Below the pieces are notes generated by a model. It did no database searches. It was given only the letters and a program-made list of their open reading frames with translations, and had not been told where the DNA came from. Of a stretch of DNA of 64,000 bases, positions 1 through 64,000 are shown in pieces. The stretch spans positions 62,001 to 126,000 of the forward strand of contig NZ_JACJQY010000008.1 of assembly GCF_014696925.1 (NCBI RefSeq), given 5' to 3'. Each line of letters opens with the position of its first letter. Position 1 is the first letter of the stretch. The DNA comes from Phormidium tenue FACHB-1050 (GTDB lineage Bacteria; Cyanobacteriota; Cyanobacteriia; Pseudanabaenales; Pseudanabaenaceae). The translations under genes and the position numbers were made by a program.

Positions 1-2
1 GG

Positions 3-62
3 CGAATTGTCAATATTCCCCGTGAACTGATTGAGCGCGTCGAGTTAACCAAAATGGAATAA
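3..62 (+). CDS. rimP: Ribosome maturation factor RimP, C-terminal end (partial)
   Basis: The window opens inside a reading frame that ends in IVNIPRELIERVELTKME and a TAA at 60-62. The position just before nusA and the IP-R-L-I-x-x-V-x-L type ending fit the C-terminus of RimP, which helps 30S subunit maturation and is classically the first gene of the rimP-nusA-ylxR cluster. Only 19 residues are visible, so the name rests mainly on synteny. Confidence 0.65.
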   Translation, partial: RIVNIPRELIERVELTKME

Positions 63-93
63 ACAGAACTTACGAATAGCTAACCCTAATAAC

Positions 94-126
94 AAAACAT
101 AAAATGGCGTAGCCATTTTATGTTTT
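94..126. terminator. Perfect 15-bp hairpin after rimP
   Basis: Arms 94-108 and 112-126 are perfectly complementary around a GTA loop, and the right arm ends in a T run. It can act as an intrinsic terminator or attenuator between rimP and nusA. It is one of about sixteen long palindromes in the host intergenic spaces. Confidence 0.6.
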
Positions 127-151
127 TAAAACCTTTACTGGGTTTGGCTTT

Positions 152-187
152 CAATTCACAAAAGTGTCGCCACACTTTTGTGAATTG
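152..187. repeat. Perfect 16-bp palindrome upstream of nusA
   Basis: Arms 152-167 and 172-187 pair perfectly around CGCC. It has no T tail, so it is less terminator-like than its neighbour and belongs to the set of host intergenic palindromes. It lies about 48 bases before the nusA start and could form in the nusA leader. Confidence 0.6.
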
Positions 188-234
188 GTTTAAAGAATTA
201 CAGTTATTGATTTTTATAGAAGCGAGAAAACCTT

Positions 235-1476
235 ATGTCATTATTGAATTTACCTGGATTAGGACAAATGGTGGAGGTGATTAGCAAAGAGCGTAATCTC
301 CCCAAACATGCTGTCCAGAACGCTTTACGTGAAGCTCTACTCAAGGGATATGAGCGCTTTCGCAAAACCTATCGCTCCGATGGCATTAACTTTGAAGAAG
401 AACATTTTAATAATTTTGATGTAGAACTAGATCTCGAAGGCGAAGGATTTCGGGTTCTCGCGACAAAAACAATTGTTGATGAAGTGGGTGACGCTGATCA
501 TGAAATTGGCTTGTTTGAAGTGCGTGAAGTTGCTCCTGAAGCTCAAGCTGGCGGAACAGTAGTGGTTGATGTGACTCCAGAGCAGGGTGATTTTGGACGT
601 ATGGCTGCAATCCAGACCAAACAAGTACTAGCTCAAAAGCTAAGAGATCAACAGCGCAAAATCATTCAAGAAGAGTTCCAAGACATTGAAGGGACGGTTC
701 TGCAAGGTCGAGTACTACGTTTTGAAACAACCTCAGTAATCGTGGCAGTTAGTAGTGGATTTGGACAACCTGAAGTTGAAGCCGAACTTCCCAAACGCGA
801 ACAACTAGCAGGTGAAAGACCCTATCGCCCTAATATGACCCTGAAGGTATACCTCAAGAAGGTCTTTGAAGGCTCACGCCGTGGTCCTCAGTTATTAGTT
901 TCGCGAGCAGATGCAGGTTTAGTTGTGTATTTGTTTGCCAATGAAGTACCTGAAATTGAGGAAGAAATTGTCCGCATCGTGGCTGTGGCAAGAGAAGCAA
1001 ATCCCCCTTCCCCTGCGGTTGGTCCTCGCACTAAGATTGCTGTAGACACCCTTGAGCGGGATGTTGATCCTGTAGGTGCTTGTATTGGTGCTAGAGGGGC
1101 ACGGATTCAGGCGGTAGTTGCTGAGCTACGCGGCGAAAAGATTGATGTGATTCGTTGGTCGCCCGATCCTTCGACCTATATTGCCAACTCCTTAAGCCCA
1201 GCAAGAATTCATGAAGTGCGTTTGATTAATGCTAATGAAAGAATTGCCCATGTGATTGTCCCTGAAGATCAGCTCAGTCTAGCGATTGGTAAGGAAGGAC
1301 AAAATGTGCGTTTGGCGGCGAGGTTGACTGGTTGGAAAATTGATATCAAAAATTTGTCAAAGTACGACTATGAAGAAGAAGAGCGAAAAGCTCAAGAAAG
1401 CATTGCAAGGTCAGCAGCAATACTTGAAGAATCTCATGAAGATGATGATAATGACTATGACAACAGTGAAGATTAA
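235..1476 (+). CDS. nusA: Transcription termination/antitermination factor NusA
   Basis: NusA binds RNA polymerase and nascent RNA and modulates pausing, termination and antitermination. The 413-residue product shows the N-terminal polymerase-binding domain (about 1-130), an S1 domain (about 135-210, from [10 protein letters not shown]), and two KH domains with GxxG-type loops at [10 protein letters not shown] and at [13 protein letters not shown]. It ends in an acidic tail ([13 protein letters not shown]) in place of the extra C-terminal repeats of proteobacterial NusA, as expected for cyanobacteria. It starts at ATG 235 and lies after rimP and before ylxR in the usual order. Confidence 0.97.
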
Positions 1477-1518
1477 AAATCTCCAGTTTAATTAATTTAA
1501 TTAAGGGCTTCGCCGTAA

Positions 1519-1579
1519 AATAAGGAACTAATTTTTGATAGTACGGTAAAACCGCACTATCAAAAATTAGTTCCTTATT
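1519..1579. terminator. 24-bp perfect inverted repeat after nusA
   Basis: Arms 1519-1542 and 1556-1579 are perfectly complementary, with a small CGGT/ACCG hairpin inside the loop. It lies 43 bases after the nusA stop and may limit read-through into ylxR. Confidence 0.6.
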
Positions 1580-1621
1580 GAATTGCTGCACCCTAAGTAG
1601 ATGAACACAATTAATTACAAA

Positions 1622-1672
1622 TCTAAAGTTGCAAAGTTGCGCTCCGTAGGGGTGCAACTTTGCAACTTTAGA
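1622..1672. repeat. 19-bp perfect palindrome before ylxR
   Basis: Arms 1622-1640 and 1654-1672 pair perfectly around a 13-base loop. Together with the 1519-1579 element it fills the nusA-ylxR gap, which is unusually long for this normally compact cluster. Confidence 0.6.
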
Positions 1673-1696
1673 CTAGGTACTGAGGAGTAAAGTAGT

Positions 1697-1987
1697 TTGG
1701 CTCTGAAGCTACATCGTCGTTGTGTTAGTTGCCAATGTATCGCCATGCGCGATACTTTCTGGAGGGTGGTACGTGTGCCGATCACCGATCAGCATCCCAA
1801 AGAAGATAAGCCCAACCATAATCAAGTTCAACATCAAATTCAACTTGATCAAGGCATGGGGCGATCAGCCTATATTTGCCAGAAGCTAGATTGTATACAA
1901 ATAGCTCAAAAGAAAAATCGTTTAGGGCGATCGCTCCGCACCCATATACCACCTGAAATTTTTGACATTCTCAAATCACGTCTTTAG
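1697..1987 (+). CDS. ylxR: YlxR/DUF448 family nucleic-acid-binding protein
   Basis: This 96-residue protein begins with the family signature RRCVSCQ and carries GRSAYICQK and a Lys/Arg-rich stretch before RSLR, all typical of YlxR, a small RNA- or DNA-binding protein usually encoded between nusA and infB. The chosen start is TTG at 1697, since no ATG precedes the RRCVSC motif in frame. The middle (about 35-55) has a polar His/Gln-rich insert. infB does not follow; galE does, so the usual nusA-ylxR-infB order is broken here. Confidence 0.85.
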   Translation: MALKLHRRCVSCQCIAMRDTFWRVVRVPITDQHPKEDKPNHNQVQHQIQLDQGMGRSAYICQKLDCIQIAQKKNRLGRSLRTHIPPEIFDILKSRL

Positions 1988-2040
1988 AACCCATAAATCG
2001 CGAGATTGCAAAACGAACTCACGATTTATGGGTTCTAAAG
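1982..2040. terminator. 19-bp inverted repeat overlapping the ylxR stop
   Basis: Arms 1982-2000 and 2022-2040 are perfectly complementary around a 21-base loop. The left arm overlaps the last codons and stop of ylxR, which suggests a terminator for that gene. Confidence 0.55.
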
Positions 2041-2088
2041 TAGAGTACAAAAAGCGTTATAAATTAGTGCAAAAAATGATGAAACGTT

Positions 2089-3078
2089 ATGAATAAACAA
2101 ACAATTTTGGTTACGGGCGGCGCAGGCTATATTGGCTCTCATGCAGTCAAAGCATTGCAAAAGGTTGGTTATAAAGTGGTGCTTTTAGACAATCTCGTCT
2201 ATGGTCATCAAGATATCGCAGAAACCCTAGGCGCAGAATTGATTATAGGTGACACAAATGATCGAGCCTTGCTCGATCGCCTATTTAGCGATCGGCAAAT
2301 TAGTGCTGTCATGCATTTTGCCGCCTATGCCTATGTGGGCGAGTCGGTGACACATCCTGACAAATACTATCGCAACAATGTGGTTGGGACTTTGACATTG
2401 CTAGAGGCGATGGTTGCTGCAAACATTAAATCCTTTGTTTTTTCTTCCACCTGTGCCAGTTATGGCGTACCGCAGCAAATCCCGATCACCGAAGATCATC
2501 CGCAAGCGCCGATCAATCCCTATGGGGCGACTAAGCTAATGGTTGAACGGATTTTGCAAGATTTTGATGTCGCCTATGGACTGAAATCAGTAATTTTTCG
2601 ATATTTTAATGCCGCAGGGGCTGATCCTGATGGGGAGATCGGCGAAGATCATGATCCTGAGACACATTTGATTCCGTTAGTTTTGCAGACGGCTATGGGT
2701 ATCCGCGAAGCAATTACAGTTTATGGGTCTGATTATCCAACCGCAGACGGAACTTGTATCCGTGACTATATCCATGTAACCGATCTAGCTGAAGCGCATG
2801 TATTGGGGTTGGAATATTTACTCAAAGGCAACAAGAGTGAAATTTTTAATCTTGGTAATGGTAATGGGTTTTCGGTCAAAGAGGTAATTGATGCTGCCAA
2901 GCAAATTACGTGTAAACCGATTAATGTTGTGATGGGCGATCGCCGTGCAGGAGATCCACCAGCTTTAGTAGGTAGCAGTGAGAAAGCCAGAACTATCTTG
3001 AACTGGCAGCCTAAATATGCTGATTTAAACTTGATCTTGCAACATGCATGGCAATGGCATCAAAAACGACATGCTTAA
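2089..3078 (+). CDS. galE: UDP-glucose 4-epimerase
   Basis: GalE interconverts UDP-glucose and UDP-galactose with tightly bound NAD, supplying galactose for cell-surface polysaccharides. The 329-residue protein has the Rossmann motif TGGAGYIG (residues 9-16), the short-chain-dehydrogenase pair YxxxK (Y145, K149) and FSSTCASYG as the Ser/Thr catalytic segment. The later ADGTCIRDYIHVTDLA block is typical of GalE. The start at ATG 2089 gives normal family length. It is transcribed alone and is followed by a compact terminator. Confidence 0.95.
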   Translation: MNKQTILVTGGAGYIGSHAVKALQKVGYKVVLLDNLVYGHQDIAETLGAELIIGDTNDRALLDRLFSDRQISAVMHFAAYAYVGESVTHPDKYYRNNVVGTLTLLEAMVAANIKSFVFSSTCASYGVPQQIPITEDHPQAPINPYGATKLMVERILQDFDVAYGLKSVIFRYFNAAGADPDGEIGEDHDPETHLIPLVLQTAMGIREAITVYGSDYPTADGTCIRDYIHVTDLAEAHVLGLEYLLKGNKSEIFNLGNGNGFSVKEVIDAAKQITCKPINVVMGDRRAGDPPALVGSSEKARTILNWQPKYADLNLILQHAWQWHQKRHA

Positions 3079-3080
3079 TA

Positions 3081-3107
3081 AAAAAGGGACGCTTCGCGTC
3101 CCTTTTT
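3081..3107 (+). terminator. Intrinsic terminator of galE
   Basis: A 12-bp stem (3081-3092 with 3096-3107) with a TTC loop and a T run on the right arm lies just after the galE stop. The A run on the left could also let it work for the minus strand. Confidence 0.75.
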
Positions 3108-3140
3108 GTTAATTCCAAAGGCTAAATGCTATGAACTACA

Positions 3141-3175
3141 GGTTTGTTTCCCTGCCGAAGGCGGGGAAACAAACC
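3141..3175. repeat. 16-bp palindrome between galE and phhB
   Basis: Arms 3141-3156 and 3160-3175 pair with one G-T wobble around GAA. It lies between two convergent genes and belongs to the host palindrome set. Confidence 0.55.
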
Positions 3176-3201
3176 TTTGTACTTCGCTTGCTTTAAAAGT
3201 G

Positions 3202-3486
3202 CTATAGCAGCTTGTCAATTTTTTGAGCTAGCTCAAAGTCAAGGGCGCTGATACCATCAGCATCATGGGTTGTGAGGTCGATCTTGACTTTGTTATAGAC
3301 ATTAAAAAGTTCAGGATGATGCCCCATTTTGTCAGCAACGATCGCCACTTTACTGATAAAACCAAAAGCTTCGACAAAATCCCGAAACTTAAAGTTTTTT
3401 TGCAACTTATGATCAACAACCGCCCAACCAGCTAACTGTGCGATCGCCGATGAAATTTCTACTTCAGATAATTTTTTAATAGCCAT
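3202..3486 (-). CDS. phhB: Pterin-4a-carbinolamine dehydratase
   Basis: The product belongs to the PCD/DCoH family, which dehydrates 4a-hydroxytetrahydropterins. The 94-residue protein shows [13 protein letters not shown], containing the active-site HHPE, followed by the TTHDADGIS motif. The start is placed at ATG 3486 ([10 protein letters not shown]), because an upstream in-frame extension to 3522 adds twelve unconserved residues. In cyanobacteria the gene is often found without phenylalanine hydroxylase, so its exact role here is open. Confidence 0.9.
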
Positions 3487-3528
3487 AACTTTCACAAAAT
3501 ATAGGATTAACCCTATATTCACACAAAA

Positions 3529-3570
3529 CTAAAAAAAGAAGGCTGCACAGGTGCAACCTTCTTTTTTTAG
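3529..3570 (-). terminator. Terminator of the SpoIID-domain gene
   Basis: Arms 3529-3548 and 3551-3570 pair with one mismatch around AG, with A and T runs at the two ends. It overlaps the stop codon of the minus-strand gene ending at 3567 and separates it from phhB. Confidence 0.75.
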
Positions 3571-4376
3571 TTTTTAATGGGTTGATCTCGATACCACCAA
3601 GATAGGATTTGTACCCAGTTCCAGCCATTTTGAGCCATTTGTTGGGTCATTTCTTGATCGAGGTGTTGACCATCAGAAACGGGCATATATCCGCCACCCC
3701 AGCTAATCCAGTTGCGAGGCAAACGGGCGCGATAATAACCTTTAAAACCAGGTCTGAGCATATAGCCTGCGGTTGAGGCAACCGCCTGATCGCTACGACT
3801 ATGGATTAGGGCGATCGCTTGACCAGTTTTGGGGTCAAAGCGATAGAAGCCTTTATATACCTGATCGCGAGTATCACTCACTAGATCATAGGGAGCTTCA
3901 CCCCATTTACGTTGACGTTGAGTATTGACCGCATAGCTACGAGCCGCTACTGCTTGCGCCATTAATGCATCCATATGCCAACTAGCAGGCATTTCGCTAG
4001 GTACAACGCTACGAAGATATTCTTCAAGGGATAACACGTTAACCGCGATCGCCTTGTTATTCCAAGCTCGCAATTCGATCTCGCCTGGATAAAGATTGCT
4101 GCCGACCTGCACCAATCCATTATTGCTAGGGGTAATTCGATATGCAGAAGTAAGGGGTAATGTGTACCACTTACCAGGATCGAGACGGCGACTTGCCTGT
4201 CCTGAAGCTTGGAGAGTTGATGGTTGAGTCACAGCTACAGACATTTTGGAGCCATTTTCTTCTCTTACCAAAACCCTCAATAGATTAGCAGCAGCAGCCT
4301 GAGAAACTCCCGCTACTATTACCAGCATTAAGGACAAAATTAGCGTGTACATCCCTTTGGAGAAGTGTTTCATCAT
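3567..4376 (-). CDS. SpoIID/LytB domain protein, secreted
   Basis: The 269-residue product begins with a lysine-containing N-terminus, a hydrophobic stretch and an Ala-rich region ending near residue 28, as in a signal peptide, so it should act outside the cytoplasmic membrane. The SpoIID signature is clear: VLSLEEYLRSVVPSEMP, then W-DAL-AQAVAARSYAV. SpoIID-family proteins are lytic transglycosylases acting on denuded glycan strands; in cyanobacteria they occur outside any sporulation context and probably help in wall remodelling. It is a single gene with its own terminator. Confidence 0.88.
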   Translation of the reverse strand: MMKHFSKGMYTLILSLMLVIVAGVSQAAAANLLRVLVREENGSKMSVAVTQPSTLQASGQASRRLDPGKWYTLPLTSAYRITPSNNGLVQVGSNLYPGEIELRAWNNKAIAVNVLSLEEYLRSVVPSEMPASWHMDALMAQAVAARSYAVNTQRQRKWGEAPYDLVSDTRDQVYKGFYRFDPKTGQAIALIHSRSDQAVASTAGYMLRPGFKGYYRARLPRNWISWGGGYMPVSDGQHLDQEMTQQMAQNGWNWVQILSWWYRDQPIKN

Positions 4377-4551
4377 TTAGTTAGTCACTCACACCTGTAA
4401 GCAAAGAATGTAATAAATTTTTTAGTAAGATTTGAGGCATTTTAGTTTTGCCTCAGATAACCAGATAGTTTAGCAAAACAATCTAATTTTGATAAACATT
4501 ATTTCTGCATACTTATAGCAGCTTTTGCCTGAATTTTACCGAGGTAATTTA

Positions 4552-4608
4552 ATAAAACCAAAAAACGTTTCGGCGAGCGAAACCTGCCGAAACGTTTTTT
4601 GGTTTTAT
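4552..4608. repeat. 23-bp perfect palindrome upstream of rnpB
   Basis: Arms 4552-4574 and 4586-4608 are perfectly complementary around an 11-base loop, with A and T runs that could terminate transcription in either direction. It lies in the gap (4377-4647) between the divergent spoIID-like gene and rnpB; apart from it I see no gene there. Confidence 0.6.
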
Positions 4609-4647
4609 ATTTAATTGAGCCTAGCCACTTAGTACATAATGGTAATA

Positions 4648-5118
4648 AGGGAGAGTAAGCGTGCGGTTGCGAAATTTGTCTCAAAATTAACGAAAGGAGA
4701 TCGCGAGAACAAGTTTTGAGGAAAGTCCGGGCTTCCATGAAGATCAGGCTGCTGGATAACTCCCAGTGCGAGCGATCGTGAGGATAGTGCCACAGAAAAA
4801 TACCGCCTATAGAGAGATAGCGCTTCGCGCTATCTCTCTATAGGTAAGGGTGCAAAGGTGCGTTAAGAGCGCACCAGCAGAGTCGTGAGGCTCTGGCTCG
4901 GTAAACCCCAGTTGGAAGCAAGGCGAGAGGATACAAGTGTTGCGATCTTCAATTGATCTTGTGTCCGTTGCTTAATGGGGTTGCTTAGTGAAAGCTAGGC
5001 GATCGCAGCTAAGTGTGTGCCGCATGAGGTATTTGGTAACAAATATCCCAGATAGATAACCGCTAGGGTAGTTGCTACAACTCCTAAAACAGAACCCGGC
5101 TTATGTCTTACTCTTCCT
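4648..5118 (+). ncRNA. rnpB: RNase P RNA (class A, cyanobacterial)
   Basis: This is the catalytic RNA that matures tRNA 5' ends. Conserved region I (GAGGAAAGTCCGGGCT, from 4717) and region V (ACAGAACCCGGCTTAT, about 5089) form helix P4. The central CAGAAAAATACCGCC and GGTAAGGGTGCAAAGGTGCG blocks flank P12. I set the ends by the 12-bp P1 helix, 4648-4659 with 5107-5118, which pairs fully with one G-T wobble. At about 471 bases it is longer than usual because P12 is an 18-bp perfect palindrome and the 3' half is extended. A 17-bp hairpin follows. Confidence 0.93.
4806..4844 (+). repeat. Perfect 18-bp palindrome forming P12 of RNase P RNA
   Basis: Arms 4806-4823 and 4827-4844 pair perfectly with a GCGCTTCGCGC apex, the same apex seen in intergenic palindromes near 7.95 and 8.06 kb. 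It sits exactly between the two conserved strands that flank P12 in the RNase P fold. Confidence 0.8.
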
Positions 5119-5134
5119 ATAGCAATCCTAAAAA

Positions 5135-5175
5135 GGTTGTGAGAGTGCGCCACTTTGGGGCGCACTCTCACAACC
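5135..5175 (+). terminator. 17-bp hairpin downstream of rnpB
   Basis: Arms 5135-5151 and 5159-5175 pair perfectly, starting 17 bases after the 3' end of rnpB. It is likely the rnpB terminator. The remaining stretch to 5512 holds no gene I can support; it should carry the promoter of the 7TM-HD gene. Confidence 0.6.
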
Positions 5176-5512
5176 ATCAAAATCTTACAAATCATTTAGG
5201 ATCGCTATATTAAAAATTCGATAGTTGTGCAAAGTAACTTTTTTAGTAGTTGTATTACGCGCATAAAAAGCCCACAATACAACTAAATTGCAGGATTGAC
5301 AGAGTGAAGTTGCATAATTCCTAGCTTTTAGACTGAGATTATTTTTCAGTTTTGTGTCACTGGTTTTCAAAAAACACAAGGCAGATTTTAAGTTTTTTGA
5401 TTGATATTCACCTTAGATATCTGGTACATCTAGAATCTACATGAGATCTCTTGGATTGCAATCTTAAACTGCGTTTGTTTTTACGAAACATTTTAACTAG
5501 AGTAATTAAACT

Positions 5513-7918
5513 ATGGGAATTGCTCCCAACCATTCATCTTTGCTCCCAGCAACAACCCACCACATATCTCGCAAGTGGTCTGGTAGAGCAGTCATAGGAA
5601 TTACCTTTGTTTGCCTGATCTCAACCCTTAGCATTAGATTTTATTCTGAGCCACGCTTAGGAATCGGTACATTTGTTGATCAAGACTTGAGATCGCCTAG
5701 AACGATAGAGGCTACTGATATTGAGGCAACTAAACAGGCTAAAGAACTAGCTAAACAACAAGTAATACCCATCTATCGTAGTAATCCTGATGTTGATGCT
5801 AATGCGATCAAGCATTTAGAAGCACTCCTGCAAGTGGGTGATAACCTGCGGATATCGTCTGGGAACTTACCTTATGTCGATCGCCAAATTTTGAGTGATG
5901 ACGTGCAGCGATATTTGAGGCGAATCTCAGATTTTGAGTGGACGCAGTTACAAGACAGGGCTAATCGAGTAGCCGCTAATGTCAATAGTCAGACAGCTAT
6001 ATCAGGTTTTATTAACAGAGATAAAGAGTCTCCATCTGTAGCATTGGCTGAGCTAACTCTATACAAAGTTAATGCTCTTCCCCAAGATTATCAAAAGCTG
6101 ATCGATACTGTAACTGAGATTCGCAAAGCCTATGCCATGACTCAGGAGAAAGCAACAAAAGGTCCTGATATGTTTCGCGATCGCCTTTTGGAGATGACCA
6201 ATGAAGAATGGGAAACCAGCAAAAAATTGACGCGGCAAGCATTGAACGATGTCCAGTCCACTGGGATTGTGGCTGGACTGCCCGATGATATGCTGCAAAA
6301 ACGGTTAACAAGCCTGAGCAATTTGCCAACCAATGAAGAACATCGATCTATGGCGATCGCTTTGCTCGGAGCCACAGTCAAGCCAAATATGACCATTGAC
6401 TATTTAGGTACAACCGAAAGAGCGATCAAAGCATCTGAATCGGTTCAGACTCAAATGCTGTCCTTGAAAGCAGGTGATTTAATCGTAAAAGGTGGGGAGA
6501 AAATTACTGAGCGGCAATTTGTTATTTTAGATGAACTTAAAATGACTCAAAGACAGGTCAATCTCAAGGGATTGGGCTTGATGGTTGTCACCACAGCGCT
6601 CTGCTTTGCCGTATTCGGCTATGCCAACCGACGATGGCAATATTTACTTAAAGTCAAATTACATATCAAAGATCTTTTAGTGCTTGGCATTATCTGCACA
6701 GGTAGTGCTTTAGCAACTGTGATGATGGCTCCGAAAATGCTTGTATTTTTGCCCCTAGCAAGTATGAGTTTAATCATTGGTAGTTTTTACAGTTCTCGCC
6801 TTGCAATTCTCGTCACCTGTCTCACCTCAATCTTACTGGCGATCGCAATTAGCTCTGACTTACTAGCACTTGCCCCAATCATCATTGGCTCAATTGTGGC
6901 TGCGGTGATTACTAACCGCCCCCTCACGCGATCGCATCTAGCGGCTACAGGATTATTAGTTGGTTTTCTGCAAGCGGCTGTATATATTGCGATCGCCATT
7001 ATTGCTGGCTCCACACCGCCAGTAATAATCGCCATCACAGCCCTTCAGTATGCATCGGGAGGACTAATTTCCGCGATCGTAGCCCTTGGCGCGATTCCTT
7101 ATCTAGAGCATATTTCCTATGCGTTAACCCCATTTCGTCTAGCGGAGCTAGCTAATCTTGATCGCCCTTTACTGCGCCGCCTAGTTACAGAAACCCCTGG
7201 AACTTTTCAGCACACTTTGTTTGTGGCAAATCTCGCCGAAGCCGCTGCTCGTGAACTAGGAGCCGATACAGCCTTAGTAAGAACAGGAACTCTCTATCAC
7301 GATATTGGCAAAACGCTCCGCCCTGAATATTTCATCGAAAATCAAATGGGGCAGCCTAATCCTCACGATATTCTTAATGATCCTTGGGAAAGCGCTCAAA
7401 TTGTCAAAGAACATGTTTCAGGCGGGCTTAAACTAGCTCAGAAATATCATCTGCCTGAAATGCTGCAAGCATTTATTCCAGAGCATCAAGGCACGATTAC
7501 AATTACCTATTTTTATTGCCAAGCCCAAAAGCGATCGCAGCATATTGTTGAGTCAGATTTTCGCTATGTTGGACCAATTCCTCAATCTCGTGAAACAGGG
7601 ATTGTGATGCTAGCAGATGCCTGTGAAGCCGCCCTGCGATCGCTTGGCACAGATACAACCCTTGAAGCTGCTAAGACCTTACTCATGAGAATTTTCCAAG
7701 CTCGATGGGATGATGGGCAATTAAAAGATTGCTCATTGACTTGGGAAGATTTAGATCGAATTGCCCCTGTATTTATCAAAATCTGGAAAGAGCGTAACCA
7801 CGGCAGGATTAAATATCCAAATTTAGCCGACAAACTTGATCCATCAGGCTCTGCGCTCCCCGATCACCTTTGCAAACCCAAAGATGCAATAACACCTAAA
7901 AAGATTGCCTTAAAATAA
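5513..7918 (+). CDS. pgpH: PgpH-type 7TM-HD cyclic dinucleotide phosphodiesterase
   Basis: The 801-residue membrane protein has an N-terminal membrane anchor (about 20-40), a large extracytoplasmic 7TMR-HDED region (about 45-350), a block of seven membrane segments (about 350-545) and a cytoplasmic HD domain. The metal-binding HD site is visible as H567 (HTLFVANLAEAA) and H596-D597 (TLYHDIGK), with later EHHxG-like EHQG and DACEAALR. PgpH relatives hydrolyse cyclic di-AMP in Gram-positives, and cyanobacterial orthologues are expected to do the same. It is monocistronic and followed by large palindromes. Confidence 0.9.
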   Translation: MGIAPNHSSLLPATTHHISRKWSGRAVIGITFVCLISTLSIRFYSEPRLGIGTFVDQDLRSPRTIEATDIEATKQAKELAKQQVIPIYRSNPDVDANAIKHLEALLQVGDNLRISSGNLPYVDRQILSDDVQRYLRRISDFEWTQLQDRANRVAANVNSQTAISGFINRDKESPSVALAELTLYKVNALPQDYQKLIDTVTEIRKAYAMTQEKATKGPDMFRDRLLEMTNEEWETSKKLTRQALNDVQSTGIVAGLPDDMLQKRLTSLSNLPTNEEHRSMAIALLGATVKPNMTIDYLGTTERAIKASESVQTQMLSLKAGDLIVKGGEKITERQFVILDELKMTQRQVNLKGLGLMVVTTALCFAVFGYANRRWQYLLKVKLHIKDLLVLGIICTGSALATVMMAPKMLVFLPLASMSLIIGSFYSSRLAILVTCLTSILLAIAISSDLLALAPIIIGSIVAAVITNRPLTRSHLAATGLLVGFLQAAVYIAIAIIAGSTPPVIIAITALQYASGGLISAIVALGAIPYLEHISYALTPFRLAELANLDRPLLRRLVTETPGTFQHTLFVANLAEAAARELGADTALVRTGTLYHDIGKTLRPEYFIENQMGQPNPHDILNDPWESAQIVKEHVSGGLKLAQKYHLPEMLQAFIPEHQGTITITYFYCQAQKRSQHIVESDFRYVGPIPQSRETGIVMLADACEAALRSLGTDTTLEAAKTLLMRIFQARWDDGQLKDCSLTWEDLDRIAPVFIKIWKERNHGRIKYPNLADKLDPSGSALPDHLCKPKDAITPKKIALK

Positions 7919-7925
7919 GCAAATC

Positions 7926-8112
7926 AAACCCAAAAAGATGAGTGGCGGCGCTTCGCGCCGCCACTCATCTTTTTGGGTTTATGTCCTGAGCAAAACTTAC
8001 ATTGCTATATAGCAAAAAAAGAGTTAGCCAGTACAAACCAAAACCCCAGAATCGAGTGGCGGCGCTTCGCGCCGCCACTCGATTCTGGGGTTTTATGTCC
8101 TAAGCAAAACTT
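7926..8112. repeat. Two tandem copies of a 25-bp-stem palindromic element
   Basis: Palindrome one has arms 7926-7950 and 7956-7980; palindrome two has arms 8040-8064 and 8070-8094. Both share the core GAGTGGCGGCG-CTTCG and its complement, and both are followed by nearly the same flank (TTATGTCCT, G/A, AGCAAAACTT, then GCTATA). This is an imperfect duplication with a period of about 114 bases. The first copy could terminate pgpH. Confidence 0.75.
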
Positions 8113-8178
8113 GCTTTGCTATAGCTATAAATGTAGACATTCATAATTAACCTCAGTTCGGGTTAATTGCAAACTGCC

Positions 8179-8262
8179 TCCTAGAGAGGGTTTGCGGCGC
8201 GAATCCTCTCTAGGAGACAAAACAGTAAAAGCCTCGCGAAGCGAGGCTTTTACTGTTTTGTC
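8179..8262. repeat. Two adjacent palindromes (11 bp and 22 bp)
   Basis: Arms 8179-8189/8205-8215 and 8216-8237/8241-8262 pair perfectly; the second has a GAA loop. They abut each other with no spacer. They are part of the 700-base gap 7919-8644, which holds only palindromes and an AT-rich stretch. Confidence 0.65.
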
Positions 8263-8296
8263 TTTTAAAATTTTGTAGCTTATCCCGAACTCACGT

Positions 8297-8335
8297 TAAT
8301 TAGTAATGCGGCGCTTCGCGCCACACTACTAATTA
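8297..8335. repeat. Palindrome with GGCGCTTCGCGCC core
   Basis: Outer arms 8297-8305 and 8327-8335 flank an inner perfect core at 8310-8322, with mismatches between. The core is the same as in the 7.9-8.1 kb copies, so this looks like a decayed member of the family. I see no gene between here and 8644. Confidence 0.55.
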
Positions 8336-8644
8336 TTAGGTGGGAAGCAAGTAAGTAAGTTCGTTCTAAGTATAAACACTTATATTAAATACAAATAAAA
8401 AACATCTATATATTTTCTTAACTATTGCAACCGCCTATTTTTATCTTAGGAATACCCCAAAAGATTGTCATCAAAGCATTACAGGAATCAGTTAAGACAT
8501 TGTTAAATTTATGCTTTGTTCGGGATCGCTGAATCTAACTCTAAGTAAAGGTTAGAGCCTGATTTATCTACAATTCTCACCCTACATAATTATATTAATT
8601 AATAAAATTTTTTAGTAAATTTGGCAAAGCCAAATTTAAGATAT

Positions 8645-8926
8645 ATGAACTCTTCAGGTAACTCAGTTACAGCTTGCCGATTGTGTCAGCACTACAATCC
8701 TGAAGGAAGAAGGGGTGGTTTTTGTGGAAAGTTAGATGTTCCTGTCAGTCCTGCATGGAACGCATGTAGTCTAGCAGCCCACCCTTTTGAGACATCTTGG
8801 CAACCTACAGATGATTTCAATTCCTTCTTATATGAATCCTTTCATGACTCAATCCCCTTAGTGCATGAGAACACCACAGAGCTACAAGAGGTTAATATGC
8901 GATCGCTTAGTTTCTCTGAATACTAA
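8645..8926 (+). CDS. Conserved cyanobacterial Cys4 small protein
   Basis: The 93-residue product has CRLCQHYNPEGRRGGFCGKL followed by NACSLA, a four-cysteine pattern (C-x2-C-x11-C-x14-C) that could bind zinc or an iron-sulphur centre. I recognise the pattern from small cyanobacterial proteins of unknown function. I prefer ATG 8645; an in-frame TTG at 8621 would add eight residues. It is the last intact host gene before comM. Confidence 0.65.
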   Translation: MNSSGNSVTACRLCQHYNPEGRRGGFCGKLDVPVSPAWNACSLAAHPFETSWQPTDDFNSFLYESFHDSIPLVHENTTELQEVNMRSLSFSEY

Positions 8927-9093
8927 TCTGAATAATAAATTGTTAATTGAATTTCAATATTTGGCTTTTAGTAAAGTCAGTGATTGACGAATCTAGGCTT
9001 AGAAATCATAACAATAGCCAAGCCATCGTAAATTTACATATGATAGTCTTGATTAATTGAGGTTTTGTTAAGTCTTACTGTGATAGGTAACAA

Positions 9094-10146
9094 GTGCTAG
9101 CAAGGGTTTGGAGTGCAGCAATTTTAGGCATCGATGCCATCCAAGTGGGGGTAGAAGTCGATGTGTCGGGAGGATTACCAGGAATTACCTTAGTGGGATT
9201 ACCTGACACAGCAGTGCAAGAAAGTCGAGAACGGGTTAAAGCTGCGATCAAAAACGCGGGCTATGCTTTCCCCATGCGAAAGATCGTGATTAATCTTACT
9301 CCTGCCGATCTGCGTAAAGAAGGACCTATCTTTGATTTACCAATTAGCATAGGCATTTTGGCTGCCTCTGAACAGGTTGATCCACAATTATTAGGTGATC
9401 ACTTATTCTTGGGTGAAGTTTCTCTTGATGGTTCGCTGCGCCCTGTTTCAGGCGTATTACCGATCGCAGCGGCGGCTCAACGGCTAGGCATGATCGGGAT
9501 TATTGTCCCCAAGGAAAATGCTCAAGAAGCAGCTCTAGTCAAAGGCTTAGCGGTGTATGGCTTACAAAGTATTACCGAGGTAGGAGACTTCCTAGCGCAC
9601 CCCGAAAAATATCCACCAGTAGTTGCCAATCCTGATCTGAAATGGCATGAAAGCGAATTTAAGCTAGATCTTAAAGATGTAAAGGGACAGCAACATGCTC
9701 GTCGCGCTCTGGAAATCGCCGCCGCAGGTGGACATAATTTGATTTTTGTTGGTCCTCCTGGTTCAGGAAAAACCCTATTAGCAAGGCGGCTACCCAGCAT
9801 TTTGCCCAATATGAATTTTGACGAAGCCCTAGAAGTGACTAGGATTCATTCTGTGGCGGGCTTATTAAAGGGGAAAGGACTGGTAAGCGATCGCCCATTT
9901 CGTAGTCCCCATCATTCCGCTTCTGGTCCCTCACTAGTTGGTGGCGGCAGCTTTCCCCGCCCTGGAGAGATCACCTTGGCGACAAATGGGATCTTATTTC
10001 TAGACGAATTAACAGAGTTTAAGCGGGACGTATTAGAGTTTTTGCGCCAACCCTTAGAAGATGGCTTTGTAAGTATTTCACGCACTCGCCAATCGGTAAC
10101 TTTCCCTGCCCAATTTACACTTGTGAACTGTCATGCGACATACTGA
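9094..10146 (+). pseudogene. comM: ComM/YifB AAA+ ATPase interrupted by the prophage (5' part)
   Basis: ComM (Mg-chelatase-like AAA+ helicase) promotes branch migration during natural transformation. From GTG 9094 the frame shows the N-terminal [14 protein letters not shown] and [14 protein letters not shown] segments, the P-loop GPPGSGKT (from residue 220) and the Walker B ILFLDE (300-305). Intact family members have about 505 residues and continue after QFTLV with AMNPCPCG. Here the reading becomes NCHATY and stops, so about 150 C-terminal residues, including the zinc site, are missing. The break coincides with the start of phage sequence; the rest should lie beyond the window. Confidence 0.9.
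10118..10146. other. Predicted attL junction in comM
   Basis: Host-like comM coding ends within or just after CAATTTACACTTGTG, and the next bases no longer encode the conserved MNPCPCG motif. The crossover must be in this short stretch. The exact core cannot be fixed without attR. From 10147 to 10324 I see no gene. Confidence 0.65.
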
Positions 10147-10324
10147 AGATTTTATGACGGTTGTTTTTAGGTAAAAAAATAGAGGCGATCGCCTCACAAG
10201 TTCTTAAAAATATTTTTCTGACTCAAGAAATATATATGTATTGAATGTTTGGGGTATCCCCTCCCCTTCTTTTTAACCAGCTTGGCAGCAACAGAGCTAC
10301 ATAGATTAATCGTCACTACTAAGA

Positions 10325-10738
10325 TCACGCACACGAGGAAGTGAGATAACAATTTTTTTTTAGGCGATCGGCAATAAAGGAAACAGCATCAAGCATCTCT
10401 TCATCGCTTAAGTTCTCCACGAATGTTTCCACACTCATCTTATCAACTGGCTTAGATCGCCTAGTCAACTTAGCAGAGAACGTTTTGAATGAATCAGTAG
10501 AGTCTAAATAGTTTTGAAGTTCTTGGAGCGACCACTTAGGATCGTATGTCTTTTGCAAATACTTAACAATCAAATCATCAGTAGCTTTTGCGGGAGTTCT
10601 GGAATCATCTTTAGGGTTTAAGTAACCAGACAAAGCCGACTGATGAATCCCAATTACTTTAGAAAATGCACTTTGAGATTGATCGCCCATAAGCGATCGC
10701 AGTAGATCGGCTAACCTTCGCTTTTTTTCAATATTCAT
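10325..10738 (-). CDS. Phage repressor, XRE-type helix-turn-helix
   Basis: A 137-residue protein starting at ATG 10738 (MNIEKKRRLADLLRSLMGD). Residues about 18-40 read SQSAFSKVIGIHQSALSGYL, a good helix-turn-helix of the Cro/CI class. The C-terminal half is a helical domain, possibly for dimerisation, without a visible LexA-like Ser-Lys protease dyad. It is the only minus-strand gene at this end and diverges from the early plus-strand genes, the layout of a lysogeny switch. Confidence 0.75.
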   Translation of the reverse strand: MNIEKKRRLADLLRSLMGDQSQSAFSKVIGIHQSALSGYLNPKDDSRTPAKATDDLIVKYLQKTYDPKWSLQELQNYLDSTDSFKTFSAKLTRRSKPVDKMSVETFVENLSDEEMLDAVSFIADRLKKNCYLTSSCA

Positions 10739-10874
10739 ATACACCTTAATGGCATAGACAACAAACGGATAATTAATTACAACATAACATATAAATAATG
10801 CAATCAATTAATCTTTAGGATATTATTAATTCAAGTTATAATCTATTCCGTCATACATGAATATTATTTTAATC
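10739..10874. promoter_or_regulatory. Divergent control region with ATTAATT repeats
   Basis: The intergenic region between the repressor and the rightward early genes has a TATAAT at 10837-10842 on the plus strand with a weak -35. Three ATTAATT-like sites at about 10772, 10806 and 10825 are candidate operators for the repressor. The site assignments are by eye. Confidence 0.45.
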
Positions 10875-11051
10875 ATGGCAAAAATACTTAGGCTTAAAGG
10901 CAACATCAAACGCAAATCCCTGAATGTAAATGCGAGTCTGCATAAGGAGTTAGCCAAGCTAGCTCTAGAATGCGATCGCAGTTTAGAAGACTTGGCTAAC
11001 GAGGCGATCGCGCAATTCCTAATCTCTGAAGATGTAAGCCTTACTAAATAA
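10875..11051 (+). CDS. Small ribbon-helix-helix-like regulator
   Basis: A 58-residue protein from ATG 10875 (MAKILRLKG); an upstream ATG at 10857 adds six residues. RKSLNVNASLHKELAKLALECDRSLEDLANEAIAQFL has the beta-helix-helix pattern of CopG/Arc-type DNA-binding proteins. As the first gene opposite the repressor it may play the Cro role. It ends at a strong terminator. Confidence 0.55.
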   Translation: MAKILRLKGNIKRKSLNVNASLHKELAKLALECDRSLEDLANEAIAQFLISEDVSLTK

Positions 11052-11059
11052 GCACTTTA

Positions 11060-11095
11060 AATAAAAATCTATTATTAACGTAATAGATTTTTATT
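11060..11095 (+). terminator. Intrinsic terminator after the early regulator
   Basis: A 15-bp perfect stem (11060-11074 with 11081-11095) whose right arm ends in a T-rich tail. It separates the first rightward gene from the next promoter. Confidence 0.8.
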
Positions 11096-11101
11096 TTTGT
11101 A

Positions 11102-11130
11102 TTGACATAATGCATATACTTTTATATACT
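11102..11130 (+). promoter_or_regulatory. Strong sigma70-type early promoter
   Basis: A perfect TTGACA at 11102-11107, a 17-base spacer, and TATACT at 11125-11130. Several CATATAC/TATATAC repeats overlap the -10 region and may be operators. It should drive the replication operon starting at 11156. Confidence 0.7.
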
Positions 11131-11155
11131 TCTATATAGTCGAGTTTAAAAAACG

Positions 11156-11302
11156 ATGAAAACAATTCCAACCTACGTTGAGCTACCCGAAGATTTAAGG
11201 GAAAGCCTAGACAACCTCCGTAAAAAAGAAGAAGGGCTAAAACTAAGGCAGGTAATTATCCGAGTACTTAGAAAAGGCTTGAAGGAAGAATTAGCCGCCT
11301 AA
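11156..11302 (+). CDS. 48-residue Arc/CopG-like protein
   Basis: The protein begins MKTIPTYVELPEDLRESLDN and continues with KKEEGLKLRQVIIRVLRKGL. The short beta strand followed by two helices resembles a ribbon-helix-helix repressor. It lies just downstream of the 11102 promoter, suggesting an autoregulator of the replication operon. Confidence 0.55.
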   Translation: MKTIPTYVELPEDLRESLDNLRKKEEGLKLRQVIIRVLRKGLKEELAA

Positions 11303-11350
11303 TTTTTTTGCAGTAAATTATCTATTTTGTAATTTATTATTTTTGCCCCC

Positions 11351-11476
11351 ATGAATATCAAAGAATCGATCAAAGCAAAGGCGATCGCCTTTGCAATCAA
11401 CAAGCGAGAAGCACGGAGGTTACATGAGTTGGCTCCGGTTCCAAATGTCTCAAACACTAAAATCTCAGCAGCTTGA
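11351..11476 (+). CDS. 41-residue basic peptide, possible
   Basis: ATG 11351 to TGA 11476 encodes MNIKESIKAKAIAFAINKRE followed by about 20 more residues. It overlaps the next gene by 53 bases in another frame. Support is only its start position and codon use; function unknown. Confidence 0.35.
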   Translation: MNIKESIKAKAIAFAINKREARRLHELAPVPNVSNTKISAA

Positions 11477-11657
11477 GATATGTAGTTCCATGGCTAAATA
11501 CGTTTTAGACCAAATGGGGATATTAACCCCACTGACAAGGAACAAGGTCGCCCATCTTGAAGAAGTTGAGATAAAAAACAACTGTCTGCGATTCACTGAG
11601 AATTATCGAGATGTGCCAGTGGTATCGCTCCTTAAGATTATTGGGAGGCGATCATGA
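11424..11657 (+). CDS. Hypothetical early phage protein, 77 aa
   Basis: Starts at ATG 11424 (MSWLRFQMSQ), chosen because a GGAGGT Shine-Dalgarno lies four bases upstream; an upstream TTG in frame is not needed. The sequence shows no family I recognise. It overlaps the following replisome organiser by four bases (ATGA), so they are probably translationally coupled. Confidence 0.6.
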   Translation: MSWLRFQMSQTLKSQQLEICSSMAKYVLDQMGILTPLTRNKVAHLEEVEIKNNCLRFTENYRDVPVVSLLKIIGRRS

Positions 11658-12601
11658 GCATGACTTGGTTCAAACTGCACCACGAGATTGTTGATGATAT
11701 CAAAATCAGGCGATTCTCTTCACAAGAAAAATGGGCATGGATTGTACTGCTATGTCTTGCCAGCAAGTCTAGCGATCGCGGCACAGTCACCGCAGACAAT
11801 GACGACCTTGCAGACTACTGCGAGTTTAACTCTACTCAAGATTGGCTTTACTACCGAGACAAGCTAATTACCAAAGGGATGCTTGAGATTAGCGTCACAG
11901 GCTGCCTGAAAATTGTCCACTGGGACGATCGCCAATCCAAAAAACCTAGCGACGATCCAGCCCGAATTAAAGAGCGAGTTGCGAAGTCAAGAGCAAAAAA
12001 GAAAAGCGAGTCTGCAAGCCGATCTCAGGATGATGTAACGCGATACATAGCGTTACAAAGCGAAAGTAACGCAGATGTATCGCCACAGATAAGACTAGAT
12101 CAGATCAGATCAGAAGAGATCAGAAGAGATCAGATCAAACAAGATCCACACATAAATAATTCGTGTGTGCGTGTGGATTCGCAAATTTCAAATATTTCAA
12201 AATTTGAGCAGCGATGGAAACCTCAAGACATTGACTGCGGCAAATTGGCTCAAGACATTGATTTTAGAGAATTTGTGCTTAACCGTCTGCAAAAACTACC
12301 GTCTGCAAAAAAAGGCGAGTGGGAACCAGATATGGCAGATGCAGCAAAAAATATCTCTTCAGGGCAATGGGATTTGAAGCGCAGAGGCGAGATCAAGATC
12401 CTTTATGAGGAATACATCAAGTCGAAAAATTCAAAGGCTTCTAGCGCGAAAAACGAAGCGCAAAGCGATCGCCCCCGATTGCGAAAACCGAACCCGATGA
12501 CATGGACTGCTGAGCAGCACAACTGGACTTATGAACAATGGGAGAAATTTCTAAATGAGCAAAATTCAGGCAACGCCGAGGCAATCTACGCGAGTTACTG
12601 A
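11654..12601 (+). CDS. Phage replisome organiser (DnaD/DnaT-like N-terminus)
   Basis: The 315-residue product starts SMTWFKLHHEIVDDIKIRRF and continues KWAWIVLLCLASKSSDRG, the winged-helix N-terminal domain of phage replisome organisers that load the host helicase at the phage origin. A polar linker (about 120-175) with the repeated RLDQIRSEEIRRDQIK separates it from a C-terminal domain ending in MTWTAEQHNWTYEQWEKFL. The linker DNA is a GATC iteron cluster, a possible origin inside the gene as in lambda O. The neighbours are early genes in the same direction. Confidence 0.75.
   Translation: MSMTWFKLHHEIVDDIKIRRFSSQEKWAWIVLLCLASKSSDRGTVTADNDDLADYCEFNSTQDWLYYRDKLITKGMLEISVTGCLKIVHWDDRQSKKPSDDPARIKERVAKSRAKKKSESASRSQDDVTRYIALQSESNADVSPQIRLDQIRSEEIRRDQIKQDPHINNSCVRVDSQISNISKFEQRWKPQDIDCGKLAQDIDFREFVLNRLQKLPSAKKGEWEPDMADAAKNISSGQWDLKRRGEIKILYEEYIKSKNSKASSAKNEAQSDRPRLRKPNPMTWTAEQHNWTYEQWEKFLNEQNSGNAEAIYASY
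12098..12146 (+). repeat. GATC-rich iterons inside the replisome organiser gene
   Basis: Seven GATC tetramers lie in 49 bases, most as GATCAGA or AGAGATCA units. This is a direct-repeat array within the polar linker coding region. It is a candidate replication origin or methylation-sensitive control site. Confidence 0.55.
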
Positions 12602-13214
12602 CAAGCAAATTTCGCCGCCCGTTAAGTGTTTTTGTTGCCAAGATTCAGGATTAGTAAGCAATATTTACATCACTGAATTTGTTGAAATCCCCGATCGCGG
12701 TGACATTTTGCCTTACATCTGCCAGCGTGAAAACTGTGCAAATGGTCAGGCTTATCTCAAGGCTTACGAAATGAGCGATCAAGAGCGTGATGCTTATTAC
12801 AACACTCAGCTTCGCAACGGTAAAGATACAGACGGCTTACCCCGACCTATGCGAGCAAGAGAATATCAAGCCAATTTCTCGACAAACCTTAACCAAGCTT
12901 GTTGCGATTGGCTACACGATCGCAGTTATGACGATTGGGTTGAGAGTTTACGAAAGCCCCCAGCCATTGCGATCGCTTCTCAGTACTCTCAAAAAGTTGA
13001 AGATCGCGATCGCCGAATCCTTGAAATTCAGCAAGCGATCGCGGAAGCAGAAAGCCAAGGCGCGAATCTCTCTACCAAGATTCAAAAAACTGTGCAGATG
13101 TGTAGCGATCGGGATCGAATTATCTATCAAGACTGGAAGTTCTTACCCAGTGGCGATCATCAAAGAATGCTTGACGGAATCAGAGGATTAAAGCTATGCC
13201 CACAATCCGCATGA
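12555..13214 (+). CDS. Hypothetical protein with N-terminal Cys cluster
   Basis: The 219-residue protein has CFCCQDSGLV near residue 25 and YICQRENCANGQAYL near 54, a CxxC + CxxxxC arrangement that could bind zinc. The C-terminal half (about 140-200) is a predicted coiled coil (DRDRRILEIQQAIAEAES). It overlaps the end of the replisome organiser by 47 bases in another frame, a position where helicase loaders sometimes sit, but no ATPase motif is present. Confidence 0.6.
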   Translation: MSKIQATPRQSTRVTDKQISPPVKCFCCQDSGLVSNIYITEFVEIPDRGDILPYICQRENCANGQAYLKAYEMSDQERDAYYNTQLRNGKDTDGLPRPMRAREYQANFSTNLNQACCDWLHDRSYDDWVESLRKPPAIAIASQYSQKVEDRDRRILEIQQAIAEAESQGANLSTKIQKTVQMCSDRDRIIYQDWKFLPSGDHQRMLDGIRGLKLCPQSA

Positions 13215-13513
13215 TGGTTATTACCGACCAAATCGCAGGGCATGAAAAGGCAATCAGCGCCTACACTCAAGCGATCGCGGATCTAACTTTGCAAGCTAAA
13301 GAAGATCCACTTATTGACACTCTCATTAATCAGTATGTGGCGATCGTTCGGTTACTCATTAAAGAATGGAAGGAAATGCGCCATGAAATTTGTAATATCT
13401 CTAATCGCAATTTTGATTTTAGTCCTACCTATGGCGGCGATCGCCTATTCCCAAGATCCGCGCACTTGCAACGATCCGCGATCGCCTCATCCAACACCAA
13501 ATCCACCTTGTAA
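13196..13513 (+). CDS. Hypothetical helical protein, 105 aa
   Basis: Begins MPTIRMMVITDQIAGHEKA, 19 bases before the stop of the preceding gene. Residues 1-75 look like a helical hairpin. The last 44 residues overlap a separate frame starting at 13383, so the C-terminal part may not be constrained as protein. No family recognised. Confidence 0.45.
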   Translation: MPTIRMMVITDQIAGHEKAISAYTQAIADLTLQAKEDPLIDTLINQYVAIVRLLIKEWKEMRHEICNISNRNFDFSPTYGGDRLFPRSAHLQRSAIASSNTKSTL

Positions 13514-13520
13514 TAAATGA
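13383..13520 (+). CDS. Short exported peptide, 45 aa
   Basis: Starts at ATG 13383 after AAGGA eight bases upstream. It begins MKFVISLIAILILVLPMAAI, a clear signal peptide with probable cleavage near AIAYS, and leaves a mature tail of about 20 residues rich in Pro and Asp with two Cys. It lies wholly inside the end of the 13196 frame. Its stop overlaps the next ATG. Confidence 0.5.
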   Translation: MKFVISLIAILILVLPMAAIAYSQDPRTCNDPRSPHPTPNPPCNK

Positions 13521-13663
13521 CTATTCAAATCGCGCACACTCCGCACGGCTGGCTAGTTTTCGGGCTTGGCGGAAACCTTGATATTGATTGCTGTTATGGC
13601 AGCGATCGCGCCGCAGCTTTCCAACACTTTATCTATTTACTCAATCATGGAGAATTAAAATGA
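13517..13663 (+). CDS. 48-residue hypothetical protein
   Basis: ATG 13517 overlaps the stop of the exported peptide (ATGA), and its own stop overlaps the start of the next gene (ATGA). The product begins MTIQIAHTPHGWLVFGLGG and ends LLNHGELK. The chained overlaps support it as a real gene. Function unknown. Confidence 0.55.
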   Translation: MTIQIAHTPHGWLVFGLGGNLDIDCCYGSDRAAAFQHFIYLLNHGELK

Positions 13664-14085
13664 TTAGCACTTTAGCCAGACAAACCGCAGTAGTTTTAGT
13701 CGAGAAACTGCCTGATGATTTTGATAGATTCAATTTATTTCAACCAGTACAACGCATCAAAACAGCCGAAGTATGGCAATGCTTTCACGCCAACCAAGGT
13801 TTAAAAGTTGTTCAACAACCCGCATCTTCTATCTGTGTTTATCCCTACACAATCATTGATCGCGCAGGTTGGTGTATGCCTAGATCGGAGACTTACTCTT
13901 TGGAAAGGGCGATCGCCTATTGCGATCTATGTATTGCGAACATTCCAGAGTTTAGCGATCGCTGCTTTATCCCTAACGCCATCAGTCCAAAACGCATGGC
14001 AGAAATTACAAACACAATCTGCGAGATTTTGGAACTTTTAAACGAAGAGTTCCCAGAGCTAGAAGAATTGGAGAGAGTGCAATGA
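13660..14085 (+). CDS. Hypothetical early phage protein, 141 aa
   Basis: Starts at ATG 13660 inside the ATGA overlap with the preceding gene; a TTG-initiated extension to 13588 would run through that gene and is rejected. The protein ends with the acidic helix ELLNEEFPELEELERVQ. No domain recognised. It overlaps the next gene by four bases. Confidence 0.6.
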   Translation: MISTLARQTAVVLVEKLPDDFDRFNLFQPVQRIKTAEVWQCFHANQGLKVVQQPASSICVYPYTIIDRAGWCMPRSETYSLERAIAYCDLCIANIPEFSDRCFIPNAISPKRMAEITNTICEILELLNEEFPELEELERVQ

Positions 14086-14252
14086 CCACATCAAGAATCG
14101 ATCGCGCACAATCCGCAATGATTAAAGCCTCGGATTGCTCAACCTGTAAATATCGAGGTAAGTGCGAGTATGAGGCGATTTTAGAATCATGGCGATATTC
14201 GGGAACAAATTGCAATTTATGGGAGAAGTGGAATGCAAGCGACGCAACCTAA
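14082..14252 (+). CDS. Small Cys4 protein, 56 aa
   Basis: ATG 14082 overlaps the previous stop. The product contains SDCSTCKYRGKCEYEAI and TNCNLWEKW, a C-x2-C-x5-C plus C-x2-W pattern likely to bind a metal. It resembles the 50-residue protein at 14790 and may be a paralogue. It overlaps the next gene by 20 bases. Confidence 0.6.
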   Translation: MTTSRIDRAQSAMIKASDCSTCKYRGKCEYEAILESWRYSGTNCNLWEKWNASDAT

Positions 14253-14781
14253 TCTTTTCTCAATGCATTTAGTCGTCACCGATGACGATAAAGATAATGA
14301 CGAAAATTACACTCCTGACTATATCGTAAAGCCGTTTCGCGACTTAGTTGGCGGCTTTGACCTTGATATATTCTCTTGCCCTAGAGCTAATCAAATCATC
14401 CAAGCAAAGCATTATTTCACAAAAGCAGACGATGCTTTAAATCAGGATTTGACGGATTACTACAACAAATGGGGAAACCCACCATTTTCCGAAATGGATA
14501 AAGCTGTAGAGAAAATATTGAGCTATGCACACATAGGCAACAGCTTTTTATTGTGCAACTCAAACACTTCTAGCGATTGGTTCTTAGACGCTCAAAATTA
14601 TTCTGTGTGTCATTTAACCTTTAACCATCGCATTGAGTTCACAAACCCTAAAAACGATGGGAAGAAGAAACAATCAGGTAACAGGCATTCCCAAACATTA
14701 TTTTATTTAGGCAACGACTTTACACCGCAGCAAATTAAGGCTTGCTGCAAGCATCTTGGCAATGTATCTGTAACTATTTAG
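14233..14781 (+). CDS. Dam-like phage DNA N6-adenine methyltransferase
   Basis: The 182-residue protein matches the small phage Dam family: YTPDYIVKPFRDLVGGFDLD near the N-terminus (the SAM-binding side), the catalytic WGNPPFSEMDKA with NPPF at 82-85, and CHLTFNHRIEF before the C-terminus. Such enzymes typically methylate adenine, often in GATC, to protect phage DNA or tune replication; the site here is not proven. It lies in the early operon next to a GATC-rich iteron cluster in the replisome organiser gene. Confidence 0.82.
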   Translation: MQATQPNLFSMHLVVTDDDKDNDENYTPDYIVKPFRDLVGGFDLDIFSCPRANQIIQAKHYFTKADDALNQDLTDYYNKWGNPPFSEMDKAVEKILSYAHIGNSFLLCNSNTSSDWFLDAQNYSVCHLTFNHRIEFTNPKNDGKKKQSGNRHSQTLFYLGNDFTPQQIKACCKHLGNVSVTI

Positions 14782-14789
14782 GAGCCACC

Positions 14790-14942
14790 ATGACCATACA
14801 CAATTGCTGGACATGCGCCTCACGATCTGGGCAACTATGCGCCATCCATCCGATAGAGATGTTGAAGAGGGAGCTTATGGCTCCTAACGATTGCGAAGAT
14901 TGGACAGAGAAGAAAGTGAGCATATCGGAGGCGATCGCATGA
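14790..14942 (+). CDS. Small Cys4 protein, 50 aa
   Basis: Starts at ATG 14790 with AGGAG seven bases upstream. It has NCWTCASRSGQLCAIHPIE and NDCEDWTEKK, giving the same C-x2-C...C...C-x2-W layout as the 56-residue protein at 14082. Probably a metal-binding accessory protein; role unknown. Its stop overlaps the next start. Confidence 0.6.
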   Translation: MTIHNCWTCASRSGQLCAIHPIEMLKRELMAPNDCEDWTEKKVSISEAIA

Positions 14943-15396
14943 CTAGCATTAGAAGTTTTTACCCTAAACCATCAGAAAATAGAGTCCGCTACAGGTTTGG
15001 AATTGTGATAGATCCTTTGCCAGATACAGACATGATTCTATCAAACAGGATTTACGAAGCCCTTAAAGCCATTGGAGTTAGCAGCACTCAATTTGCTATC
15101 AGCGATCCTGATTCTGTCCCCCAATGGTGTAAAGCCGTCGGAATCAAAAACATCGACAGCACAAGCCTGTTAGGGGTTTGGACTGACAAAGATCCTGAAA
15201 CTTGCATTCAATTAGCAGCACTCAATTTGCTATCAGCGATCCTGATTCTGTCCCCCAATGGTGTAAAGCCGTCGGAATCAAAAACATCGACAGCACAAGC
15301 CTGTTAGGGGTTTGGACTGACAAAGATCCTGAAACTTGCATTCAAGTTGTTAGAGAAGTTGTTAAAAAGCATTTAGAAGGAGCGATCGCATCATGA
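14939..15396 (+). pseudogene. Hypothetical gene frameshifted by a 134-bp tandem duplication
   Basis: From ATG 14939 the frame reads MTSIRSFYPKPSENRVRYRF and on to DKDPETCIQ, then shifts because copy two of a 134-bp duplication begins, giving an unrelated tail that stops at 15307. Removing one copy restores a single 107-residue frame ending VVREVVKKHLEGAIAS at 15396, just before the next gene. The restored protein has no recognised domain. It may be a recent inactivation or a reversible switch. Confidence 0.75.
15078..15345 (+). repeat. Perfect tandem duplication, 2 x 134 bp
   Basis: Copy one is 15078-15211 and copy two is 15212-15345, identical by eye throughout. The unit is not a multiple of three, so it breaks the gene it lies in. 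Confidence 0.9.
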
Positions 15397-15644
15397 AGTC
15401 ATGGGAACAAAAATCACTCGCAATCATTAACCCGACTATAAATATATTGCGTAGCGATTGCGAGAATGGGACTATCACAGAGAAAGATTTACGAAGGATT
15501 TTATCTAAAAAATACCCTTTCGGGCAAAGGACAAACCACCCTTACAAAATTTGGTGCAAGTGCGTGAATTTGGCGATTAAGGATGTGTTTGGGGCAAAGC
15601 AAGAGGCGATAGAACAGCTTCCATTATTTGAGGTTGCGTCATGA
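15393..15644 (+). CDS. Hypothetical early phage protein, 83 aa
   Basis: ATG 15393 overlaps the stop of the duplicated gene (ATGA). The basic N-terminal half (DLRRILSKKYPFGQRTNHPY) and KIWCKCVNLAIKDVFG suggest a small nucleic-acid-associated protein, but no family is recognised. Its stop overlaps the methyltransferase start, implying coupling. Confidence 0.6.
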   Translation: MKSWEQKSLAIINPTINILRSDCENGTITEKDLRRILSKKYPFGQRTNHPYKIWCKCVNLAIKDVFGAKQEAIEQLPLFEVAS

Positions 15645-16681
15645 GACAACTAACTGAAGGATCGCTTTTTACAGGATTTGGCGGCGTTGATCTAGGCTAC
15701 AAAAAAGCAGGATTAGAACATGCTTGGGGCTTGGAATACGATCCTAAAATCTGCGAAGTTGCCAATGCTAATTTTGGCGGTTCGGTGCGATGTATGAATA
15801 TCTTGGATGCCGATCCGTTTAAGTTTGAGAAGGTTGATGTTTTACATGCATCACCTGTGTGTAAGTCATACAGCATAGCCAATCCCAACAAAAGAGAGCG
15901 TCAACTAGACCTTGATTGCGCCCGTAAAGTCGCTGAGTTTATTCAAGTACTACAGCCTCAATATTTTACCCTTGAGAATGTTGAGGCTTACCGCAAATCA
16001 AAAAGCTTTAATTTGATTATTGAAATGCTTTACTCTCAAGGCTATTGGGTGCAATGGCAAGTTCTTAATGCTGCTGATTTTGGAGTACCACAATCGCGCC
16101 GTCGATTAATTCTCATTGCCAATAAAAACGAGTTTATCCCACCGTTGCCAGCAAAAGAGAAGCATATCGGATGGTATGAAGCGATCGCTGATTTAGTGCA
16201 TGATTTGCCTAATAGTCAACTAGCAGATTGGCAACTAAAAGCGTTGCCAAATGAGATTAGAGAACATTTATTTTATTCCTATGGCTCTCAAAATATTAAT
16301 TTTGGCGGAACAATACAGCCAAAAAATAAACCCGCAAATACATTGTTATCTGATTGCTGTAGCGAGAATGGGATTAGAAGTTACAAAGCTATCCTAATCG
16401 AAAACACAGGAGCAAGAAGCGATCGCGAACTTCAAACGCGAGAAGCAATAGAGCCATGTTGGACATTAAGAGCAATGGGTCAAGATGGGCATTACCACCG
16501 TGCTAATGCATTACTAGAAAATACTCGCACCGTAGCGCTAGATATTGCCTGCTTAGCTCGTTTACAGTCATTCCCTGATGATTATCAATGGAGTGGCAAA
16601 AAGTCGCTAGATGGGAAAGGTATTGGTAACTCTGTACCGCCGCTAATGATGGAGAAAATTGCTAAGAGCGTGTTTTATTGA
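15641..16681 (+). CDS. DNA (cytosine-5) methyltransferase, Dcm-like
   Basis: The 346-residue enzyme has the C5 motifs in order: motif I GSLFTGFGGVDLGYKKAG, motif IV ASPVCKSYS with the catalytic cysteine C74 (a Pro-Val-Cys variant of the usual Pro-Cys), motif VI FTLENVEAY, motif VIII VPQSRRRLILIA, and motif X IGNSVPP near the C-terminus. It transfers a methyl group to cytosine C5. No restriction partner lies beside it, so it is probably a protective orphan enzyme. It ends the rightward early operon and converges with the EAL gene, overlapping by seven bases. Confidence 0.92.
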   Translation: MRQLTEGSLFTGFGGVDLGYKKAGLEHAWGLEYDPKICEVANANFGGSVRCMNILDADPFKFEKVDVLHASPVCKSYSIANPNKRERQLDLDCARKVAEFIQVLQPQYFTLENVEAYRKSKSFNLIIEMLYSQGYWVQWQVLNAADFGVPQSRRRLILIANKNEFIPPLPAKEKHIGWYEAIADLVHDLPNSQLADWQLKALPNEIREHLFYSYGSQNINFGGTIQPKNKPANTLLSDCCSENGIRSYKAILIENTGARSDRELQTREAIEPCWTLRAMGQDGHYHRANALLENTRTVALDIACLARLQSFPDDYQWSGKKSLDGKGIGNSVPPLMMEKIAKSVFY

Positions 16682-17382
16682 GCGATCGCTTTAGGTTTCC
16701 CATAAAACCACCCTTGCCCAAAATCACAGTCAGCACTAATTAAAAATTGGTGCTGGCGTTCTGTTTCTACGCCCTCGCAAACTACTTTTATACCCAACCT
16801 GTGGCAAGCGTAGATAATTGATCCAATCATTTCAGGACCCAGATACTCATCGAGGCTTTGGATTATCGGTATATCAAGCTTTACTTTGAGTAAATCGCTA
16901 CGCTGATATGCTGAGATGATTCGGCGCATGTGATTTAAGCTAGCCGCCGTAAAATCATCGATCGCCAAAAGTATTCCCAAGCCGCCGATCGCAGTTATTC
17001 TCTCAAGCCTCTCAATATCAGCATTCTCCAGAGACACCCTCTCAGTGATTTCTAGTACAATATTGCGATTTTTAAGCCCATTGAGAAGCCCCAAAAAATC
17101 AGGGTGCATCAAAGATACTGAGCTTAAATTTACTGCTCTGAATCCTTGAACATTTACAGCGATCGCACTGGATAAAGCGAACTTAAAAACGCCAAAAATC
17201 GTATCTTGATCGCGTTCGGCTTGCTCAATAAAACTATCAGGATAGAGTAAACCTTTTGTCGGGTGATTCCATCGGATCAAGGCTTCATAGCCAGCTATGT
17301 CCATTGTTTTTAAATTGACAATGGGTTGATAGTGCATCACAAACTCGTTATTTTTTAACCCATTTCTGACACGGCTAGGCAT
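16675..17382 (-). CDS. EAL-domain cyclic di-GMP phosphodiesterase, phage-encoded
   Basis: A 235-residue stand-alone EAL domain. The catalytic set can be read by eye: E33 in YEALIRW, N85 in NLSS, E111 and E114 in EITER, D142-D143 in IDDF, K168 in KLD, E203 and E206 in EGVE, and Q223 in FGQGWFYGKP. It should therefore hydrolyse c-di-GMP to pGpG; the usual DDFGTG is DDFTAA here. Its start overlaps the stop of the membrane protein upstream by eight bases, so the two are translationally coupled. It is the last gene of the leftward late operon, where lysis or conversion genes often sit. Confidence 0.9.
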   Translation of the reverse strand: MPSRVRNGLKNNEFVMHYQPIVNLKTMDIAGYEALIRWNHPTKGLLYPDSFIEQAERDQDTIFGVFKFALSSAIAVNVQGFRAVNLSSVSLMHPDFLGLLNGLKNRNIVLEITERVSLENADIERLERITAIGGLGILLAIDDFTAASLNHMRRIISAYQRSDLLKVKLDIPIIQSLDEYLGPEMIGSIIYACHRLGIKVVCEGVETERQHQFLISADCDFGQGWFYGKPKAIAQ

Positions 17383-18043
17383 TTTTTATAAATCCATCAA
17401 TAACGCTATTTTGTTGAAGGAGAGATGCGATCGCGTCGCATTGCTCTTTGATTTGAGATTCTAGACTTTGAGCCGTGATGTAATTGACGTGAAACTCTTC
17501 ACGATAATGCAAGGCGAGAATCCAAGTTTTATCTTTTGATTCAAGAACTTTTTGATATATTACAAAATATATTCCTGATTCTTGTAGGTAACCTCGGTAC
17601 AAAGGGCTGTTGATTAAGGCAACTTCGCGACAGATAAAGGCGTGATCATCAAATCTCTTACAAATATTCTGCACACATTCCGATTCTTTCTGTTTATAAG
17701 AGCCATCTATTAGAGCGATCCCCCCGTCCATTAACTCTTGAGAAATTAGAACAATAGAGTTATTTTTGCGGTCAATTTCCATCAATAAAGCTCTATGTGA
17801 AGCGGTCATGTTGCGGATAGTTTGCACGCGATCGCTAATCTTATTAACTACCCTATAGGAGCGTGTGAGGTTAGAGATATTTGGTTTGATATACGTGTCA
17901 AACCAAGGTTCCCCAATCTTTTTCCAGAATATGATCGCCATCAAAATAATAGGCACGCTCAACCCACTATTTTGAGAGATAAATACTACAACCTGATCAA
18001 AGGTTATTTGGCTTGCTGGTTGCTGTGTAGTGTTATTAGGCAT
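17375..18043 (-). CDS. Membrane-anchored partner of the EAL protein
   Basis: The 222-residue product has one membrane helix (about 26-46, SVPIILMAIIFW) near the N-terminus and a large cytoplasmic part of about 170 residues. The segment RALLMEIDRKNNSIVLISQE to HYREEFHVNYITAQ alternates strands and helices and may be a sensory fold, but I cannot assign it to GAF or PAS. The end is helical (SLESQIKEQCDAIASLLQQN). The coupling to the EAL gene suggests that it recruits or controls the phosphodiesterase at the membrane. Confidence 0.7.
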   Translation of the reverse strand: MPNNTTQQPASQITFDQVVVFISQNSGLSVPIILMAIIFWKKIGEPWFDTYIKPNISNLTRSYRVVNKISDRVQTIRNMTASHRALLMEIDRKNNSIVLISQELMDGGIALIDGSYKQKESECVQNICKRFDDHAFICREVALINSPLYRGYLQESGIYFVIYQKVLESKDKTWILALHYREEFHVNYITAQSLESQIKEQCDAIASLLQQNSVIDGFIKNA

Positions 18044-18053
18044 AGTTTTTCTC

Positions 18054-18779
18054 TTAAAAATTTGTCATTAGCATCCCCAAAGGCGACGCAAAATAAGGAG
18101 GCGGCGCTGCTACCCTGCGATGGATTAGCAGCGATGGGCGTGCTAATAGCAAACCATCTGCATTAGTTGGTGTATTTAGCTCTGTAAAATCCCTTGTATT
18201 GCCACTAAAATCTATATTTCTTGCTGATCCCGATTCCATCGGTAGCCAAGAATGTAAATTAGCTGTGCGCCGTGGGAAGGCAAAATACATTTGATCCAAT
18301 ATTTGCTCTAAGGACAGCGCCTCTTGATAAGCATAGTAATGAGAGATGGAATTGTTAGCACCCATACTCAATCGACTTCCTAATCGGTAAAGGCCTATAC
18401 TTTGCTCGTTAGTTGGCTCCGATCTACCACTAAAATCAGCCGTAATTGTCTGTTTTAATTCCCCATTGATGATCAGGTCTAGGGCGTTAATGGCTCTACG
18501 TCTCATACAGACGTGCGCCAAATTGCCAATACTGTAATCAGATGTTGAACCGTTTGTAGTATCAGGATCAAAAGCATCAAGTCTAACAGTGTTGCTGGTA
18601 GCCCCAAAAAACAGCGCATCACCTCTAGTATTTGTCGTTCTTCTCAGAATAGAGAGAGAGCCATTATTAGCGGTTGTTGTGTCAGTCTTCATCCAGCACA
18701 TGATTGTATATGCCGAATTGTAATTGATTAAATCGGTAGTTCGGCTTAAACCTGTTTCTGAGGGGAAAGCAACAGCCAT
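18054..18779 (-). CDS. Tail protein with LamG/concanavalin-like jelly-roll fold
   Basis: The 241-residue protein carries the LamG-type pattern: YTIMCWMKTDT, a run of beta strands, LDLIINGELKQTI and HYYAYQEALSLEQI. This fold is common in receptor-binding or tail-associated phage proteins that touch cell-surface glycans. It sits downstream of tail-fibre genes and shares one base with the gene upstream of it, consistent with a host-recognition role. Confidence 0.65.
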   Translation of the reverse strand: MAVAFPSETGLSRTTDLINYNSAYTIMCWMKTDTTTANNGSLSILRRTTNTRGDALFFGATSNTVRLDAFDPDTTNGSTSDYSIGNLAHVCMRRRAINALDLIINGELKQTITADFSGRSEPTNEQSIGLYRLGSRLSMGANNSISHYYAYQEALSLEQILDQMYFAFPRRTANLHSWLPMESGSARNIDFSGNTRDFTELNTPTNADGLLLARPSLLIHRRVAAPPPYFASPLGMLMTNF

Positions 18780-19273
18780 TAGCTCTCATCCTCCAGAGAT
18801 ACAGCTAGCACATAGCAAATATCAGTGGCATTGCTACCGATGGATACGTCGCGATCTAGGGTGAATGTAAATAATTTGCCAGCCGTTACACTGTCATTAT
18901 TTGTGAGGGTGATTACGATGTCTTTTGTATTATACGTAGAGGTAGGGACAGAGATAGAGCCGCTAGTATTGGCAGTATCAAAGCTTCTGGTTGTATTTAC
19001 GTTTATCGCATCCGCAGGGGCGATCGCTTCACAAGCTACGCGAAAAGCCACATTATTTGTAGTAGCGGTAATCGCAAAAGTAAGCCTAATCGACAATGCT
19101 CCTGTGAATGAGGGCATATGGTACTGAGGCGATCGGCATTTCTGGGAAACAGATTGAGAGAATGCCAGTGCTGATCTAAAAGTACCCGCAGGCATTTGCG
19201 CTAAATACTGAGGGAAGTTTGTGGCTGCATCTGGTAGAAGTGACTCTAAAGAATAAGGAATTAATTGCCCCAT
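18779..19273 (-). CDS. Virion beta-sandwich protein, 164 aa
   Basis: The sequence is a string of beta strands (ALSIRLTFAITATTNNVAF, DIVITLTNNDSVTAGKLFTF) with an FTLDRDVSIGSNATDICYV end. It looks like a structural or decoration component of the tail tip. No named family. It is in the tail-fibre operon and starts four bases after the stop of the gene upstream. Confidence 0.55.
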   Translation of the reverse strand: MGQLIPYSLESLLPDAATNFPQYLAQMPAGTFRSALAFSQSVSQKCRSPQYHMPSFTGALSIRLTFAITATTNNVAFRVACEAIAPADAINVNTTRSFDTANTSGSISVPTSTYNTKDIVITLTNNDSVTAGKLFTFTLDRDVSIGSNATDICYVLAVSLEDES

Positions 19274-19277
19274 AAAA

Positions 19278-19649
19278 TTACTCCAAAGAACTAGCTAGGG
19301 TGAATATTGCATCGGTATCTAGATTTAGATTTGTTGATAAAGCCTCGACCAATGAGTAATTCTCTTTGATATCTATCGCGAATTCCCATTCGATTTGCGC
19401 TGCTTTGCCTAATGTCGCGATCGCAGCTTCAACAATATCCAATAAATCTAATTGCAGCAATGCAAGCCTTAGCCGCCTTGCATCTATCGAGCGAACAATA
19501 GGCATTAGGTCTGCGGGATCGGGTGTATTATCAGCAGCTAGCCAATCTTGATAAAGTTTCCAGTCACTGTTATTGCCCTCTTGAATTAAATATCCATCAG
19601 AGCGTAAAACCTGAGATTCGGATTGAGTGAGTTTGTAAGTAAGATCCAT
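19278..19649 (-). CDS. Small tail-fibre-associated protein
   Basis: Starts at ATG 19649 (MDLTYKLTQ), five bases after the upstream stop; a TTG extension to 19688 overlaps the upstream gene and is not needed. The 123-residue product contains DWLAADNTPDPADL, a motif typical of small proteins that follow phage tail-fibre genes and may help assembly. The C-terminal half is helical. Confidence 0.5.
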   Translation of the reverse strand: MDLTYKLTQSESQVLRSDGYLIQEGNNSDWKLYQDWLAADNTPDPADLMPIVRSIDARRLRLALLQLDLLDIVEAAIATLGKAAQIEWEFAIDIKENYSLVEALSTNLNLDTDAIFTLASSLE

Positions 19650-19654
19650 GTCAT

Positions 19655-21007
19655 TTAAGGGATGTGTGCGGATGCTTGGTATCGACAATGAATATAGGTA
19701 GAAGTGCCTGACAGAAGAGAGATGGAATTATCAGATGATGCCCAAAGTGTTGCGCCTTGACCATTAAACCAACTTCCACTAGTAAACGCCGTAACAACTC
19801 CAATTGCGCCTGTTGCATCGCTAAAAACCATTGATGGCGCAGTAAACATAGGTACTAGCAACGGTATAGCTGCGATTACAGCAGAGCCGCCCGAACCGAT
19901 AATATAAGCATTAGTACCGCTACTACCAGCGCTAAAAGTGGCTACAGGGCTTATACCTTGTGGCGCTTGCTTTTGGTAGTGCCTTTGGCATTTTCTAAGT
20001 TCCTCACCAAAATCATCACAATTAAAATTAGTGGCTAAACTTCCTTCTTCTAATTGCAATCGGGCAACTACCCATGTACCAGAAGTTTGCGCTCCTACCC
20101 TTAACCGAACTTCTAAACCTCTAGCCGCTAATGCGGGTAAGGTAATAGTGGCTGAATAGCGGGTAAGTGTACTAGTTACAGTCCAAGTGCCACTACCCAA
20201 AGAAGTCTGGGTTGGGCTAGCGATTGTGCCGTGAGTATCGTTTGTAGTTGTCGCCCGAAATATCTCCCAAGTCACCGACGTGAGTAACGAATTAGATATT
20301 TCAGCGCTGATAGTGATATTGGCTAGTTTGTTCGCAAGAGTAGTTACATCCCTGCTTTCTAATCGCTGAGCTAGATAGATCGCGGTAGTCGAAGCCGCGC
20401 CTGTGAAAGTCACGCTCTCATTTGCGGCACTAAATGTATAGGCAGGAGTACCACCACTAGCAGCTACTATCCATTCCGTTTCGCCTAAGTATCCTAGGGA
20501 TGCTGTAGGCAATGCTAAAGAGTTAGCCAAAGTGCCTGATGCAGTGCCTTGGATTACTTTAAAGTTTGGATTTTTAAAGTAGTTTTTGTTGTAAAGCTTC
20601 ACCCTGAAAGCGGTTGCAAGTTTTACTTCTTCAATACTTCCATCAGCAGCCGTCGGGATAGTCCCGATTGTCGTACCATCAAAAACCCATTTGCTTTGCG
20701 CCGTACTCCAACGAAAAACGATCGCATCAATCTTGTTACTTCCAGTGGTAGCAGATGGCAAAGTTAGAGAGCTAGCCGCTTCAAAATCGGAGCTAAAGGC
20801 GATCGCTAAAGAGCTAGCAGATTTGATTTTAAGTATCAGTATTTGCTGATCAAATGGCGTTCCACTAATTGAGAATGTTGTACTTTCAGTTAGTGTGATT
20901 ACTCCGATATCGGTAATATCGGAGTTGATCGCGGTTGCGTTGCTACTACTGGATAGGGTAACAACCTTTGTGGACTGGCTACTAGCTCTAATCCTTGTTA
21001 CTGGCAT
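19655..21007 (-). CDS. Tail fibre protein with carbohydrate-binding-like domain
   Basis: A 450-residue, Ser/Thr-rich beta protein. The middle domain (about 195-320) has the jelly-roll pattern seen in phage fibres, ending with VARLQLEEGSLATNFNCDDF and then LRKCQRHYQK, a hallmark of tail-fibre proteins. N-terminal residues 1-110 form a separate beta domain for attachment. It is likely the main receptor-binding fibre, co-transcribed with its neighbours. Confidence 0.72.
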   Translation of the reverse strand: MPVTRIRASSQSTKVVTLSSSSNATAINSDITDIGVITLTESTTFSISGTPFDQQILILKIKSASSLAIAFSSDFEAASSLTLPSATTGSNKIDAIVFRWSTAQSKWVFDGTTIGTIPTAADGSIEEVKLATAFRVKLYNKNYFKNPNFKVIQGTASGTLANSLALPTASLGYLGETEWIVAASGGTPAYTFSAANESVTFTGAASTTAIYLAQRLESRDVTTLANKLANITISAEISNSLLTSVTWEIFRATTTNDTHGTIASPTQTSLGSGTWTVTSTLTRYSATITLPALAARGLEVRLRVGAQTSGTWVVARLQLEEGSLATNFNCDDFGEELRKCQRHYQKQAPQGISPVATFSAGSSGTNAYIIGSGGSAVIAAIPLLVPMFTAPSMVFSDATGAIGVVTAFTSGSWFNGQGATLWASSDNSISLLSGTSTYIHCRYQASAHIP

Positions 21008-21012
21008 TTAGG

Positions 21013-21852
21013 TTATCTCCGATAAGAAACACGAATTTTATCTCCAGAGATAGGAGCTGTCAGCATTGTGATTGTATTAGTGGATATTGTGTAATCGTTG
21101 CCAGCCCCTGACTCTTGCAAAAGCCCATTTAGATATACATGCTCACTACCTGTTGTTGGAGTATTGGCAAGAGTGAAAGTTGTATTTGAGCCGTTGATCG
21201 ATCCGCTTGGAGTTTCCTTATCAACAAAATTAGAGCTTGATAATCCCCCAGAAACATCTTGGGTATAAGCGATCGCAGTTGAGCCAAGCGTACCGCCATC
21301 GTCTGAGGTGCATTGCCATCTAGTATTGGCATTGACAGTTCCTTCATTGACAAACACCAAAGAACCAGGAAACTCATTCCAAGCATCCGAGTTACTAAGC
21401 CTAGTTAAAGCCGACCCACTGCCATTAAATAAATAAAGCCCATTTTCTGAAGCTGTGCTTTGATTCTTTAAAAGGATGGAACCAAGTAGAGGATCGCCAC
21501 TGGTTAAGGTCACGCCGTCAAAAGTACTTGTCGCAGGGTTCGAGATAGTGACGTTACCAGTACTCGCTACTCGCACGGTGCGATATTTGTACGCTGAATT
21601 TAAGCCAGCGATCGCCGCCTCAACATCAGAAATCCGAGCCGCATCACTAGAAGCTGGGGTCGGAGCGCCTAAGCTTGTCAGCTTAAACCCGCCCATAGAC
21701 TGATTAGCAGTAAAAGCAACGGTTCCATCTCTTTGAACAAAATCCGCGCCGTCTGCTAATTTGCTGGTTGCGATATTTGCACCCGCCGCCACTTTCGCGT
21801 CGGTAATAGCGCCATCTCTAATCTGTCTAGAAGCAATATCTGTTGCAGCCAT
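21013..21852 (-). CDS. Tail fibre/tip protein
   Basis: The 279-residue protein begins with IASRQIRDGAITDAKVAAGA and NIATSKLADGADFVQRDGTV, the repeated Ile-x-x-x-Lys-Leu-Ala pattern of fibre shafts, then a beta-rich region (NGLYLFNGSGSALTRLSNSD) typical of tip domains. The last 70 residues (PSGSINGSNTTFTLANTPTT to GDKIRVSYRR) recur in the next gene upstream, so this is a shared module. Confidence 0.68.
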   Translation of the reverse strand: MAATDIASRQIRDGAITDAKVAAGANIATSKLADGADFVQRDGTVAFTANQSMGGFKLTSLGAPTPASSDAARISDVEAAIAGLNSAYKYRTVRVASTGNVTISNPATSTFDGVTLTSGDPLLGSILLKNQSTASENGLYLFNGSGSALTRLSNSDAWNEFPGSLVFVNEGTVNANTRWQCTSDDGGTLGSTAIAYTQDVSGGLSSSNFVDKETPSGSINGSNTTFTLANTPTTGSEHVYLNGLLQESGAGNDYTISTNTITMLTAPISGDKIRVSYRR

Positions 21853-21856
21853 ATAT

Positions 21857-22222
21857 TTACACCTTTATATAATCTATGAGAATTGAATCACCAACTACAG
21901 GCGATACAAGAAGGCTAATAGTTAGCCCCCCTGATACCGTGTAATCGTTGGTAAGCTTTTGGGTTATCCCGTTAACCTTTACGACTAAAGATTCAGGGAT
22001 AAACTGATCGGTTGCCGTAAAAGTGGCGTTACTTCCATTGATTAACCCCGTAGGGACTTCCCCAAAAACAAATTTATCTATTACTGATTGAGGATCTGCT
22101 TCGCGATTAACAACAGATTTGTTAACCTCAATCAATGAGATCGGCGATCCGTTAAAAACTTCAGATCCAATCTCACCAAAAGAACCCTTAAAAAACTCAA
22201 TAACTGCAATAGCTTCCGTCAT
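21857..22222 (-). CDS. Minor virion protein sharing a module with the fibre
   Basis: The 121-residue protein ends with PTGLINGSNATFTATDQF to VGDSILIDYI, closely parallel to the C-terminus of the 279-residue fibre gene downstream. The first 45 residues are unrelated. It overlaps the next upstream gene by four bases. Confidence 0.55.
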   Translation of the reverse strand: MTEAIAVIEFFKGSFGEIGSEVFNGSPISLIEVNKSVVNREADPQSVIDKFVFGEVPTGLINGSNATFTATDQFIPESLVVKVNGITQKLTNDYTVSGGLTISLLVSPVVGDSILIDYIKV

Positions 22223-22536
22223 GGTAGTACCCTCGCATCTTCAGTTACAACATGAGTATTACCAGATGGGAAAGTGATAATTAATCTCAATTTATAAGCC
22301 GCAAACTCAAGCGCCGCCACTTGATTATCGGTAAGCGAATATTCTAAAACTCCATTAGCTGCATCAGTAAAACTAGCAGTTAGAGGGATTCGCGCTCCTG
22401 ATTTCAAGTCCTTGGTGATATAGCCCGAAATTGTGCAATCAGTGAAATCAAAATAACTCACAGGGCAAGTAGTTGCCTTTGCTCTACCTGTGTACAGAAA
22501 AGTCGCTTCTTTTTGAATCTCTATAGGCTGTGTCAT
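22219..22536 (-). CDS. Baseplate/BppU-like small protein
   Basis: The 105-residue protein shows the strand pattern of the N-terminal domain of phage baseplate upper proteins: QKEATFLYTGRAK, DFTDCTISGYITKDLKSG, then YKLRLIITFPSGNTHVV. The role is inferred from the pattern and the position between portal and fibres. Overlap of four bases with the portal gene. Confidence 0.5.
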   Translation of the reverse strand: MTQPIEIQKEATFLYTGRAKATTCPVSYFDFTDCTISGYITKDLKSGARIPLTASFTDAANGVLEYSLTDNQVAALEFAAYKLRLIITFPSGNTHVVTEDARVLP

Positions 22537-23810
22537 GCTGCTAAGTCCTCCGTATATCTAGAGGCTTGCTGGATCAGAATTTGGTCAATCGGTGGAATAC
22601 CCGCAAGATCGCGCGATCGGTTGATCACTTCGATGTCAGTACCGCCCAAAACGCCCGTATAAGCTGCGTTAGATATCGCACCCAATAGAGCAACCGAATC
22701 CGTTTTATCTTGTTCTGGTTCTTTAAATTCTCCATAGGTTTCCTGCTCTCCGAATTGATTAAAAATTAGAAATCTGCAAACATCTTCGATTAGTCGCTCT
22801 TTGATTTGTTGAGTAAAGCTGCTCACGACTAAATCAAGGATCGCGCCATGCCCTTGATTTAGATTGCTGTCACCTGATGCGCCTTGCGATCCTGTGGTAA
22901 CGACGGTTTCTGGCATGAGAAACGCCATCAAAATTTGACTATTTAGGAACCGCAAAACATTAAGGAAAAATGCCCCATCGGTCTGTTGTGCGATCGCCAC
23001 AATTTCATCAATAGCTTTGTCAATCACAATTACGGATTGATTTTCAACCTGCTCTAGTGCTGACTTCATGCGATCGCCAGCACGCCCCTTGATTGGCAAG
23101 CCGTTTTCATTCAGCAAAATATTGCCAAGATTATCGACTAACTCAAAGCTGCTCTCTAAGTCTGTTTTGCCAACTAGCAACGGGGTAGCCTGTCTTTGGG
23201 CGGCAATTACCATAGCCGCCAAAATTAATTTTTTCGCCTTCCAATATGGGTAAGCTTTCTTGCACTCAGCAAAGCCATAAGGATCGCGCCCTATATTCAG
23301 ATGGCGACCATTGACGATGTGAATCCCCTTCTGGTAGGGGATATCGATTAGTCCCTCTGGTACGGTGCGATAACGGATAGTGTCGATTTTGCCAATTGAT
23401 CCAGCGTAGCGAAAATAGCGCGGATCAACAGCCATGATTGAGGCAAGCATCCATTGACCATTTTTAGGCTCTACAGATATCTCAGACCAACTATGTCCAA
23501 ATGGCTTAGCTTGCCACATTTCGGCAAAACTAAGCATCAGAGAGCCGTGCATATTTACAAAGTTTTGCCTAGTCCAGTCTTGGATCTCAGGCTCGGAGTG
23601 CGTAAATTCTCCCAATTTTTTCGCACCCATCAGCATTGGGGTTTCAATGCCAGCCCCAACAATAGGATCGGTTGTCGCCATCAACAAATACTCATCAATC
23701 CCTACGGTGTCGAGATTTGACAACTCATTGATAAGCGAATTAGTGAGGCGCTCAACTTCTTTTGAGAGCGTCCCTTTTTTGGGTTGCATTTGCTGCGATC
23801 TATCTGCCAT
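22533..23810 (-). CDS. Portal protein (DUF935, Mu gp29-like)
   Basis: Portal proteins form the ring through which DNA enters the capsid. The 425-residue protein has the DUF935 features MLMGAKKLGEFTHSEPEIQD, KPFGHSWSEI, KGIHIVNGRHLNIGRDPYGF and AYPYWKAKKLILAAMVIAAQ. I start it at ATG 23810 (MADRSQQMQ), which lies only eight bases after the -10 of a late promoter. Unusually, it is about 20 kb away from the terminase and next to tail-fibre genes. Confidence 0.8.
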   Translation of the reverse strand: MADRSQQMQPKKGTLSKEVERLTNSLINELSNLDTVGIDEYLLMATTDPIVGAGIETPMLMGAKKLGEFTHSEPEIQDWTRQNFVNMHGSLMLSFAEMWQAKPFGHSWSEISVEPKNGQWMLASIMAVDPRYFRYAGSIGKIDTIRYRTVPEGLIDIPYQKGIHIVNGRHLNIGRDPYGFAECKKAYPYWKAKKLILAAMVIAAQRQATPLLVGKTDLESSFELVDNLGNILLNENGLPIKGRAGDRMKSALEQVENQSVIVIDKAIDEIVAIAQQTDGAFFLNVLRFLNSQILMAFLMPETVVTTGSQGASGDSNLNQGHGAILDLVVSSFTQQIKERLIEDVCRFLIFNQFGEQETYGEFKEPEQDKTDSVALLGAISNAAYTGVLGGTDIEVINRSRDLAGIPPIDQILIQQASRYTEDLAA

Positions 23811-23818
23811 AGCTTTGC

Positions 23819-23847
23819 AAAATAATGCAGAGCTTGAGTTTTGGCAA
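23819..23847 (-). promoter_or_regulatory. Phage late promoter, copy 1 (portal-fibre-EAL operon)
   Basis: On the minus strand TTGCCA (23847-23842), a 17-base spacer ending in CTCTGCAT, and TATTTT (23824-23819). The -10 ends eight bases before the portal ATG, so the transcript should begin at or very near the start codon. It matches three other copies in sequence and spacing. Confidence 0.8.
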
Positions 23848-23873
23848 ATCAAGAAAATAGTTTGTTTACCCTA

Positions 23874-23903
23874 TTGACAATCTTTTTATAGTGGTAGTAA
23901 TAT
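23874..23903 (+). promoter_or_regulatory. Plus-strand promoter, copy A
   Basis: TTGACA at 23874-23879, an 18-base spacer, TAATAT at 23898-23903. The block from CTATTGACAATC to ATTTATAGACACACAAGCA is nearly identical to one at 43.2 kb. It lies back to back with late promoter copy 1. Confidence 0.8.
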
Positions 23904-23941
23904 TATATTTATAGACACACAAGCAATAGACGGATAAAGCG

Positions 23942-24370
23942 ATGACTGCTACATACAAGATCTCTAGCGGACGCTACAACTGGGTTAAGAACGGCGCGTA
24001 TTATGAAATGAATGCATTCTCAGAAGTAAGTGACGACCGTTCCTACATTATTAGCATCACCAAAGAAGATAATCGCTGGTATGTTTTCGCCGAAGATCAC
24101 AACCCAGAAGATATTGACGGGCAACCAGAAAACGGGTTTAAGAGTTTGTATGAAGCCAAAGCATTTGCCCAACGGTTTGGTGAGTACTTTGAAGAGTGCC
24201 ACAACGAAAATCATCAGTACAAGGTGGTTTCGGTTACTGGTCAAGCTGTAGCTAATGCGATCGGCTGTGTATGGCTAGACGACATCAGCAAGGCTGTAGC
24301 GATGCACTGGGATAAAGCTCAAGAGTTGTTATTTCATTTCGGTGAAGATTGGGAGATAGTATCTGCCTAA
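23942..24370 (+). CDS. Hypothetical accessory protein, 142 aa
   Basis: It is transcribed from its own promoter against the late operon and ends at its own terminator, the layout of a phage moron. The product is acidic and aromatic-rich (GRYNWVKNGAYYEMNAFSEV, EDNRWYVFAEDHNPEDIDGQ). It has no recognised domain, signal or membrane segment. Expression in the lysogen is likely. Confidence 0.6.
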   Translation: MTATYKISSGRYNWVKNGAYYEMNAFSEVSDDRSYIISITKEDNRWYVFAEDHNPEDIDGQPENGFKSLYEAKAFAQRFGEYFEECHNENHQYKVVSVTGQAVANAIGCVWLDDISKAVAMHWDKAQELLFHFGEDWEIVSA

Positions 24371-24397
24371 TCTACTGCTTAATATCGAAAACACCGC

Positions 24398-24430
24398 AAA
24401 ACGATAATAAGAAAATTCTTATTATCGTTT
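24398..24430 (+). terminator. Intrinsic terminator of the 23942 gene
   Basis: A 15- to 16-bp stem (24398-24413 with 24416-24430) with an AA loop and a T tail. It isolates the accessory gene from its neighbours. Confidence 0.8.
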
Positions 24431-24483
24431 TTGATTACATCCCGACAGCTCAAATTTGATGGGCAGGAGGTCTTTAGCAACAG

Positions 24484-25050
24484 ATGAGAGACACAGATAA
24501 CAGTGAGTTTATCCAATCAAGCCAAGGCGAAGATAATCAACTTACCTTAGTTTTTGATGTGGCGGTGACACCTGAAAGAGTTCGCCATGCTAACCCAGAT
24601 TTTGAGAAGTTTCTTTTAGGGTTAAGGCAAGAAGCAAAAGATATTATTGCGATCGCCAATGCTAGCGGCGGCAACTACTCAGAGATGAAGGGGATCCCGA
24701 ATAATGAGCTTAGGATCGCAGTGGATGAATATCACAGGTGCAACAATATTGTGAGAATTGAAGTAATTCGTGCCCCATCCCATAACAGAATAGCCAAGCC
24801 TTATAACCCTTGGAGCTTAGAGCGTAAGCAACGAGAAAGGATTAGAAAAATGATGGAACGATTACGCAAAAAATACGCAATTCCTGAGATGTTTGTTGAC
24901 GCGGTTTTAGATAATTGCTTTGGTAATGTTCAGTATTTTGGGCTTTGCATGTTGCCAGAAGTAGGCGATCGCTGTGATGTACGGTTTGACGCTCCCAGTG
25001 TGATTGCGGCAAGAGCGAAAGAATTAGAGATGAGGCAAAAAGGGGGCTAA
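24484..25050 (+). CDS. Hypothetical accessory protein, 188 aa
   Basis: Starts at ATG 24484 with an AGGAGG about 13 bases upstream. The N-terminus is polar; the C-terminal half contains the basic helix PWSLERKQRERIRKMMERLR and a Cys-bearing segment (DNCFGNVQYFGLCMLPEVGD). Function unknown. It converges with the tape-measure gene, with a four-base overlap. Confidence 0.5.
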   Translation: MRDTDNSEFIQSSQGEDNQLTLVFDVAVTPERVRHANPDFEKFLLGLRQEAKDIIAIANASGGNYSEMKGIPNNELRIAVDEYHRCNNIVRIEVIRAPSHNRIAKPYNPWSLERKQRERIRKMMERLRKKYAIPEMFVDAVLDNCFGNVQYFGLCMLPEVGDRCDVRFDAPSVIAARAKELEMRQKGG

Positions 25051-28000
25051 AGCCCAACAGCAAGCGATCGCCCGATCTCTCTCTGAATCTTGATCAAAGT
25101 ATCCGAGGGACTCTCAGCCGTGGTAACTGCAATATTTGGGCGATCAAGCTTGCCTACTAATTGAAGCAACAGCCCCTCAATCTTGGCGGTGGACATATTA
25201 GAAGCAGGGCCACTTGATTGCAAAATCTGTTTGGTATCCGAGGCATTATTTACAAAGCCGCCGTTATTGAATTTGACCAACTCAGCGCCCCGTTCACCTA
25301 CTAATAGTTGCTCACCAGCATTAAACCGTCCACCCGTGGCAAGTGGTTTAACTCCGATTCCTGCGAGTGCTGGTACTTTGCTAGCGATCGCACTGGCAGG
25401 GGTAGCATTTTTAATCGCCGCCACTTGTTGAGCATTGGCTAGGTCTTTCGCTCGTTCATCAGCTTTAAACTTGGCTTCTAACGCCTTGAGATTGTCTTCA
25501 AATGCTTGCCTCTTAACCCTTTCAGACTCTTCAAAAGCTGCTTTTTTCTCGTTTTGGGACAACTCAAACGCATCTTTTTTGACCCGTTCAGCATCTTCAA
25601 ACTCTTGTTTTTTGAGTGCTAACTGCTCTTCAAAGGCTAATTTAGTCTCATTTTGCCCTGCTTCGAGCGCGTCGCGCTTGGCTTTGAGAGTATCTTCAAA
25701 TGCAAGTTTAGCCGCCTCTTTCTGCGTTTCGTATTCCTGATCCTTGAGTTTCAGAGCGTCATCAAAGGCGAGCTTCGCCGCCTGTTGATTTGCCTCGAAA
25801 GTTTGCGCCGCTAATTTTTGGCTCTCTTCAAAGGCGATTTTGGCTTGCTGTTGTTTGAGTGCAAACGCCTCTTCATCAGCTTTTAACTGAGCAAAAGCCG
25901 CCTTCTCCCTAGCCGCTTTCTCATCAGCAATTTTAAATTCGGCTTCTAATTTGGCGCGATCTTCTGGGGTTTTAGCCGCGTCAAGTTGTAGCTGTCGCTC
26001 AATCTCAAGGCGACGTTGCGAGAATTGGGACTCAGCAGCTAACTTTTCTTTATTTTGTTGAGCATCAAAAGCCCTTGATGCGTCTTGCTGTTGCTTATCA
26101 AAGGCGGCTTTTTGCGCTTGCTGTTCGGCATTGAAAGCGCGTTCAGCATCCTGCTTAGATTTTTGATACGTCGCATCCTTGGATTTTTCGTCATCATTAA
26201 AGGTGCGTTGCTCTGCCAGCAAGCCTTTTTCAAAGCGCTCTTTATCAGCTTTTTGGCTTGCTTCAAAATCGCGCTTCTCATTGTTGAGTGACTTTTCAAA
26301 AGCTTGTTTTTCAGTTTGGGATTGCCTCTCAAAATCGCGACTTTGATTTTTGGATTGGCTCTCAAAATCACGCGATCGCAACTTTGCTTGATTATCGTTA
26401 GCTCGTTTTTCAGCATCAATCCGAGATTTTACCGCCACTTCAACATCTTTCTCAGAACGCGCGATCGCTACATTGGCAGTGGCTTTAGTTTTGCCTGTGG
26501 CAATTAGATCCTCAAGTTCTTTCTTCTCTTTTTCAGCTAATGCGATCGTCTTTTTACGAGATGCAATTTCAACTTGACGCGATGCTTCTAACTCAGCATT
26601 AGGGGCTTTTTGGGCTTCGATTTGCGCTAGCTTTTCTTTCTCAGCATTAATTTGGTCTTCAGTAAGTTTGAGTGTCCCTTTTTCTTTCCGAATTTGTTCA
26701 TCAGTAATCGCGCCGCCTTTCGCTCTGACAGCTTGCAATGATTGGATCTTAGAAATTAGTCCAGAGGTCTGATTTGATAGCTGTTGACCTGTCGCTACAT
26801 TTTCTTCAACTGCTGCATTATATTCTTTTAGCTCAACTGTCTTATCACTAAGGAATTTCGCAGCCGCGATCGCCCCAATAACAGCAACTAATGCTCCAAG
26901 GGGAATTAAAGCAGCAGTGGCAGAAGCCGCAAACCCTCCCAAAGCTGCCGATGCTGTAGCTGTTGCTGTTGCATATGCTCCTTTAGCTACGGTTGCTACT
27001 TTAGTGAGAGTAACTTCTGTAGTGAGAACACCATTAGCAAGAGCAATAGCTCCACTCAAGCTAGTAAATGATCCTACTAATGCTGGGACTATAGCCGATG
27101 CAATCCCTACAGCCTGACCAATAGCTCCAAAAGCTAATGCTACGCTTGTACTTAAACCTACAAGCCCAATAAATACGCCTAGGGTTTGCTGTATAGGCGC
27201 TGGTAATTGAGTGAAAGCAGCGATCATCGATCGGGTTGCTAATACAACTTGATTCGCAATAGGAGCAACAGTTTTACCCAAATCTACTAGGCTGTCTTTT
27301 AATTGGTTCTCAGCAGATTTTTTAGGATCGATTTGAGTTTCAAATTGTTTATTTAGCCCTGCTTGAGCATCCTTAACTTGAGTGATGCCACTAGCAAGAG
27401 AAGGAGTGATCGCCGCCGCTTCCTTGGCATTAAATCCAAGTCTTTGGAGTCCTTCAGCCGTGCTTATACCTTGCGATTGCAATTGTTTAAATAGGGCATT
27501 CAAGCCGCCTGTTTTGATCGCCGCTTCATCAAAACTTATCCCGATCTCTTGACCCTTGCGAACGAGATCGCCTGTGGATAAATCGTTGATTACCTTGTTG
27601 AGAGCAGTTAATGAGGTTCTAGAATCTGCACCCTGCTTAGCTGCATTACCAAGAAATCCTAATAGGTCATTGATTCCGACACCAGCGCTCGAAGCAGTGA
27701 CCGCGATCCGCCCAATTTGCGGCGCTAATTCTCCTACGCTTGTACCAGCTACCCTAGCTGTAGCGGCTAGTTGAGCCGTCACATTATCCGCTTCTTTTGA
27801 TGGCAGATTGTAAGCCTTGAGAATATCGGTAGTCGCTTCTAAAGCCGTGTTGAAATCGGTATTTGTGGCGATCGCGAGTTTCTGGGTAGCGCGTAAAACA
27901 TTGATATTATCTGCGGTATCTCGATAGCCCTTTTGAGCAACTCTCGCAGCATTATCAAGTAATTCCGTAGCTGATACTTGGTTCTTAAGTTCGCCGCCTA

Positions 28001-28496
28001 AAGTTTTGACCGCAGCGCTTAGCCCTGTGATATCTGTCGCCTGCGCCGCCGCGTTACGCTGAGCTTTTCTAAATTCCCCAAACGCTTCTAAACTAGCGCT
28101 CTTAAGCTCGTTTAGCTTGCCTACTAATTGCCCTAATGCCTGTGCTTGCAACTGCGATTTTAGGAGCGATTCGGGGTCAACCTGTGGTTTAACTACTACC
28201 TTATCGACTTCATTAAGCTTTGCTTTTAAATCCGCTAATTGCTTTAGAGCATTATTTTGCTTCAGTTGGACATCTGGAGTTAGCTTTTGTTTTGAGAGGT
28301 TTGCTAACTCGTTATTTACTGCTGCGATCGCCTTGGTAAGCTCTGCTTTAATCTGTACCGCAGTTTTATTTGATGCATTCTCCACACCCGCAAACGATTG
28401 ATTAAGCCCTGCTACCGATGCAGTAGCAGTCTTGATCGCTGGTGAAATTTGGTCTTCACCCTTGAAAACAATCGTTGCTGTCTTATCTTTTGCCAT
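25047..28496 (-). CDS. Tail tape measure protein (TP901-like)
   Basis: The tape measure sets tail length and is ejected with DNA. The 1149-residue product starts at ATG 28496 (MAKDKTATIVFKGEDQISPA) and carries a TP901-type core (about 135-400, AVKTLGGELKNQVSATELLD to LQRLGFNAKEAAAITPSLAS). Hydrophobic segments follow (about 430-570), then some 340 residues of charged repeats with AFE or DFE spaced about 11 apart, predicted as a long coiled coil. The start lies seven bases from the -10 of late promoter copy 2. The long gene implies a non-contractile or long tail. Confidence 0.9.
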   Translation of the reverse strand: MAKDKTATIVFKGEDQISPAIKTATASVAGLNQSFAGVENASNKTAVQIKAELTKAIAAVNNELANLSKQKLTPDVQLKQNNALKQLADLKAKLNEVDKVVVKPQVDPESLLKSQLQAQALGQLVGKLNELKSASLEAFGEFRKAQRNAAAQATDITGLSAAVKTLGGELKNQVSATELLDNAARVAQKGYRDTADNINVLRATQKLAIATNTDFNTALEATTDILKAYNLPSKEADNVTAQLAATARVAGTSVGELAPQIGRIAVTASSAGVGINDLLGFLGNAAKQGADSRTSLTALNKVINDLSTGDLVRKGQEIGISFDEAAIKTGGLNALFKQLQSQGISTAEGLQRLGFNAKEAAAITPSLASGITQVKDAQAGLNKQFETQIDPKKSAENQLKDSLVDLGKTVAPIANQVVLATRSMIAAFTQLPAPIQQTLGVFIGLVGLSTSVALAFGAIGQAVGIASAIVPALVGSFTSLSGAIALANGVLTTEVTLTKVATVAKGAYATATATASAALGGFAASATAALIPLGALVAVIGAIAAAKFLSDKTVELKEYNAAVEENVATGQQLSNQTSGLISKIQSLQAVRAKGGAITDEQIRKEKGTLKLTEDQINAEKEKLAQIEAQKAPNAELEASRQVEIASRKKTIALAEKEKKELEDLIATGKTKATANVAIARSEKDVEVAVKSRIDAEKRANDNQAKLRSRDFESQSKNQSRDFERQSQTEKQAFEKSLNNEKRDFEASQKADKERFEKGLLAEQRTFNDDEKSKDATYQKSKQDAERAFNAEQQAQKAAFDKQQQDASRAFDAQQNKEKLAAESQFSQRRLEIERQLQLDAAKTPEDRAKLEAEFKIADEKAAREKAAFAQLKADEEAFALKQQQAKIAFEESQKLAAQTFEANQQAAKLAFDDALKLKDQEYETQKEAAKLAFEDTLKAKRDALEAGQNETKLAFEEQLALKKQEFEDAERVKKDAFELSQNEKKAAFEESERVKRQAFEDNLKALEAKFKADERAKDLANAQQVAAIKNATPASAIASKVPALAGIGVKPLATGGRFNAGEQLLVGERGAELVKFNNGGFVNNASDTKQILQSSGPASNMSTAKIEGLLLQLVGKLDRPNIAVTTAESPSDTLIKIQREIGRSLAVGL

Positions 28497-28503
28497 GCTC
28501 TGC

Positions 28504-28532
28504 AAAATAATGCAGAGCATGGATTTTGACAA
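28504..28532 (-). promoter_or_regulatory. Phage late promoter, copy 2 (tape measure)
   Basis: TTGTCA (28532-28527), 17-base spacer with CTCTGCAT, TATTTT (28509-28504) on the minus strand. Seven bases separate the -10 from the tape-measure ATG, again predicting a leaderless or near-leaderless transcript. Confidence 0.8.
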
Positions 28533-28535
28533 ATG

Positions 28536-28916
28536 TTAGCTATGATCAGGAGTTAATTCAAGTAGAAGTTTGCATAAGGCGATCGCGGGATTATTCAAAT
28601 CCTTTTGCCTATTAGTATTACCAGAATATGCAATGTATTGTTTTGCCCCATTTGGCATTATTGGCAATCGAGTTAATTCAAACTCAATATCTAGATACTC
28701 AAAAACTTTTACGATCGCATTCAAATCGCTCGTATAGTCAGGAACAAAGATCCCTAATTCTGGATGCTTTTCGTTAGTGCCTTGAAATACTTTTTTAGGC
28801 TTTTCAGTTTTTGGGTTTGGGTTCCATTCTTGAATGTTTTTCCATCCTGCGATCGCAGCTACAGCTAGATTTAGTTCAAGTAGAGGATCGGCGATCGCGT
28901 TATCAATCTTCGTCAT
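28536..28916 (-). CDS. Phage ABA-sandwich-like protein
   Basis: I start it at ATG 28916 (MTKIDNAIADPLLELNLAVA), which has GGAG nine bases upstream, instead of the in-frame ATG at 28931. Its pattern (LNLAVAAIAGW near the start, PDYTSDLNAIVKVFEYL in the middle, NPAIALCKLLLEL at the end) fits the small phage ABA-sandwich family, whose role is unknown. It begins a run of overlapping accessory genes on the minus strand. Confidence 0.6.
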   Translation of the reverse strand: MTKIDNAIADPLLELNLAVAAIAGWKNIQEWNPNPKTEKPKKVFQGTNEKHPELGIFVPDYTSDLNAIVKVFEYLDIEFELTRLPIMPNGAKQYIAYSGNTNRQKDLNNPAIALCKLLLELTPDHS

Positions 28917-29061
28917 CTTCACAGTCTCCATAAAATTTACGTTGGATCAAGTCGCTACCACCCATCTGCTTATACTTTCGCGCCGCCGATCTTTTGTTAT
29001 AGCGATCGTCGTCTGATTGCGATGAGATTGGAATTACTACGGGTTTCTTGGGTCTGCTCAT
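28903..29061 (-). CDS. 52-residue polar hypothetical protein
   Basis: ATG 29061 to a stop at 28903 encodes MSRPKKPVVIPISSQSDDDR and ends in the acidic GDCEDDED. It overlaps the preceding and following genes by a few bases each, consistent with a real member of the operon. No domain. Confidence 0.55.
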   Translation of the reverse strand: MSRPKKPVVIPISSQSDDDRYNKRSAARKYKQMGGSDLIQRKFYGDCEDDED

Positions 29062-29309
29062 AATTTCGCGATCGCCTCTAATACTAAGTAACCAACTAAA
29101 TCAAGTTTTGCATCTTCTAGATCGTCGCCTTGGGCGCTTTTGATGCGTGAAAGTTTATCATCCATCCTTACCGCAATTTGCTCTAATGGTGCAGCTTTGC
29201 TAAATACTCTCACAGGCTCTAGCGCTGAGTTGCCATACTTGCGATTTTTATCAAGTAACATTTCCCGAATTGTTGCTAGTACCATGTCTAGCTTTTGTTC
29301 AAAGTCCAT
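29058..29309 (-). CDS. DUF1599-like (nucleotide modification associated) protein
   Basis: The 83-residue product reads LLDKNRKYGNSALEPVRVFS, then LEQIAVRMDDKLSRI and DLVGYLVLEAI. This is the pattern of the DUF1599 family, small all-alpha phage proteins linked to nucleotide metabolism. It lies immediately downstream of the dUTPase gene and shares one base with it, which supports a nucleotide-pool role. Confidence 0.65.
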   Translation of the reverse strand: MDFEQKLDMVLATIREMLLDKNRKYGNSALEPVRVFSKAAPLEQIAVRMDDKLSRIKSAQGDDLEDAKLDLVGYLVLEAIAKL

Positions 29310-29752
29310 TAGCTCACTCCTGTACTGCCAAAACCAGCCGAGCCGCGATCGCTTTCTTCAAGTTCATCGCTTTCTATCAAGTTAGCTGTGTAGAAAGGAG
29401 TGACGACAATTTGGGCAACGCGATCGCCTTTCTTGATTGTAAATGCCTCTTTACCGAGATTGATTAGAATCACCCCAAGCTCTCCACGGTAATTTGAGTC
29501 AACAGTACCAGGAGTATTCAGTACCGTAATCCCATGCTTAAGAGCTAATCCCGATCGCGGGCGCACCTCGATCTGACAATAATCAGGCAGTTCAAAAGAT
29601 AGTCCTGTGGGGATAAGAGCGCGATCGCCTGCTTCAATCACACGATCTCCGATTGCGCTAATGTCCATGCCAGCATCATTTTTATGCAGATACTTAGGGA
29701 GGATCGCGTCATCGGTTAGGCGCTGTACTTTGATATTCACGGGTTTATTCAC
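29309..29752 (-). CDS. dut: Deoxyuridine triphosphatase
   Basis: dUTPase splits dUTP to dUMP and pyrophosphate and keeps uracil out of DNA. All five motifs are present in the 147 residues: DAGMDISA, PRSGLALKHG, GTVDSNYRGELGVILIN, GDRVAQIV and the C-terminal RGSAGFGSTG. The active form is a trimer. It overlaps the gene upstream by eight bases. Its presence between tail genes marks this stretch as an accessory insertion in the late region. Confidence 0.95.
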   Translation of the reverse strand: MNKPVNIKVQRLTDDAILPKYLHKNDAGMDISAIGDRVIEAGDRALIPTGLSFELPDYCQIEVRPRSGLALKHGITVLNTPGTVDSNYRGELGVILINLGKEAFTIKKGDRVAQIVVTPFYTANLIESDELEESDRGSAGFGSTGVS

Positions 29753-30254
29753 TTACTTCAAATCCTTTGCCAATAATCTCATATGCTAAATCTTCATCAG
29801 GATAGCTCTCTACTACCCTTTGCTCAATGGGGCGATCGCTATTCTCTTTCGATTTCTGCATCAAAATACTTTGGTGCAATGCATCAACTTTCTTCAAAAT
29901 TCCAAGAGCTGAAAAGCGATGCATTTGGATTAAGTCGCAACCAACAAAGCTAGAGTCATCTAGCACATAGCCGCTAGTTTCCCAGTGCCTAGCGATGAAG
30001 ATTTGTTCCAGTAGTTCGTAGTTACTAGCGATCGCCTTAAGGTCAATTCCTTTTTTTGATGGGTCGTCACTTCGATGCATCAGACATACAGCCTCTTGCA
30101 TCTTCTCCCAGATTTCGGGCGTAGAAAATGTTTCACCACTGCCAAAGGAATTAGCAAACCAAGCCGCCTGTATTTCGATTATTAACGTTTGCAGTCTATT
30201 TAGTTTTTCATGCTCAATGCATGGGATGGGGATTAGATCTGTAAGTATATTCAT
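29745..30254 (-). CDS. Hypothetical late protein, paralogue of the 32.0 kb gene
   Basis: The 169-residue protein contains LKAIASNYELLEQIF and RPIEQ, both echoed in the 198-residue protein at 32043-32639 (LRAIASDYELLQNLF, RPIEQ). It may be a tail-assembly factor from its place between tail tube and tape measure, but no motif proves this. It shares one base with the barstar-like gene upstream (TAATG type). Confidence 0.5.
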   Translation of the reverse strand: MNILTDLIPIPCIEHEKLNRLQTLIIEIQAAWFANSFGSGETFSTPEIWEKMQEAVCLMHRSDDPSKKGIDLKAIASNYELLEQIFIARHWETSGYVLDDSSFVGCDLIQMHRFSALGILKKVDALHQSILMQKSKENSDRPIEQRVVESYPDEDLAYEIIGKGFEVSE

Positions 30255-30631
30255 TAGACGTATTGGATTAAGGACATCATAGCGGTAGTCAAATTATGGA
30301 TCTTAAACTTGCCTGATTTGCAAGCATCAATAATTAGAGATGCAGCTAATTTAAAATCGTCAGGGTGATTGTTTCTGAAGTCAGTAGGATCAACCCATAT
30401 CAGTATTTTGCGCTCCTCCTCAATCCAACTCAAATCATTAATACATTCTGCAAGAGCGTCCCAATTATGCCCAAAGTAATCAGGGAAATCCATCGCAAGG
30501 GCGATCGCCTTAAAGAACGATTCTTTATCAGCGATCTTGCTTCCATCAAGGAAGAAATATCTAGTTTTAGGTACAATATCTATGGTCATTCTGGCTAGTA
30601 CAGTAGCTGAGTGATTAGGGGTCGCGTTCAT
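30254..30631 (-). CDS. Barstar-family protein
   Basis: The 125-residue protein contains YFFLDGSKIADKESFFKAIA, then FPDYFGHNWDALAECINDLS and ERKILIWVDPTDF, which together are the barstar (barnase inhibitor) signature. Barstar proteins neutralise secreted or intracellular ribonucleases. No barnase-like gene lies beside it, so it may protect the phage or lysogen against a host or rival RNase toxin. Start at 30631 is uncertain; M15 (MTIDIVP) is the alternative. Confidence 0.78.
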   Translation of the reverse strand: MNATPNHSATVLARMTIDIVPKTRYFFLDGSKIADKESFFKAIALAMDFPDYFGHNWDALAECINDLSWIEEERKILIWVDPTDFRNNHPDDFKLAASLIIDACKSGKFKIHNLTTAMMSLIQYV

Positions 30632-30750
30632 CGCGGCTTCGACAATATTCTATCACTTCTGCTAGTATAGAAACTCCATGCTAGTGAAGTCTATTAAAGC
30701 GCCTCTCTGTGACAATTGAGAGCGCTTTTTTCATGCTATATTTTATTAGA

Positions 30751-30838
30751 GATTGAAAATAGACTATGTGGAAATGCGACTCAGTTTTTGATTGTGGATG
30801 TTTTTGAGAACTAGGGCGGCGCTATGCGCCGCTTTTTT
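30751..30838 (+). ncRNA. Possible small RNA with GC-rich terminator
   Basis: In the 360-base gap 30632-30992, TTGAGA (30716-30721), a 17-base spacer and TATTTT (30739-30744) precede a terminator with a 7-bp perfect stem (30816-30822 with 30826-30832) and a T6 tail. No convincing gene lies between; a 13-codon Cys-containing frame from about 30764 is possible. An imperfect hairpin at 30696-30728 may be another terminator. Confidence 0.3.
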
Positions 30839-30882
30839 ATTGGAAGAATTATTGCTGTAAATTCTGATCACAAAAATAGTGC

Positions 30883-30911
30883 TTGACAAATAGTATTTAA
30901 GCGCTTAATAT
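30883..30911 (+). promoter_or_regulatory. Promoter of the Csx3 operon
   Basis: Perfect TTGACA at 30883-30888, 17-base spacer, TAATAT at 30906-30911. The leader to 30992 contains the inverted repeat ATCAGGT/ACCTGAT (30919-30925 and 30953-30959), which could form a hairpin or bind a regulator. Confidence 0.7.
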
Positions 30912-30992
30912 TGTTTACATCAGGTCAAACACACCCGCAAACGCCGCTAAACCTGATAGCGGTACTCAGTTAAAGAGGGGCTGAGAAAAAAA

Positions 30993-31196
30993 ATGACTGC
31001 TCAAGAATTAGTTGATAAGCTGCAATTGAATGGCAGCTATGACGGAAATACTATTTTGGCGTTAAGTCAAAAGAAAATCGATCAACTTCTTGATCGATTC
31101 GATCCCGACGAAGACGCATTAATCCACATCTCTGCTGTTGGTTATTCAATCAATCATGGCAAGGGCGGCAGTCGTGGCATTAGCTACGAGTTTTGA
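30993..31196 (+). CDS. 67-residue hypothetical protein, first gene of the Csx3 operon
   Basis: Begins MTAQELVDKLQLNGSYDGNT and ends GGSRGISYEF; the first half is helical (SQKKIDQLLDRFDPDEDALI), the second has two short strands. No domain recognised. It is driven by the 30883 promoter and followed after nine bases by the next gene. Confidence 0.6.
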   Translation: MTAQELVDKLQLNGSYDGNTILALSQKKIDQLLDRFDPDEDALIHISAVGYSINHGKGGSRGISYEF

Positions 31197-31205
31197 GGTG
31201 AGTTT

Positions 31206-31547
31206 ATGACCAGACAAAGCAGAGAAGAATTGTGGGATGATGATGATTTTCAACCAATGAGATTACTGGGTAAAGGGTCAGAAGCCTATAAAGCCCCTCT
31301 TCCGCCTTCTCAGGCAACAATTGAGTTGAATAATCGCCTTGGATCTGAAGCTCAAAAACTTGACAGTATTCGTAGATTGCACCGTCAAGTCTTGACCGAT
31401 GAGTTCCCACACCTCAATCCATTAACTCACGTTTTGGACAAATACGACACTGTTGAAAAAATCCGAGAGTATTTAACAAAACACTCTGAGAAGATTGAGC
31501 AACTAAAAAAGCCTGTCCTAAAAAAGCCCACCCTAAAAAAACAATAA
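31206..31547 (+). CDS. 113-residue hypothetical protein, Lys-rich tail
   Basis: The polar N-terminus (REELWDDDDFQPMRLLGKGS) leads to a helical segment (LNNRLGSEAQKLDSIRRLHR) and a repeated KKPVLKKPTLKK tail that could bind RNA or DNA. Not recognised. The stop is one base before the Csx3 ATG, so the two are co-translated. Confidence 0.6.
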   Translation: MTRQSREELWDDDDFQPMRLLGKGSEAYKAPLPPSQATIELNNRLGSEAQKLDSIRRLHRQVLTDEFPHLNPLTHVLDKYDTVEKIREYLTKHSEKIEQLKKPVLKKPTLKKQ

Positions 31548-31548
31548 T

Positions 31549-31845
31549 ATGAATCCAATCATCATCACTGCAACAGAAAACGACAAATACACTCTGGTAG
31601 ATATTGCCATCGAAGGAGGTACTTGCGAACCCGCAGACATCAAGTCTCTCGCTATCCCCACCGTCAAAGGCAACAAAGGCGTAGTCCTCAATGGTCGCGC
31701 CCCGATATGGGTGTTCGGAACTTTGATCCACCACTTCCACGCTACCCATTGGGTAGCGACTAACGACCCGCGTCAAGGCGGTGCGATCGTGGTTGAGTCC
31801 CATAAATCAGGTGTAAGCGTTGGTGATATCATCCCTTTGCCCTAG
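31549..31845 (+). CDS. csx3: Csx3/Crn3-family protein (CRISPR ring nuclease family), stand-alone
   Basis: The 98-residue protein matches the Csx3 core in order: KYTLVDIAIEGG, KGVVLNGRAPIW (residues 43-54), HHFHATHWVATNDPR (61-75) and GGAIVVESH before VGDIIPLP. The His cluster at 61-64 and D73 of the DPR motif lie at the positions conserved in the family. Csx3 proteins cleave cyclic tetra-adenylate, the second messenger of type III CRISPR systems, and some accompany such systems in the host. No cas genes are here, so a phage-borne copy suggests an anti-CRISPR role. The length matches single-domain Csx3 and it lacks the AAA-type fusion. Confidence 0.85.
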   Translation: MNPIIITATENDKYTLVDIAIEGGTCEPADIKSLAIPTVKGNKGVVLNGRAPIWVFGTLIHHFHATHWVATNDPRQGGAIVVESHKSGVSVGDIIPLP

Positions 31846-32036
31846 CCCTACAGGAACGCCGTCCTGTAGGTAGACCACGAAGCAGCGATCGCTACGCTCA
31901 ATTAAATCTACGCCTACCAGTAGATTTAATTGAAAGATTAAAGGCGATCGCTCTGTCTGAAGGATTTGTTACTCAAATAGGAAAACATAAAGGAGAGCCA
32001 AATATTAGCGGATGGCTTATTAATAAATATCGATAG
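31827..32036 (+). pseudogene. Start-less ribbon-helix-helix remnant after Csx3
   Basis: An open frame overlaps the end of Csx3 and reads VGRPRSSDRYAQLNLRLPVD then LIERLKAIALSEG and SGWLINKYR, the GRP-x-LNLRLP-DLIERLK pattern of small RHH regulators. No ATG, GTG or TTG exists upstream in frame after the stop at 31824. It may be a decayed gene or be reached by frameshifting from Csx3. Two palindromes (about 31848-31870 and 31899-31932) lie within it. Confidence 0.45.
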
Positions 32037-32042
32037 ATCTGT

Positions 32043-32639
32043 TTATGAATTAAACACCTTGCTCATATAATCCTTATTCCAATCATCAGCAAGCCATTCT
32101 TTAAAGAAATACTCTTTATTTTGCTCGTTAATTAGCTGCTCAATAGGGCGGCTTCTCTCGACGTACCTATATAAGAAATGGCTGATCTGTGTCTGCGTGA
32201 GTTGATTCACTAAGCTAATCGCTTGATCGTAGCTACCTAGATCAACAGCTAAATCTGCAAGATTATCCATAAACGGATCGCCACTTGTCTTAAACTTCAG
32301 TCGTTTATATGCAGGATCAATATCAAGGTGAGGTCTATCCTTTTGCGCTTCTTCGCATGGCTCAAATTTATTAAGCTCTATCAGGTCACGGGTAAACAGA
32401 TTTTGCAGCAATTCATAGTCTGAAGCGATCGCCCTCAAGCTAAGCGTAGAGCTATGCAGAGCTAATATTTCTTGTAATAGGCGATCGCCTTCGTGTGCAA
32501 TATATTCCCCAATTTCATATTGGTGTTGCTCTAATCGTTCGAGCAGATGTAGAAACAATACTTTAAACTTTTGCGATCGCGCATAGCTTACAGGCTCGAT
32601 TGTGGTGATGTAGCGATCGTGTGAGTAGATTTGAAGCAT
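32043..32639 (-). CDS. Hypothetical protein after the tail tube gene
   Basis: Starts at ATG 32639; a GTG at 32645 is two codons upstream. The 198-residue protein is mostly helical and shares LRAIASDYELLQNLF and RPIEQ with the gene at 29745. Its place between tail tube and tape measure is that of tail assembly chaperones, but the sequence does not prove it and no slippery site was found. Confidence 0.5.
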   Translation of the reverse strand: MLQIYSHDRYITTIEPVSYARSQKFKVLFLHLLERLEQHQYEIGEYIAHEGDRLLQEILALHSSTLSLRAIASDYELLQNLFTRDLIELNKFEPCEEAQKDRPHLDIDPAYKRLKFKTSGDPFMDNLADLAVDLGSYDQAISLVNQLTQTQISHFLYRYVERSRPIEQLINEQNKEYFFKEWLADDWNKDYMSKVFNS

Positions 32640-32643
32640 AAGC

Positions 32644-32685
32644 ACAAAAAAGCAGTATCCATAGGATAGGATACTGCTTTTTTGT
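32644..32685 (-). terminator. Terminator downstream of the tail tube gene
   Basis: A 17-bp perfect stem (32644-32660 with 32669-32685) with A and T runs at the ends. It should stop minus-strand transcription from the tail genes before the 32.0 kb gene. Confidence 0.75.
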
Positions 32686-32777
32686 TTAGCCTAGAGAGAA
32701 CTCAACGGCATTCGTAATAGCAGGAATAGAAAAGGTAGAAGAGTTCTATTTCTGTGTGACATTTTGTTATCTATATA

Positions 32778-33572
32778 CTAGCATCGAGCTAAGCGATTTG
32801 GATAGATCAACTGGAATCCACCAGTGACCCTAAAGTTAAGACTGATTTCACCGCCACCAAATTCAAACTCTGCATTCTCGGTAAGGTTCGCAGACACGCT
32901 ATCAAAGATAAAGTGACCAACATCCTTATTGATATTCACAAAGAAGATATCAGCAGTGTAATCCACTTGCGGCGTAGTGCTTAGGTAGTCAGAGTTTGTA
33001 GAGTCGTAGGGGACGTAAAAAGTGACGTAACGACGCGCCGCCACAACATCAGTAGAAAACAATAACGCGCCGTCCGCACCTTGCGCCCAACTATTAGGGG
33101 TAGCAGCGTTAAACGAGCCGAAAGTCTGCCTAGTCAACTCAAACTCTCTACCCTCATTAGTCAGGTAATAGGCGTAAGAATTGGTATTGTTAGCCGTCGC
33201 TCCAAATCCACTGTAGCCGCTGGTAGAAGCAGCATAAGAGCCTGTAGTAACTTCGATGGATTTAGCAAAAGCAGTAGTTTTAGTACCGTTTGCTAATTCC
33301 AAACCAAAGAACGCCGCCAAAACTTCCTTAGTTTTACCTCCATAGGTAAAGGAAAGAGTCGGTTTGCGTTCGTTTACATAGCTATCGCTGACAATCTGTT
33401 CACCTAAGCAGTTTACTGATGTGATTTCAGTCTCAGTTATGCCACTGTTATATGTGCCATTGGAAGGGGCTGCGATCATCAATGGACGGTTAAGCGAGGG
33501 ATTTGCAATGTTTTTGGTTTTCAGAATTACTTGGGTAATCCCCTGAACGCCATTATTAATAAGTTTTGCCAT
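32778..33572 (-). CDS. Probable major tail tube protein
   Basis: The 264-residue protein is beta-rich throughout (TEITSVNCLGEQIVSDSYVN, KPTLSFTYGGKTKEVLAAFF, VSANLTENAEFEFGGGEISL). The size, composition and position upstream of the tape measure fit a major tail protein of a siphovirus. The assignment is by context, not by a named motif. It is flanked downstream by a strong terminator, as highly expressed tail tube genes often are. Confidence 0.55.
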   Translation of the reverse strand: MAKLINNGVQGITQVILKTKNIANPSLNRPLMIAAPSNGTYNSGITETEITSVNCLGEQIVSDSYVNERKPTLSFTYGGKTKEVLAAFFGLELANGTKTTAFAKSIEVTTGSYAASTSGYSGFGATANNTNSYAYYLTNEGREFELTRQTFGSFNAATPNSWAQGADGALLFSTDVVAARRYVTFYVPYDSTNSDYLSTTPQVDYTADIFFVNINKDVGHFIFDSVSANLTENAEFEFGGGEISLNFRVTGGFQLIYPNRLARC

Positions 33573-33602
33573 TGTTTAAGGCTCCGATAAATTGAGTAAA
33601 AA

Positions 33603-33980
33603 TTAGGATGCAAGAGTATCGCCAGCCGCCGTGTAGATTGTTGGCAACATGACTTGATTGTTGGTGTAAGTTGTTTGTCCGATCTGAGTGCCAAGAGCGA
33701 TCGTGAAAGGTGCAGTAGTTGCACTGGCTAGATTCGTAGGGTCATACGTGTCGTCGTAATTTGCGGGGTATTCATACTCTCTAACCGCAATTTTCCATAC
33801 GCCACCTGTAAACTCTGGTGTATGGGTAATTCGTTTAAGCAATCGGACTGCACTATTGATCGTTGCGTAGTAATCAATAATGTTTCGCGTTGTATCTTCA
33901 AAAAGCCTTGCTGTAGGAGTCAGCGTTCTACTAATCGTGATCGCAGGGGTCACGCTATTAGCAATTCCTGTAAGTGCCAT
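33603..33980 (-). CDS. Head-tail or tail structural protein, 125 aa
   Basis: Begins MALTGIANSVTPAITISRTL and contains FTGGVWKIAVREYEYPANYD. It is the first gene after late promoter copy 3 and lies 30 bases before the tail tube gene. A tail or connector component is likely; no family recognised. Confidence 0.5.
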   Translation of the reverse strand: MALTGIANSVTPAITISRTLTPTARLFEDTTRNIIDYYATINSAVRLLKRITHTPEFTGGVWKIAVREYEYPANYDDTYDPTNLASATTAPFTIALGTQIGQTTYTNNQVMLPTIYTAAGDTLAS

Positions 33981-34012
33981 AAAATCAAACCTTAGCTAAG
34001 GGTATTTCCTGC

Positions 34013-34041
34013 AAAATAAAGCAGAGGTTTAGATTTGGCAA
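34013..34041 (-). promoter_or_regulatory. Phage late promoter, copy 3 (tail genes)
   Basis: TTGCCA (34041-34036), 17-base spacer with CTCTGCTT, TATTTT (34018-34013) on the minus strand, about 26 bases before the likely transcript-to-ATG distance of the 33980 gene. Confidence 0.75.
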
Positions 34042-34105
34042 ATTAAAAGAGGTTGTAGCAAATTTGCTACAACCTCGAAATATAACTTTTATATAACTTT
34101 TTCCT

Positions 34106-34450
34106 TTAAGCTAAATTTAGATCAATGCTCACGACCTCTATCAAGTCTGAGTCTTCAAACATAAGCGGTGCTGCATCTTTAAGATTGATAATCGCTTGCT
34201 GACGAGTATCTCCAAATGAAGAGAGATAATTTAACTCGTTGCAAGTAGCAGAGAAAGCTTCAGCTTCATGATCCCACTCAATTAAAATTTGACCTTTCGG
34301 TCCTGATTGAATATGCAACGCGATCGCCTCTTTGATATTCGCGATCGCAGCATCCTTAGTCTCACCCCGACTCACGCACCCGATAAGGCTAGGCACTGAG
34401 GCGCAGAAAATACCGTCTTCATTTTGAGAAATTAATACTAAAAAGTCCAT
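34106..34450 (-). CDS. HicB-like/UPF0150 protein, orphan
   Basis: Starts at ATG 34450 (MDFLVLISQNEDGIFCASVP), four bases after the stop of the gene upstream. SVPSLIGCVSRGETKDAAIANIKEAI is the classic HicB partial RNase H-like fold, and the same pattern recurs at NYLSSFGDTRQQAIINLKDA, so the domain is duplicated. No HicA toxin is adjacent and the C-terminal DNA-binding domain of true HicB antitoxins is not visible. It may be a free-standing antitoxin-like protein. Confidence 0.7.
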   Translation of the reverse strand: MDFLVLISQNEDGIFCASVPSLIGCVSRGETKDAAIANIKEAIALHIQSGPKGQILIEWDHEAEAFSATCNELNYLSSFGDTRQQAIINLKDAAPLMFEDSDLIEVVSIDLNLA

Positions 34451-34454
34451 TTTT

Positions 34455-34901
34455 TTAAGCCGAAAGAGTAAATTTAAGTCGTCCACCCGCACTATTCCCG
34501 ATCGCCGTGCGGTATAGATAATTCCAATCAAGGGAATTTACGTCAAGCTTTAGCCCACTGCACTGAGTTTGGGAGAAATAGTTAACGAGCAGATTGATGA
34601 TATTTGAATCATTATGCTCCTCAAATACCCAAGCTAATACCCTTGGCACATCGTACACATCGCCATAATTTGAGAGCAAATATACAATCTCCCAAAATTC
34701 ACGGCGATCGCCTCCATAGCCTTTCCCACCTGTGCGATATATCAATAGCAGGGGAAACTTATCGGTAGAGTTAAAATCGCCTAAGTAGCTGACATCTTCT
34801 ACCACAGTAATCGCAGCATCTAACGCCTCCCCTGCTTCGTTGAGGCGATCTTTGAGGTATTCCCCTAGGTTCTCTAAGTGATGGTCAATTGGTGCTGTCA
34901 T
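34455..34901 (-). CDS. Tail-terminator-like protein, 148 aa
   Basis: The 148-residue protein has the alternating strand-helix layout of tail terminator (Gp17/neck) proteins: LKDRLNEAGEALDAAITVVE, FPLLLIYRTGGKGYGG and REFWEIVYLLSNYGDV. It lies between the Mu gpG-like protein and the tail genes, where a terminator is expected. Name by context. Confidence 0.45.
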   Translation of the reverse strand: MTAPIDHHLENLGEYLKDRLNEAGEALDAAITVVEDVSYLGDFNSTDKFPLLLIYRTGGKGYGGDRREFWEIVYLLSNYGDVYDVPRVLAWVFEEHNDSNIINLLVNYFSQTQCSGLKLDVNSLDWNYLYRTAIGNSAGGRLKFTLSA

Positions 34902-34989
34902 TTTTATTTTTATGATATATTGATTTTCTGCGATCGCTTATCTAGGGTATAACCACGCCCGAACCTAGTTGATAGGCGATCGCATCCAT

Positions 34990-35062
34990 AGCGGTGTGGA
35001 GGAGTGGCTACCTCGTGGGTCTCATAATCCCAAGATCACTGGTTCGATCCCAGTCACCGCCA
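34990..35062 (+). tRNA. tRNA with CAT anticodon (Met or Ile2)
   Basis: A 73-base cloverleaf: acceptor 34990-34996 with 35055-35061 (six pairs; position 1-72 is A-C), D stem GAGG/CCTC, anticodon loop CTCATAA with CAT at 35022-35024, T arm ACTGG-TTCGATC-CCAGT and discriminator A at 35062; CCA is not encoded. The elongator-type T loop argues against initiator tRNA; lysidine-modified Ile is possible. It lies on the plus strand, antisense to the late operon, with its 3' end touching the gpG-like stop. Confidence 0.85.
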
Positions 35063-35551
35063 TTAAGTCTCACCCGTCAAAATATAATTCTCAATCGCCT
35101 TCTCAACCAACGTACTAAGCGAATCAGTGTGAGCTAAAAAGGGGCGCGTATTGTTGTTAAATCCTTGGGGTAAGTTTGTGCCAAATTCAATAAAATCGCT
35201 ACCAGCTTGAAAAAAATTTGCGGCGCTTCGCGGCGAAAATGTTGTAGCTGAACTAGATTGCAGTGAGTTTAGTAATGCGCCTGTATCTCGCAATATCTGA
35301 CCATTGCGCCGCCTTCCACCTCTTGCATTGAGAGTAGAATCTTTTAGCCTATCCCATGCAAAACCATTGGATGCAGTGCCGCCTGATTCCGTGCGAGGTG
35401 CATTTGCAAAAACGTCATCGGTGTAGCTGCTAATTACGAGCGCGACAAGGCTAGCTACAGGTTTTAGATCTGATGCGCGATCGCTTATGCCTTGCAATTC
35501 CGTTAAAATAATATCTATTGCTGAATAATCAATACTGATAAATCGCGACAT
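35063..35551 (-). CDS. Mu gpG-like virion morphogenesis protein
   Basis: The 162-residue protein shows FAWDRLKDSTLNARGGRRRN then GQILRDTGALLNSLQ and DFIEFGTNLPQGFNNNTRPF, the typical pattern of the phage virion morphogenesis family (Mu gpG / HK97 gp10 type), needed for head-tail joining. It lies with the MuF-like protein upstream, as in Mu-type head modules. Confidence 0.75.
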   Translation of the reverse strand: MSRFISIDYSAIDIILTELQGISDRASDLKPVASLVALVISSYTDDVFANAPRTESGGTASNGFAWDRLKDSTLNARGGRRRNGQILRDTGALLNSLQSSSATTFSPRSAANFFQAGSDFIEFGTNLPQGFNNNTRPFLAHTDSLSTLVEKAIENYILTGET

Positions 35552-35552
35552 T

Positions 35553-35756
35553 ATGAAGCTCTCCGATGTCTCCCTACATACTAAGGTAAAAGCAAATTAC
35601 GTGACACGCGATCGCGCAACGATGATCGGCGAAATTGTCAGCGAAGAAATTAAAAAGCCAGCAAGCGGGGGACAGTTTCAAGTATTGGTGCAATATGAGA
35701 GAGAGTCATCGCCTCGATGGGTAGCAGGGGGAAACCTCGTTAAGATTACTTGGTAA
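35553..35756 (+). CDS. 67-residue hypothetical protein
   Basis: Begins one base after the start codon of the divergent gpG-like gene (MKLSDVSLHTKVKANYVTRD) and ends PRWVAGGNLVKITW. The strand-rich sequence resembles small KOW/SH3-like folds of phage accessory proteins, but no motif confirms it. It converges with the 35746 gene. Confidence 0.5.
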   Translation: MKLSDVSLHTKVKANYVTRDRATMIGEIVSEEIKKPASGGQFQVLVQYERESSPRWVAGGNLVKITW

Positions 35757-35940
35757 TACAAGTATCAGTCCATCGCTTCTCAGCAAAATCGCGCTCATCT
35801 TGAGTTTTTGCTTCTAGCATTTTAGTAAGCAAGATATCGCAGCTTGATACGGGTTTGGGGCGTGTGCTTATGTAGATTCCAGCGATCGCGCCTGTGGCTG
35901 CTAATGCGATCGCGGTAATGAGGATGACTTTTTTGCTCAT
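35746..35940 (-). CDS. Small membrane or secreted protein, 64 aa
   Basis: Begins MSKKVILITAIALAATGAIA, a signal anchor or signal peptide, followed by STRPKPVSSCDILLTKMLEA and two cysteines (C34, C61) that could form a disulphide. Accessory protein of unknown role; it may act in the periplasm. Confidence 0.5.
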   Translation of the reverse strand: MSKKVILITAIALAATGAIAGIYISTRPKPVSSCDILLTKMLEAKTQDERDFAEKRWTDTCITK

Positions 35941-35981
35941 GATATTTTTGTGGTGTCGTAATTAATTACGGTAGCAGAAAA

Positions 35982-36194
35982 TTACAAAAAGAATTTTTTA
36001 TAAAGCTCATTAACCCGTCTATTTTGTTGTTGAGCTTCTAGTAACTGCATTTGCGATCGCCATAATAACCGCAACCCTTCAATTTCTATTCTTGCATGTT
36101 CAGATGATTCTGCTATAACCTTGTCAATTCGCAACCCATCTAGTCGTTTTTGCTCAGCAATTAACTCGCTTTCTGTTGGTAGTTCAAGAGACAT
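35982..36194 (-). CDS. 70-residue helical hypothetical protein
   Basis: The product is almost wholly helical and charged (ESELIAEQKRLDGLRIDKVI, LLWRSQMQLLEAQQQNRRVN), likely a coiled coil. It is co-oriented with the ParB-like gene 41 bases upstream. Confidence 0.5.
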   Translation of the reverse strand: MSLELPTESELIAEQKRLDGLRIDKVIAESSEHARIEIEGLRLLWRSQMQLLEAQQQNRRVNELYKKFFL

Positions 36195-36234
36195 AGTTTA
36201 GAGGCTTGGCGGGTTTTGTTGGTTTTATTTTAGC

Positions 36235-37122
36235 TTAGGCGGCTTTATCTTTCCACCATGCATCAAAATCCTTAACTGGGAAAATATTGCTTGTTGTTTC
36301 TTTGATGAGTTTTAAAGGCTTTCTCAAAATGAAATTTTTTAAAACCGTAGTTGCTTTACGGTAATCATGCATCCGTTTAGTTGATCCGTTATTTAAACGC
36401 ATGGCGACAAGGTTTCGCTCTTTAAAATACAAGTTACGGAGAGATATTGCGGCTGAATCCTCTTCAGCATTGGCAGACACAGGGAACCCAGTATGCAAAA
36501 CCTTCAAAAACTGTTCCAGCCTCAAATGATTTTCAGAGTAATAAGCTTTTGCAACAGGAGCCAAAAAAGGAGCGTAAGTAATTCGACCATTAGCGTTAAA
36601 CCTTTTGCAGGCAAACTCAATAGCATCAAAATGCTTTTTCAAGGCTTCAACTTGATCAAATTTAGAAAGAGAGGGAGGCAGCCCATCAGAATCAAATCCA
36701 AAAAAGCAGCAATTCAAAATAGAAAGATGTATAGACGTTACGGATAAACCCTCAAGACTTGCCAAATTGACTGAGGATCTAGGCATTCCCATGTCAATCC
36801 CATAGATCGCATTACTAGGCAATCCTCGGATAACTATAAAATCAATATTGCACCCCGACTTAGCAACAGCTAGAAGCCTGTGCTGTCCGTCAATCAGAAA
36901 CCCTTCTGAGCAAAATGATATTGCAGATCCAAGGCTCCACTGTCCTGACTTCATCGCCTTAGCATATCTATTCACCACCTTTTCAGACGGTCTCCTTTGG
37001 TTCCCAATCATCAAATCAAGCCAAGTTTTAGCGACTGAAGGCGTGACTGTGACTACTTCTGAGCTGATAATTTTAGAAGCAGTTGATTGCAAGCTATCAG
37101 GATTTTGAGATAATTGACTCAT
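36235..37122 (-). CDS. ParB/Srx-fold-like phage protein
   Basis: The 295-residue protein has the ParB-type N-terminal pattern: NQRRPSEKVVNRYAKAMKSG, then FLIDGQHRLLAVAKSG with the DGQHR core and VIRGLPSNAIYGIDMGMPRS. Such ParB-like proteins occur in many phages and plasmids as DNA-binding or nuclease-like proteins of uncertain role. The C-terminal half is helical. Two 43-bp repeats with inverted repeats lie directly upstream and may be its binding sites. Confidence 0.7.
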   Translation of the reverse strand: MSQLSQNPDSLQSTASKIISSEVVTVTPSVAKTWLDLMIGNQRRPSEKVVNRYAKAMKSGQWSLGSAISFCSEGFLIDGQHRLLAVAKSGCNIDFIVIRGLPSNAIYGIDMGMPRSSVNLASLEGLSVTSIHLSILNCCFFGFDSDGLPPSLSKFDQVEALKKHFDAIEFACKRFNANGRITYAPFLAPVAKAYYSENHLRLEQFLKVLHTGFPVSANAEEDSAAISLRNLYFKERNLVAMRLNNGSTKRMHDYRKATTVLKNFILRKPLKLIKETTSNIFPVKDFDAWWKDKAA

Positions 37123-37150
37123 TGGTATATACCTTGAATGTTTTGTGAGC

Positions 37151-37236
37151 TAGTCGTTGACGCGACTAGCTTTATTTTTGCACAAAATAAAGATAGTCGT
37201 TGACGCGACTAGCTTTATTTTTGCACAAAATAAAGA
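37151..37236. repeat. Two perfect 43-bp direct repeats upstream of the ParB-like gene
   Basis: Copies 37151-37193 and 37194-37236 are identical. Each contains an inverted repeat TAGTCG/CGACTA and a 9-bp hairpin CTTTATTTT/AAAATAAAG. They occupy most of the 133-base gap before the ParB-like start at 37122. Confidence 0.85.
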
Positions 37237-37255
37237 TAATTTGATCAATAGATAT

Positions 37256-38170
37256 TTACCGCCATCCTTTTTGTAGCGGCGCTAATACGCGATTGTTAGG
37301 ATCAAGATTTGGGTCATCAATCATCTTCTGATGTGCGGGATTAATCCTAGGGAGTAGAACTGATATCGTTGAGCGGCAATTAAAATGTAAACTAGGACGA
37401 AATTTATCTGAATCTGCGATAGGGAACACAATCCCGTTGCGAGTTTTGCAAATATCCGTCACGCGATCATCTGCGATCGCTAAAAACCTACAGTGAGTTG
37501 CGAGCGATGATTGCTTAAAAGTCTCAACCCTCGACTGAGAGTAAGCATTAGTAGTTTCAGTTCGAGATATCGTAGCCGCCCTTGCCTGACTCACGTTCAG
37601 GGTATCTTGAATCAATGCATTTACCTGTTTGGGCGGCATTGGATAACCCGTATCAGGTTGCGTGATCATGCTCTGTGAGAGATTATTCTTAACCCGTTCC
37701 AATATCTCTTTGGAGTAATCACCCGCGATCTTCAAGTTGCGAGAAAGGATCGCTTTGACCGATGCTTTGGGGCGATCAAATACTGAAAATGGTTTAAGGT
37801 CAAATATCTGTTTGATTAAATCTGATACTTTCGCATACTGTGCAGAATTATATTTCTGTGGGATAGCCGCCCTAAGTTCTTTGATCGCGTCCTTACTCCC
37901 AGACTTATAGCCTTTATCCCAAGTCACATTAAGCGTTTTGGCGATATCAGGAGCTAGATCCCAATTGAGTTTCGCAATCTCGCTTAACGATTTTCCTTGT
38001 GCTTCCTTCTTCAACTTCTTGACAGCCGATCGCGTCGCGTCGTTCATGGCTTTCAGCGTTGCGAGTTCGATGCTATCCATGCTGCCAATAATTTCATCAA
38101 TTGGCATGAGATCGGGTGCATCGCTATATCGGAATGTGCCGAAAACTGAATCAAATAGAGCGCTGGTCAT
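37256..38170 (-). CDS. MuF-like minor head protein (SPP1 gp7 family)
   Basis: The 304-residue protein has the C-terminal MuF signature: RAATISRTETTNAYSQSR, then FLAIADDRVTDICKTRNGIV and PSLHFNCRSTISVLLPR. Members sit inside the capsid near the portal and help DNA delivery. The N-terminal two thirds are helical. It starts at ATG 38170, 24 bases from its own TTGACA promoter. Confidence 0.85.
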   Translation of the reverse strand: MTSALFDSVFGTFRYSDAPDLMPIDEIIGSMDSIELATLKAMNDATRSAVKKLKKEAQGKSLSEIAKLNWDLAPDIAKTLNVTWDKGYKSGSKDAIKELRAAIPQKYNSAQYAKVSDLIKQIFDLKPFSVFDRPKASVKAILSRNLKIAGDYSKEILERVKNNLSQSMITQPDTGYPMPPKQVNALIQDTLNVSQARAATISRTETTNAYSQSRVETFKQSSLATHCRFLAIADDRVTDICKTRNGIVFPIADSDKFRPSLHFNCRSTISVLLPRINPAHQKMIDDPNLDPNNRVLAPLQKGWR

Positions 38171-38193
38171 GGGGCGATCGCTGGTAGATATGC

Positions 38194-38222
38194 CCTATAT
38201 TGTACGCGATCGATTTTGTCAA
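38194..38222 (-). promoter_or_regulatory. Promoter of the MuF-like gene
   Basis: TTGACA (38222-38217), 17-base spacer and TATAGG (38199-38194) on the minus strand. The spacer shares AAATC with the late promoter copies but lacks the CTCTGC element, so it may be a variant. Confidence 0.5.
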
Positions 38223-38223
38223 A

Positions 38224-38679
38224 TTAAAAATCAATCTTAGTCCCCCCAGTTCGCATCCCCACTACAGGGGCGCGATTAGTAGCACCGATACTCACACCGA
38301 TCGCCACTTCGCCATCGATATAGCTAGCCATCAATGCATCAAGTTCTTTTTGCCCTTGCGTACAGAATTGCGAAAGGATTCTCCCGCTTTCGTCTGACGG
38401 CTCCATACCTGTGTAATAAATGCCAAGAACCTCACACACAGTAAGGTTGATCGTAATACTAGCAAGCAATTTCTTGGCGTTCTCATCAGTAAGATTTAGA
38501 GGGACTTTATACCTCTCTTTGAGGCGCATATTAATACCGCCCTCAACTCGACAGGCGATCGCTTCTACATCAGGGGAGGGAATCACGCCGCGCCCATAAG
38601 CTGTTTGCGTCCCGCCCATTTGCAAACGTGGTTTCAAAACCACATTTATTTCTTCAAGTGTTGTAAATTGCAATGACAT
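38224..38679 (-). CDS. Head-tail connector-like protein, 151 aa
   Basis: The sequence MSLQFTTLEEINVVLKPRLQ with EAIACRVEGGINMRLKERYK and CEVLGIYYTGMEP has the helical layout of small head-completion proteins (DUF1320/gp36-like). It lies between capsid and MuF-like genes, as expected. Name by pattern and place. Confidence 0.55.
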   Translation of the reverse strand: MSLQFTTLEEINVVLKPRLQMGGTQTAYGRGVIPSPDVEAIACRVEGGINMRLKERYKVPLNLTDENAKKLLASITINLTVCEVLGIYYTGMEPSDESGRILSQFCTQGQKELDALMASYIDGEVAIGVSIGATNRAPVVGMRTGGTKIDF

Positions 38680-38699
38680 TTTCTATCTCCTAAATAATC

Positions 38700-38739
38700 A
38701 AAAAGACCATATTGTTACCAGTAACAATATGGTCTTTTT
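38700..38739 (-). terminator. Terminator of the major capsid gene
   Basis: A 19-bp perfect stem (38700-38718 with 38721-38739), CA loop, A and T runs at the ends. It sits after the capsid stop in transcription order and probably trims or partly stops the capsid message. Confidence 0.8.
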
Positions 38740-38794
38740 AGCAAGGGTTTGCCTCAACGCTAAAGATAGTGGTTAACCTTGCTATGTCTATATT

Positions 38795-39907
38795 CTAAAC
38801 GACTTTTCGGGCAGCAATATAGCGAGGATCGCGAACTACTGGTACAAAGTTGGCGACGGCTGTAGTCCAGTAACGGTGTGGAACATCGTCTGTTTTTTGA
38901 CCATTGACCACGTAAATACCAGATGCTAAACGGTTCTCAATGGTAGGGACAAACCCGCGCTCGATATAGCCATCCCATCCAAAGAAGTAGTAACCAGTAT
39001 TAGCCCCTACTGCGAGATAGAATTTATCACTGATAGTAGCGTTAGCTTGTTCTTCAGAGTATTTCGCATCATTGATGATGACTTCAGCCCCTGTATTAGG
39101 GTTAACACGTTCGGCGATCAACTCTTTGACCATGTTATCGCTTAGAAATACACCTGTAAGATCTTGCGATGTAGTGCCACTCCCACCAGTGCGAGTAAGC
39201 CAAGCGATCTTTGCTTCATTACTCGCAGCAACTTGCCGCAATTGGGCGCGATGCATTGAGATGTTATCAGGGAATTTACCAAGGGTATTGTAGACAGTCT
39301 CAGCGTGAGATTCTAGGTTAGCCAATGGTGTGCAAGTAGTTGGAGCGCTCCATAAAGCGCCGCCCGATAGAGCAGATGGGATATGTCCACTGGTTACGGG
39401 ATAGCTGACGGAAAAACTGCCCTTAGAGATAGGATCGGTAAATGTGCAACTACCAGTAAGAGCGATGTCCATAGCCAATCGCATCGACTTATCGTAAATC
39501 GAAGGGACTAGATCGGCGATCGTGCCGAAAAAGTAATCTTCGATCGCTTGCTTTAGTTCAGTCGATAAGCCGCCTTGCTGCAATTCAATTAATTGCTTTT
39601 GATCGCGTTCATTCCACTGGTATTTTTTCCCGATCTTGCAGTTCCCCAATAGCTCCTCATTGAGAACCATTTGGGGACGGCTTGGAGGTACTTCTGCATC
39701 TTCGGCGATAATCGTCGCTAAGGTCGGACGGTGTACGACCATGCGATTGATTAGGATGGTGCGACTAGGATAAGAGGTAGCAGGAATAAGGCGATCTAAT
39801 CGAGAGCGATCGACAGGATTACGCAAGCGCCAATCGGTTTGATCTACAGCCGTGCGCCATACATCCTTATTCTCGCGACGTTCTAGAAATTCATAAATTG
39901 AAGACAT
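38795..39907 (-). CDS. Major capsid protein (phage_cap_E-like)
   Basis: The 370-residue protein has the E-type capsid look: SYPSRTILINRMVVHRPTLA near the N-terminus, FFGTIADLVPSIYDKSMRLA, GGALWSAPTTCTPLANLESH, and a C-terminal VPHRYWTTAVANFVPVVRDP. It should form the HK97-fold shell. It follows the protease/scaffold and decoration genes and precedes a strong hairpin. Confidence 0.78.
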   Translation of the reverse strand: MSSIYEFLERRENKDVWRTAVDQTDWRLRNPVDRSRLDRLIPATSYPSRTILINRMVVHRPTLATIIAEDAEVPPSRPQMVLNEELLGNCKIGKKYQWNERDQKQLIELQQGGLSTELKQAIEDYFFGTIADLVPSIYDKSMRLAMDIALTGSCTFTDPISKGSFSVSYPVTSGHIPSALSGGALWSAPTTCTPLANLESHAETVYNTLGKFPDNISMHRAQLRQVAASNEAKIAWLTRTGGSGTTSQDLTGVFLSDNMVKELIAERVNPNTGAEVIINDAKYSEEQANATISDKFYLAVGANTGYYFFGWDGYIERGFVPTIENRLASGIYVVNGQKTDDVPHRYWTTAVANFVPVVRDPRYIAARKVV

Positions 39908-39910
39908 GGT

Positions 39911-40813
39911 TTAACCTCGCTGAACTGGGGTGATTTGGGGTAAGGCTGTATTTAGCGCTGCATCCCAGTAAGGAATTAGCGAAGTGTAAATATCAGCTTC
40001 GCGATAGATCGCCACATCATTAGTTAGCGAATCTAAAAGCGTTTGAGTGCTAGCGACTAGCAGCTTTTGAACAGTTAAGCCCAAAATATCGCTAGGCTTA
40101 ACCGCTACACCGATCGGCGCTCCGATTGGTTGGTTTACTGCACTGCTAGCAGCTAGGGTAATTACATTGGTAGTGGTATTGATAGCGGTTGAGGCATGGA
40201 TAGAAGCGATCGCAACATTCTCTTGCATGACCGCAGCGCTAGCTGTAGAAGTAACACCACCTCCTGTAACACTGGTTGCAAAGGTGTAAGGCAAGCCAGT
40301 TTTGCTATAGAAGTAGACAACTGCACCTGATGCGATCGCAAGTACCTTGTCGCTAGCTGCACCTGCATTAATGAACGCTGCAAAGCTTGTAGCGGTGAGG
40401 GTTGCTGTGGTATCACCGCCAACCAAGGTATAAGTGAGGGCTTGACCTTGCAGAGTGAGGGTGATTGTATTCCCAGTGGCAACAGTACCCGCAAAAGTGA
40501 GAGTGGCGTATGGTCGAGCGATTACGAGAGCTTCACTGTTTTTAAAGATCTTCGCATCGGCTACAGTGACAGTACTATCACTAGTAGTAAGCGCCGCCGC
40601 TACGGTTGTGAGTGGCAATACACGCACAAAATCAGAAGCAGGGATATTTGCAATTACAGCACCCGCTTTGACAAATTTCGCACCATCGGAATCAGATTGC
40701 AGAAAAGATAGATCAAGAGTCCGAGAGATCGGCGCTTCATAATCATTGGTTGCAAGGATATTAATATCCTCATCAAACCCAGTAAAAGTATCAGTTCTTA
40801 AAGTTGTAGGCAT
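39911..40813 (-). CDS. Capsid-associated or decoration protein, 300 aa
   Basis: Three bases upstream of the capsid gene. The N-terminal part (PISRTLDLSFLQSDSDGAKF) resembles the head decoration family, followed by a long Thr/Ala/Val-rich beta region (residues about 100-230) and a helical end. It is probably a capsid-stabilising protein; named by place and composition. Confidence 0.5.
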   Translation of the reverse strand: MPTTLRTDTFTGFDEDINILATNDYEAPISRTLDLSFLQSDSDGAKFVKAGAVIANIPASDFVRVLPLTTVAAALTTSDSTVTVADAKIFKNSEALVIARPYATLTFAGTVATGNTITLTLQGQALTYTLVGGDTTATLTATSFAAFINAGAASDKVLAIASGAVVYFYSKTGLPYTFATSVTGGGVTSTASAAVMQENVAIASIHASTAINTTTNVITLAASSAVNQPIGAPIGVAVKPSDILGLTVQKLLVASTQTLLDSLTNDVAIYREADIYTSLIPYWDAALNTALPQITPVQRG

Positions 40814-40828
40814 TTATTCAAGTTCTCC

Positions 40829-42310
40829 TTAGTAAGAAACTTTGGTTACAGGAATTGCAGAGGCGCGATCCTTTACGGCTTTTTGCTCAGCTTCTGGGCG
40901 CTCTGGTACTTCCTGATTGAGTAAAGGTGTCGCGCCATAGACTGAAGGAGCTAAGCGCGGGTCGGGCGTGACGTGTGCATCGAGATAATTGAGGAAGCTT
41001 TCAAGAGGATCGCCAGCGATCGCCGCCTGATAATTAGCAAAAGCTTGATCGCCCTCAAATTTGGTTTTGTATTCTGCGGGGGACAGCTTGCCATTGCGAA
41101 CTAACTCACTCGCTTTATCTTTTAGTGCTGAAAACTTGAGAGTATCTTGATTGTCTTTTTGAAGCTTTGCTAATTGAGATTGCAACGCCTCAAAGTCAGC
41201 AGCACTATAGGTTTTAGTTTTTTCTGTCATTGGTTTTTCCATCATTACGATAGGGATTTCTTCTGGATCTGGCTTGGGTAAATGTATTGAGTACAAATAT
41301 CCGTTTAGATCGTCAAGAGCTTTTTTGGTCATCTTGGATCGAGGTTTAGGTAGCTCAGAATCAGTAGCATTTTGCAATTCGTACAACACGTTACTGAATG
41401 AGTAGAACCCTTTCCAAGTCTTATCCATAGCCATCATTTGTTCTTCTGATGGCATGGAGCCTTTACGCATTTCTGCTTCAAAGCTAAACGCATATTTGTG
41501 AATGTCATCATCAATAGGCATAGGTTCCCCAGAATAAATATGAGCTTCTTTTACCGCCCCCCAAGGTACAGCAGACACCTCATAGATCGTGCCTGTGTTT
41601 CCTGACAAAATAATTCCTATAGATAGCTCTTTAAGCAATCCTGATTGATATTTCTCAATCGCTTTCTCATCGCGAATTTCAATGCCATCATTAAAAACTG
41701 CATATTTGCCGATAGAACTGCGATCGCTATTTTCTGGGAGGTCAAAGTCAGTAATTTCTCTGGCTGTAAATTTACCTGTTACTGATCCAATGCGAGATTT
41801 TTGGCTGTACTCATGATCATTGAACAACTTAATTTCTTCTGTTTGAGCATAAGCATTTGAAGTCTCAACGATCGCATCTATCAACTCCCTTGTATAAGTA
41901 GTTGTCACGCCTTCGCTATCAGTGATCTTGCCCTCAGTCAATAGCAAAGCAGGACGCACCAAAACGCCGCACTCATCGAGCGCTGTGTTTGATTCGCGAT
42001 AGTACCTATGGATCTGCTTTTTCATATTCTCTGGAAAATAATGCAGGCTGCTATTTTTTGCAACTTCTGAATCTGGATAGCCATAATCGATCAGCCATCC
42101 ATCCTTTTGTTTTGTCATTTCAAATTCAAAAAGTTCTTCTTTGAATTGCCTAACTCCAACAAAAACACCAGTGATTTTATTGTCATTGATCTCATAACTG
42201 CGAATTTCATTAGCACGCTCAGATCTAGCGCCGTTATTAGTAAAAACAAAGTTAATGCTTTCTAAAAGTTGTGCTTTTACAGCTTCTACACTTAGCTTTT
42301 TTTTAGCCAT
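40829..42310 (-). CDS. Mu gpI-like prohead protease with scaffold-like C-terminus
   Basis: The 493-residue protein contains a protease-like half (KLFNDHEYSQKSRIGSVTGK, YAVFNDGIEIRDEKAIEKYQ, LLKELSIGIILSG, YEVSAVPWGAVKEAHIYSG), as in Mu gpI and related prohead proteases. The last 140 residues are coiled-coil and charged (ADFEALQSQLAKLQKDNQDT) and look like a scaffold. An internal start at MTEKTKTYSAADFE could yield scaffold alone, as gpZ does in Mu. Its position before capsid genes fits. Confidence 0.72.
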   Translation of the reverse strand: MAKKKLSVEAVKAQLLESINFVFTNNGARSERANEIRSYEINDNKITGVFVGVRQFKEELFEFEMTKQKDGWLIDYGYPDSEVAKNSSLHYFPENMKKQIHRYYRESNTALDECGVLVRPALLLTEGKITDSEGVTTTYTRELIDAIVETSNAYAQTEEIKLFNDHEYSQKSRIGSVTGKFTAREITDFDLPENSDRSSIGKYAVFNDGIEIRDEKAIEKYQSGLLKELSIGIILSGNTGTIYEVSAVPWGAVKEAHIYSGEPMPIDDDIHKYAFSFEAEMRKGSMPSEEQMMAMDKTWKGFYSFSNVLYELQNATDSELPKPRSKMTKKALDDLNGYLYSIHLPKPDPEEIPIVMMEKPMTEKTKTYSAADFEALQSQLAKLQKDNQDTLKFSALKDKASELVRNGKLSPAEYKTKFEGDQAFANYQAAIAGDPLESFLNYLDAHVTPDPRLAPSVYGATPLLNQEVPERPEAEQKAVKDRASAIPVTKVSY

Positions 42311-42315
42311 TTTAT

Positions 42316-42474
42316 TTAGGTTGAACTTACATAGCCTTGCATAAACTTATTAAACCAATCATAAATATCTTGCGAGTTTTCTTGAGAATCAACCCAATCA
42401 ATAATTTGGGTTTCTGTTTTGCCGCTATCGATCATTTGATTAATTTGTGTTATTTGATCGTCTTTAATTTTCAT
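42316..42474 (-). CDS. 52-residue acidic hypothetical protein
   Basis: ATG 42474 overlaps the stop of the gene upstream by four bases. It begins MKIKDDQITQINQMIDSGKT and ends NKFMQGYVSST. Short helical protein in the capsid operon; role unknown. Confidence 0.55.
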   Translation of the reverse strand: MKIKDDQITQINQMIDSGKTETQIIDWVDSQENSQDIYDWFNKFMQGYVSST

Positions 42475-43127
42475 TTTGTAAAATGCCCTGCTTCTTTCAG
42501 TGCTTTAATCTCATCCAAGGTAATAGGGATGTTTTTCCCCCCTGAAACAATTGAATACATTTCGCCTTTGCTTGAACGAGGCGAAAACCCCGCCTTTTCG
42601 TAGAGTTTCGCTCTTTGATCCCCAAACCCATCATCTTTATGTGGAGTATTGGATAATATTGTTCCTTCAGGTGCTTGCTTTACATATTCGCGAACGTGTT
42701 CACGACTTGCTAAAGCAAGTTTTAGCCCTTCTTTCCCCTCTATTGAGCTGCTTTTATCTAAATTATCGTTGACCACAATAATTACATCTTGAAAAGTCGG
42801 GGGTGGTTCTACTCCAGATCCCATTTTTTGTTCTAATTTCCCGTTAGGCGACACATAAGTTAAAATTTCGTTATCTCCTATTTTTGTCGTTTTGTCCCAA
42901 AGTTCTCCCTCGGACGAGTTAAGCGATGGAAACTTATCAGTCAAAGACGGCTCAGCCTTTTCCGCCCCTGCTTCTAAATTCTCAGGATCGGCGATCGCGT
43001 CAAGGCTAGCTGACACATTAGAGGGTAATTTAGTCCTACATTTCTTACTTGCAGAAATACAGCCAATCCCGCACGGTATGCCCTTAGTACAGTTTTTTGC
43101 TTTGTATTGATGCGTGTCTGTTGCCAT
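42471..43127 (-). CDS. Cys-rich N-terminus phage head-operon protein, 218 aa
   Basis: Starts at ATG 43127, about 21 bases after the predicted start of late promoter copy 4. The N-terminus NCTKGIPCGIGCISASKKCR is a four-cysteine motif I associate with cyanobacterial phage-type proteins. The C-terminal part (EGTILSNTPHKDDGFGDQRA, LYEKAGFSP) resembles a GNAT- or ADP-ribosyl-like minor domain, but the match is too weak to name. It opens the capsid operon and might be packaged in the head. Confidence 0.5.
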   Translation of the reverse strand: MATDTHQYKAKNCTKGIPCGIGCISASKKCRTKLPSNVSASLDAIADPENLEAGAEKAEPSLTDKFPSLNSSEGELWDKTTKIGDNEILTYVSPNGKLEQKMGSGVEPPPTFQDVIIVVNDNLDKSSSIEGKEGLKLALASREHVREYVKQAPEGTILSNTPHKDDGFGDQRAKLYEKAGFSPRSSKGEMYSIVSGGKNIPITLDEIKALKEAGHFTK

Positions 43128-43154
43128 TTCGCTTCATTTCTTCACTTACTCGCG

Positions 43155-43183
43155 AAAATAAAGCAGAGCGATGATTTTGGCAA
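43155..43183 (-). promoter_or_regulatory. Phage late promoter, copy 4 (head operon)
   Basis: TTGCCA (43183-43178), 17-base spacer with CTCTGCTT, TATTTT (43160-43155) on the minus strand. It sits back to back with the plus-strand promoter at 43208. Confidence 0.78.
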
Positions 43184-43207
43184 ATCAAAAATATTTTTGA
43201 TAGGCTA

Positions 43208-43236
43208 TTGACAATCTTTTTATAGTGGCGTAATAT
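43208..43236 (+). promoter_or_regulatory. Plus-strand promoter, copy B
   Basis: TTGACA at 43208-43213, 17-base spacer, TAATAT at 43231-43236, followed by TTATTTATAGACACACAAGCA, the same leader as copy A at 23.9 kb. Confidence 0.8.
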
Positions 43237-43277
43237 TTTATTTATAGACACACAAGCATTAAGGACAGATAAAAAAC

Positions 43278-43550
43278 ATGGCTAACTTAAACGTAGATTA
43301 TCCCGCCTATCCATCAATTGAGTTTTCCGAAAAAGATTTTTCTAATAGCCTTGGTAGTTATTATGCTTACAAAAAGATTGCTCAACCAATCAAAGGAGTC
43401 TGGGAAGCTGACGTTTTTTATAATCAAGGCGAATTAGTTGACAATGCAGGATGGGCATTCTTTTTAGTTAATGGGGTTTTTCAAAAGCTTTCTATAGCAA
43501 GTTGCAGAAAACTTGCTGACGGTAATTACAATCTATGCGTTTGCATTTAA
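43278..43550 (+). CDS. Hypothetical accessory protein, 90 aa
   Basis: Transcribed from promoter copy B against the late genes. The product (MANLNVDYPAYPSIEFSEKD, QPIKGVWEADVFYNQGELVD) is strand-rich with no recognised domain; two cysteines lie near the end. It is likely lysogen-expressed, like the copy A gene. Confidence 0.6.
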   Translation: MANLNVDYPAYPSIEFSEKDFSNSLGSYYAYKKIAQPIKGVWEADVFYNQGELVDNAGWAFFLVNGVFQKLSIASCRKLADGNYNLCVCI

Positions 43551-43613
43551 CCACCCCGCGCACATCAGGGGCTTTACCGCCCCTCTCTACACATTTACTA
43601 AGAGCAAAAGACT

Positions 43614-43799
43614 ATGACAACCAATACAGACATCAAAACTCGCATGAGCTATCAACACATCGCTGAAGTCCTAGCTAACAACATTACGGACAGTTCAGAT
43701 ATTGACGGTGATGTGCTGGCTGAACTGCTTGATCTCCCAGAGCTAGTTTTGTTGCAAAAGCAGATCGCTAAGGCGATCGAGCGTAAGGTGATTGGATAG
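43614..43799 (+). CDS. 61-residue helical hypothetical protein
   Basis: Begins MTTNTDIKTRMSYQHIAEVL and ends LLQKQIAKAIERKVIG. An acidic central part (DSSDIDGDVLAELLDL) is followed by a basic helix. Third-party partner unknown; part of the copy B operon. Confidence 0.55.
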   Translation: MTTNTDIKTRMSYQHIAEVLANNITDSSDIDGDVLAELLDLPELVLLQKQIAKAIERKVIG

Positions 43800-43826
43800 T
43801 ACAGATTATTTTTAGGAGATAGAGAG

Positions 43827-43958
43827 ATGACTTACAAGCAAAAGCTACAAGCAAAACTCAATGAATTGATGACAGAAAGAGAAACAACCAGCGATCGCTA
43901 TTGGATTGATCTTGAGATTGAATCCCTAGAAGAGAAAATCAAAAATGCCAGCACCTAA
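43827..43958 (+). CDS. 43-residue coiled-coil peptide
   Basis: ATG 43827 with AGGAG ten bases upstream. MTYKQKLQAKLNELMTERET then DRYWIDLEIESLEEKIKN is a single charged helix hairpin. It overlaps the next gene by 14 bases. Confidence 0.5.
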   Translation: MTYKQKLQAKLNELMTERETTSDRYWIDLEIESLEEKIKNAST

Positions 43959-44274
43959 CATCAACAATCCCCTTTGCGAGTATTGCCAGAAACCAATGAG
44001 TTTCAACCATACGCAGAAATCAGGGGCGCGAGTTTACCGATGCCGCCGAGGGTGCAAAAACGAGAATGGTAAAACGCCTACAGTAACGCTCAGCGATCAC
44101 AAACGTGGTAGACCGACCAAAGGCGCGATCGCCATGACTCAGGCAGAATTTGACAAGCAATATCGCGAGAATAATCCTGAGAAATATCGCGAGATTCATA
44201 AAAAGAAACGAGCTAAGAAAAATAAGGAGAAAGATGAGAAAAAGCAAACGATGGAAACGCCGAAACCGAGCTAA
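43945..44274 (+). CDS. Zinc-finger-like basic protein, 109 aa
   Basis: The N-terminus has CEYCQKPMSFNHT and YRCRRGCKNE, a four-cysteine zinc ribbon, then an AT-hook-like HKRGRPTKG and a long Lys/Glu helix (REIHKKKRAKKNKEKDEKKQ). It should bind DNA or RNA. It is in the plus-strand accessory island between head and terminase genes. Confidence 0.6.
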   Translation: MPAPNINNPLCEYCQKPMSFNHTQKSGARVYRCRRGCKNENGKTPTVTLSDHKRGRPTKGAIAMTQAEFDKQYRENNPEKYREIHKKKRAKKNKEKDEKKQTMETPKPS

Positions 44275-44443
44275 AAACGTTGATTTATACAATGCCTTTA
44301 AGGAGCTAGAAACAACAGCTAGCGCTTTTAGTTACAAGATTGTAAAGAATCAGACTTTCGGCTTGGTGCTTCAAAAGATTAACGATTCTTGGTACACACT
44401 TATTTATGATTACAAGCGTCCAAGAGCTAACCCCACTCGCTAA
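44234..44443 (+). CDS. 69-residue basic hypothetical protein
   Basis: I start it at ATG 44234 (MRKSKRWKRRNRAKNVDLYN), where AAGGAG lies eight bases upstream; a longer TTG-started frame is unsupported. The middle (KIVKNQTFGLVLQKINDSWY) is strand-rich. It overlaps the terminase stop on the other strand. Confidence 0.5.
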   Translation: MRKSKRWKRRNRAKNVDLYNAFKELETTASAFSYKIVKNQTFGLVLQKINDSWYTLIYDYKRPRANPTR

Positions 44444-46133
44444 CCTTACCTAGCGCCATAGCCTGCGATCGCTGATTTGGCGCATAAATACTAATTGATT
44501 GCAGCAATGCGTATTTAACAGCATCCGCACGATCAGGCGATCGCCCCAATCGCTTCTTGATTTCCTTCTTCGATTCAATCGTCACCACGCCACCATCAAT
44601 CGAAGCCCTGCGGATGCTGCATAACTCTGCTTTGAGCTTAGGATCGGGCGGTAACATCAGCGTGGGATTGTACTGAGGGTCTAAAGACTCCATAAGCTTC
44701 CATGCTAACATCGCATTCATATCTTTAAATCGCAGTAAGCCAGTGCGATCAGTAATTGGTCTACCGTTGCGATCAACAGCAGCGCCGCCGCCATTGATGG
44801 GCATTACAGACCATCCCATCTTTTTGCATGAATCGTAAGGGGATGATCCAACCCCAACTACATCGATATTTATTTGCGGATTGCCTATTCTCAGATTTTG
44901 GATAATGTCTCGCACTGCATCCCCATCTTCGACATATTTACCCTTGGTTAGATGCAAAGGCGCGATCCAGTCGTTAAATCGAATAGCGATCGCGGTTTCG
45001 TCATCACCGCCCCTCGATGGGTCTACTCCCATCGCTGACATATTCGGGCTTTGATTCTTGGTACGGTAGATGGTGAGAGCGTTGCCATAATCGAGCGATT
45101 TTGTACCCATGTAGGCGATCCAGCGATCCATTGCAGCAACGATCCAAGCGGTGGGAATTACTTGCAGATCGGTAGATTCGGTTACTCGCTGGAATAGCCC
45201 CTCTCTAAATCGCTTTCTTAGAAATTCTGGTAATGCGTCAAGCTGTTGATCGTAACCACGCTGCATCATCACGGGATTATCTTCGACCGAGCCGCTAACA
45301 AATGCACGCGATCGCGCCTTAATAATCTTTACCGTGCCATCGGGTTTAACCCATTTATACTCTGGTCGTGGCGGCATTTCCTTGCGATCTATGTACCCTT
45401 GAACTTCGGCGCGGCTTAACCGATATTCTCTAAGCTCAATGTCCTTATCTTCATCATTTTCAGTAATTGTTGCATACCAACAAATTCCCCCATCTTCGGC
45501 GGGATCTTCATGCTCTGGGTCAACAAAAGCGCCCCAAAAATCCATCACCCATTCCCCATCAACATTAGTAGGAGGGTTCCCCGTGGCGATTACACGCGAT
45601 CGCACATTTGGATCGGCATGACGCGCCCAAATAGTAATAAACCTAAATTGCGACTCACTAAACTCCGTAATTTCATCAAAGAGCTTTGCCGCGTGATCTC
45701 TACCTTGATAATTTTCTTTATCCTTTTCGTATTGACATCCCCCGATCTCGATCGTGTTGCCATTAGCTAATCGCCATAAATGGGTCTGCTCGTTATAGCT
45801 ATCCTTTTCATGACGCTTTACCCCTCTAGCAAATATGGCACGCGATCGCTCAATGATCGCCCTAGCCCGTGGGAACTCGCGCCGCAAAATTAATGAATTT
45901 GGATTATGCCCTGCTACTCCTAAGAGTAAATCCGTTTTGCCAGCCCCCGCCTTGCCGCCATAGAAAAGAATGTCAGCAGGGTGATGAAATGCGAACTCCT
46001 GTGGACTATTCGGGAATGGCTTCCAAGTGAAAGGAATAATTTTAGTCTTATCAGTTCTCGCTTCCCTGACTTGTTGCTGGGCTTTCTGCACTTTCGCTTG
46101 ATGGCGCAAATTCGGCAATTGGAACTGCAACAT
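44427..46133 (-). CDS. terL: Terminase large subunit
   Basis: TerL is the packaging motor and nuclease. The 568-residue protein has Walker A GGKAGAGKT (59-67), Walker B LFDE (D153, E154) in KLFDEITEFSE, and a nuclease start at GVDPSRGGDDETAIAI. The C-terminus has the RNase H-like fold with D residues at PNMSAMGVDPSRGGDD and, later, RSPDRADAVKYALL. It overlaps the small subunit by 83 bases, which implies coupled expression. Confidence 0.95.
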   Translation of the reverse strand: MLQFQLPNLRHQAKVQKAQQQVREARTDKTKIIPFTWKPFPNSPQEFAFHHPADILFYGGKAGAGKTDLLLGVAGHNPNSLILRREFPRARAIIERSRAIFARGVKRHEKDSYNEQTHLWRLANGNTIEIGGCQYEKDKENYQGRDHAAKLFDEITEFSESQFRFITIWARHADPNVRSRVIATGNPPTNVDGEWVMDFWGAFVDPEHEDPAEDGGICWYATITENDEDKDIELREYRLSRAEVQGYIDRKEMPPRPEYKWVKPDGTVKIIKARSRAFVSGSVEDNPVMMQRGYDQQLDALPEFLRKRFREGLFQRVTESTDLQVIPTAWIVAAMDRWIAYMGTKSLDYGNALTIYRTKNQSPNMSAMGVDPSRGGDDETAIAIRFNDWIAPLHLTKGKYVEDGDAVRDIIQNLRIGNPQINIDVVGVGSSPYDSCKKMGWSVMPINGGGAAVDRNGRPITDRTGLLRFKDMNAMLAWKLMESLDPQYNPTLMLPPDPKLKAELCSIRRASIDGGVVTIESKKEIKKRLGRSPDRADAVKYALLQSISIYAPNQRSQAMALGKVSEWG

Positions 46134-46557
46134 ATCCTCTATCTAATAACCATTTTTGTATATGTTCATCGCTGTACTCAAGCTTAGTTTTTAGCATCCT
46201 ATCCAATGCCGCAATGTTTTCGCCTGTAGTTTTAAAATTATCAGGACGCTCAATAATTGCATCATAGGTAAGCTTAATAACATTGTTGATCATGTCCAAA
46301 TCCGAGAGCGCTTTTTCTACCCTTTGGGCGATCACATTGTCCCTAACTTTGGCGGACACTTCGGCGGACACTTCGGCGGACACCTTGCGGACACCAGATC
46401 GCCAAAATTCTCTACTTGAACGCCTTTCGACTGTTTTCTTGCTAACCCCTAATTTGTCCGCTAGTTGCTGTAAGGTTACGCCCCCCGCTTCATATTCGGC
46501 ACGGACAGCTACCCAATTTATAGGCTTTGGTTTTGGCGGTTTCGTTGGTTTTGGCAC
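46051..46557 (-). CDS. terS: Terminase small subunit
   Basis: The 168-residue protein has an N-terminal helix-turn-helix (TLQQLADKLGVSKKTVERRS) for DNA recognition, a central VSAEVSAEVSAKV repeat that comes from a short DNA repeat, and a helical oligomerisation region. It recognises the packaging site. It overlaps terL, and a 76-bp repeat array lies about 340 bases upstream as a candidate packaging site. Confidence 0.82.
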   Translation of the reverse strand: MPKPTKPPKPKPINWVAVRAEYEAGGVTLQQLADKLGVSKKTVERRSSREFWRSGVRKVSAEVSAEVSAKVRDNVIAQRVEKALSDLDMINNVIKLTYDAIIERPDNFKTTGENIAALDRMLKTKLEYSDEHIQKWLLDRGYVAVPIAEFAPSSESAESPATSQGSEN

Positions 46558-46560
46558 ATT

Positions 46561-46839
46561 TTAAACCCATGACTCTCTACAGCGATCGCAAACGTCTCTA
46601 ATATTCTCGTTCATTCCAACAATTCGCAGCTTACGATCCAAAACCATCGCAGGAAATTCATTGTAAAGCCGCCCGATCGCAACATGCAGAAATAGGCAAA
46701 GCGCAAAGTCAACGCCGCTAAAATCAACAATCGTCGCCTGGTAATTAGTCGTAATTTCTAAATACAAAATGGCAAAAAGGCGATCGGCTAAATCTTGCCT
46801 AATTGCTGTCTCTCCTGTGATTTCAAATACGTTGATCAT
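46561..46839 (-). CDS. STAS-like (DUF4325-type) domain protein
   Basis: Starts at ATG 46839 (MINVFEITGE); an extension to 46869 lacks support. The core TNYQATIVDFSGVDFALCLF and KLRIVGMNENIRDVCDRC fit the STAS-like DUF4325 fold, seen in small regulatory and conflict-related proteins that often pair with an ATPase. Why it precedes the terminase genes is unclear; it is four bases upstream of terS and so co-transcribed. Confidence 0.6.
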   Translation of the reverse strand: MINVFEITGETAIRQDLADRLFAILYLEITTNYQATIVDFSGVDFALCLFLHVAIGRLYNEFPAMVLDRKLRIVGMNENIRDVCDRCRESWV

Positions 46840-46894
46840 AATTCCCTCTGTTTGCGGAAGTAGCGGCAATTTCGCTGATCATTCAGAATTTCCG

Positions 46895-47062
46895 AATTTC
46901 CTATTTAGCGGCAATTCCCCACGATCATTGGGGAATTCTATAATTTTGAAATTCCCCAATGATCGTGGGGAATTTCCTATTTAGCGGCAATTCCCCACGA
47001 TCATTGGGGAATTCTATAATTTTGAAATTCCCCAATGATCGTGGGGAATTTCCTATTTAGCG
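46895..47062. repeat. 76-bp tandem palindromic repeats before the terminase operon
   Basis: Unit copies 46895-46970 and 46971-47046 are identical, with a 16-base partial copy to 47062. Each unit contains AATTCCCCACGATCATTGG and its reverse complement, so it can fold on itself at two scales. No coding frame is supported here. Confidence 0.85.
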
Positions 47063-47098
47063 CCATCAATGGACAGCATGTTGGACATAGGTGGGGCT

Positions 47099-47407
47099 CT
47101 ATGGATAAATAGCCATTCCGCCATTTTCTAAAGTTGCCGCTTTAATTTCGGGTTTAACTTTATGGGTAGGGTTTGCCACTGGTTGAAACACCTTGATGAT
47201 TCTACTTAACATCAAATGATGCTTAAGCCCTTTATGTGAAATCATGCTAAAAATTGGATCGCCCAAAATCGAAGCGTCCTTGGTCTTGTCAAACAGTTCC
47301 AACTTTTCTACACGCTCTTTGTTTTCTTCTGAATCAATCTTCCCAAAACGTTCCTCATAGTAGATTTCTAAAAAAGCAAGAAACGCATCTTTTTCTATTG
47401 GGGTCAT
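47099..47407 (-). CDS. Hypothetical late protein, 102 aa
   Basis: The protein (MTPIEKDAFLAFLEIYYEER, LMLSRIIKVFQPVANPTHKV) is helical at the start and strand-like at the end. It is the first minus-strand gene right of the repeats and diverges from the structural cluster at 47450. No family recognised. Confidence 0.5.
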   Translation of the reverse strand: MTPIEKDAFLAFLEIYYEERFGKIDSEENKERVEKLELFDKTKDASILGDPIFSMISHKGLKHHLMLSRIIKVFQPVANPTHKVKPEIKAATLENGGMAIYP

Positions 47408-47449
47408 ACTATTTGCCTAAAATCCTTGCTTGCTTTATTTTAAGCCGCT

Positions 47450-48199
47450 ATGGCTTGCTATGAAATTAAGATAACCTATGCCGATCTTTCTGTCACTTTT
47501 CGCAATTGGAAAGGGGCAGATAAACCGCGATCGCGCCGCACTTTTGTGACAGAGAGTGGTTACTCGACTAATGGCAACCTGATTAAGTCTGGACCATCAT
47601 TCGAGTTGCCTTACCTGTGGAATATTGTCGCTGATATTTACCAAGAAGATTTTGACAAGCTCTCAATGATTTGGGAGATCTTGGATTATCTAAGACGCAA
47701 TCCTAGACCAGCGATCGCGATCGATGTCAATGTAACCAGCAACGTATTTTCAGCCACAGGGCATCCCTATCAAAATGGTGATGTGGTCACGCTCTCTACA
47801 ACTGGAAGTTTACCCGCGCCCCTAGTGTCTACCCGTGACTATTGGATAGTTGAGCGAGCTACTAATAGTTTTAAATTATCGTTAACGGCTGGCGGCGCTG
47901 CGATCGATATCACCACGACAGGCAGTAACTCGATATTGCAGCCTCAACTATTTGTAAGGCTCGATGACGAATCAGAAGAAGTTGCAGAGAGAGGCGCGAC
48001 AGCATTAACCAAAACGCGATCGGAGGTAGCAGGAACCACGCCCCGCGAAGCTAATGGCGGTGTTTATTATTTTGCGAGATTCTTAGCTGATTGGGTTGCA
48101 CCTCCTGATTTTGGCAAGGAGTATACATCTGCGAAATATGCGCCGAACAAGGTTAGGGCGGTGTCTATGGTGTTGCAAGATACGAGGGTCAAAATATGA
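47450..48199 (+). CDS. Virion structural protein, 249 aa
   Basis: The sequence combines a DIT-like N-terminus (YEIKITYADLSVTFRNWKGA) with an Ig-like insert (VNVTSNVFSATGHPYQNGDV to DYWIVERATNSFKLSLTAGG) typical of tail-surface domains. It begins a plus-strand structural cluster, opposite to the tape-measure operon. Overlap of four bases with the next gene suggests coupling. Confidence 0.6.
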   Translation: MACYEIKITYADLSVTFRNWKGADKPRSRRTFVTESGYSTNGNLIKSGPSFELPYLWNIVADIYQEDFDKLSMIWEILDYLRRNPRPAIAIDVNVTSNVFSATGHPYQNGDVVTLSTTGSLPAPLVSTRDYWIVERATNSFKLSLTAGGAAIDITTTGSNSILQPQLFVRLDDESEEVAERGATALTKTRSEVAGTTPREANGGVYYFARFLADWVAPPDFGKEYTSAKYAPNKVRAVSMVLQDTRVKI

Positions 48200-48996
48200 T
48201 CGCACTTAACAGCATTATTAATGGTGATTGCCTTGAGGTAATGAAGGATATAGCCGATCGCTCTATCGATTGCATAATCTGCGATCTACCCTATGGGGTT
48301 ACCGCCTGTAAATGGGATGTGGTTATCCCATTTGAACCGCTATGGGAACAGTACAAGCGAATTATTAAACCTAATGGCGCGATCGCCTTGTTTGGGAGCC
48401 AACCCTTCACTAGTGCGCTTGTGATGAGTAATCCTAAATGGTTTAAGTATGAGTGGATTTGGGAGAAAAGCGTATCTTCAGGCTTCTTGGATGCGAATAG
48501 AAAACCTTTAAAAATTCATGAGAATATACTAATTTTCTATAAACAGACTCCTAACTATAATCCTCAAATGAGGAAGGGAGAACCTTATATAAAACATCAA
48601 TCACCTAATCGGGCTGCGGCATATAACAAAATTAAAGCTTGTACTCTAATTAATGAAGGGCAAAGATTCCCGAATACAGTCATTAAAATCAGGAATGGTA
48701 ATAACAAATCAAGTCACCCCACACAAAAACCAGTCCCCCTAATCGAATATCTAATCAAAACCTACACCCAAGAAGGCGAACTAATCCTAGACAACACCGC
48801 AGGCAGTGGCACATTAGCGATCGCCGCCATCAACACAAACAGACAATATATCTGCATTGAGAAAGACCCGCACTATTTTGAAGTGATGCGCGATCGCATA
48901 GCCAATCATGATCCGTTTGCACCTGTAAAAACCAAGAAGCCCAAACCAGCGCCAAAAGGACAGCTAACTTTATTTGATGGAGGGTTAGCCGTATGA
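48196..48996 (+). CDS. DNA methyltransferase, DNA N6-adenine/N4-cytosine class
   Basis: The 266-residue enzyme has DLPYGVTACKWD, a DLPY variant of the catalytic DPPY (residues 30-33), and the SAM-binding NTAGSGTLAIAA near the C-terminus, with a central SSHPTQKPVPLIEYLIK recognition-proximal block. The motif order fits the beta-type amino-methyltransferases. There is no restriction gene beside it. It lies unusually inside a tail gene cluster, which suggests recent acquisition. Confidence 0.88.
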   Translation: MIALNSIINGDCLEVMKDIADRSIDCIICDLPYGVTACKWDVVIPFEPLWEQYKRIIKPNGAIALFGSQPFTSALVMSNPKWFKYEWIWEKSVSSGFLDANRKPLKIHENILIFYKQTPNYNPQMRKGEPYIKHQSPNRAAAYNKIKACTLINEGQRFPNTVIKIRNGNNKSSHPTQKPVPLIEYLIKTYTQEGELILDNTAGSGTLAIAAINTNRQYICIEKDPHYFEVMRDRIANHDPFAPVKTKKPKPAPKGQLTLFDGGLAV

Positions 48997-51026
48997 CGCT
49001 TAACCTAAGCTCTCGCAATTTCTCTTTGACTATAAACGGGGTCGATCGCACATCAGAATTTAGCTCAATCGATTTGGCTCAACCCTCAACATTAGAGCGG
49101 CGCGACGCGCCTGTAACAGGCACAATAACTTTAGTTTTTAGCCCTCTCAGATACAACGAATTTATAACTATTGGCAGTCCAGCGATCGCGGCAAATTGGG
49201 CGGTAGGTGCGCTAATCGTTTTTCAGTGTGCCAATGATTCTGGAACACTCGTAAATAATCTACTCAGTGGCGGCGCTTTATATATTCTCAAAGAGCCATC
49301 ACCGCCAAATATTGGTTTTGATGTAGGGACGCTATCTCTAGAGGTAGGAGACATCCTTGCATATCAATCACAAAGCACGCCCGATCGCGATGTTTCGGGT
49401 GTGACCATTGGCACGTCAACCGATCGCGATGAAATTGTGGTCAAAATCTTAGAAGACGCTGGCATTATTTCTCACTCAATCCCGTCGCTTGGCTACCCAT
49501 TTAATACACCAGTCCAAAAAACGGGCGGATCGCCTATCAAATTAGCAGGGGATTTAGTAGGAGCCGATCGCCATGTACTTTACTGCAATGCGTCAGGTAC
49601 GGTAATAGCTGCGCCCATAGATTTAGATGCATCACCGATCGCCACACTTACAATTAGTCAAGATGAGAGTGCCTTCGATCCTGTCGATGGCTCCTCTATT
49701 CCGACAGTCACAGAGCTTACGATATCTGGAGTGTGCCAAGTACCAGATCAAGGCGATTATCCAATTCTGTCGATTACTGAAAAGTATATAAATTATGAAG
49801 GCGCTCTTTATTCAAAACAATTTAGAGTATTAGTGAATCGGGAAACTCAAGAAATTGTGAGTGAAAACTATGGAGCATCTTTTAAAGAAATCCATTATTT
49901 CCAAATTATCGTTAATCCTGTAAGTGGTCTTTTTGAATTACAAGAGGGTTCTTGGTTCACTATTGGGGTTCAAGAAGATTTTACTTATTTTGATTCAAGT
50001 AATCGACTTAGCAGAAAAATCCACAAAGAATATTTGCGACTCAATTCTTTAATACCTGAAACATTAGAGCCATTGGCTATAACGCCATTTCTTGAATCAA
50101 AAAGAACGGTTGAGGATTACGAATATAATCCCGTAACAGGTGCGATTTCTGAAATAAGAATTGCAAATTATTTAGGGCAAATTGAAATAGGCAGCACTTC
50201 AGCTTTACTATTCCCATCGACTAGGACTAGCACTATTTATCAGCAATCGGGAACTTTCTGGAATAAAGCTACAGCTTTAGAAGCTAACTTTACAGGGCAA
50301 TCTTTTGCAGGGAATATTAGGAGAGATTTAAATATTAATGGGACTTTAATCCAAGTTATTGGATGTGCCGATGAAATTAATCCTTTATTCACAGAAAACA
50401 CAACTGAATCCCAGTTTAAAAACGACGATAGCACGCGCCCACCATCAACCACTTACAGTGAGGCAATCAAAACCAAAAACATTGAGATCACATCGATTGT
50501 TAATGCTATCCCTCTTGCAGGCGTGCCAAGTAAGGAGAAATTGCAGCCTTTAACTGTGGATTGGCTTGTAAGTGGTGAGCAAGCTTACGAGTATGGGCAG
50601 CTAGAAATAGTGCTGATGAACGGGCGCAAACAGTGCAGATTTATGGTCACGGCTTTGACTGATGAGCTTTTAGCATTGCGCCCACGGGCAAGAATTGACA
50701 TTATTTTTAATTCGATTTTGTACCGTTGTTTGGTTGATGCGATCACGTTCAGCCAAGATTTAACCCGTCGCACGATTGGCTTTATGTGCGATGTGATCTC
50801 AACTAGCCCTGTGGCTACCCCATCTACGGTTTATCAGGTGATACAGCCTGTTAATTCGTTAAGAGGTGAGGTTAGGATTGATGCCGTGGTTGAGGCTTCT
50901 TTTGTCCAAATTCTTGATTTTTATTCAATTACAATTGATGCTGTGGTTGAATCACAAATGGCAGAGGATGGACAATTGGAAGCTGATATCACAATTGATG
51001 CCGTAGTTATTGCAATATTAGATTAG
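48993..51026 (+). CDS. Large tail/baseplate protein, 677 aa
   Basis: It opens with MTLNLSSRNFSLTINGVDRT and is beta-rich throughout, with a baseplate-hub-like domain (about 90-300, GDILAYQSQSTPDRDVSGVT, LAGDLVGADRHVLY) and a later fibre-like region. The C-terminus repeats an ITIDAVV motif three times. It overlaps the methyltransferase stop by four bases. It probably forms the distal tail or baseplate hub. Confidence 0.6.
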   Translation: MTLNLSSRNFSLTINGVDRTSEFSSIDLAQPSTLERRDAPVTGTITLVFSPLRYNEFITIGSPAIAANWAVGALIVFQCANDSGTLVNNLLSGGALYILKEPSPPNIGFDVGTLSLEVGDILAYQSQSTPDRDVSGVTIGTSTDRDEIVVKILEDAGIISHSIPSLGYPFNTPVQKTGGSPIKLAGDLVGADRHVLYCNASGTVIAAPIDLDASPIATLTISQDESAFDPVDGSSIPTVTELTISGVCQVPDQGDYPILSITEKYINYEGALYSKQFRVLVNRETQEIVSENYGASFKEIHYFQIIVNPVSGLFELQEGSWFTIGVQEDFTYFDSSNRLSRKIHKEYLRLNSLIPETLEPLAITPFLESKRTVEDYEYNPVTGAISEIRIANYLGQIEIGSTSALLFPSTRTSTIYQQSGTFWNKATALEANFTGQSFAGNIRRDLNINGTLIQVIGCADEINPLFTENTTESQFKNDDSTRPPSTTYSEAIKTKNIEITSIVNAIPLAGVPSKEKLQPLTVDWLVSGEQAYEYGQLEIVLMNGRKQCRFMVTALTDELLALRPRARIDIIFNSILYRCLVDAITFSQDLTRRTIGFMCDVISTSPVATPSTVYQVIQPVNSLRGEVRIDAVVEASFVQILDFYSITIDAVVESQMAEDGQLEADITIDAVVIAILD

Positions 51027-51035
51027 GAGAATAAA

Positions 51036-51422
51036 ATGGGACAACATGGCAATGCTTTTGGCGATTCTCAAGCACAAAACATTCAGATCGCAGCCGATCA
51101 AGGAAGTGGACCAGGTAAATTACAAGAATGGACGATAGACTTTGGCACGCTTCTAACTGAATATGAGTTGCCAGATCCGTGCGCTCCTACAGTTGTGCCT
51201 GATTCAAAAATACTTGTTTTTAATCCAATTACTCCAGTTGCTGCGGTTGCATCAGGTACATCAGCTTCCTACAGATTATTAGATAGTGATAATAATGTGA
51301 TCTACCAAGGAAATAACGATATTGGAATCCTAGGGAGCAACAAGCCAGTGATAAAAACCTCGTTAATTGTAGTCTCAGGTGCAATACAAACAGTTGTTAG
51401 CTTTCGGATTGGCTACTCCTAA
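51036..51422 (+). CDS. Structural protein, 128 aa
   Basis: Begins MGQHGNAFGDSQAQNIQIAA. The Pro-rich middle (TEYELPDPCAPTVVPDSKIL) and strand-rich end (IKTSLIVVSGAIQTVVSFRI) suggest a small tail surface component. AGGAGA lies eight bases before the ATG. Role by context only. Confidence 0.5.
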   Translation: MGQHGNAFGDSQAQNIQIAADQGSGPGKLQEWTIDFGTLLTEYELPDPCAPTVVPDSKILVFNPITPVAAVASGTSASYRLLDSDNNVIYQGNNDIGILGSNKPVIKTSLIVVSGAIQTVVSFRIGYS

Positions 51423-52171
51423 TGCAAAATGACAATCTCACACCTAATCAAAGAGTGCGGCTCCAGCTTGAGAAGCAAATGGCTCAAGATGCGATCGCTC
51501 GTCTTGAAAAATACGAGCGCGAAAACAACTCTATCTTGCCTACATTCATGGGTGAGAATGGCAAAATTAAGCGATTAGGGCACGGTGAGAGTCGGACGGC
51601 GATCGCTACAAATCTTTTTTACGGTATAGGCGAAGAGATGCGCCCTATACCAGTTAGAGGCGGCTTGCCTATGGTTGATAATAAGCCACGATTAGCGCCT
51701 ATTGCAGCTATCCCAGAGCCAATCGAAGTTATTTTTGCTTATCTTTTCAGGATAGACGCAAGTATTCAAATTGGTGATATTGGATATGGAACCGAAACCT
51801 TAGAAGCATATGGCAGCAGTGATGCGCCTGCCTTTGCAGAAACTTCAGGAGGACTTTTAGACGAATTTGAAATCGTTGGACAAATAGATGGATTAACAGG
51901 ATATTTCACAGGAACAACTTTAGACACAGCAACAGAAATCTGGTCTTTTGGTAGCGGGGCTGTTCAGATAAACTTTACACTTACAGATCCGACCATACTA
52001 TTTATTACAGTAAGGATTGAAGCTGGATCTCAATTCTTAGAGCAAGAGATAGATCTTGAAGGCTCAGGCTCTGCGATTGTTGGGTTTAATCCACCTCCTG
52101 AGCCATCACCATTGCTATTCCCCGCCACTTTGAATTATTCCGTAACTTTCAGTAACCCAAGGAGAGAGTAA
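51422..52171 (+). CDS. Structural protein, 249 aa
   Basis: An N-terminal helix (QNDNLTPNQRVRLQLEKQMA, AIARLEKYERENNS) is followed by a beta-rich domain (residues about 95-245, with VIFAYLFRIDASIQIGDIGY). It shares a base with both neighbours, so three genes are chained. A tail or baseplate component is likely. Confidence 0.5.
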   Translation: MQNDNLTPNQRVRLQLEKQMAQDAIARLEKYERENNSILPTFMGENGKIKRLGHGESRTAIATNLFYGIGEEMRPIPVRGGLPMVDNKPRLAPIAAIPEPIEVIFAYLFRIDASIQIGDIGYGTETLEAYGSSDAPAFAETSGGLLDEFEIVGQIDGLTGYFTGTTLDTATEIWSFGSGAVQINFTLTDPTILFITVRIEAGSQFLEQEIDLEGSGSAIVGFNPPPEPSPLLFPATLNYSVTFSNPRRE

Positions 52172-52434
52172 TGCAGACAGAAACTTCAGTGCGCGATCGC
52201 CTATCTCGTACCTTTACCCAATCAGCGATCGCCCTTAAGAAAAGAATCACACAAGATGAAAATCAGCAAACCTTTGCCGCCACTTTATTGGATGGGAACA
52301 AAGTACAGCTACCAGATGGAAGCATCCGCACAGCCTATAATCAAGGCACAAGACAGGTGCTAATAGGTGATAGCGTGACGGTTGTTTTTCCCCTGCATTC
52401 TCAGATTGGGTTTTATACCAGCAAAATCAGTTAA
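52171..52434 (+). CDS. Small structural or assembly protein, 87 aa
   Basis: Begins MQTETSVRDRLSRTFTQSAI and ends VFPLHSQIGFYTSKIS; the second half has the strand pattern of an OB or SH3-like fold. It ends the plus-strand structural cluster, which closes with a palindrome. Confidence 0.5.
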   Translation: MQTETSVRDRLSRTFTQSAIALKKRITQDENQQTFAATLLDGNKVQLPDGSIRTAYNQGTRQVLIGDSVTVVFPLHSQIGFYTSKIS

Positions 52435-52440
52435 TAAAAA

Positions 52441-52473
52441 GATCGCCTATCTGTGGGGAGGTGATAGGCGATC
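52441..52473 (+). terminator. Hairpin after the plus-strand tail cluster
   Basis: Arms 52441-52450 and 52464-52473 pair perfectly. It lies six bases after the stop and probably ends both plus- and minus-strand operons that meet here. Confidence 0.55.
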
Positions 52474-52507
52474 GCATGGTTACAATGGGTTTCTGCCTTC
52501 GATTATA

Positions 52508-52927
52508 TCATTGGCATACTAAAGGAGGGTAAGGTTTAGAAACTGCTCTCAAAAAGCAAGCGAGAATCAATTTTAAAACCTCTTCATCTTCTGGAGAAAC
52601 ATACGCTTCAGCCTCTTTCCCAAATTCTCTGTATGGCTCAATTGAAGACGACATGAGAAGCCGTTTTTTCTCTAATTTAATATTGCCATCTTCAGACTTT
52701 TCTTTAGTAAAAGTCCATAAGGATATATAAGTAATTTTGCCTTTTTGAGTAGATAAAACCCTAAGCAGAATTTTCTTGGCTTCTTCAACTTGTAATTGTT
52801 CAAAAGTTTTTGGAACGGCGATCGGGAACTCAGCAATTATTTCCTCAGTGTTTTCATCTTCGTATTTAAACTCAGCTAAATACTGAATAGTAGTAGGTTT
52901 GGGCTTTCGCTTTGGTTTTTTACTCAC
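52508..52927 (-). CDS. Hypothetical late protein, 139 aa
   Basis: Last gene of the minus-strand operon that starts at 57.1 kb. Lys/Pro-rich start (MSKKPKRKPKPTTIQYLAEF), then a mixed domain (ITYISLWTFTKEKSEDGNIK). No family recognised. Confidence 0.5.
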   Translation of the reverse strand: MSKKPKRKPKPTTIQYLAEFKYEDENTEEIIAEFPIAVPKTFEQLQVEEAKKILLRVLSTQKGKITYISLWTFTKEKSEDGNIKLEKKRLLMSSSIEPYREFGKEAEAYVSPEDEEVLKLILACFLRAVSKPYPPLVCQ

Positions 52928-53135
52928 GATATTTATCTTCCATTTCAGATTGAAAATAAATCCTATTCAGCATATCGCGGCACTCTAATAGATATTGCTG
53001 ATGTGTGCGCTCAATAGCCTGATCATATTCTGGTCGCACCAATCGCGCAAAGTCTCGGAACCATTTGAGCATAATGGCGATCGCGATTACTGCGATTGGC
53101 AGAAAAAACACAGTGTTAGTTACCCAGTTTTCCAT
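52920..53135 (-). CDS. Small membrane protein, 71 aa
   Basis: One clear membrane helix in the first 25 residues (NTVFFLPIAVIAIAIMLKWF), then a polar helical tail with RPEYDQAIERTHQQYLLECR. Orientation predicted with the tail in the cytoplasm. It is in the ATPase/membrane-protein operon. Confidence 0.55.
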   Translation of the reverse strand: MENWVTNTVFFLPIAVIAIAIMLKWFRDFARLVRPEYDQAIERTHQQYLLECRDMLNRIYFQSEMEDKYRE

Positions 53136-53298
53136 TGGTTAAGTAATGTCTTTCTTTTGTTTGGACAGTTCCATCTTCTCTAAAATAATAGCGATATTTT
53201 GGATCTGATACGTTTGGTACGATCGCTACTGATTCAGGATTAGGAATCTGCATGAGTAGCTGTAAAAGTTCTTGTCTGAGTTCAAATGGTATATTCAT
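53116..53298 (-). CDS. 60-residue hypothetical protein
   Basis: Starts at ATG 53298 (MNIPFELRQELLQLLMQIPN); an ATG nine bases upstream overlaps the preceding gene more. The second half (YRYYFREDGTVQTKERHYL) is strand-rich. It overlaps the neighbouring genes on both sides. Confidence 0.5.
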   Translation of the reverse strand: MNIPFELRQELLQLLMQIPNPESVAIVPNVSDPKYRYYFREDGTVQTKERHYLTNGKLGN

Positions 53299-53467
53299 TT
53301 TGCTCAACTTCTATTAATAATTCTTGACAGTCTTTATGGTCAATCAGAAAGATTTGAGTAACCACGGCATGGACGCGATCGCAGACTAGCTGACTAGGCA
53401 GATAGGCTTTACCACATCTTAGGCAAAGCATAGAGCGATCAGTTATTGCGATCCAGTTGAGTGACAT
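53282..53467 (-). CDS. 61-residue Cys-containing hypothetical protein
   Basis: Starts at ATG 53467 (MSLNWIAITDRSMLCLRCGK). CLRCGK with later VC and DCQELL residues could bind zinc. It overlaps the downstream gene by 17 bases; the two are read in different frames. Confidence 0.5.
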   Translation of the reverse strand: MSLNWIAITDRSMLCLRCGKAYLPSQLVCDRVHAVVTQIFLIDHKDCQELLIEVEQNEYTI

Positions 53468-53483
53468 TTTCTTTGCGGGTTCC

Positions 53484-53627
53484 CTATAATTGATTCTTCT
53501 CGACAGTAACGTAATCATCTAATACCGCTTGCAGAAGATGTTTTGCATTGTCGGGGTTAGAGTTTTGGATCTCTCTAATGACATACTCTCTGCCTTTGTA
53601 TTGAACAAGATCGCCTACTTTAAGCAT
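53484..53627 (-). CDS. 47-residue hypothetical protein
   Basis: ATG 53627 to a stop at 53484 encodes MLKVGDLVQYKGREYVIREI then a polar helix. VGDLVQYKGREYVIR resembles an SH3-like beta barrel found in small phage proteins. It begins six bases after the ATPase stop. Confidence 0.55.
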   Translation of the reverse strand: MLKVGDLVQYKGREYVIREIQNSNPDNAKHLLQAVLDDYVTVEKNQL

Positions 53628-53632
53628 TGCTT

Positions 53633-55216
53633 TTATCTTTTATGCATTGGTGTAAATTGAAACTCGATCGCGTCAGCAGATCCGCGCTTTAGATAGCCGT
53701 GACCTTTTCCGCGCAAGCCTTTAGTAATCGCATCAACTGTAAGCCCAAACTCATTAGCAGGGAATCTTGCACTTTCGGCTGATTGCAACTTAAGAAGGAT
53801 CTTAGTCGCAACTTGAGAGATAGTATCAGGGCTGAAATGGTCAAGATTTTGAGAGCCAAGGCACATCATTAACCCGTATTTACGAAGCTCACAGGCGTAT
53901 ACATCAATAATCCCTTTGCGATTTGTTGACTTACTTGTGAATTTGTGAGCTTCGTCCATGAATACTGCAAAGCGATATCTTTCGCGATCGCTACATCTGA
54001 CGGGTATATGTCCTTTAGCACTAAGCGCACAGCCAATCTTACGAAGCAAGGTATCAACTACTAAGAATTGAATATCTTCACTGCCTAGCAATGGCGATAA
54101 GTCTATCCGATGCGATCGCGACAACAGTGAATCAATATCAAGGCGAGTAGGCTTAGAAAATACAGGATGCTTAAAGACACTGCGAACTACAGATAAAGCG
54201 CTGCTAATGTCATTTCTCATGGGCATAGGTATTTCGGGATCTGCGATATCAATCTCCATCGCTTCGATTACATCCGAGAAAGTTGGCGGCGTTTTGCCCC
54301 ATGTTGAAGGATCGCGATCGCTTATCCCTTTATCCCTATAAGCTTCTGCCAAATACTTTTCAATATTGAGCTTTTGCTTATGCCCTATGCTCGTATTAAA
54401 AGCACAAATCGATTCAATCAACTTCTGTAATTGTGGGAATACACCACCATTAACAGGATCTAGCGAGTCTAGTTCTAGTGGATTGATGCCATATTCACAG
54501 GCTGACGTATGACTAAGAGTGATGGTTTTGCAGCAATCTAACGCGATATCCCCATGAAAATCAATGATCAATACAGGGATACCATAGTTATGAGTTTCAT
54601 TAGCGATCGCTTTTAGGGATTCAGTTTTACCAGACCCCGAAGCACCAATTACTAAAGTGAATCCGTTCGTTTCTTGGTTCGGAGTCCAGTAGAGAGGCTT
54701 TTTTTGAGTATCTACACCTAGCAATATATTTAAAGAGTTTTTGTCAAAAATTGGCTCTACTCTTGGCAATGGTAAGACAGGATCAGCGATCGCGCCATGA
54801 GGTACAACATCTTGAATAGATGCCCACTGCAATAAGTTCACAGGAACAGCATCAGGGTTTCTTTTGTGCCAAAACTTAATCAACCTCTTGACTACTTTCT
54901 CTTGTTCAGCAGAAGTCATGCACTGCAAAGAATAGTGCAGAGATACATGATCTGTCTTAGTAGTCTGCTTGGCAAATAGATCCTCAATTTCGCGAGGAAT
55001 TGGAACTAAGAAGAAGAGGGGAAACTCTTCGGGAGTAGCTTCAGTAGCAGACTTTAAAACTTCATAGAGTTGATTTAGGCGATCGCCATCTTCATTAGCG
55101 ATCGCCTTATCAATCTCATCTTGCCACTCCTTAGAAAACGCCCAGAAACAATCAGCTTTTAGGCGATCGATGTTTTTGCGAGCGCGTTCAAATTTAGATA
55201 AAAGGAAAGTCAGCAT
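53633..55216 (-). CDS. HerA/FtsK-like P-loop ATPase
   Basis: The 527-residue protein carries Walker A GASGSGKT (191-198) followed by LIIDFHGD, and Walker B FAVFMDEAHKF (about 430). The order and DFHGD hallmark fit the HerA/VirB4/TraG-type DNA translocases. The first 160 residues are helical and the end (RGKGHGYLKRGSADAIEFQF) forms a distinct strand motif. It follows three small membrane proteins in one operon, which suggests a membrane-linked DNA motor; no partner such as a relaxase or nuclease is seen. Confidence 0.82.
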   Translation of the reverse strand: MLTFLLSKFERARKNIDRLKADCFWAFSKEWQDEIDKAIANEDGDRLNQLYEVLKSATEATPEEFPLFFLVPIPREIEDLFAKQTTKTDHVSLHYSLQCMTSAEQEKVVKRLIKFWHKRNPDAVPVNLLQWASIQDVVPHGAIADPVLPLPRVEPIFDKNSLNILLGVDTQKKPLYWTPNQETNGFTLVIGASGSGKTESLKAIANETHNYGIPVLIIDFHGDIALDCCKTITLSHTSACEYGINPLELDSLDPVNGGVFPQLQKLIESICAFNTSIGHKQKLNIEKYLAEAYRDKGISDRDPSTWGKTPPTFSDVIEAMEIDIADPEIPMPMRNDISSALSVVRSVFKHPVFSKPTRLDIDSLLSRSHRIDLSPLLGSEDIQFLVVDTLLRKIGCALSAKGHIPVRCSDRERYRFAVFMDEAHKFTSKSTNRKGIIDVYACELRKYGLMMCLGSQNLDHFSPDTISQVATKILLKLQSAESARFPANEFGLTVDAITKGLRGKGHGYLKRGSADAIEFQFTPMHKR

Positions 55217-55551
55217 TACTTACTCACAATGTCATGAATTAATCCAAAGTAAATCGCATGAACGGTTAGAGCCAATTGCGCCCAGTCTTTCATCTCAAAC
55301 TTCCATCTAATAGCAGAGCATCGATTACGCCGCGAAGTCTGGAACAAGAAGAAGAGAGATATACCGCAAAGAACGAACGACCCGACCGTTTTGACCATCG
55401 GCACTTTAAATGCGAAAGAGGCGCTTAGCGCCGATGTGATTAAGGTTAAAAGCAAGAAAGGGTGTAGCAATCCCCAGATATGATCAATGAGATCAGGAGA
55501 GTTGCTATTTTGTAGCGGCGCACCGCCAGTAGGAGGAGGTTGAATAGCCAT
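55216..55551 (-). CDS. Two-helix membrane protein, 111 aa
   Basis: Hydrophobic stretches at about 29-52 (LHPFLLLTLITSALSASFAF) and 57-72 (VGSFVLCGISLFFLF), with a basic loop after. No known family. It shares one base with both neighbours, so expression is tightly coupled to the ATPase. Confidence 0.6.
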   Translation of the reverse strand: MAIQPPPTGGAPLQNSNSPDLIDHIWGLLHPFLLLTLITSALSASFAFKVPMVKTVGSFVLCGISLFFLFQTSRRNRCSAIRWKFEMKDWAQLALTVHAIYFGLIHDIVSK

Positions 55552-56147
55552 TACAGTTTGTCGTAAAGATCTTTAGGGACAGGAAGCGGATGCCCATTAC
55601 TAGGCACATTTTTATATTCAATAACTTGGGAGGAGCGAGAGTTGATCCCAAGAGCAACTAGGCAACTGAGCAGAATAACGCCAAAAGCTAGACCAAAAAA
55701 CAATACCACTGGGTTAGTCTCGCCGCCTCCTTTTGATACGTTGGTCAATCCATTGGTTAGATTGGTATTTGTATTGTTGATCGAAGTCATTAACTGTCCA
55801 TTGGTGAATTGTTGCTGTTGAGCGCGTTCATTGCTTAAAGCGGTGGTAACAGCAAGATCGGTTTCAAGCTTGGCAATTTTGCTATGAACTTGCTCAAATT
55901 GGCGATCTGTTTTTTGAATGTAGCTATCAAGCCTTATGCCTTGATTTTGGATTTTAAGCTCGCAAGCATCAATTTTATGAACAACAATCCCAAACTGAGT
56001 TTTGCAATACTCAAGCATTTCTGATGCAGTGTTACCCGATGCTAGCTGAGATTCAACCCAGTTAGCCATTTCGTTTGTTTGATGCTCTCTCGGCAAAATA
56101 TCAACAATTTCGGCGGTTACGATCGCCAGTTCAGAACTACCATTCAT
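55551..56147 (-). CDS. Coiled-coil protein with C-terminal membrane helix
   Basis: The 198-residue protein has a helical N-terminus, a coiled coil (about 70-120, QFEQVHSKIAKLETDLAV), an Asn/Thr linker, then one membrane helix (VVLFFGLAFGVILLSCLVAL, about 147-167) and a short tail. This fits a spacer protein that displays a cytoplasmic coiled coil from the membrane. Coupled by four bases to the gene before. Confidence 0.6.
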   Translation of the reverse strand: MNGSSELAIVTAEIVDILPREHQTNEMANWVESQLASGNTASEMLEYCKTQFGIVVHKIDACELKIQNQGIRLDSYIQKTDRQFEQVHSKIAKLETDLAVTTALSNERAQQQQFTNGQLMTSINNTNTNLTNGLTNVSKGGGETNPVVLFFGLAFGVILLSCLVALGINSRSSQVIEYKNVPSNGHPLPVPKDLYDKL

Positions 56148-56425
56148 TTCTTTGGCTTCTCACAATCAAATACAAAGTCGTTAAGTTGCTTGTCGGTCAT
56201 GATTGAAATATCGAGAGGAGTATTACAAGCTTTTGCTCTCTCTTCTAGTTGCGATCGCGGAGTCTTTATAGTTTGAGCATTACTGATTTGCGAAAACAAT
56301 CCAGTAATTAGCTCAGGACGGGTATGAAACACTCTGGATAAGAGTAAAGTCAAGGCGATCGCGAGTGGCATTGCCACAATTTTGACGAAGTTCTCATTCA
56401 TCATCATCACCAAGCCAATCTTCAC
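56144..56425 (-). CDS. Small membrane protein, 93 aa or shorter
   Basis: Several starts are possible (56425 or internal ATGs to 56401, MNENFVKIVAMPLAIALT); the overlap with the gene upstream favours the internal ones. One membrane helix (KIVAMPLAIALTLLLSRVF) then a polar part with two Cys (about 67 and 89). It is the first of the small membrane proteins in the operon. Confidence 0.5.
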   Translation of the reverse strand: MKIGLVMMMNENFVKIVAMPLAIALTLLLSRVFHTRPELITGLFSQISNAQTIKTPRSQLEERAKACNTPLDISIMTDKQLNDFVFDCEKPKK

Positions 56426-56792
56426 AAGCGAAGATCTTCACAGGCTCTGGCTCAGAACTAGCAAGTTGTAGCTGCTGACCGCCAGCCAAAACGTGAGCAG
56501 TCTTTAGTTTTGCCTTGCCTTGCAACTGTGTAAAACTAAGAGCCTCAATGCCCTCACGTTTTACACCTAAACGGTTAAGGAATGCTTCAGAGTAAAGCTC
56601 ATCCGCAAAGACATCAGCATCGGCGATCGCCTTACTGGTAATTGCTGACGTAATATCCGCAATCTGCGATTTTTTGGCATTCTTGCTAACCGTGTCCGCA
56701 GCATCATGAGAAGTTGATTTTTTGGTGTTGCGTGGAGCTTTGGGGGCTGCTGCATTTACGCGATCTTTAATGCTAGGAATAGGGTCTGTCAT
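56394..56792 (-). CDS. Hypothetical protein, 132 aa
   Basis: Polar, Ala/Lys/Asp-rich start (PIPSIKDRVNAAAPKAPRNT) and a C-terminal half with FADELYSEAFLNRLGVKREG. No membrane segment and no domain recognised. It overlaps both neighbours. Confidence 0.5.
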   Translation of the reverse strand: MTDPIPSIKDRVNAAAPKAPRNTKKSTSHDAADTVSKNAKKSQIADITSAITSKAIADADVFADELYSEAFLNRLGVKREGIEALSFTQLQGKAKLKTAHVLAGGQQLQLASSEPEPVKIFACEDWLGDDDE

Positions 56793-57114
56793 CGTTTATT
56801 ACCTTAAAGTCCATGTATTCAAGAATTTCTTTTACAGCTTGCCGACTGTAATAATCAGTTCCAGATTTTCGAGTTGGCTCAAAATCTGAGTTAGAAGTAT
56901 CAGTCAAATTATCAGAATCAAAGTCGTAAGCTCTAAGATGAGCGATCGCGTATTGGACTAATCGACGCTGACCTTCAAAGCTTAACGATGGATACTGCGC
57001 GACTATTAGTTTTGCGATATCAAATGTTGAGAACCAAGGGAATCTAGTAAGGACTATATTTTTTGGCTCAGCTATGTTGAACTTTGGGACAGGTAAATTG
57101 GCAGTTTTTAGCAC
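56773..57114 (-). CDS. Hypothetical protein, first of the ATPase operon
   Basis: The 113-residue product (NIVLTRFPWFSTFDIAKLIV, RRLVQYAIAHLRAYDFDSDN) looks like a compact winged-helix-type fold and could be a transcription regulator of the operon. It is transcribed from the region with the operator repeats at 57.1 kb. Confidence 0.5.
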   Translation of the reverse strand: MLKTANLPVPKFNIAEPKNIVLTRFPWFSTFDIAKLIVAQYPSLSFEGQRRLVQYAIAHLRAYDFDSDNLTDTSNSDFEPTRKSGTDYYSRQAVKEILEYMDFKVINDDRPYS

Positions 57115-57134
57115 TCCTTTTCTTCCTTTAGTTG

Positions 57135-57220
57135 GCGAACTATTCGCGAACGTTCGCTACTTATTCGGCGAATGAAGCGCGAATAGTTCGCGAATGACTA
57201 ACAGTTAAACATCGTTTAAC
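57135..57220. promoter_or_regulatory. Operator cluster in the divergent region
   Basis: Inverted repeats GCGAACTATTCGCG (57135-57148) and its reverse complement (57178-57191), two TTCGCGAA sites (about 57143 and 57187), and the perfect GTTAAAC-ATC-GTTTAAC palindrome (57204-57220). They sit between the ATPase operon and the RHH gene and probably bind the RHH protein. Confidence 0.6.
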
Positions 57221-57274
57221 ACCGTTTGTCAATAGGTGAGAGTATATTTGTTTTACGACGTTTAACGGTGCAAT

Positions 57275-57478
57275 ATGCAGATAGGGTTTAGAGTTCCTGC
57301 GGATTTAACAACAGCGCTAGAAAAATATTTGAAGCAAACAGGGCTAGAGAAAACCGAATATATTGTTGGGCTAATCCGCAAAGATTTAGGCATAGCACAA
57401 ACAGAGACTCTTATTGAAAAGGTTGAGTCTCACGAAATACGCATAGCCAAGATTGAGGCGCGATTAGATGTTGATTAA
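57275..57478 (+). CDS. RHH regulator with coiled-coil tail, 67 aa
   Basis: MQIGFRVPADLTTALEKYLK and TEYIVGLIRKDLGI form a ribbon-helix-helix, and the last 25 residues (LIEKVESHEIRIAKIEARL) a coiled coil. It is likely the repressor of the divergent operator region at 57.1 kb. Confidence 0.62.
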   Translation: MQIGFRVPADLTTALEKYLKQTGLEKTEYIVGLIRKDLGIAQTETLIEKVESHEIRIAKIEARLDVD

Positions 57479-57581
57479 AATATTGCTGTGCTTAGCGATC
57501 GCCTTATTACTCTGGGAAAGTAACCTTAATTGGTTTGGAGTAGTGGCGATCGCGTTGTTTTATGTAGCGATTAGTGCTTAA
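57468..57581 (+). CDS. 37-residue hydrophobic peptide
   Basis: ATG 57468 overlaps the end of the RHH gene by 11 bases. The product (MLIKILLCLAIALLLWESNL, then FGVVAIALFYVAISA) has two hydrophobic stretches, like small membrane peptides. Function unknown. Confidence 0.45.
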   Translation: MLIKILLCLAIALLLWESNLNWFGVVAIALFYVAISA

Positions 57582-57588
57582 ACGCAAA

Positions 57589-57746
57589 TCATCGCAGATA
57601 CTCTTTATTCATCAAAGGATATTTGTCGGCTGGAATCATCGCCATTACGAACGCTTCCCAGCTTGGATATCGTGAAGCATAGCGATCGCTCTTAGTGACT
57701 GCGATCTCCTCTTCTATTTTGGCGCTTTCTTCTTGGGTTTAGCCAT
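57589..57746 (-). pseudogene. Frameshifted small hypothetical gene
   Basis: It starts MAKPKKKAPK at 57746, four bases after the antirepressor stop, and hits a stop. In the adjacent frame it continues EESAKIEEEIAVTKSDRYAS and SWEAFVMAMIPADKYPLM to 57589, a sequence that looks protein-like. A single slip in the A-rich codons would join the two. It is either a pseudogene, a sequencing slip or a programmed frameshift. Confidence 0.45.
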
Positions 57747-57750
57747 TGGG

Positions 57751-58587
57751 TTAAGCCCTCTTCATCGCAACAATTTTGTCGGAATCAAAATTAAATCTGA
57801 ATTGCTTATCTTTTGGAATCACCTGATGCTTTCGCAAAATATCCAAAATGCGATCCAAGCCCTTCCAAGAGAACACAGGTGAGAATCGCATCCGACCATC
57901 AAAGCATTGACCATCACGCAGCTTTGCAAGCCCTTCATTTACCCAAGGCGCGTAAGGGCAATTAGTGCCATCAGGACGCTTAAACAGCACTTTCTCTGTA
58001 CGCAAAATGTCGTATAACTTGCGATTAGTGAACTTAGGTACAGCCAATTGCTTACAGATTTCTTCACCCGTCATCCATCCATCAGAATCCATTACAAGAT
58101 CGTAACGCTCTGCTTTTGGCTCTAGGATTTGAACTTCCATTTGAAGCGCTTGGTTCTGTTCCACAAGCTTTAATCTTTGATCTTCTAAATCAGCAGCAAG
58201 GCGCAAAGCTTCTACAAAGTTTGTGGGTAAAGCAGGATGAGAAGGAACTACTTCGTATTTACCAGTTTTGCGGATAGTTGGAAGAATTTCAGCATGAAGC
58301 AATCGATTAAAGGCTTTACCTGTTGCAGTGCGTGATCGCGAAACAAGAAAGGTAACAGCAGCTTCATGAATGATTGTGGTGTCTTGGAGTCTCCCAAGGT
58401 TGTCAGGTATGGGAGTGTTATTAACATACTCATCGCCCAAACCTTCTGACACAACCGTTTTTAAGGCTCCAACTGTAGTAGTTGACTTAATAGCACTCAA
58501 AACATCTGTAGCCACAAACCAAGGATCGCCATTAATAGAAATGATGCGAACCGATTGCGAATTAAAAGCGAATTGCTGCAAATTCAT
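57751..58587 (-). CDS. Phage antirepressor (BRO-N plus KilAC-like)
   Basis: Starts at ATG 58587 (MNLQQFAFNSQSVRIISING); a longer frame upstream is unsupported. Residues about 12-100 are a BRO-N domain (GDPWFVATDVLSAIKSTT, FNRLLHAEILPTIRKTGKYE). A coiled-coil linker (LEDQRLKLVEQNQALQMEVQ) leads to a KilAC-type domain (GWMTGEEICKQLAVPKFTNR). Antirepressors trigger induction by titrating the repressor. The gene lies next to RHH regulators. Confidence 0.78.
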   Translation of the reverse strand: MNLQQFAFNSQSVRIISINGDPWFVATDVLSAIKSTTTVGALKTVVSEGLGDEYVNNTPIPDNLGRLQDTTIIHEAAVTFLVSRSRTATGKAFNRLLHAEILPTIRKTGKYEVVPSHPALPTNFVEALRLAADLEDQRLKLVEQNQALQMEVQILEPKAERYDLVMDSDGWMTGEEICKQLAVPKFTNRKLYDILRTEKVLFKRPDGTNCPYAPWVNEGLAKLRDGQCFDGRMRFSPVFSWKGLDRILDILRKHQVIPKDKQFRFNFDSDKIVAMKRA

Positions 58588-58672
58588 ATACTTCACCAAA
58601 AAAACAATAATTCTCTCAATAGATATCAGCAGACAAACGAGAATGATCGGCGATGTTGAGGCGATCGCGCGG

Positions 58673-58843
58673 TTAGTTTTTAAGTTCTCCTTCCTTTTCC
58701 GCCTTATCAACAGCTTCTTGGCAGAGAACCTCAATCAAGTTACTAACCGAGCGCTTACGCACTTTAGCTAGTAGCTCTAGTTTGGGCTTGAGTCCATCCT
58801 CTATATAGGTTGAAACTCTAACTTTATCGGTTGCCACGGTCAT
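58673..58843 (-). CDS. RHH regulator, 56 aa
   Basis: ATG 58843 with GGAG ten bases upstream. MTVATDKVRVSTYIEDGLKP and LLAKVRKRSVSNLIEVL are a ribbon-helix-helix of the CopG/ParD type. It diverges from the 59004 operon with a palindromic operator in between; it is probably the operon's repressor. Confidence 0.62.
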   Translation of the reverse strand: MTVATDKVRVSTYIEDGLKPKLELLAKVRKRSVSNLIEVLCQEAVDKAEKEGELKN

Positions 58844-58877
58844 ATTGGTAGAACTCCTTATTTACTATACTCCTACC

Positions 58878-58958
58878 ACATTACACAAATCTAGCTCTAC
58901 TGTCAACCAAAAAAAGGATTAAAAAAGTGTTGACTTTGTACAAGAGTAGTACTACTAT
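58878..58958. promoter_or_regulatory. Divergent promoters with an AGTAGTACTACT operator
   Basis: Minus strand: TTGACA (58906-58901), 17-base spacer, TAATGT (58883-58878). Plus strand: TTGACT (58930-58935), 17-base spacer, TACTAT (58953-58958). The perfect palindrome AGTAGTACTACT (58945-58956) overlaps the plus -10. Confidence 0.72.
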
Positions 58959-59003
58959 TTAGAAAGGTTAAACAAACGCCTCAAGCAAACGGAGATAAAG
59001 CCA

Positions 59004-59267
59004 ATGATGACCAAAGAGCAAATCAAAGAAGCAGCTAAAGCTGTGATTGAAGCAGAAAAGGCTGTTAAAGCTGCTAAAGCAGTATTAGCCGATGCTCAAA
59101 AAGTATTTACCGACGCATACAGAGAAGGCTATGACGATCAAGACTGCCTTTTGCAAGAGATCAACCTTATTAATGTTGATGGCGATTTCTGGGAGTTGAA
59201 GATCGACATTGACGAATCTGCGTTTGAGCATTTGCACCACGTTACTTGTACATCAGTAATCATCTAA
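59004..59267 (+). CDS. Helical hypothetical protein, 87 aa
   Basis: First gene after the plus promoter. The N-terminal 45 residues are an Ala/Lys-rich coiled-coil helix (AAKAVIEAEKAVKAAKAVLA); the rest is mixed (NLINVDGDFWELKIDIDESA). It ends at a terminator. Function unknown. Confidence 0.55.
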   Translation: MMTKEQIKEAAKAVIEAEKAVKAAKAVLADAQKVFTDAYREGYDDQDCLLQEINLINVDGDFWELKIDIDESAFEHLHHVTCTSVII

Positions 59268-59276
59268 AACACCAAA

Positions 59277-59307
59277 AGCCCGTCACCAAGGCACTGGCAA
59301 CGGGCTT
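59277..59307 (+). terminator. Weak hairpin after the 59004 gene
   Basis: Arms AAGCCCGT (59276-59283) and ACGGGCTT (59300-59307) around a 16-base loop. No long T tail follows, so it may only pause transcription into the recombination operon. Confidence 0.45.
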
Positions 59308-59348
59308 AAGTTAAACAACCATCTCACACACGAAGACTTAGGGGATAT

Positions 59349-59771
59349 ATGGGATTTACTCTAACACGTCACGGCTCCAGCGCAGTATCAGCGCTTCGCA
59401 CACCAGAAGAAGAGGCGGCAGCCAAGCTCAACCACATGACACTTGAGAATATGCCTAGCCCCGTAATTCACGGAACCCGTCCCCAAATTGAGTGGGCAAA
59501 TAAAATTGTAAGAACCTTCTTGTTTTATTCCCACGCTTGGGGATTTAAAGCCGAAGAGATCGCAGCATTCTTTAAAACCTATCGCGCCCAATCCGCAAAA
59601 TTCTGGATTGACAATCGCAACAGCAAGCCAATGTCATCAGAAACGCGGATCGCAGTCGAAAAAGAACTTGCAGAAATGGCAGCAGATCGCGCCGCACTTA
59701 CCAAAAGTCAGGCAGCGATCGCGCAACTCACATCAAAACAACTTAGTAAAGCGATCGGGAGAGGTGTTTAA
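59349..59771 (+). CDS. Hypothetical protein, 140 aa
   Basis: MGFTLTRHGSSAVSALRTPE then GTRPQIEWANKIVRTFLFYS and a helical C-terminal half (ELAEMAADRAALTKSQAAIA). It shares one base with the next gene. Probably an accessory of the recombination operon; no family. Confidence 0.5.
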   Translation: MGFTLTRHGSSAVSALRTPEEEAAAKLNHMTLENMPSPVIHGTRPQIEWANKIVRTFLFYSHAWGFKAEEIAAFFKTYRAQSAKFWIDNRNSKPMSSETRIAVEKELAEMAADRAALTKSQAAIAQLTSKQLSKAIGRGV

Positions 59772-60157
59772 TGTCTGACTTTCAATGGGTTGGAGCATAT
59801 GACAATCGCCGCTCTGTTTCTAACTACTCAGCCGCCACTGCTCACGAAATGGTAAAAGAGGCTAACAAGCGTTTGGGGATTGCCAAGCCCAAAGACATTA
59901 GCCGCCAAGCCGCCGAGAAGTTAGCCGCCGATCACGGCATGATTTTGCTAGGCAGTAAGCCTTGGATGAAGCTTCAAAAGATTGGGGCAAAGCGCGGGGA
60001 GTTTGTTAATACCGCACCATACAAACTTAATCGTTTTAAAGATGTTGAACTTTTCTTTGCTCAATTGCCACTGCAAGAGCAGCAAGCGGCTTTAGCAGCC
60101 AAGAGCGATGAAGAGATCCGCATCGAAGCGGCTCAAGCAAAAGCCCTTATTTTTTAA
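59771..60157 (+). CDS. Hypothetical protein, 128 aa
   Basis: The middle has an alternating Ala/Lys helix (PKDISRQAAEKLAADHGMIL) and the C-terminal half is helical. Its ATG overlaps the previous stop. Function unknown; position is next to the RecT-like gene. Confidence 0.5.
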   Translation: MSDFQWVGAYDNRRSVSNYSAATAHEMVKEANKRLGIAKPKDISRQAAEKLAADHGMILLGSKPWMKLQKIGAKRGEFVNTAPYKLNRFKDVELFFAQLPLQEQQAALAAKSDEEIRIEAAQAKALIF

Positions 60158-60230
60158 CTATTACTATCTATTGGGGGAATTACTAATATTCCCTCAATAG
60201 ATTCCTAACCATTTACCCAGTAAAAACAAA

Positions 60231-61097
60231 ATGACAAATTTAGCCAAGGCTGAAACTCAATCACTCGTACATCAAGATCTAAGCGATGAACTTCTAGCCA
60301 AGATTGTCCAAAGTGGAGATCTGTCGATGCTTTCATCTAGCGATCGCCTGATCTACTACTTTACCTACTGTCGCCAGCTTGGGTTAAATGCCCTATCAAA
60401 ACCTTTCGACTATATCGAAGAGAAAGATAAGGACGGGAAAATTAAAAAGATTTCACTCTATCCAAACGCGATCGCCGCTTCTCAGTTGCGAGATTCCAGA
60501 AACGTCTCAACCCGAATTGTTGAGGAAAAAATCATGCTAGATGGTGAGATTTATTCCGTCACTGTAGAGGCAAGAATGGGAACCCGCACCGAGCAAGCGA
60601 CTGGTAAAGTCGGAATCAAGACAGACAATTGGGGCAAACCTTTAAATGGCGACAGCAAAGCCAAGGCGATGAAACGAGCAGAAACCCAAGCCCGTAGACG
60701 AGCGACGCTTGCAATTGTTGGGCTAGATGCGATCGGAGATGAAGATCGCAAAGCGTCAATTTCTGACATACCTATGGATTGCTGGACACCTGAGTTAAGC
60801 GATAAGTTAATGACGATCGCGACGGCTCCACTTTGGGACGATAAGTTGTGGAGTATTTTTACTACGAGCGCGGAAAAATGTAGTTCGCCAGACGAGCTTG
60901 ACGGACTCATTAAATGGGTAGGCAGGAAGCCTCAACCAAGTGCAGAGCAATCAGAAAAGATTAATCAGATTTTAAAGTCTTTAAGCGATCGCTTTAAGAA
61001 TGCTCACCCCGTAAAATCCGCACAAGCTGACAACGCAGCTACGGAATACAAAGCAGAAATTAACACTGCGATCGCTAATGGCGAAATCGATTTTTAA
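60231..61097 (+). CDS. RecT/Bet-like single-strand annealing protein
   Basis: The 288-residue protein fits phage recombinase patterns: YFTYCRQLGLNALSKPFDYI, KKISLYPNAIAASQLRDSRN, and MKRAETQARRRATLAIVGLD, which are the conserved segments of RecT-like annealing proteins. It should anneal single strands in phage recombination. No exonuclease gene is recognised beside it. Its C-terminus is polar. Confidence 0.68.
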   Translation: MTNLAKAETQSLVHQDLSDELLAKIVQSGDLSMLSSSDRLIYYFTYCRQLGLNALSKPFDYIEEKDKDGKIKKISLYPNAIAASQLRDSRNVSTRIVEEKIMLDGEIYSVTVEARMGTRTEQATGKVGIKTDNWGKPLNGDSKAKAMKRAETQARRRATLAIVGLDAIGDEDRKASISDIPMDCWTPELSDKLMTIATAPLWDDKLWSIFTTSAEKCSSPDELDGLIKWVGRKPQPSAEQSEKINQILKSLSDRFKNAHPVKSAQADNAATEYKAEINTAIANGEIDF

Positions 61098-61133
61098 AAA
61101 ACCTATAGGCGGCGCATAGCGCCGCCTCACATT

Positions 61134-61796
61134 ATGACTACACAACGACCAAACGAAGGGACGCTATGGAGAAACGAATCCAAAGATAGCCCAGATGCTC
61201 CAGCCAAAAAAGGGCAATTGCTGATCACGCGATCGCTACTCTTAGAACTTTGTGAACAGCAAGGCAAAGGCGGTGATTTCTTAGTAGATGTTTTTGCATG
61301 GGAGAGAGGGACAGTAACTGGAGAAACAATATTAAGCATCATGGTTAAAAAGCCCTGCGAATTTGGAGAACAACCAACTGCACCTGCACCTGCACCCAAA
61401 GCGCCGCCAGATCCCGCAAAGTATCTAGCCGCCCTCAAAGCCAAGATCGCCTTGGTTCAAAATTCTGTACAGTTTCAGGAATTGTACGCAAAAATCAAAA
61501 GCGATGAAGTTTGGGCGGTTTTTAAATCTGTACCAGCGATCGCGCAGGAAGCGGCAAATCTTCTCGCAGAATATCAAAAGAAGTTTGCGCCCAATATTCC
61601 CAAAGATCCGAGCGATTTAAGCGACTTAATTTCTAAAATTGACGTTGAATTTGAAAGATTAAAGCTGCACCCAAAAGCACACTGCTTAGAGCGATGGGGC
61701 AAATCAAGGCAAAAGCTTAGCGCCGTCGAGTTGCAAATTTATTTAGATGAATTGCAATTAGCTCAGCCAATCCCGCCCAGCGATGATTTCTTTTAA
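61134..61796 (+). CDS. Hypothetical partner of the RecT-like protein, SSB-like tail
   Basis: The 220-residue protein has a mixed N-terminal domain (GDFLVDVFAWERGTVTGETI), a Pro/Ala linker (TAPAPAPKAPPDPAKY) and helices, and ends PPSDDFF. The acidic aromatic tail resembles those of SSB proteins, and the operon context supports a role in recombination, but the first part has no clear OB motif. Confidence 0.5.
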   Translation: MTTQRPNEGTLWRNESKDSPDAPAKKGQLLITRSLLLELCEQQGKGGDFLVDVFAWERGTVTGETILSIMVKKPCEFGEQPTAPAPAPKAPPDPAKYLAALKAKIALVQNSVQFQELYAKIKSDEVWAVFKSVPAIAQEAANLLAEYQKKFAPNIPKDPSDLSDLISKIDVEFERLKLHPKAHCLERWGKSRQKLSAVELQIYLDELQLAQPIPPSDDFF

Positions 61797-61798
61797 AT

Positions 61799-61853
61799 TA
61801 AAGCAAATCCTTTGATAAAAGTTATTGACTTTTATCAAAGGATTTGCTTTAAT
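61799..61853 (+). promoter_or_regulatory. 24-bp palindrome with an embedded promoter
   Basis: Arms 61799-61822 and 61828-61851 are perfectly complementary around TATTG. TTGACT at 61825-61830, a 17-base spacer and TTTAAT at 61848-61853 overlap the loop and right arm. It can be a terminator for the recT operon and an operator of the next gene. Confidence 0.65.
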
Positions 61854-61921
61854 AGTATTCATGAGGCAAGGGCGGTCACCCAAACCTCGGTTAAACCAAG
61901 TAACACAAAGGATTTTACACC

Positions 61922-62383
61922 ATGCCTACACTACAAGTTCTTGCTTCTAACATTCAATACGATTCTTCTTGGGGGATCTGGGCTGAGTTGATTGATGGCA
62001 AATTTGCCGCCCAGTCACAAGCGCGTTATGGTCAACGTCAATTTGAGAATGGTGGATTACTAGATGAGTTTGCATTCTTTGCCAATGGCAAAAAAATTGG
62101 CGATCACTACCAATATTGGTGCGGTGAGTTTGAATTGCATGATTATTCTCAATGGGCTGAGATTGTTCGCAAGTTTGAAGCCTTTGAAGATGGCTGTGAA
62201 TGGGGCGGCAACCGTGAAGAGGTTGAAAACTGGGCGAAAGATTCTGAAGATCCTGAAGTTATTGCCTTAGTTGAAGCAGCTAAAGCAGAGTTTGATTCCC
62301 AGTGCTTTGAAAACTCTGATGAATGGCTTTTAGAGCTAATCGCAGAAATGAATGATGATTTAGAAGCCAGAATCGAATACTAA
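61922..62383 (+). CDS. Acidic hypothetical protein, 153 aa
   Basis: Expressed from the palindrome-embedded promoter. The first half is beta-rich (MPTLQVLASNIQYDSSWGIW, YQYWCGEFELHDYSQWAEIV) and the second an acidic helix set (DPEVIALVEAAKAEFDSQCF). Its pI is low. No domain named; likely a lysogen-expressed accessory protein. Confidence 0.55.
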   Translation: MPTLQVLASNIQYDSSWGIWAELIDGKFAAQSQARYGQRQFENGGLLDEFAFFANGKKIGDHYQYWCGEFELHDYSQWAEIVRKFEAFEDGCEWGGNREEVENWAKDSEDPEVIALVEAAKAEFDSQCFENSDEWLLELIAEMNDDLEARIEY

Positions 62384-62420
62384 TAGCGCAAAGGCAGGGT
62401 CGCACCCTGCCCCAACCACC

Positions 62421-62633
62421 ATGCCAAAAGGCGGAAATCGCAAAGGTTCAGGGCGTAAATCATTGCCCAAAGAGCTAAAAAAGGAAAAGCTCAGCCCCAT
62501 CTCATTCAACCCACAGAAAGAAGTATTAGACCTTTTAAATTCCTCAAATTGCGGATTCAAAAGCCGATCTGCTCTAATCAACTTTGCTATAAAAACTTTC
62601 TATCAAGTTTACGAAAATCCAAACGATGATTGA
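62421..62633 (+). CDS. RHH-like basic protein, 70 aa
   Basis: KGGNRKGSGRKSLPKELKKE then SFNPQKEVLDLLNSSNCGF and SRSALINFAIKTFYQVY give a Lys-rich extension and a ribbon-helix-helix-like domain. It lies just before the recombinase and may act in regulation or as a recombination directionality factor. Confidence 0.55.
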   Translation: MPKGGNRKGSGRKSLPKELKKEKLSPISFNPQKEVLDLLNSSNCGFKSRSALINFAIKTFYQVYENPNDD

Positions 62634-62760
62634 TCCACAAACTTTAAATCTTTTAGAACTGCCATATGTAGATCTAAGATCAAAAAGAATAAAGCCGCTG
62701 CTATTTAAATCTTTAACTCTATCGATACCACCTTGCGATCGCGTACAACAATCTTTTTAA
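62626..62760 (+). CDS. 44-residue basic peptide overlapping the recombinase end
   Basis: ATG 62626 overlaps the stop of the previous gene (ATGA) and the frame ends inside the 3' end of the converging recombinase gene. The product (MIDPQTLNLLELPYVDLRSK) is short and basic. Support is modest; the start overlap is the main evidence. Confidence 0.35.
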   Translation: MIDPQTLNLLELPYVDLRSKRIKPLLFKSLTLSIPPCDRVQQSF

Positions 62761-64000
62761 TCAAAGACTTGTACAGCGATCGCTTTTCTTCATTGTCTAG
62801 AGTTGCAAAGAAATCTGGATCGCTAAACGCCTCAATAAGTAGCGATCGCAATTCTAAGTTAATGCCTTGGTCTACATCATGCGATCGCTCTAAGTTTGCA
62901 ATTTCATCCTGCAACTTTGCGATCGCATCTGCGAGCATAGGATTGTTCATTGATTCAAGTATAGTTATCTGTCCACGCAATTCTTTAATTTTGGGATTTT
63001 CAACTTTTTGGTCATCAGCTTCATAGATAGTAGCGATCGCCCCTGCCTTTTCAGTCAATGCTTGAATAGCGATCGCCTCAACAATTTCAATTTTGTAAGT
63101 CCCCCGTTGACTGCATGACTTGCCAGCGGGTTTTTTAGACCGCGTTCGGCAGTAAAAAGATCTAATTCTGCGAAATTCAGTTTTTATACCACCCGATGGT
63201 TTACTCATCAGATCGCAACTCACCCCGCACTCACCACAAAATACCAAGCCTGATAATGGGTTTTGAAATGCTTTCCTGTTTTTGCCCCAAATTCTAGTAT
63301 TTTCTGTCAGTATTTCAGCGATCGCTCTTTGCTCAGCTTCAGTCATTAAAGCTTGGTCCACATGCGTACCGTAAATAATTTGATTACCTTGCGGCAAATG
63401 TGCGGGCTTAGGATTGCGTTTATCGTAGGGAGTATTACCAATTAGCACGGGATTTAATAGCCACTGTCGCAAGCCCGACACACTAAACCTCTTGCCATAT
63501 TTCTCGTAGATTAATCGCGTCACAGGCGGCAAAGTTTTTAATTCTAGGTATAAGGCGATCGCCTCCCTTGCGATCGCCGCCTCATCAGGATTTAAAACAT
63601 ATTCTTGGTTTACTCGCTTATATCCGTAGGGAGTCCGAGGGTTAGCTTTGTGCAAGTCCCTCAAATTCTGGTAGCCTGCACGCACACGCATTGAGGTTTT
63701 TCTGGATTCATATTCTGCCTGCAACCCTTTTTGGCGCGATTCATACCACTCATTAGGATCGATAAAGTTGATGTAGCGATCGCTGTCCAACTCATAGATC
63801 AGCACGCCAGTTTCTTCCAGAGTCTGCAAAAACTTAGCGGATGTTGTTGACTCACGGCTCAATCGGTCAAGAGCCGTGACAGTGATTTGCTTAACTTTAC
63901 GATTCTTAACTAAGTCACAGATGCGTGAAAAATCTTCTCGCTTGGCATCACCCCACGATCGCCCCGATGCGACATCCTGATATATCTCAGTGCAGCCAGC
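62705..64000 (-). CDS. Large serine recombinase, XisF-like (N-terminus beyond the window)
   Basis: The frame is open to the window edge. It shows the resolvase domain (IYQDVASGRSWGDAKREDFS, ITVTALDRLSRESTTSAKFL), then a recombinase domain (NPRTPYGYKRV, VSGLRQWLLNPVLIGNTPYD), a zinc ribbon (VFCGECGVSCDLMSKPSGG with FYCRTRSKKPAGKSC), a coiled coil and a C-terminal segment. The catalytic serine motif lies outside the window. It resembles XisF, the fdxN-element recombinase of heterocystous cyanobacteria, and is the probable integrase of this element. Confidence 0.9.
   Translation of the reverse strand, partial: AGCTEIYQDVASGRSWGDAKREDFSRICDLVKNRKVKQITVTALDRLSRESTTSAKFLQTLEETGVLIYELDSDRYINFIDPNEWYESRQKGLQAEYESRKTSMRVRAGYQNLRDLHKANPRTPYGYKRVNQEYVLNPDEAAIAREAIALYLELKTLPPVTRLIYEKYGKRFSVSGLRQWLLNPVLIGNTPYDKRNPKPAHLPQGNQIIYGTHVDQALMTEAEQRAIAEILTENTRIWGKNRKAFQNPLSGLVFCGECGVSCDLMSKPSGGIKTEFRRIRSFYCRTRSKKPAGKSCSQRGTYKIEIVEAIAIQALTEKAGAIATIYEADDQKVENPKIKELRGQITILESMNNPMLADAIAKLQDEIANLERSHDVDQGINLELRSLLIEAFSDPDFFATLDNEEKRSLYKSLIKKIVVRDRKVVSIELKI

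Follow-up and report, generated by a model that had tools for sequence, protein, structure and literature searches.

A prophage-borne Csx3 with a candidate frameshift-encoded tail that may repress its own operon in a temperate cyanophage

Csx3 (Crn3) has been described as an enzyme of host type III CRISPR loci (PMC7371418), and its occurrence in a cyanobacterial prophage raises the question of what it does there and whether it acts alone. We addressed this question in a 64,000-nt stretch of the Phormidium tenue FACHB-1050 genome (hereafter the window), for which a sequence-only reading had proposed a phage-borne, stand-alone Csx3 with a complete core. The GRAPIW, HHFH and DPR segments of that core are indeed all present in the ATG-initiated reading frame (Table 1). 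The family search that had been suggested gave clear matches to Pfam Cas_csx3 (PF09620; E = 1.1e-26, 92.9 bits against a cut-off of 21), NCBIfam TIGR02579 (E = 2.8e-24, 85.2 bits against 55.4) and the PADLOC Csx3 profile (E = 1.5e-26); a comparison with PHROGs returned no match. Searching the Archaeoglobus fulgidus Csx3 (AfCsx3) structures with phmmer gave a best E of 3.3e-15, and the AlphaFold model of the 98-residue protein (pLDDT 95.5) had AfCsx3 chains, in forms with and without cA4, as its top 13 Foldseek matches (best E = 2.5e-10, query TM 0.86–0.90). Mutation has shown that H60, D69, R71 and H80 of AfCsx3, a dimer that pairs into tetramers, matter for its function, and the Methanosarcina mazei Csx3 partly relieved cA4-type type III immunity in Escherichia coli (PMC7371418). 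All four residues are kept in alignment to AfCsx3, as H64, D73, R75 and H85, and they were also intact when the window protein was aligned to 13 other Csx3 sequences, so that the loss of the conserved His and Asp, named beforehand as a ground for rejecting the assignment, was not seen. By family, aligned residues and predicted fold, the product is a Csx3/Crn3. Because of its family membership and intact residues, it most likely destroys cA4 and would thereby blunt the type III CRISPR response of the host.

Table 1. Positions of the features discussed in the text (numbering of the window)
Feature	Position	Strand	Basis
comM/yifB-like Mg-chelatase gene, 5' part; the prophage appears to interrupt the gene	9094..10146	+	Pfam Mg_chelatase and ChlI
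Promoter with palindromic operator candidate: TTGACA, 17-nt spacer containing TTTAAGCGCTTAA, TAATAT	30883..30911	+	10 of 12 consensus matches
First gene of the operon after the promoter (67 aa), no assigned function	30993..31196	+	weak PHROG 19997 (E = 0.001)
Second gene behind the promoter, 113 aa, no assigned function	31206..31547	+	no match over cut-off
csx3/crn3, predicted cA4 ring nuclease (short form), 98 aa	31549..31845	+	profiles, AfCsx3 alignment, model, fold matches
Candidate slippery heptamer C_CCT_TTG (in phase), separated from the csx3 stop by one codon	31833..31839	+	same heptamer in L003
-1-frame extension with a ribbon-helix-helix-like domain	31839..32036	+	no start codon, dN/dS, recurrence after other genes
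Predicted RNA hairpin CCTACAGG / CCTGTAGG, 7 nt past the heptamer, 1 nt past the stop	31847..31870	+	stem common to 5 of 6 contigs
Large serine recombinase, right end of the prophage	62705..63862	-	Pfam Recombinase and Zn_ribbon_recom

The description of this Csx3 as stand-alone is not supported, because a conserved -1-frame extension follows the gene and continues to position 32036. The window and a 15.7-kb IMG/VR contig whose Csx3 is 80% identical (L003) share 497 bp of DNA that begin at the csx3 start and run on for 186 nt after the stop codon, where both have an open -1 frame (LQERRPVGRPRS.DRYAQLNLRLP..., 82% identical). The window's open -1 frame (31827–32036) begins only 16 nt before the csx3 stop. 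Searching IMG/VR with the tail alone yielded five contigs, own included, which a repeat search recovered again, as did a hairpin DNA pattern; a sixth came from scans that used the phosphatase gene described below and a wider alignment. Divergent members would be missed, since the IMG/VR scan relies on short peptide patterns. The module, as we call the tail with its upstream signal, follows csx3 in the window and L003, a gene for a PNK3P-type phosphatase in L039, L041 and L075, and a gene for an 80-residue protein without known function in L040. The six contigs thus stand for three host genes and two clearly separate tail versions: the L075 tail is only 50–56% identical to the others and its phosphatase 72% identical to that of L039 and L041, which are close relatives (about 95–98% in DNA). 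In five contigs the similarity begins at about the stop codon, one nucleotide ahead of the common stem. Viral status of all module contigs is the IMG/VR label, which is supported by DnaB and a phage-replisome match in L003 and by phage-like ORFs in L064 and L065; one protein each of L065 and L076 compared with PHROGs gave no match. The phosphatases themselves (L041:5480–6189, Pfam PNK3P E = 2.7e-7, and L075:3001–3695) are phage proteins whose genes carry the module with T_TTT_TTA, and Csx3 and the PNK3P phosphatase are two phosphoester enzymes under one kind of module.

Between the window and L003, 16 of 30 substitutions in the tail fall on third positions of the -1 frame, and dN/dS is 0.18 in this frame versus 0.61 and 2.3 in the other two. 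Among the five contigs the ratio for the tail is 0.08–0.21, and against L075 it is 0.16–0.34 (ungapped block). Judged by these substitution patterns, the tail is under purifying selection as a protein in the -1 frame.

All six contigs present an in-phase X_XXY_YYZ heptamer (C_CCT_TTG, T_TTT_TTA or A_AAA_AAG) with one codon between it and the stop codon, and a hairpin follows. Among ORFs of 120 residues or more from these loci, with spurious and overlapping ORFs and the module genes included, such heptamers occupy 472 of 78,619 in-phase positions (0.6%). Exactly one codon before the stop they occur in 9 of 303 ORFs, four of which are genes with the module or with the L044 tail described below, leaving 5 of 299 (1.7%). 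The chance of finding a heptamer at this spot in three independent genes is about 2e-7 to 5e-6, for a spot that was noticed post hoc. We also inspected 42 Csx3 loci (the own copy counted twice, L003, 29 in other genomes and 10 further viral ones, the stop of the fusion being taken in AAA-fused loci): the heptamer stands at the fixed spot in L001–L003 and L044 only, and further upstream in L030, L045 and L046. Five of the six module contigs come from metagenome assemblies, by their IMG names; indel errors are unlikely because the geometry is identical in independent assemblies.

The spacing between heptamer and stem is 7 nt in the window, 6 nt in the four contigs in which the next pair forms, and 5 nt in L075; in -1 frameshifting, 5–9 nt separate heptamer and structure (PMC5009743). 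The best E. coli heptamers are C_CC.A_AA.G, G_GG.A_AA.G and A_AA.A_AA.G, and motifs in which X and Z are both pyrimidines or both purines are generally more shift-prone (PMC4066793). C_CCT_TTG is outside these named top heptamers and fits the shift-prone rule only partly, because UUG is a mixed codon; cyanobacterial ribosomes may differ. The hairpins of the window, L003, L063, L064 and L065 have predicted energies of -15.2 to -20 kcal/mol (z = -2.2 to -4.8), and L075 has a different stem, starting at the last base of the stop codon, that is not stronger than its shuffles (z = -0.58). Folding 98 nt gave z = -5.1 for the window and -1.45 for L003. The single variable stem pair is A-U in two contigs, G-C in two and unpaired in the window, and the resulting covariation score was reached by 44 of 500 shuffles; synonymous changes affect 2 of 8 hairpin codons versus 17 of 36 others, with no clear difference. 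The hairpin was absent from the output of a terminator scan, and a role as transcription terminator is not supported. Transcriptional slippage, as a substitute for ribosomal frameshifting, could suit the T6 and A6 tracts and hardly C_CCT_TTG. Taken as a whole, the signal makes -1 ribosomal frameshifting at the end of csx3 very probable, and the predicted frameshifted product would have 97 + 65 = 162 residues versus 98 in the short form.

In the alternative that survives best, a small gene of its own encodes the RHH-like extension, and ribosomes that have terminated on csx3 reinitiate at an unusual codon to translate it; an Aca-like repressor function could then be the same. A separate repressor gene is the usual arrangement in anti-CRISPR operons, a TTG in the tail frame of L041 overlaps the stop codon and might be an ordinary start, and in L043 a -1-frame ORF with a possible GTG start follows csx3 with no heptamer. 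However, the open frame of the window contains no ATG, GTG or TTG, and in L003, L039, L040 and L075 the first such codon comes 19–23 codons past the stop, within the conserved stretch. Reinitiation would also leave the in-phase heptamer at one fixed place in all six contigs unexplained, and we consider it unlikely.

We then asked what the tail might be. Against the Pfam RHH families it stays below the cut-off (RHH_5, E = 0.014, 15.5 bits against 26), and its AlphaFold model is of low confidence (pLDDT 57.6), with helices at 25–37 and 53–61 only and no strand called. A profile of two tails, run on 386 cyanobacterial genomes, recovered its own copy strongly along with eight weak matches (best E = 2.8e-4), three of which were inspected and resemble, on visual reading, RHH domains that are small or N-terminal. 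The tail reads like an RHH domain with a basic GRPR segment ahead of it; a DNA-binding RHH tail is, on this resemblance, likely. Ribbon-helix-helix proteins act as dimers, and given that AfCsx3 dimers pair into tetramers, a Csx3-RHH fusion would be structurally sensible. The window tail had no match in INPHARED or PLSDB and the L075 tail none in INPHARED; two scans of genome contigs found none, and among the 38 genomes of the family only the tail's own genome has it. With INPHARED and PLSDB empty and one strong match, its own, in the 386 cyanobacterial genomes, the tail does not appear to be a common phage, plasmid or host gene.

If the tail binds DNA, its target may lie in the promoter of the operon. 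The two small genes between this promoter and csx3 had been put forward as possible co-factors. Neither the 67-aa gene (no Pfam, NCBIfam or PADLOC match over cut-off) nor the 113-aa gene (none in Pfam, NCBIfam, PHROGs or PADLOC) has a DNA match in L003, which has other ORFs upstream of csx3. A co-factor role is not supported, because the window and L003 share in DNA only a 56-bp promoter stretch, the 497 bp of csx3 plus extension and one 39-bp match elsewhere; tblastx added one more match, at protein level, at window positions 11650–12004. The sequence TTGACA-N6/7-(A/T)TTAAGCG(C/T)TTAATAT lies upstream of the module gene on the same strand in the window, L075, L063, L064 and L065, twice in L065, and the L003 form has one extra T, which brings the promoter-palindrome to six of six contigs. 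The genes directly behind it differ between contigs. Among 386 cyanobacterial genomes the pattern, which the L003 form would not match, occurs in one and once, as the window's own copy. The palindrome was not among the repeats listed by a general repeat search at its settings.

L065 and L063 also have, ahead of another gene, a similar promoter region that lacks the palindrome; the one at L065:5511–5640 is 88% identical to window positions 30867–30995 and has a different spacer, perhaps a second operator specificity. These phages are partly related: the window has further DNA in common with L064, L065, L063 and L076 (879 bp with L076, for instance) and the protein-level match with L003, and shared ancestry could account for some of the likeness of the promoters; between the window and L003 that likeness is not explained by common descent at the DNA level. 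The combination of a constant promoter-palindrome and a constant tail with variable genes between them suggests that the tail recognises the palindrome, and we lean towards autorepression of this promoter by the tail.

That csx3 is phage-borne was borne out by its surroundings, in which a tape measure protein, portal, major head protein, terminase and serine recombinase are encoded, and an IMG/VR viral contig (L002) is the same prophage, identical over 20,294 bases. A frame resembling the continuation of the comM/yifB-like gene lies at about position 64100, just right of the window (judged by eye), and the prophage appears to interrupt this gene with the recombinase gene at its right junction. 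A tRNA-Met (cat) gene (34989–35063) sits among the late genes inside the prophage. The octamer GCGATCGC (HIP1, typical of cyanobacteria) occurs 143 times in the 64 kb versus about one expected, which points to a cyanobacterial host.

The genome that holds the window (5.6 Mb, 89 contigs) has one Csx3 and Cas1 at two loci, and a search of it for RAMPs, used here as a proxy for type III systems, gave no match. A resident type III system for csx3 to serve was thus not found, and the idea that this Csx3 is part of one is not supported. In the genus, RAMPs are present in 13 of 26 genomes, own genome included, and Csx3 matches in nine, again with own; the other eight all carry RAMPs, and the prophage copy is therefore the only Csx3 of the set in a RAMP-free genome. 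The Csx3 frames of these eight genomes exceed 300 residues, a length that suggests the AAA-fused type, and in one of them (G022) the match has an E of only 7.6e-4. Because all eight carry RAMPs, hosts with cA4-type signalling are plausible targets of the prophage protein.

It could be argued that Csx3 is no anti-CRISPR protein here and serves the lysogen or the phage otherwise, for example by acting on other RNA or nucleotide signals. A lysogen with Cas1 and without a RAMP match would suit this, and the module is not tied to CRISPR, since it is also attached to the PNK3P-like phosphatase and the 80-residue protein. Such a role sits poorly, however, with the retention of all four functional residues of the cA4 enzyme and with the RAMPs in every other Csx3-positive genome of the genus. 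We regard it as distinctly unlikely and, from family, residues and genomic context, an anti-type-III function as probable.

The question remained how common Csx3 is in viruses. Searching 50,697 phage records with two Csx3 proteins by tblastn found nothing, and a degenerate pattern scan of IMG/VR found Csx3 in 12 contigs, own prophage included. One of them, L043, has a Csx3 64% identical to the window's and a tape-measure gene just upstream. For eight of the ten further contigs (L044–L049, L051 and L052) one protein each was compared with PHROGs: tape-measure or terminase families were matched in L044, L047 and L049, an integrase in L045, and nucleotide metabolism or helicase families in L046, L048 and L052; for L051 no family was matched. 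L043, L044, L045, L050 and L051 were left out of the six module contigs. L043 (3477–3528 and 3846–4055) has inverted repeats of its own in the promoter region and a -1-frame ORF past the csx3 stop, without a heptamer, and L051 likewise has a heptamer-free -1-frame ORF. In L045, C_CCA_AAA stands three codons before the stop and makes a weak case, since upstream the -1 frame stays open for 256 nt as well.

L044:9473–10461 encodes a viral protein in which a part weakly matching NUDIX (E = 0.0056) is fused to Csx3, and its gene has C_CCA_AAG one codon before the stop and a basic -1-frame extension of 46 residues (GRPSSGQGQTRYIRASL...), possibly a second, different frameshift tail on Csx3. L050 is a near-copy of L044 (98.4% identical over 17.9 kb), identical in the tail region and with a broken csx3 frame. 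The L044 tail had no match in INPHARED or in 386 cyanobacterial genomes (a scan run without a positive control).

The least probable of the alternatives, a plain phage Csx3 that removes cA4 and is followed by irrelevant or decayed sequence, fits the complete, family-typical protein and the eight of ten further viral loci without a heptamer at the fixed place (L043, L045–L049, L051 and L052; the broken csx3 frame puts L050 outside this judgement), five of which (L046–L049 and L052) also have no long -1-frame reading past the stop (2–15 residues), but it is improbable in view of a tail that is conserved in frame and recurs after unrelated genes.

Putting these observations together, we regard it as probable, from sequence comparison, that a temperate cyanophage carries this locus as an accessory operon in which a Csx3 ring nuclease is made in a short and a frameshifted form and the tail of the latter represses the operon. 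The last gene of this operon would provide Csx3 with all known functional residues, acting against the cA4 signalling of hosts with type III systems. Some ribosomes would slip back one base at C_CCT_TTG, aided by the downstream hairpin, read past the csx3 stop and add the 65-residue tail, giving a Csx3-RHH protein. The RHH-type tail would then bind the palindrome between the -35 and -10 hexamers of its own promoter and repress the operon, so that the amount of repressor would follow that of Csx3 in a fixed proportion and no second start site would be needed. The promoter and the tail would be matched to each other and remain constant, with varying genes enclosed between them. The simplest account is that the operon represses itself in the manner of anti-CRISPR operons under Aca control, except that frameshifting would append the repressor to the cargo.

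A wider form of this model is unlikely on present grounds. It supposes a plug-in platform in which the fixed promoter-operator and the frameshift tail bracket exchangeable anti-defence cargo and the cargo-repressor fusion senses the state of its cargo, the long form of Csx3 being a cA4-responsive repressor. In the Csx3 version, cA4 from an attacked host would clamp Csx3 into a head-to-tail assembly and free the operator, raising Csx3 output exactly when type III immunity fires.

A Crn3 that keeps its functional residues, carried by a prophage and by other viral contigs, would bring a further fold into the set of viral ring nucleases. Its apparent mode of expression stands out more, with a candidate frameshift tail and a matching promoter that both recur around unrelated phage genes; a literature search of open-licence PMC papers found neither such a module nor a report of phage Crn3, and we are not aware of a transplantable -1 module, paired with its operator, that unrelated phage genes have in common. 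If the proposal is true, promoter and tail could serve as bait for further anti-defence cargo in cyanophages, and gene callers that halt at the zero-frame stop would miss such tails.

Compared with known systems, the window protein has the same fold and the same four functional residues as the Crn3/Csx3 enzymes AF_1864 of A. fulgidus and Csx3 of M. mazei (36–38% identity in structural alignment). Crn3 has been placed in type III loci of euryarchaea and cyanobacteria (PMC7371418), whereas the window copy lies in a prophage. Known Crn3 activity is Mn-dependent cleavage of cA4 by a tetramer assembled head to tail. A survey of 28,114 phage genomes with HMMs that included Crn3 reported Crn2 in 36 genomes, Csx20 in four and Csx16 in two, and the available text of that survey does not name a phage Crn3 (PMC12409355). 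AcrIII-1 (Crn2/DUF1874) and other viral ring nucleases are likewise virus-borne and expected to degrade cA4, but differ in fold from the window Csx3; AAA-fused forms of Csx3 are also known (PMC12409355), whereas the window protein has no AAA domain and is followed by the -1-frame RHH-like extension. The candidate frameshift signal resembles those of dnaX and IS elements, which likewise combine X_XXY_YYZ with a 3' stem-loop at a spacing of 5–9 nt (PMC5009743, PMC4066793). The closest regulatory parallels are the Aca autorepressors (Aca2, PMC8434428; Aca8, PMC11065993), in which a repressor is likewise encoded with an anti-defence gene behind a conserved promoter region. An inverted repeat of the Aca type in the operon's own promoter has its counterpart here in TTTAAGCGCTTAA between the hexamers. 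Aca2 is a separate gene, as Aca repressors are, whereas the putative repressor described here would be a C-terminal frameshift extension that in the window has no start codon of its own and that is carried by different cargo proteins.
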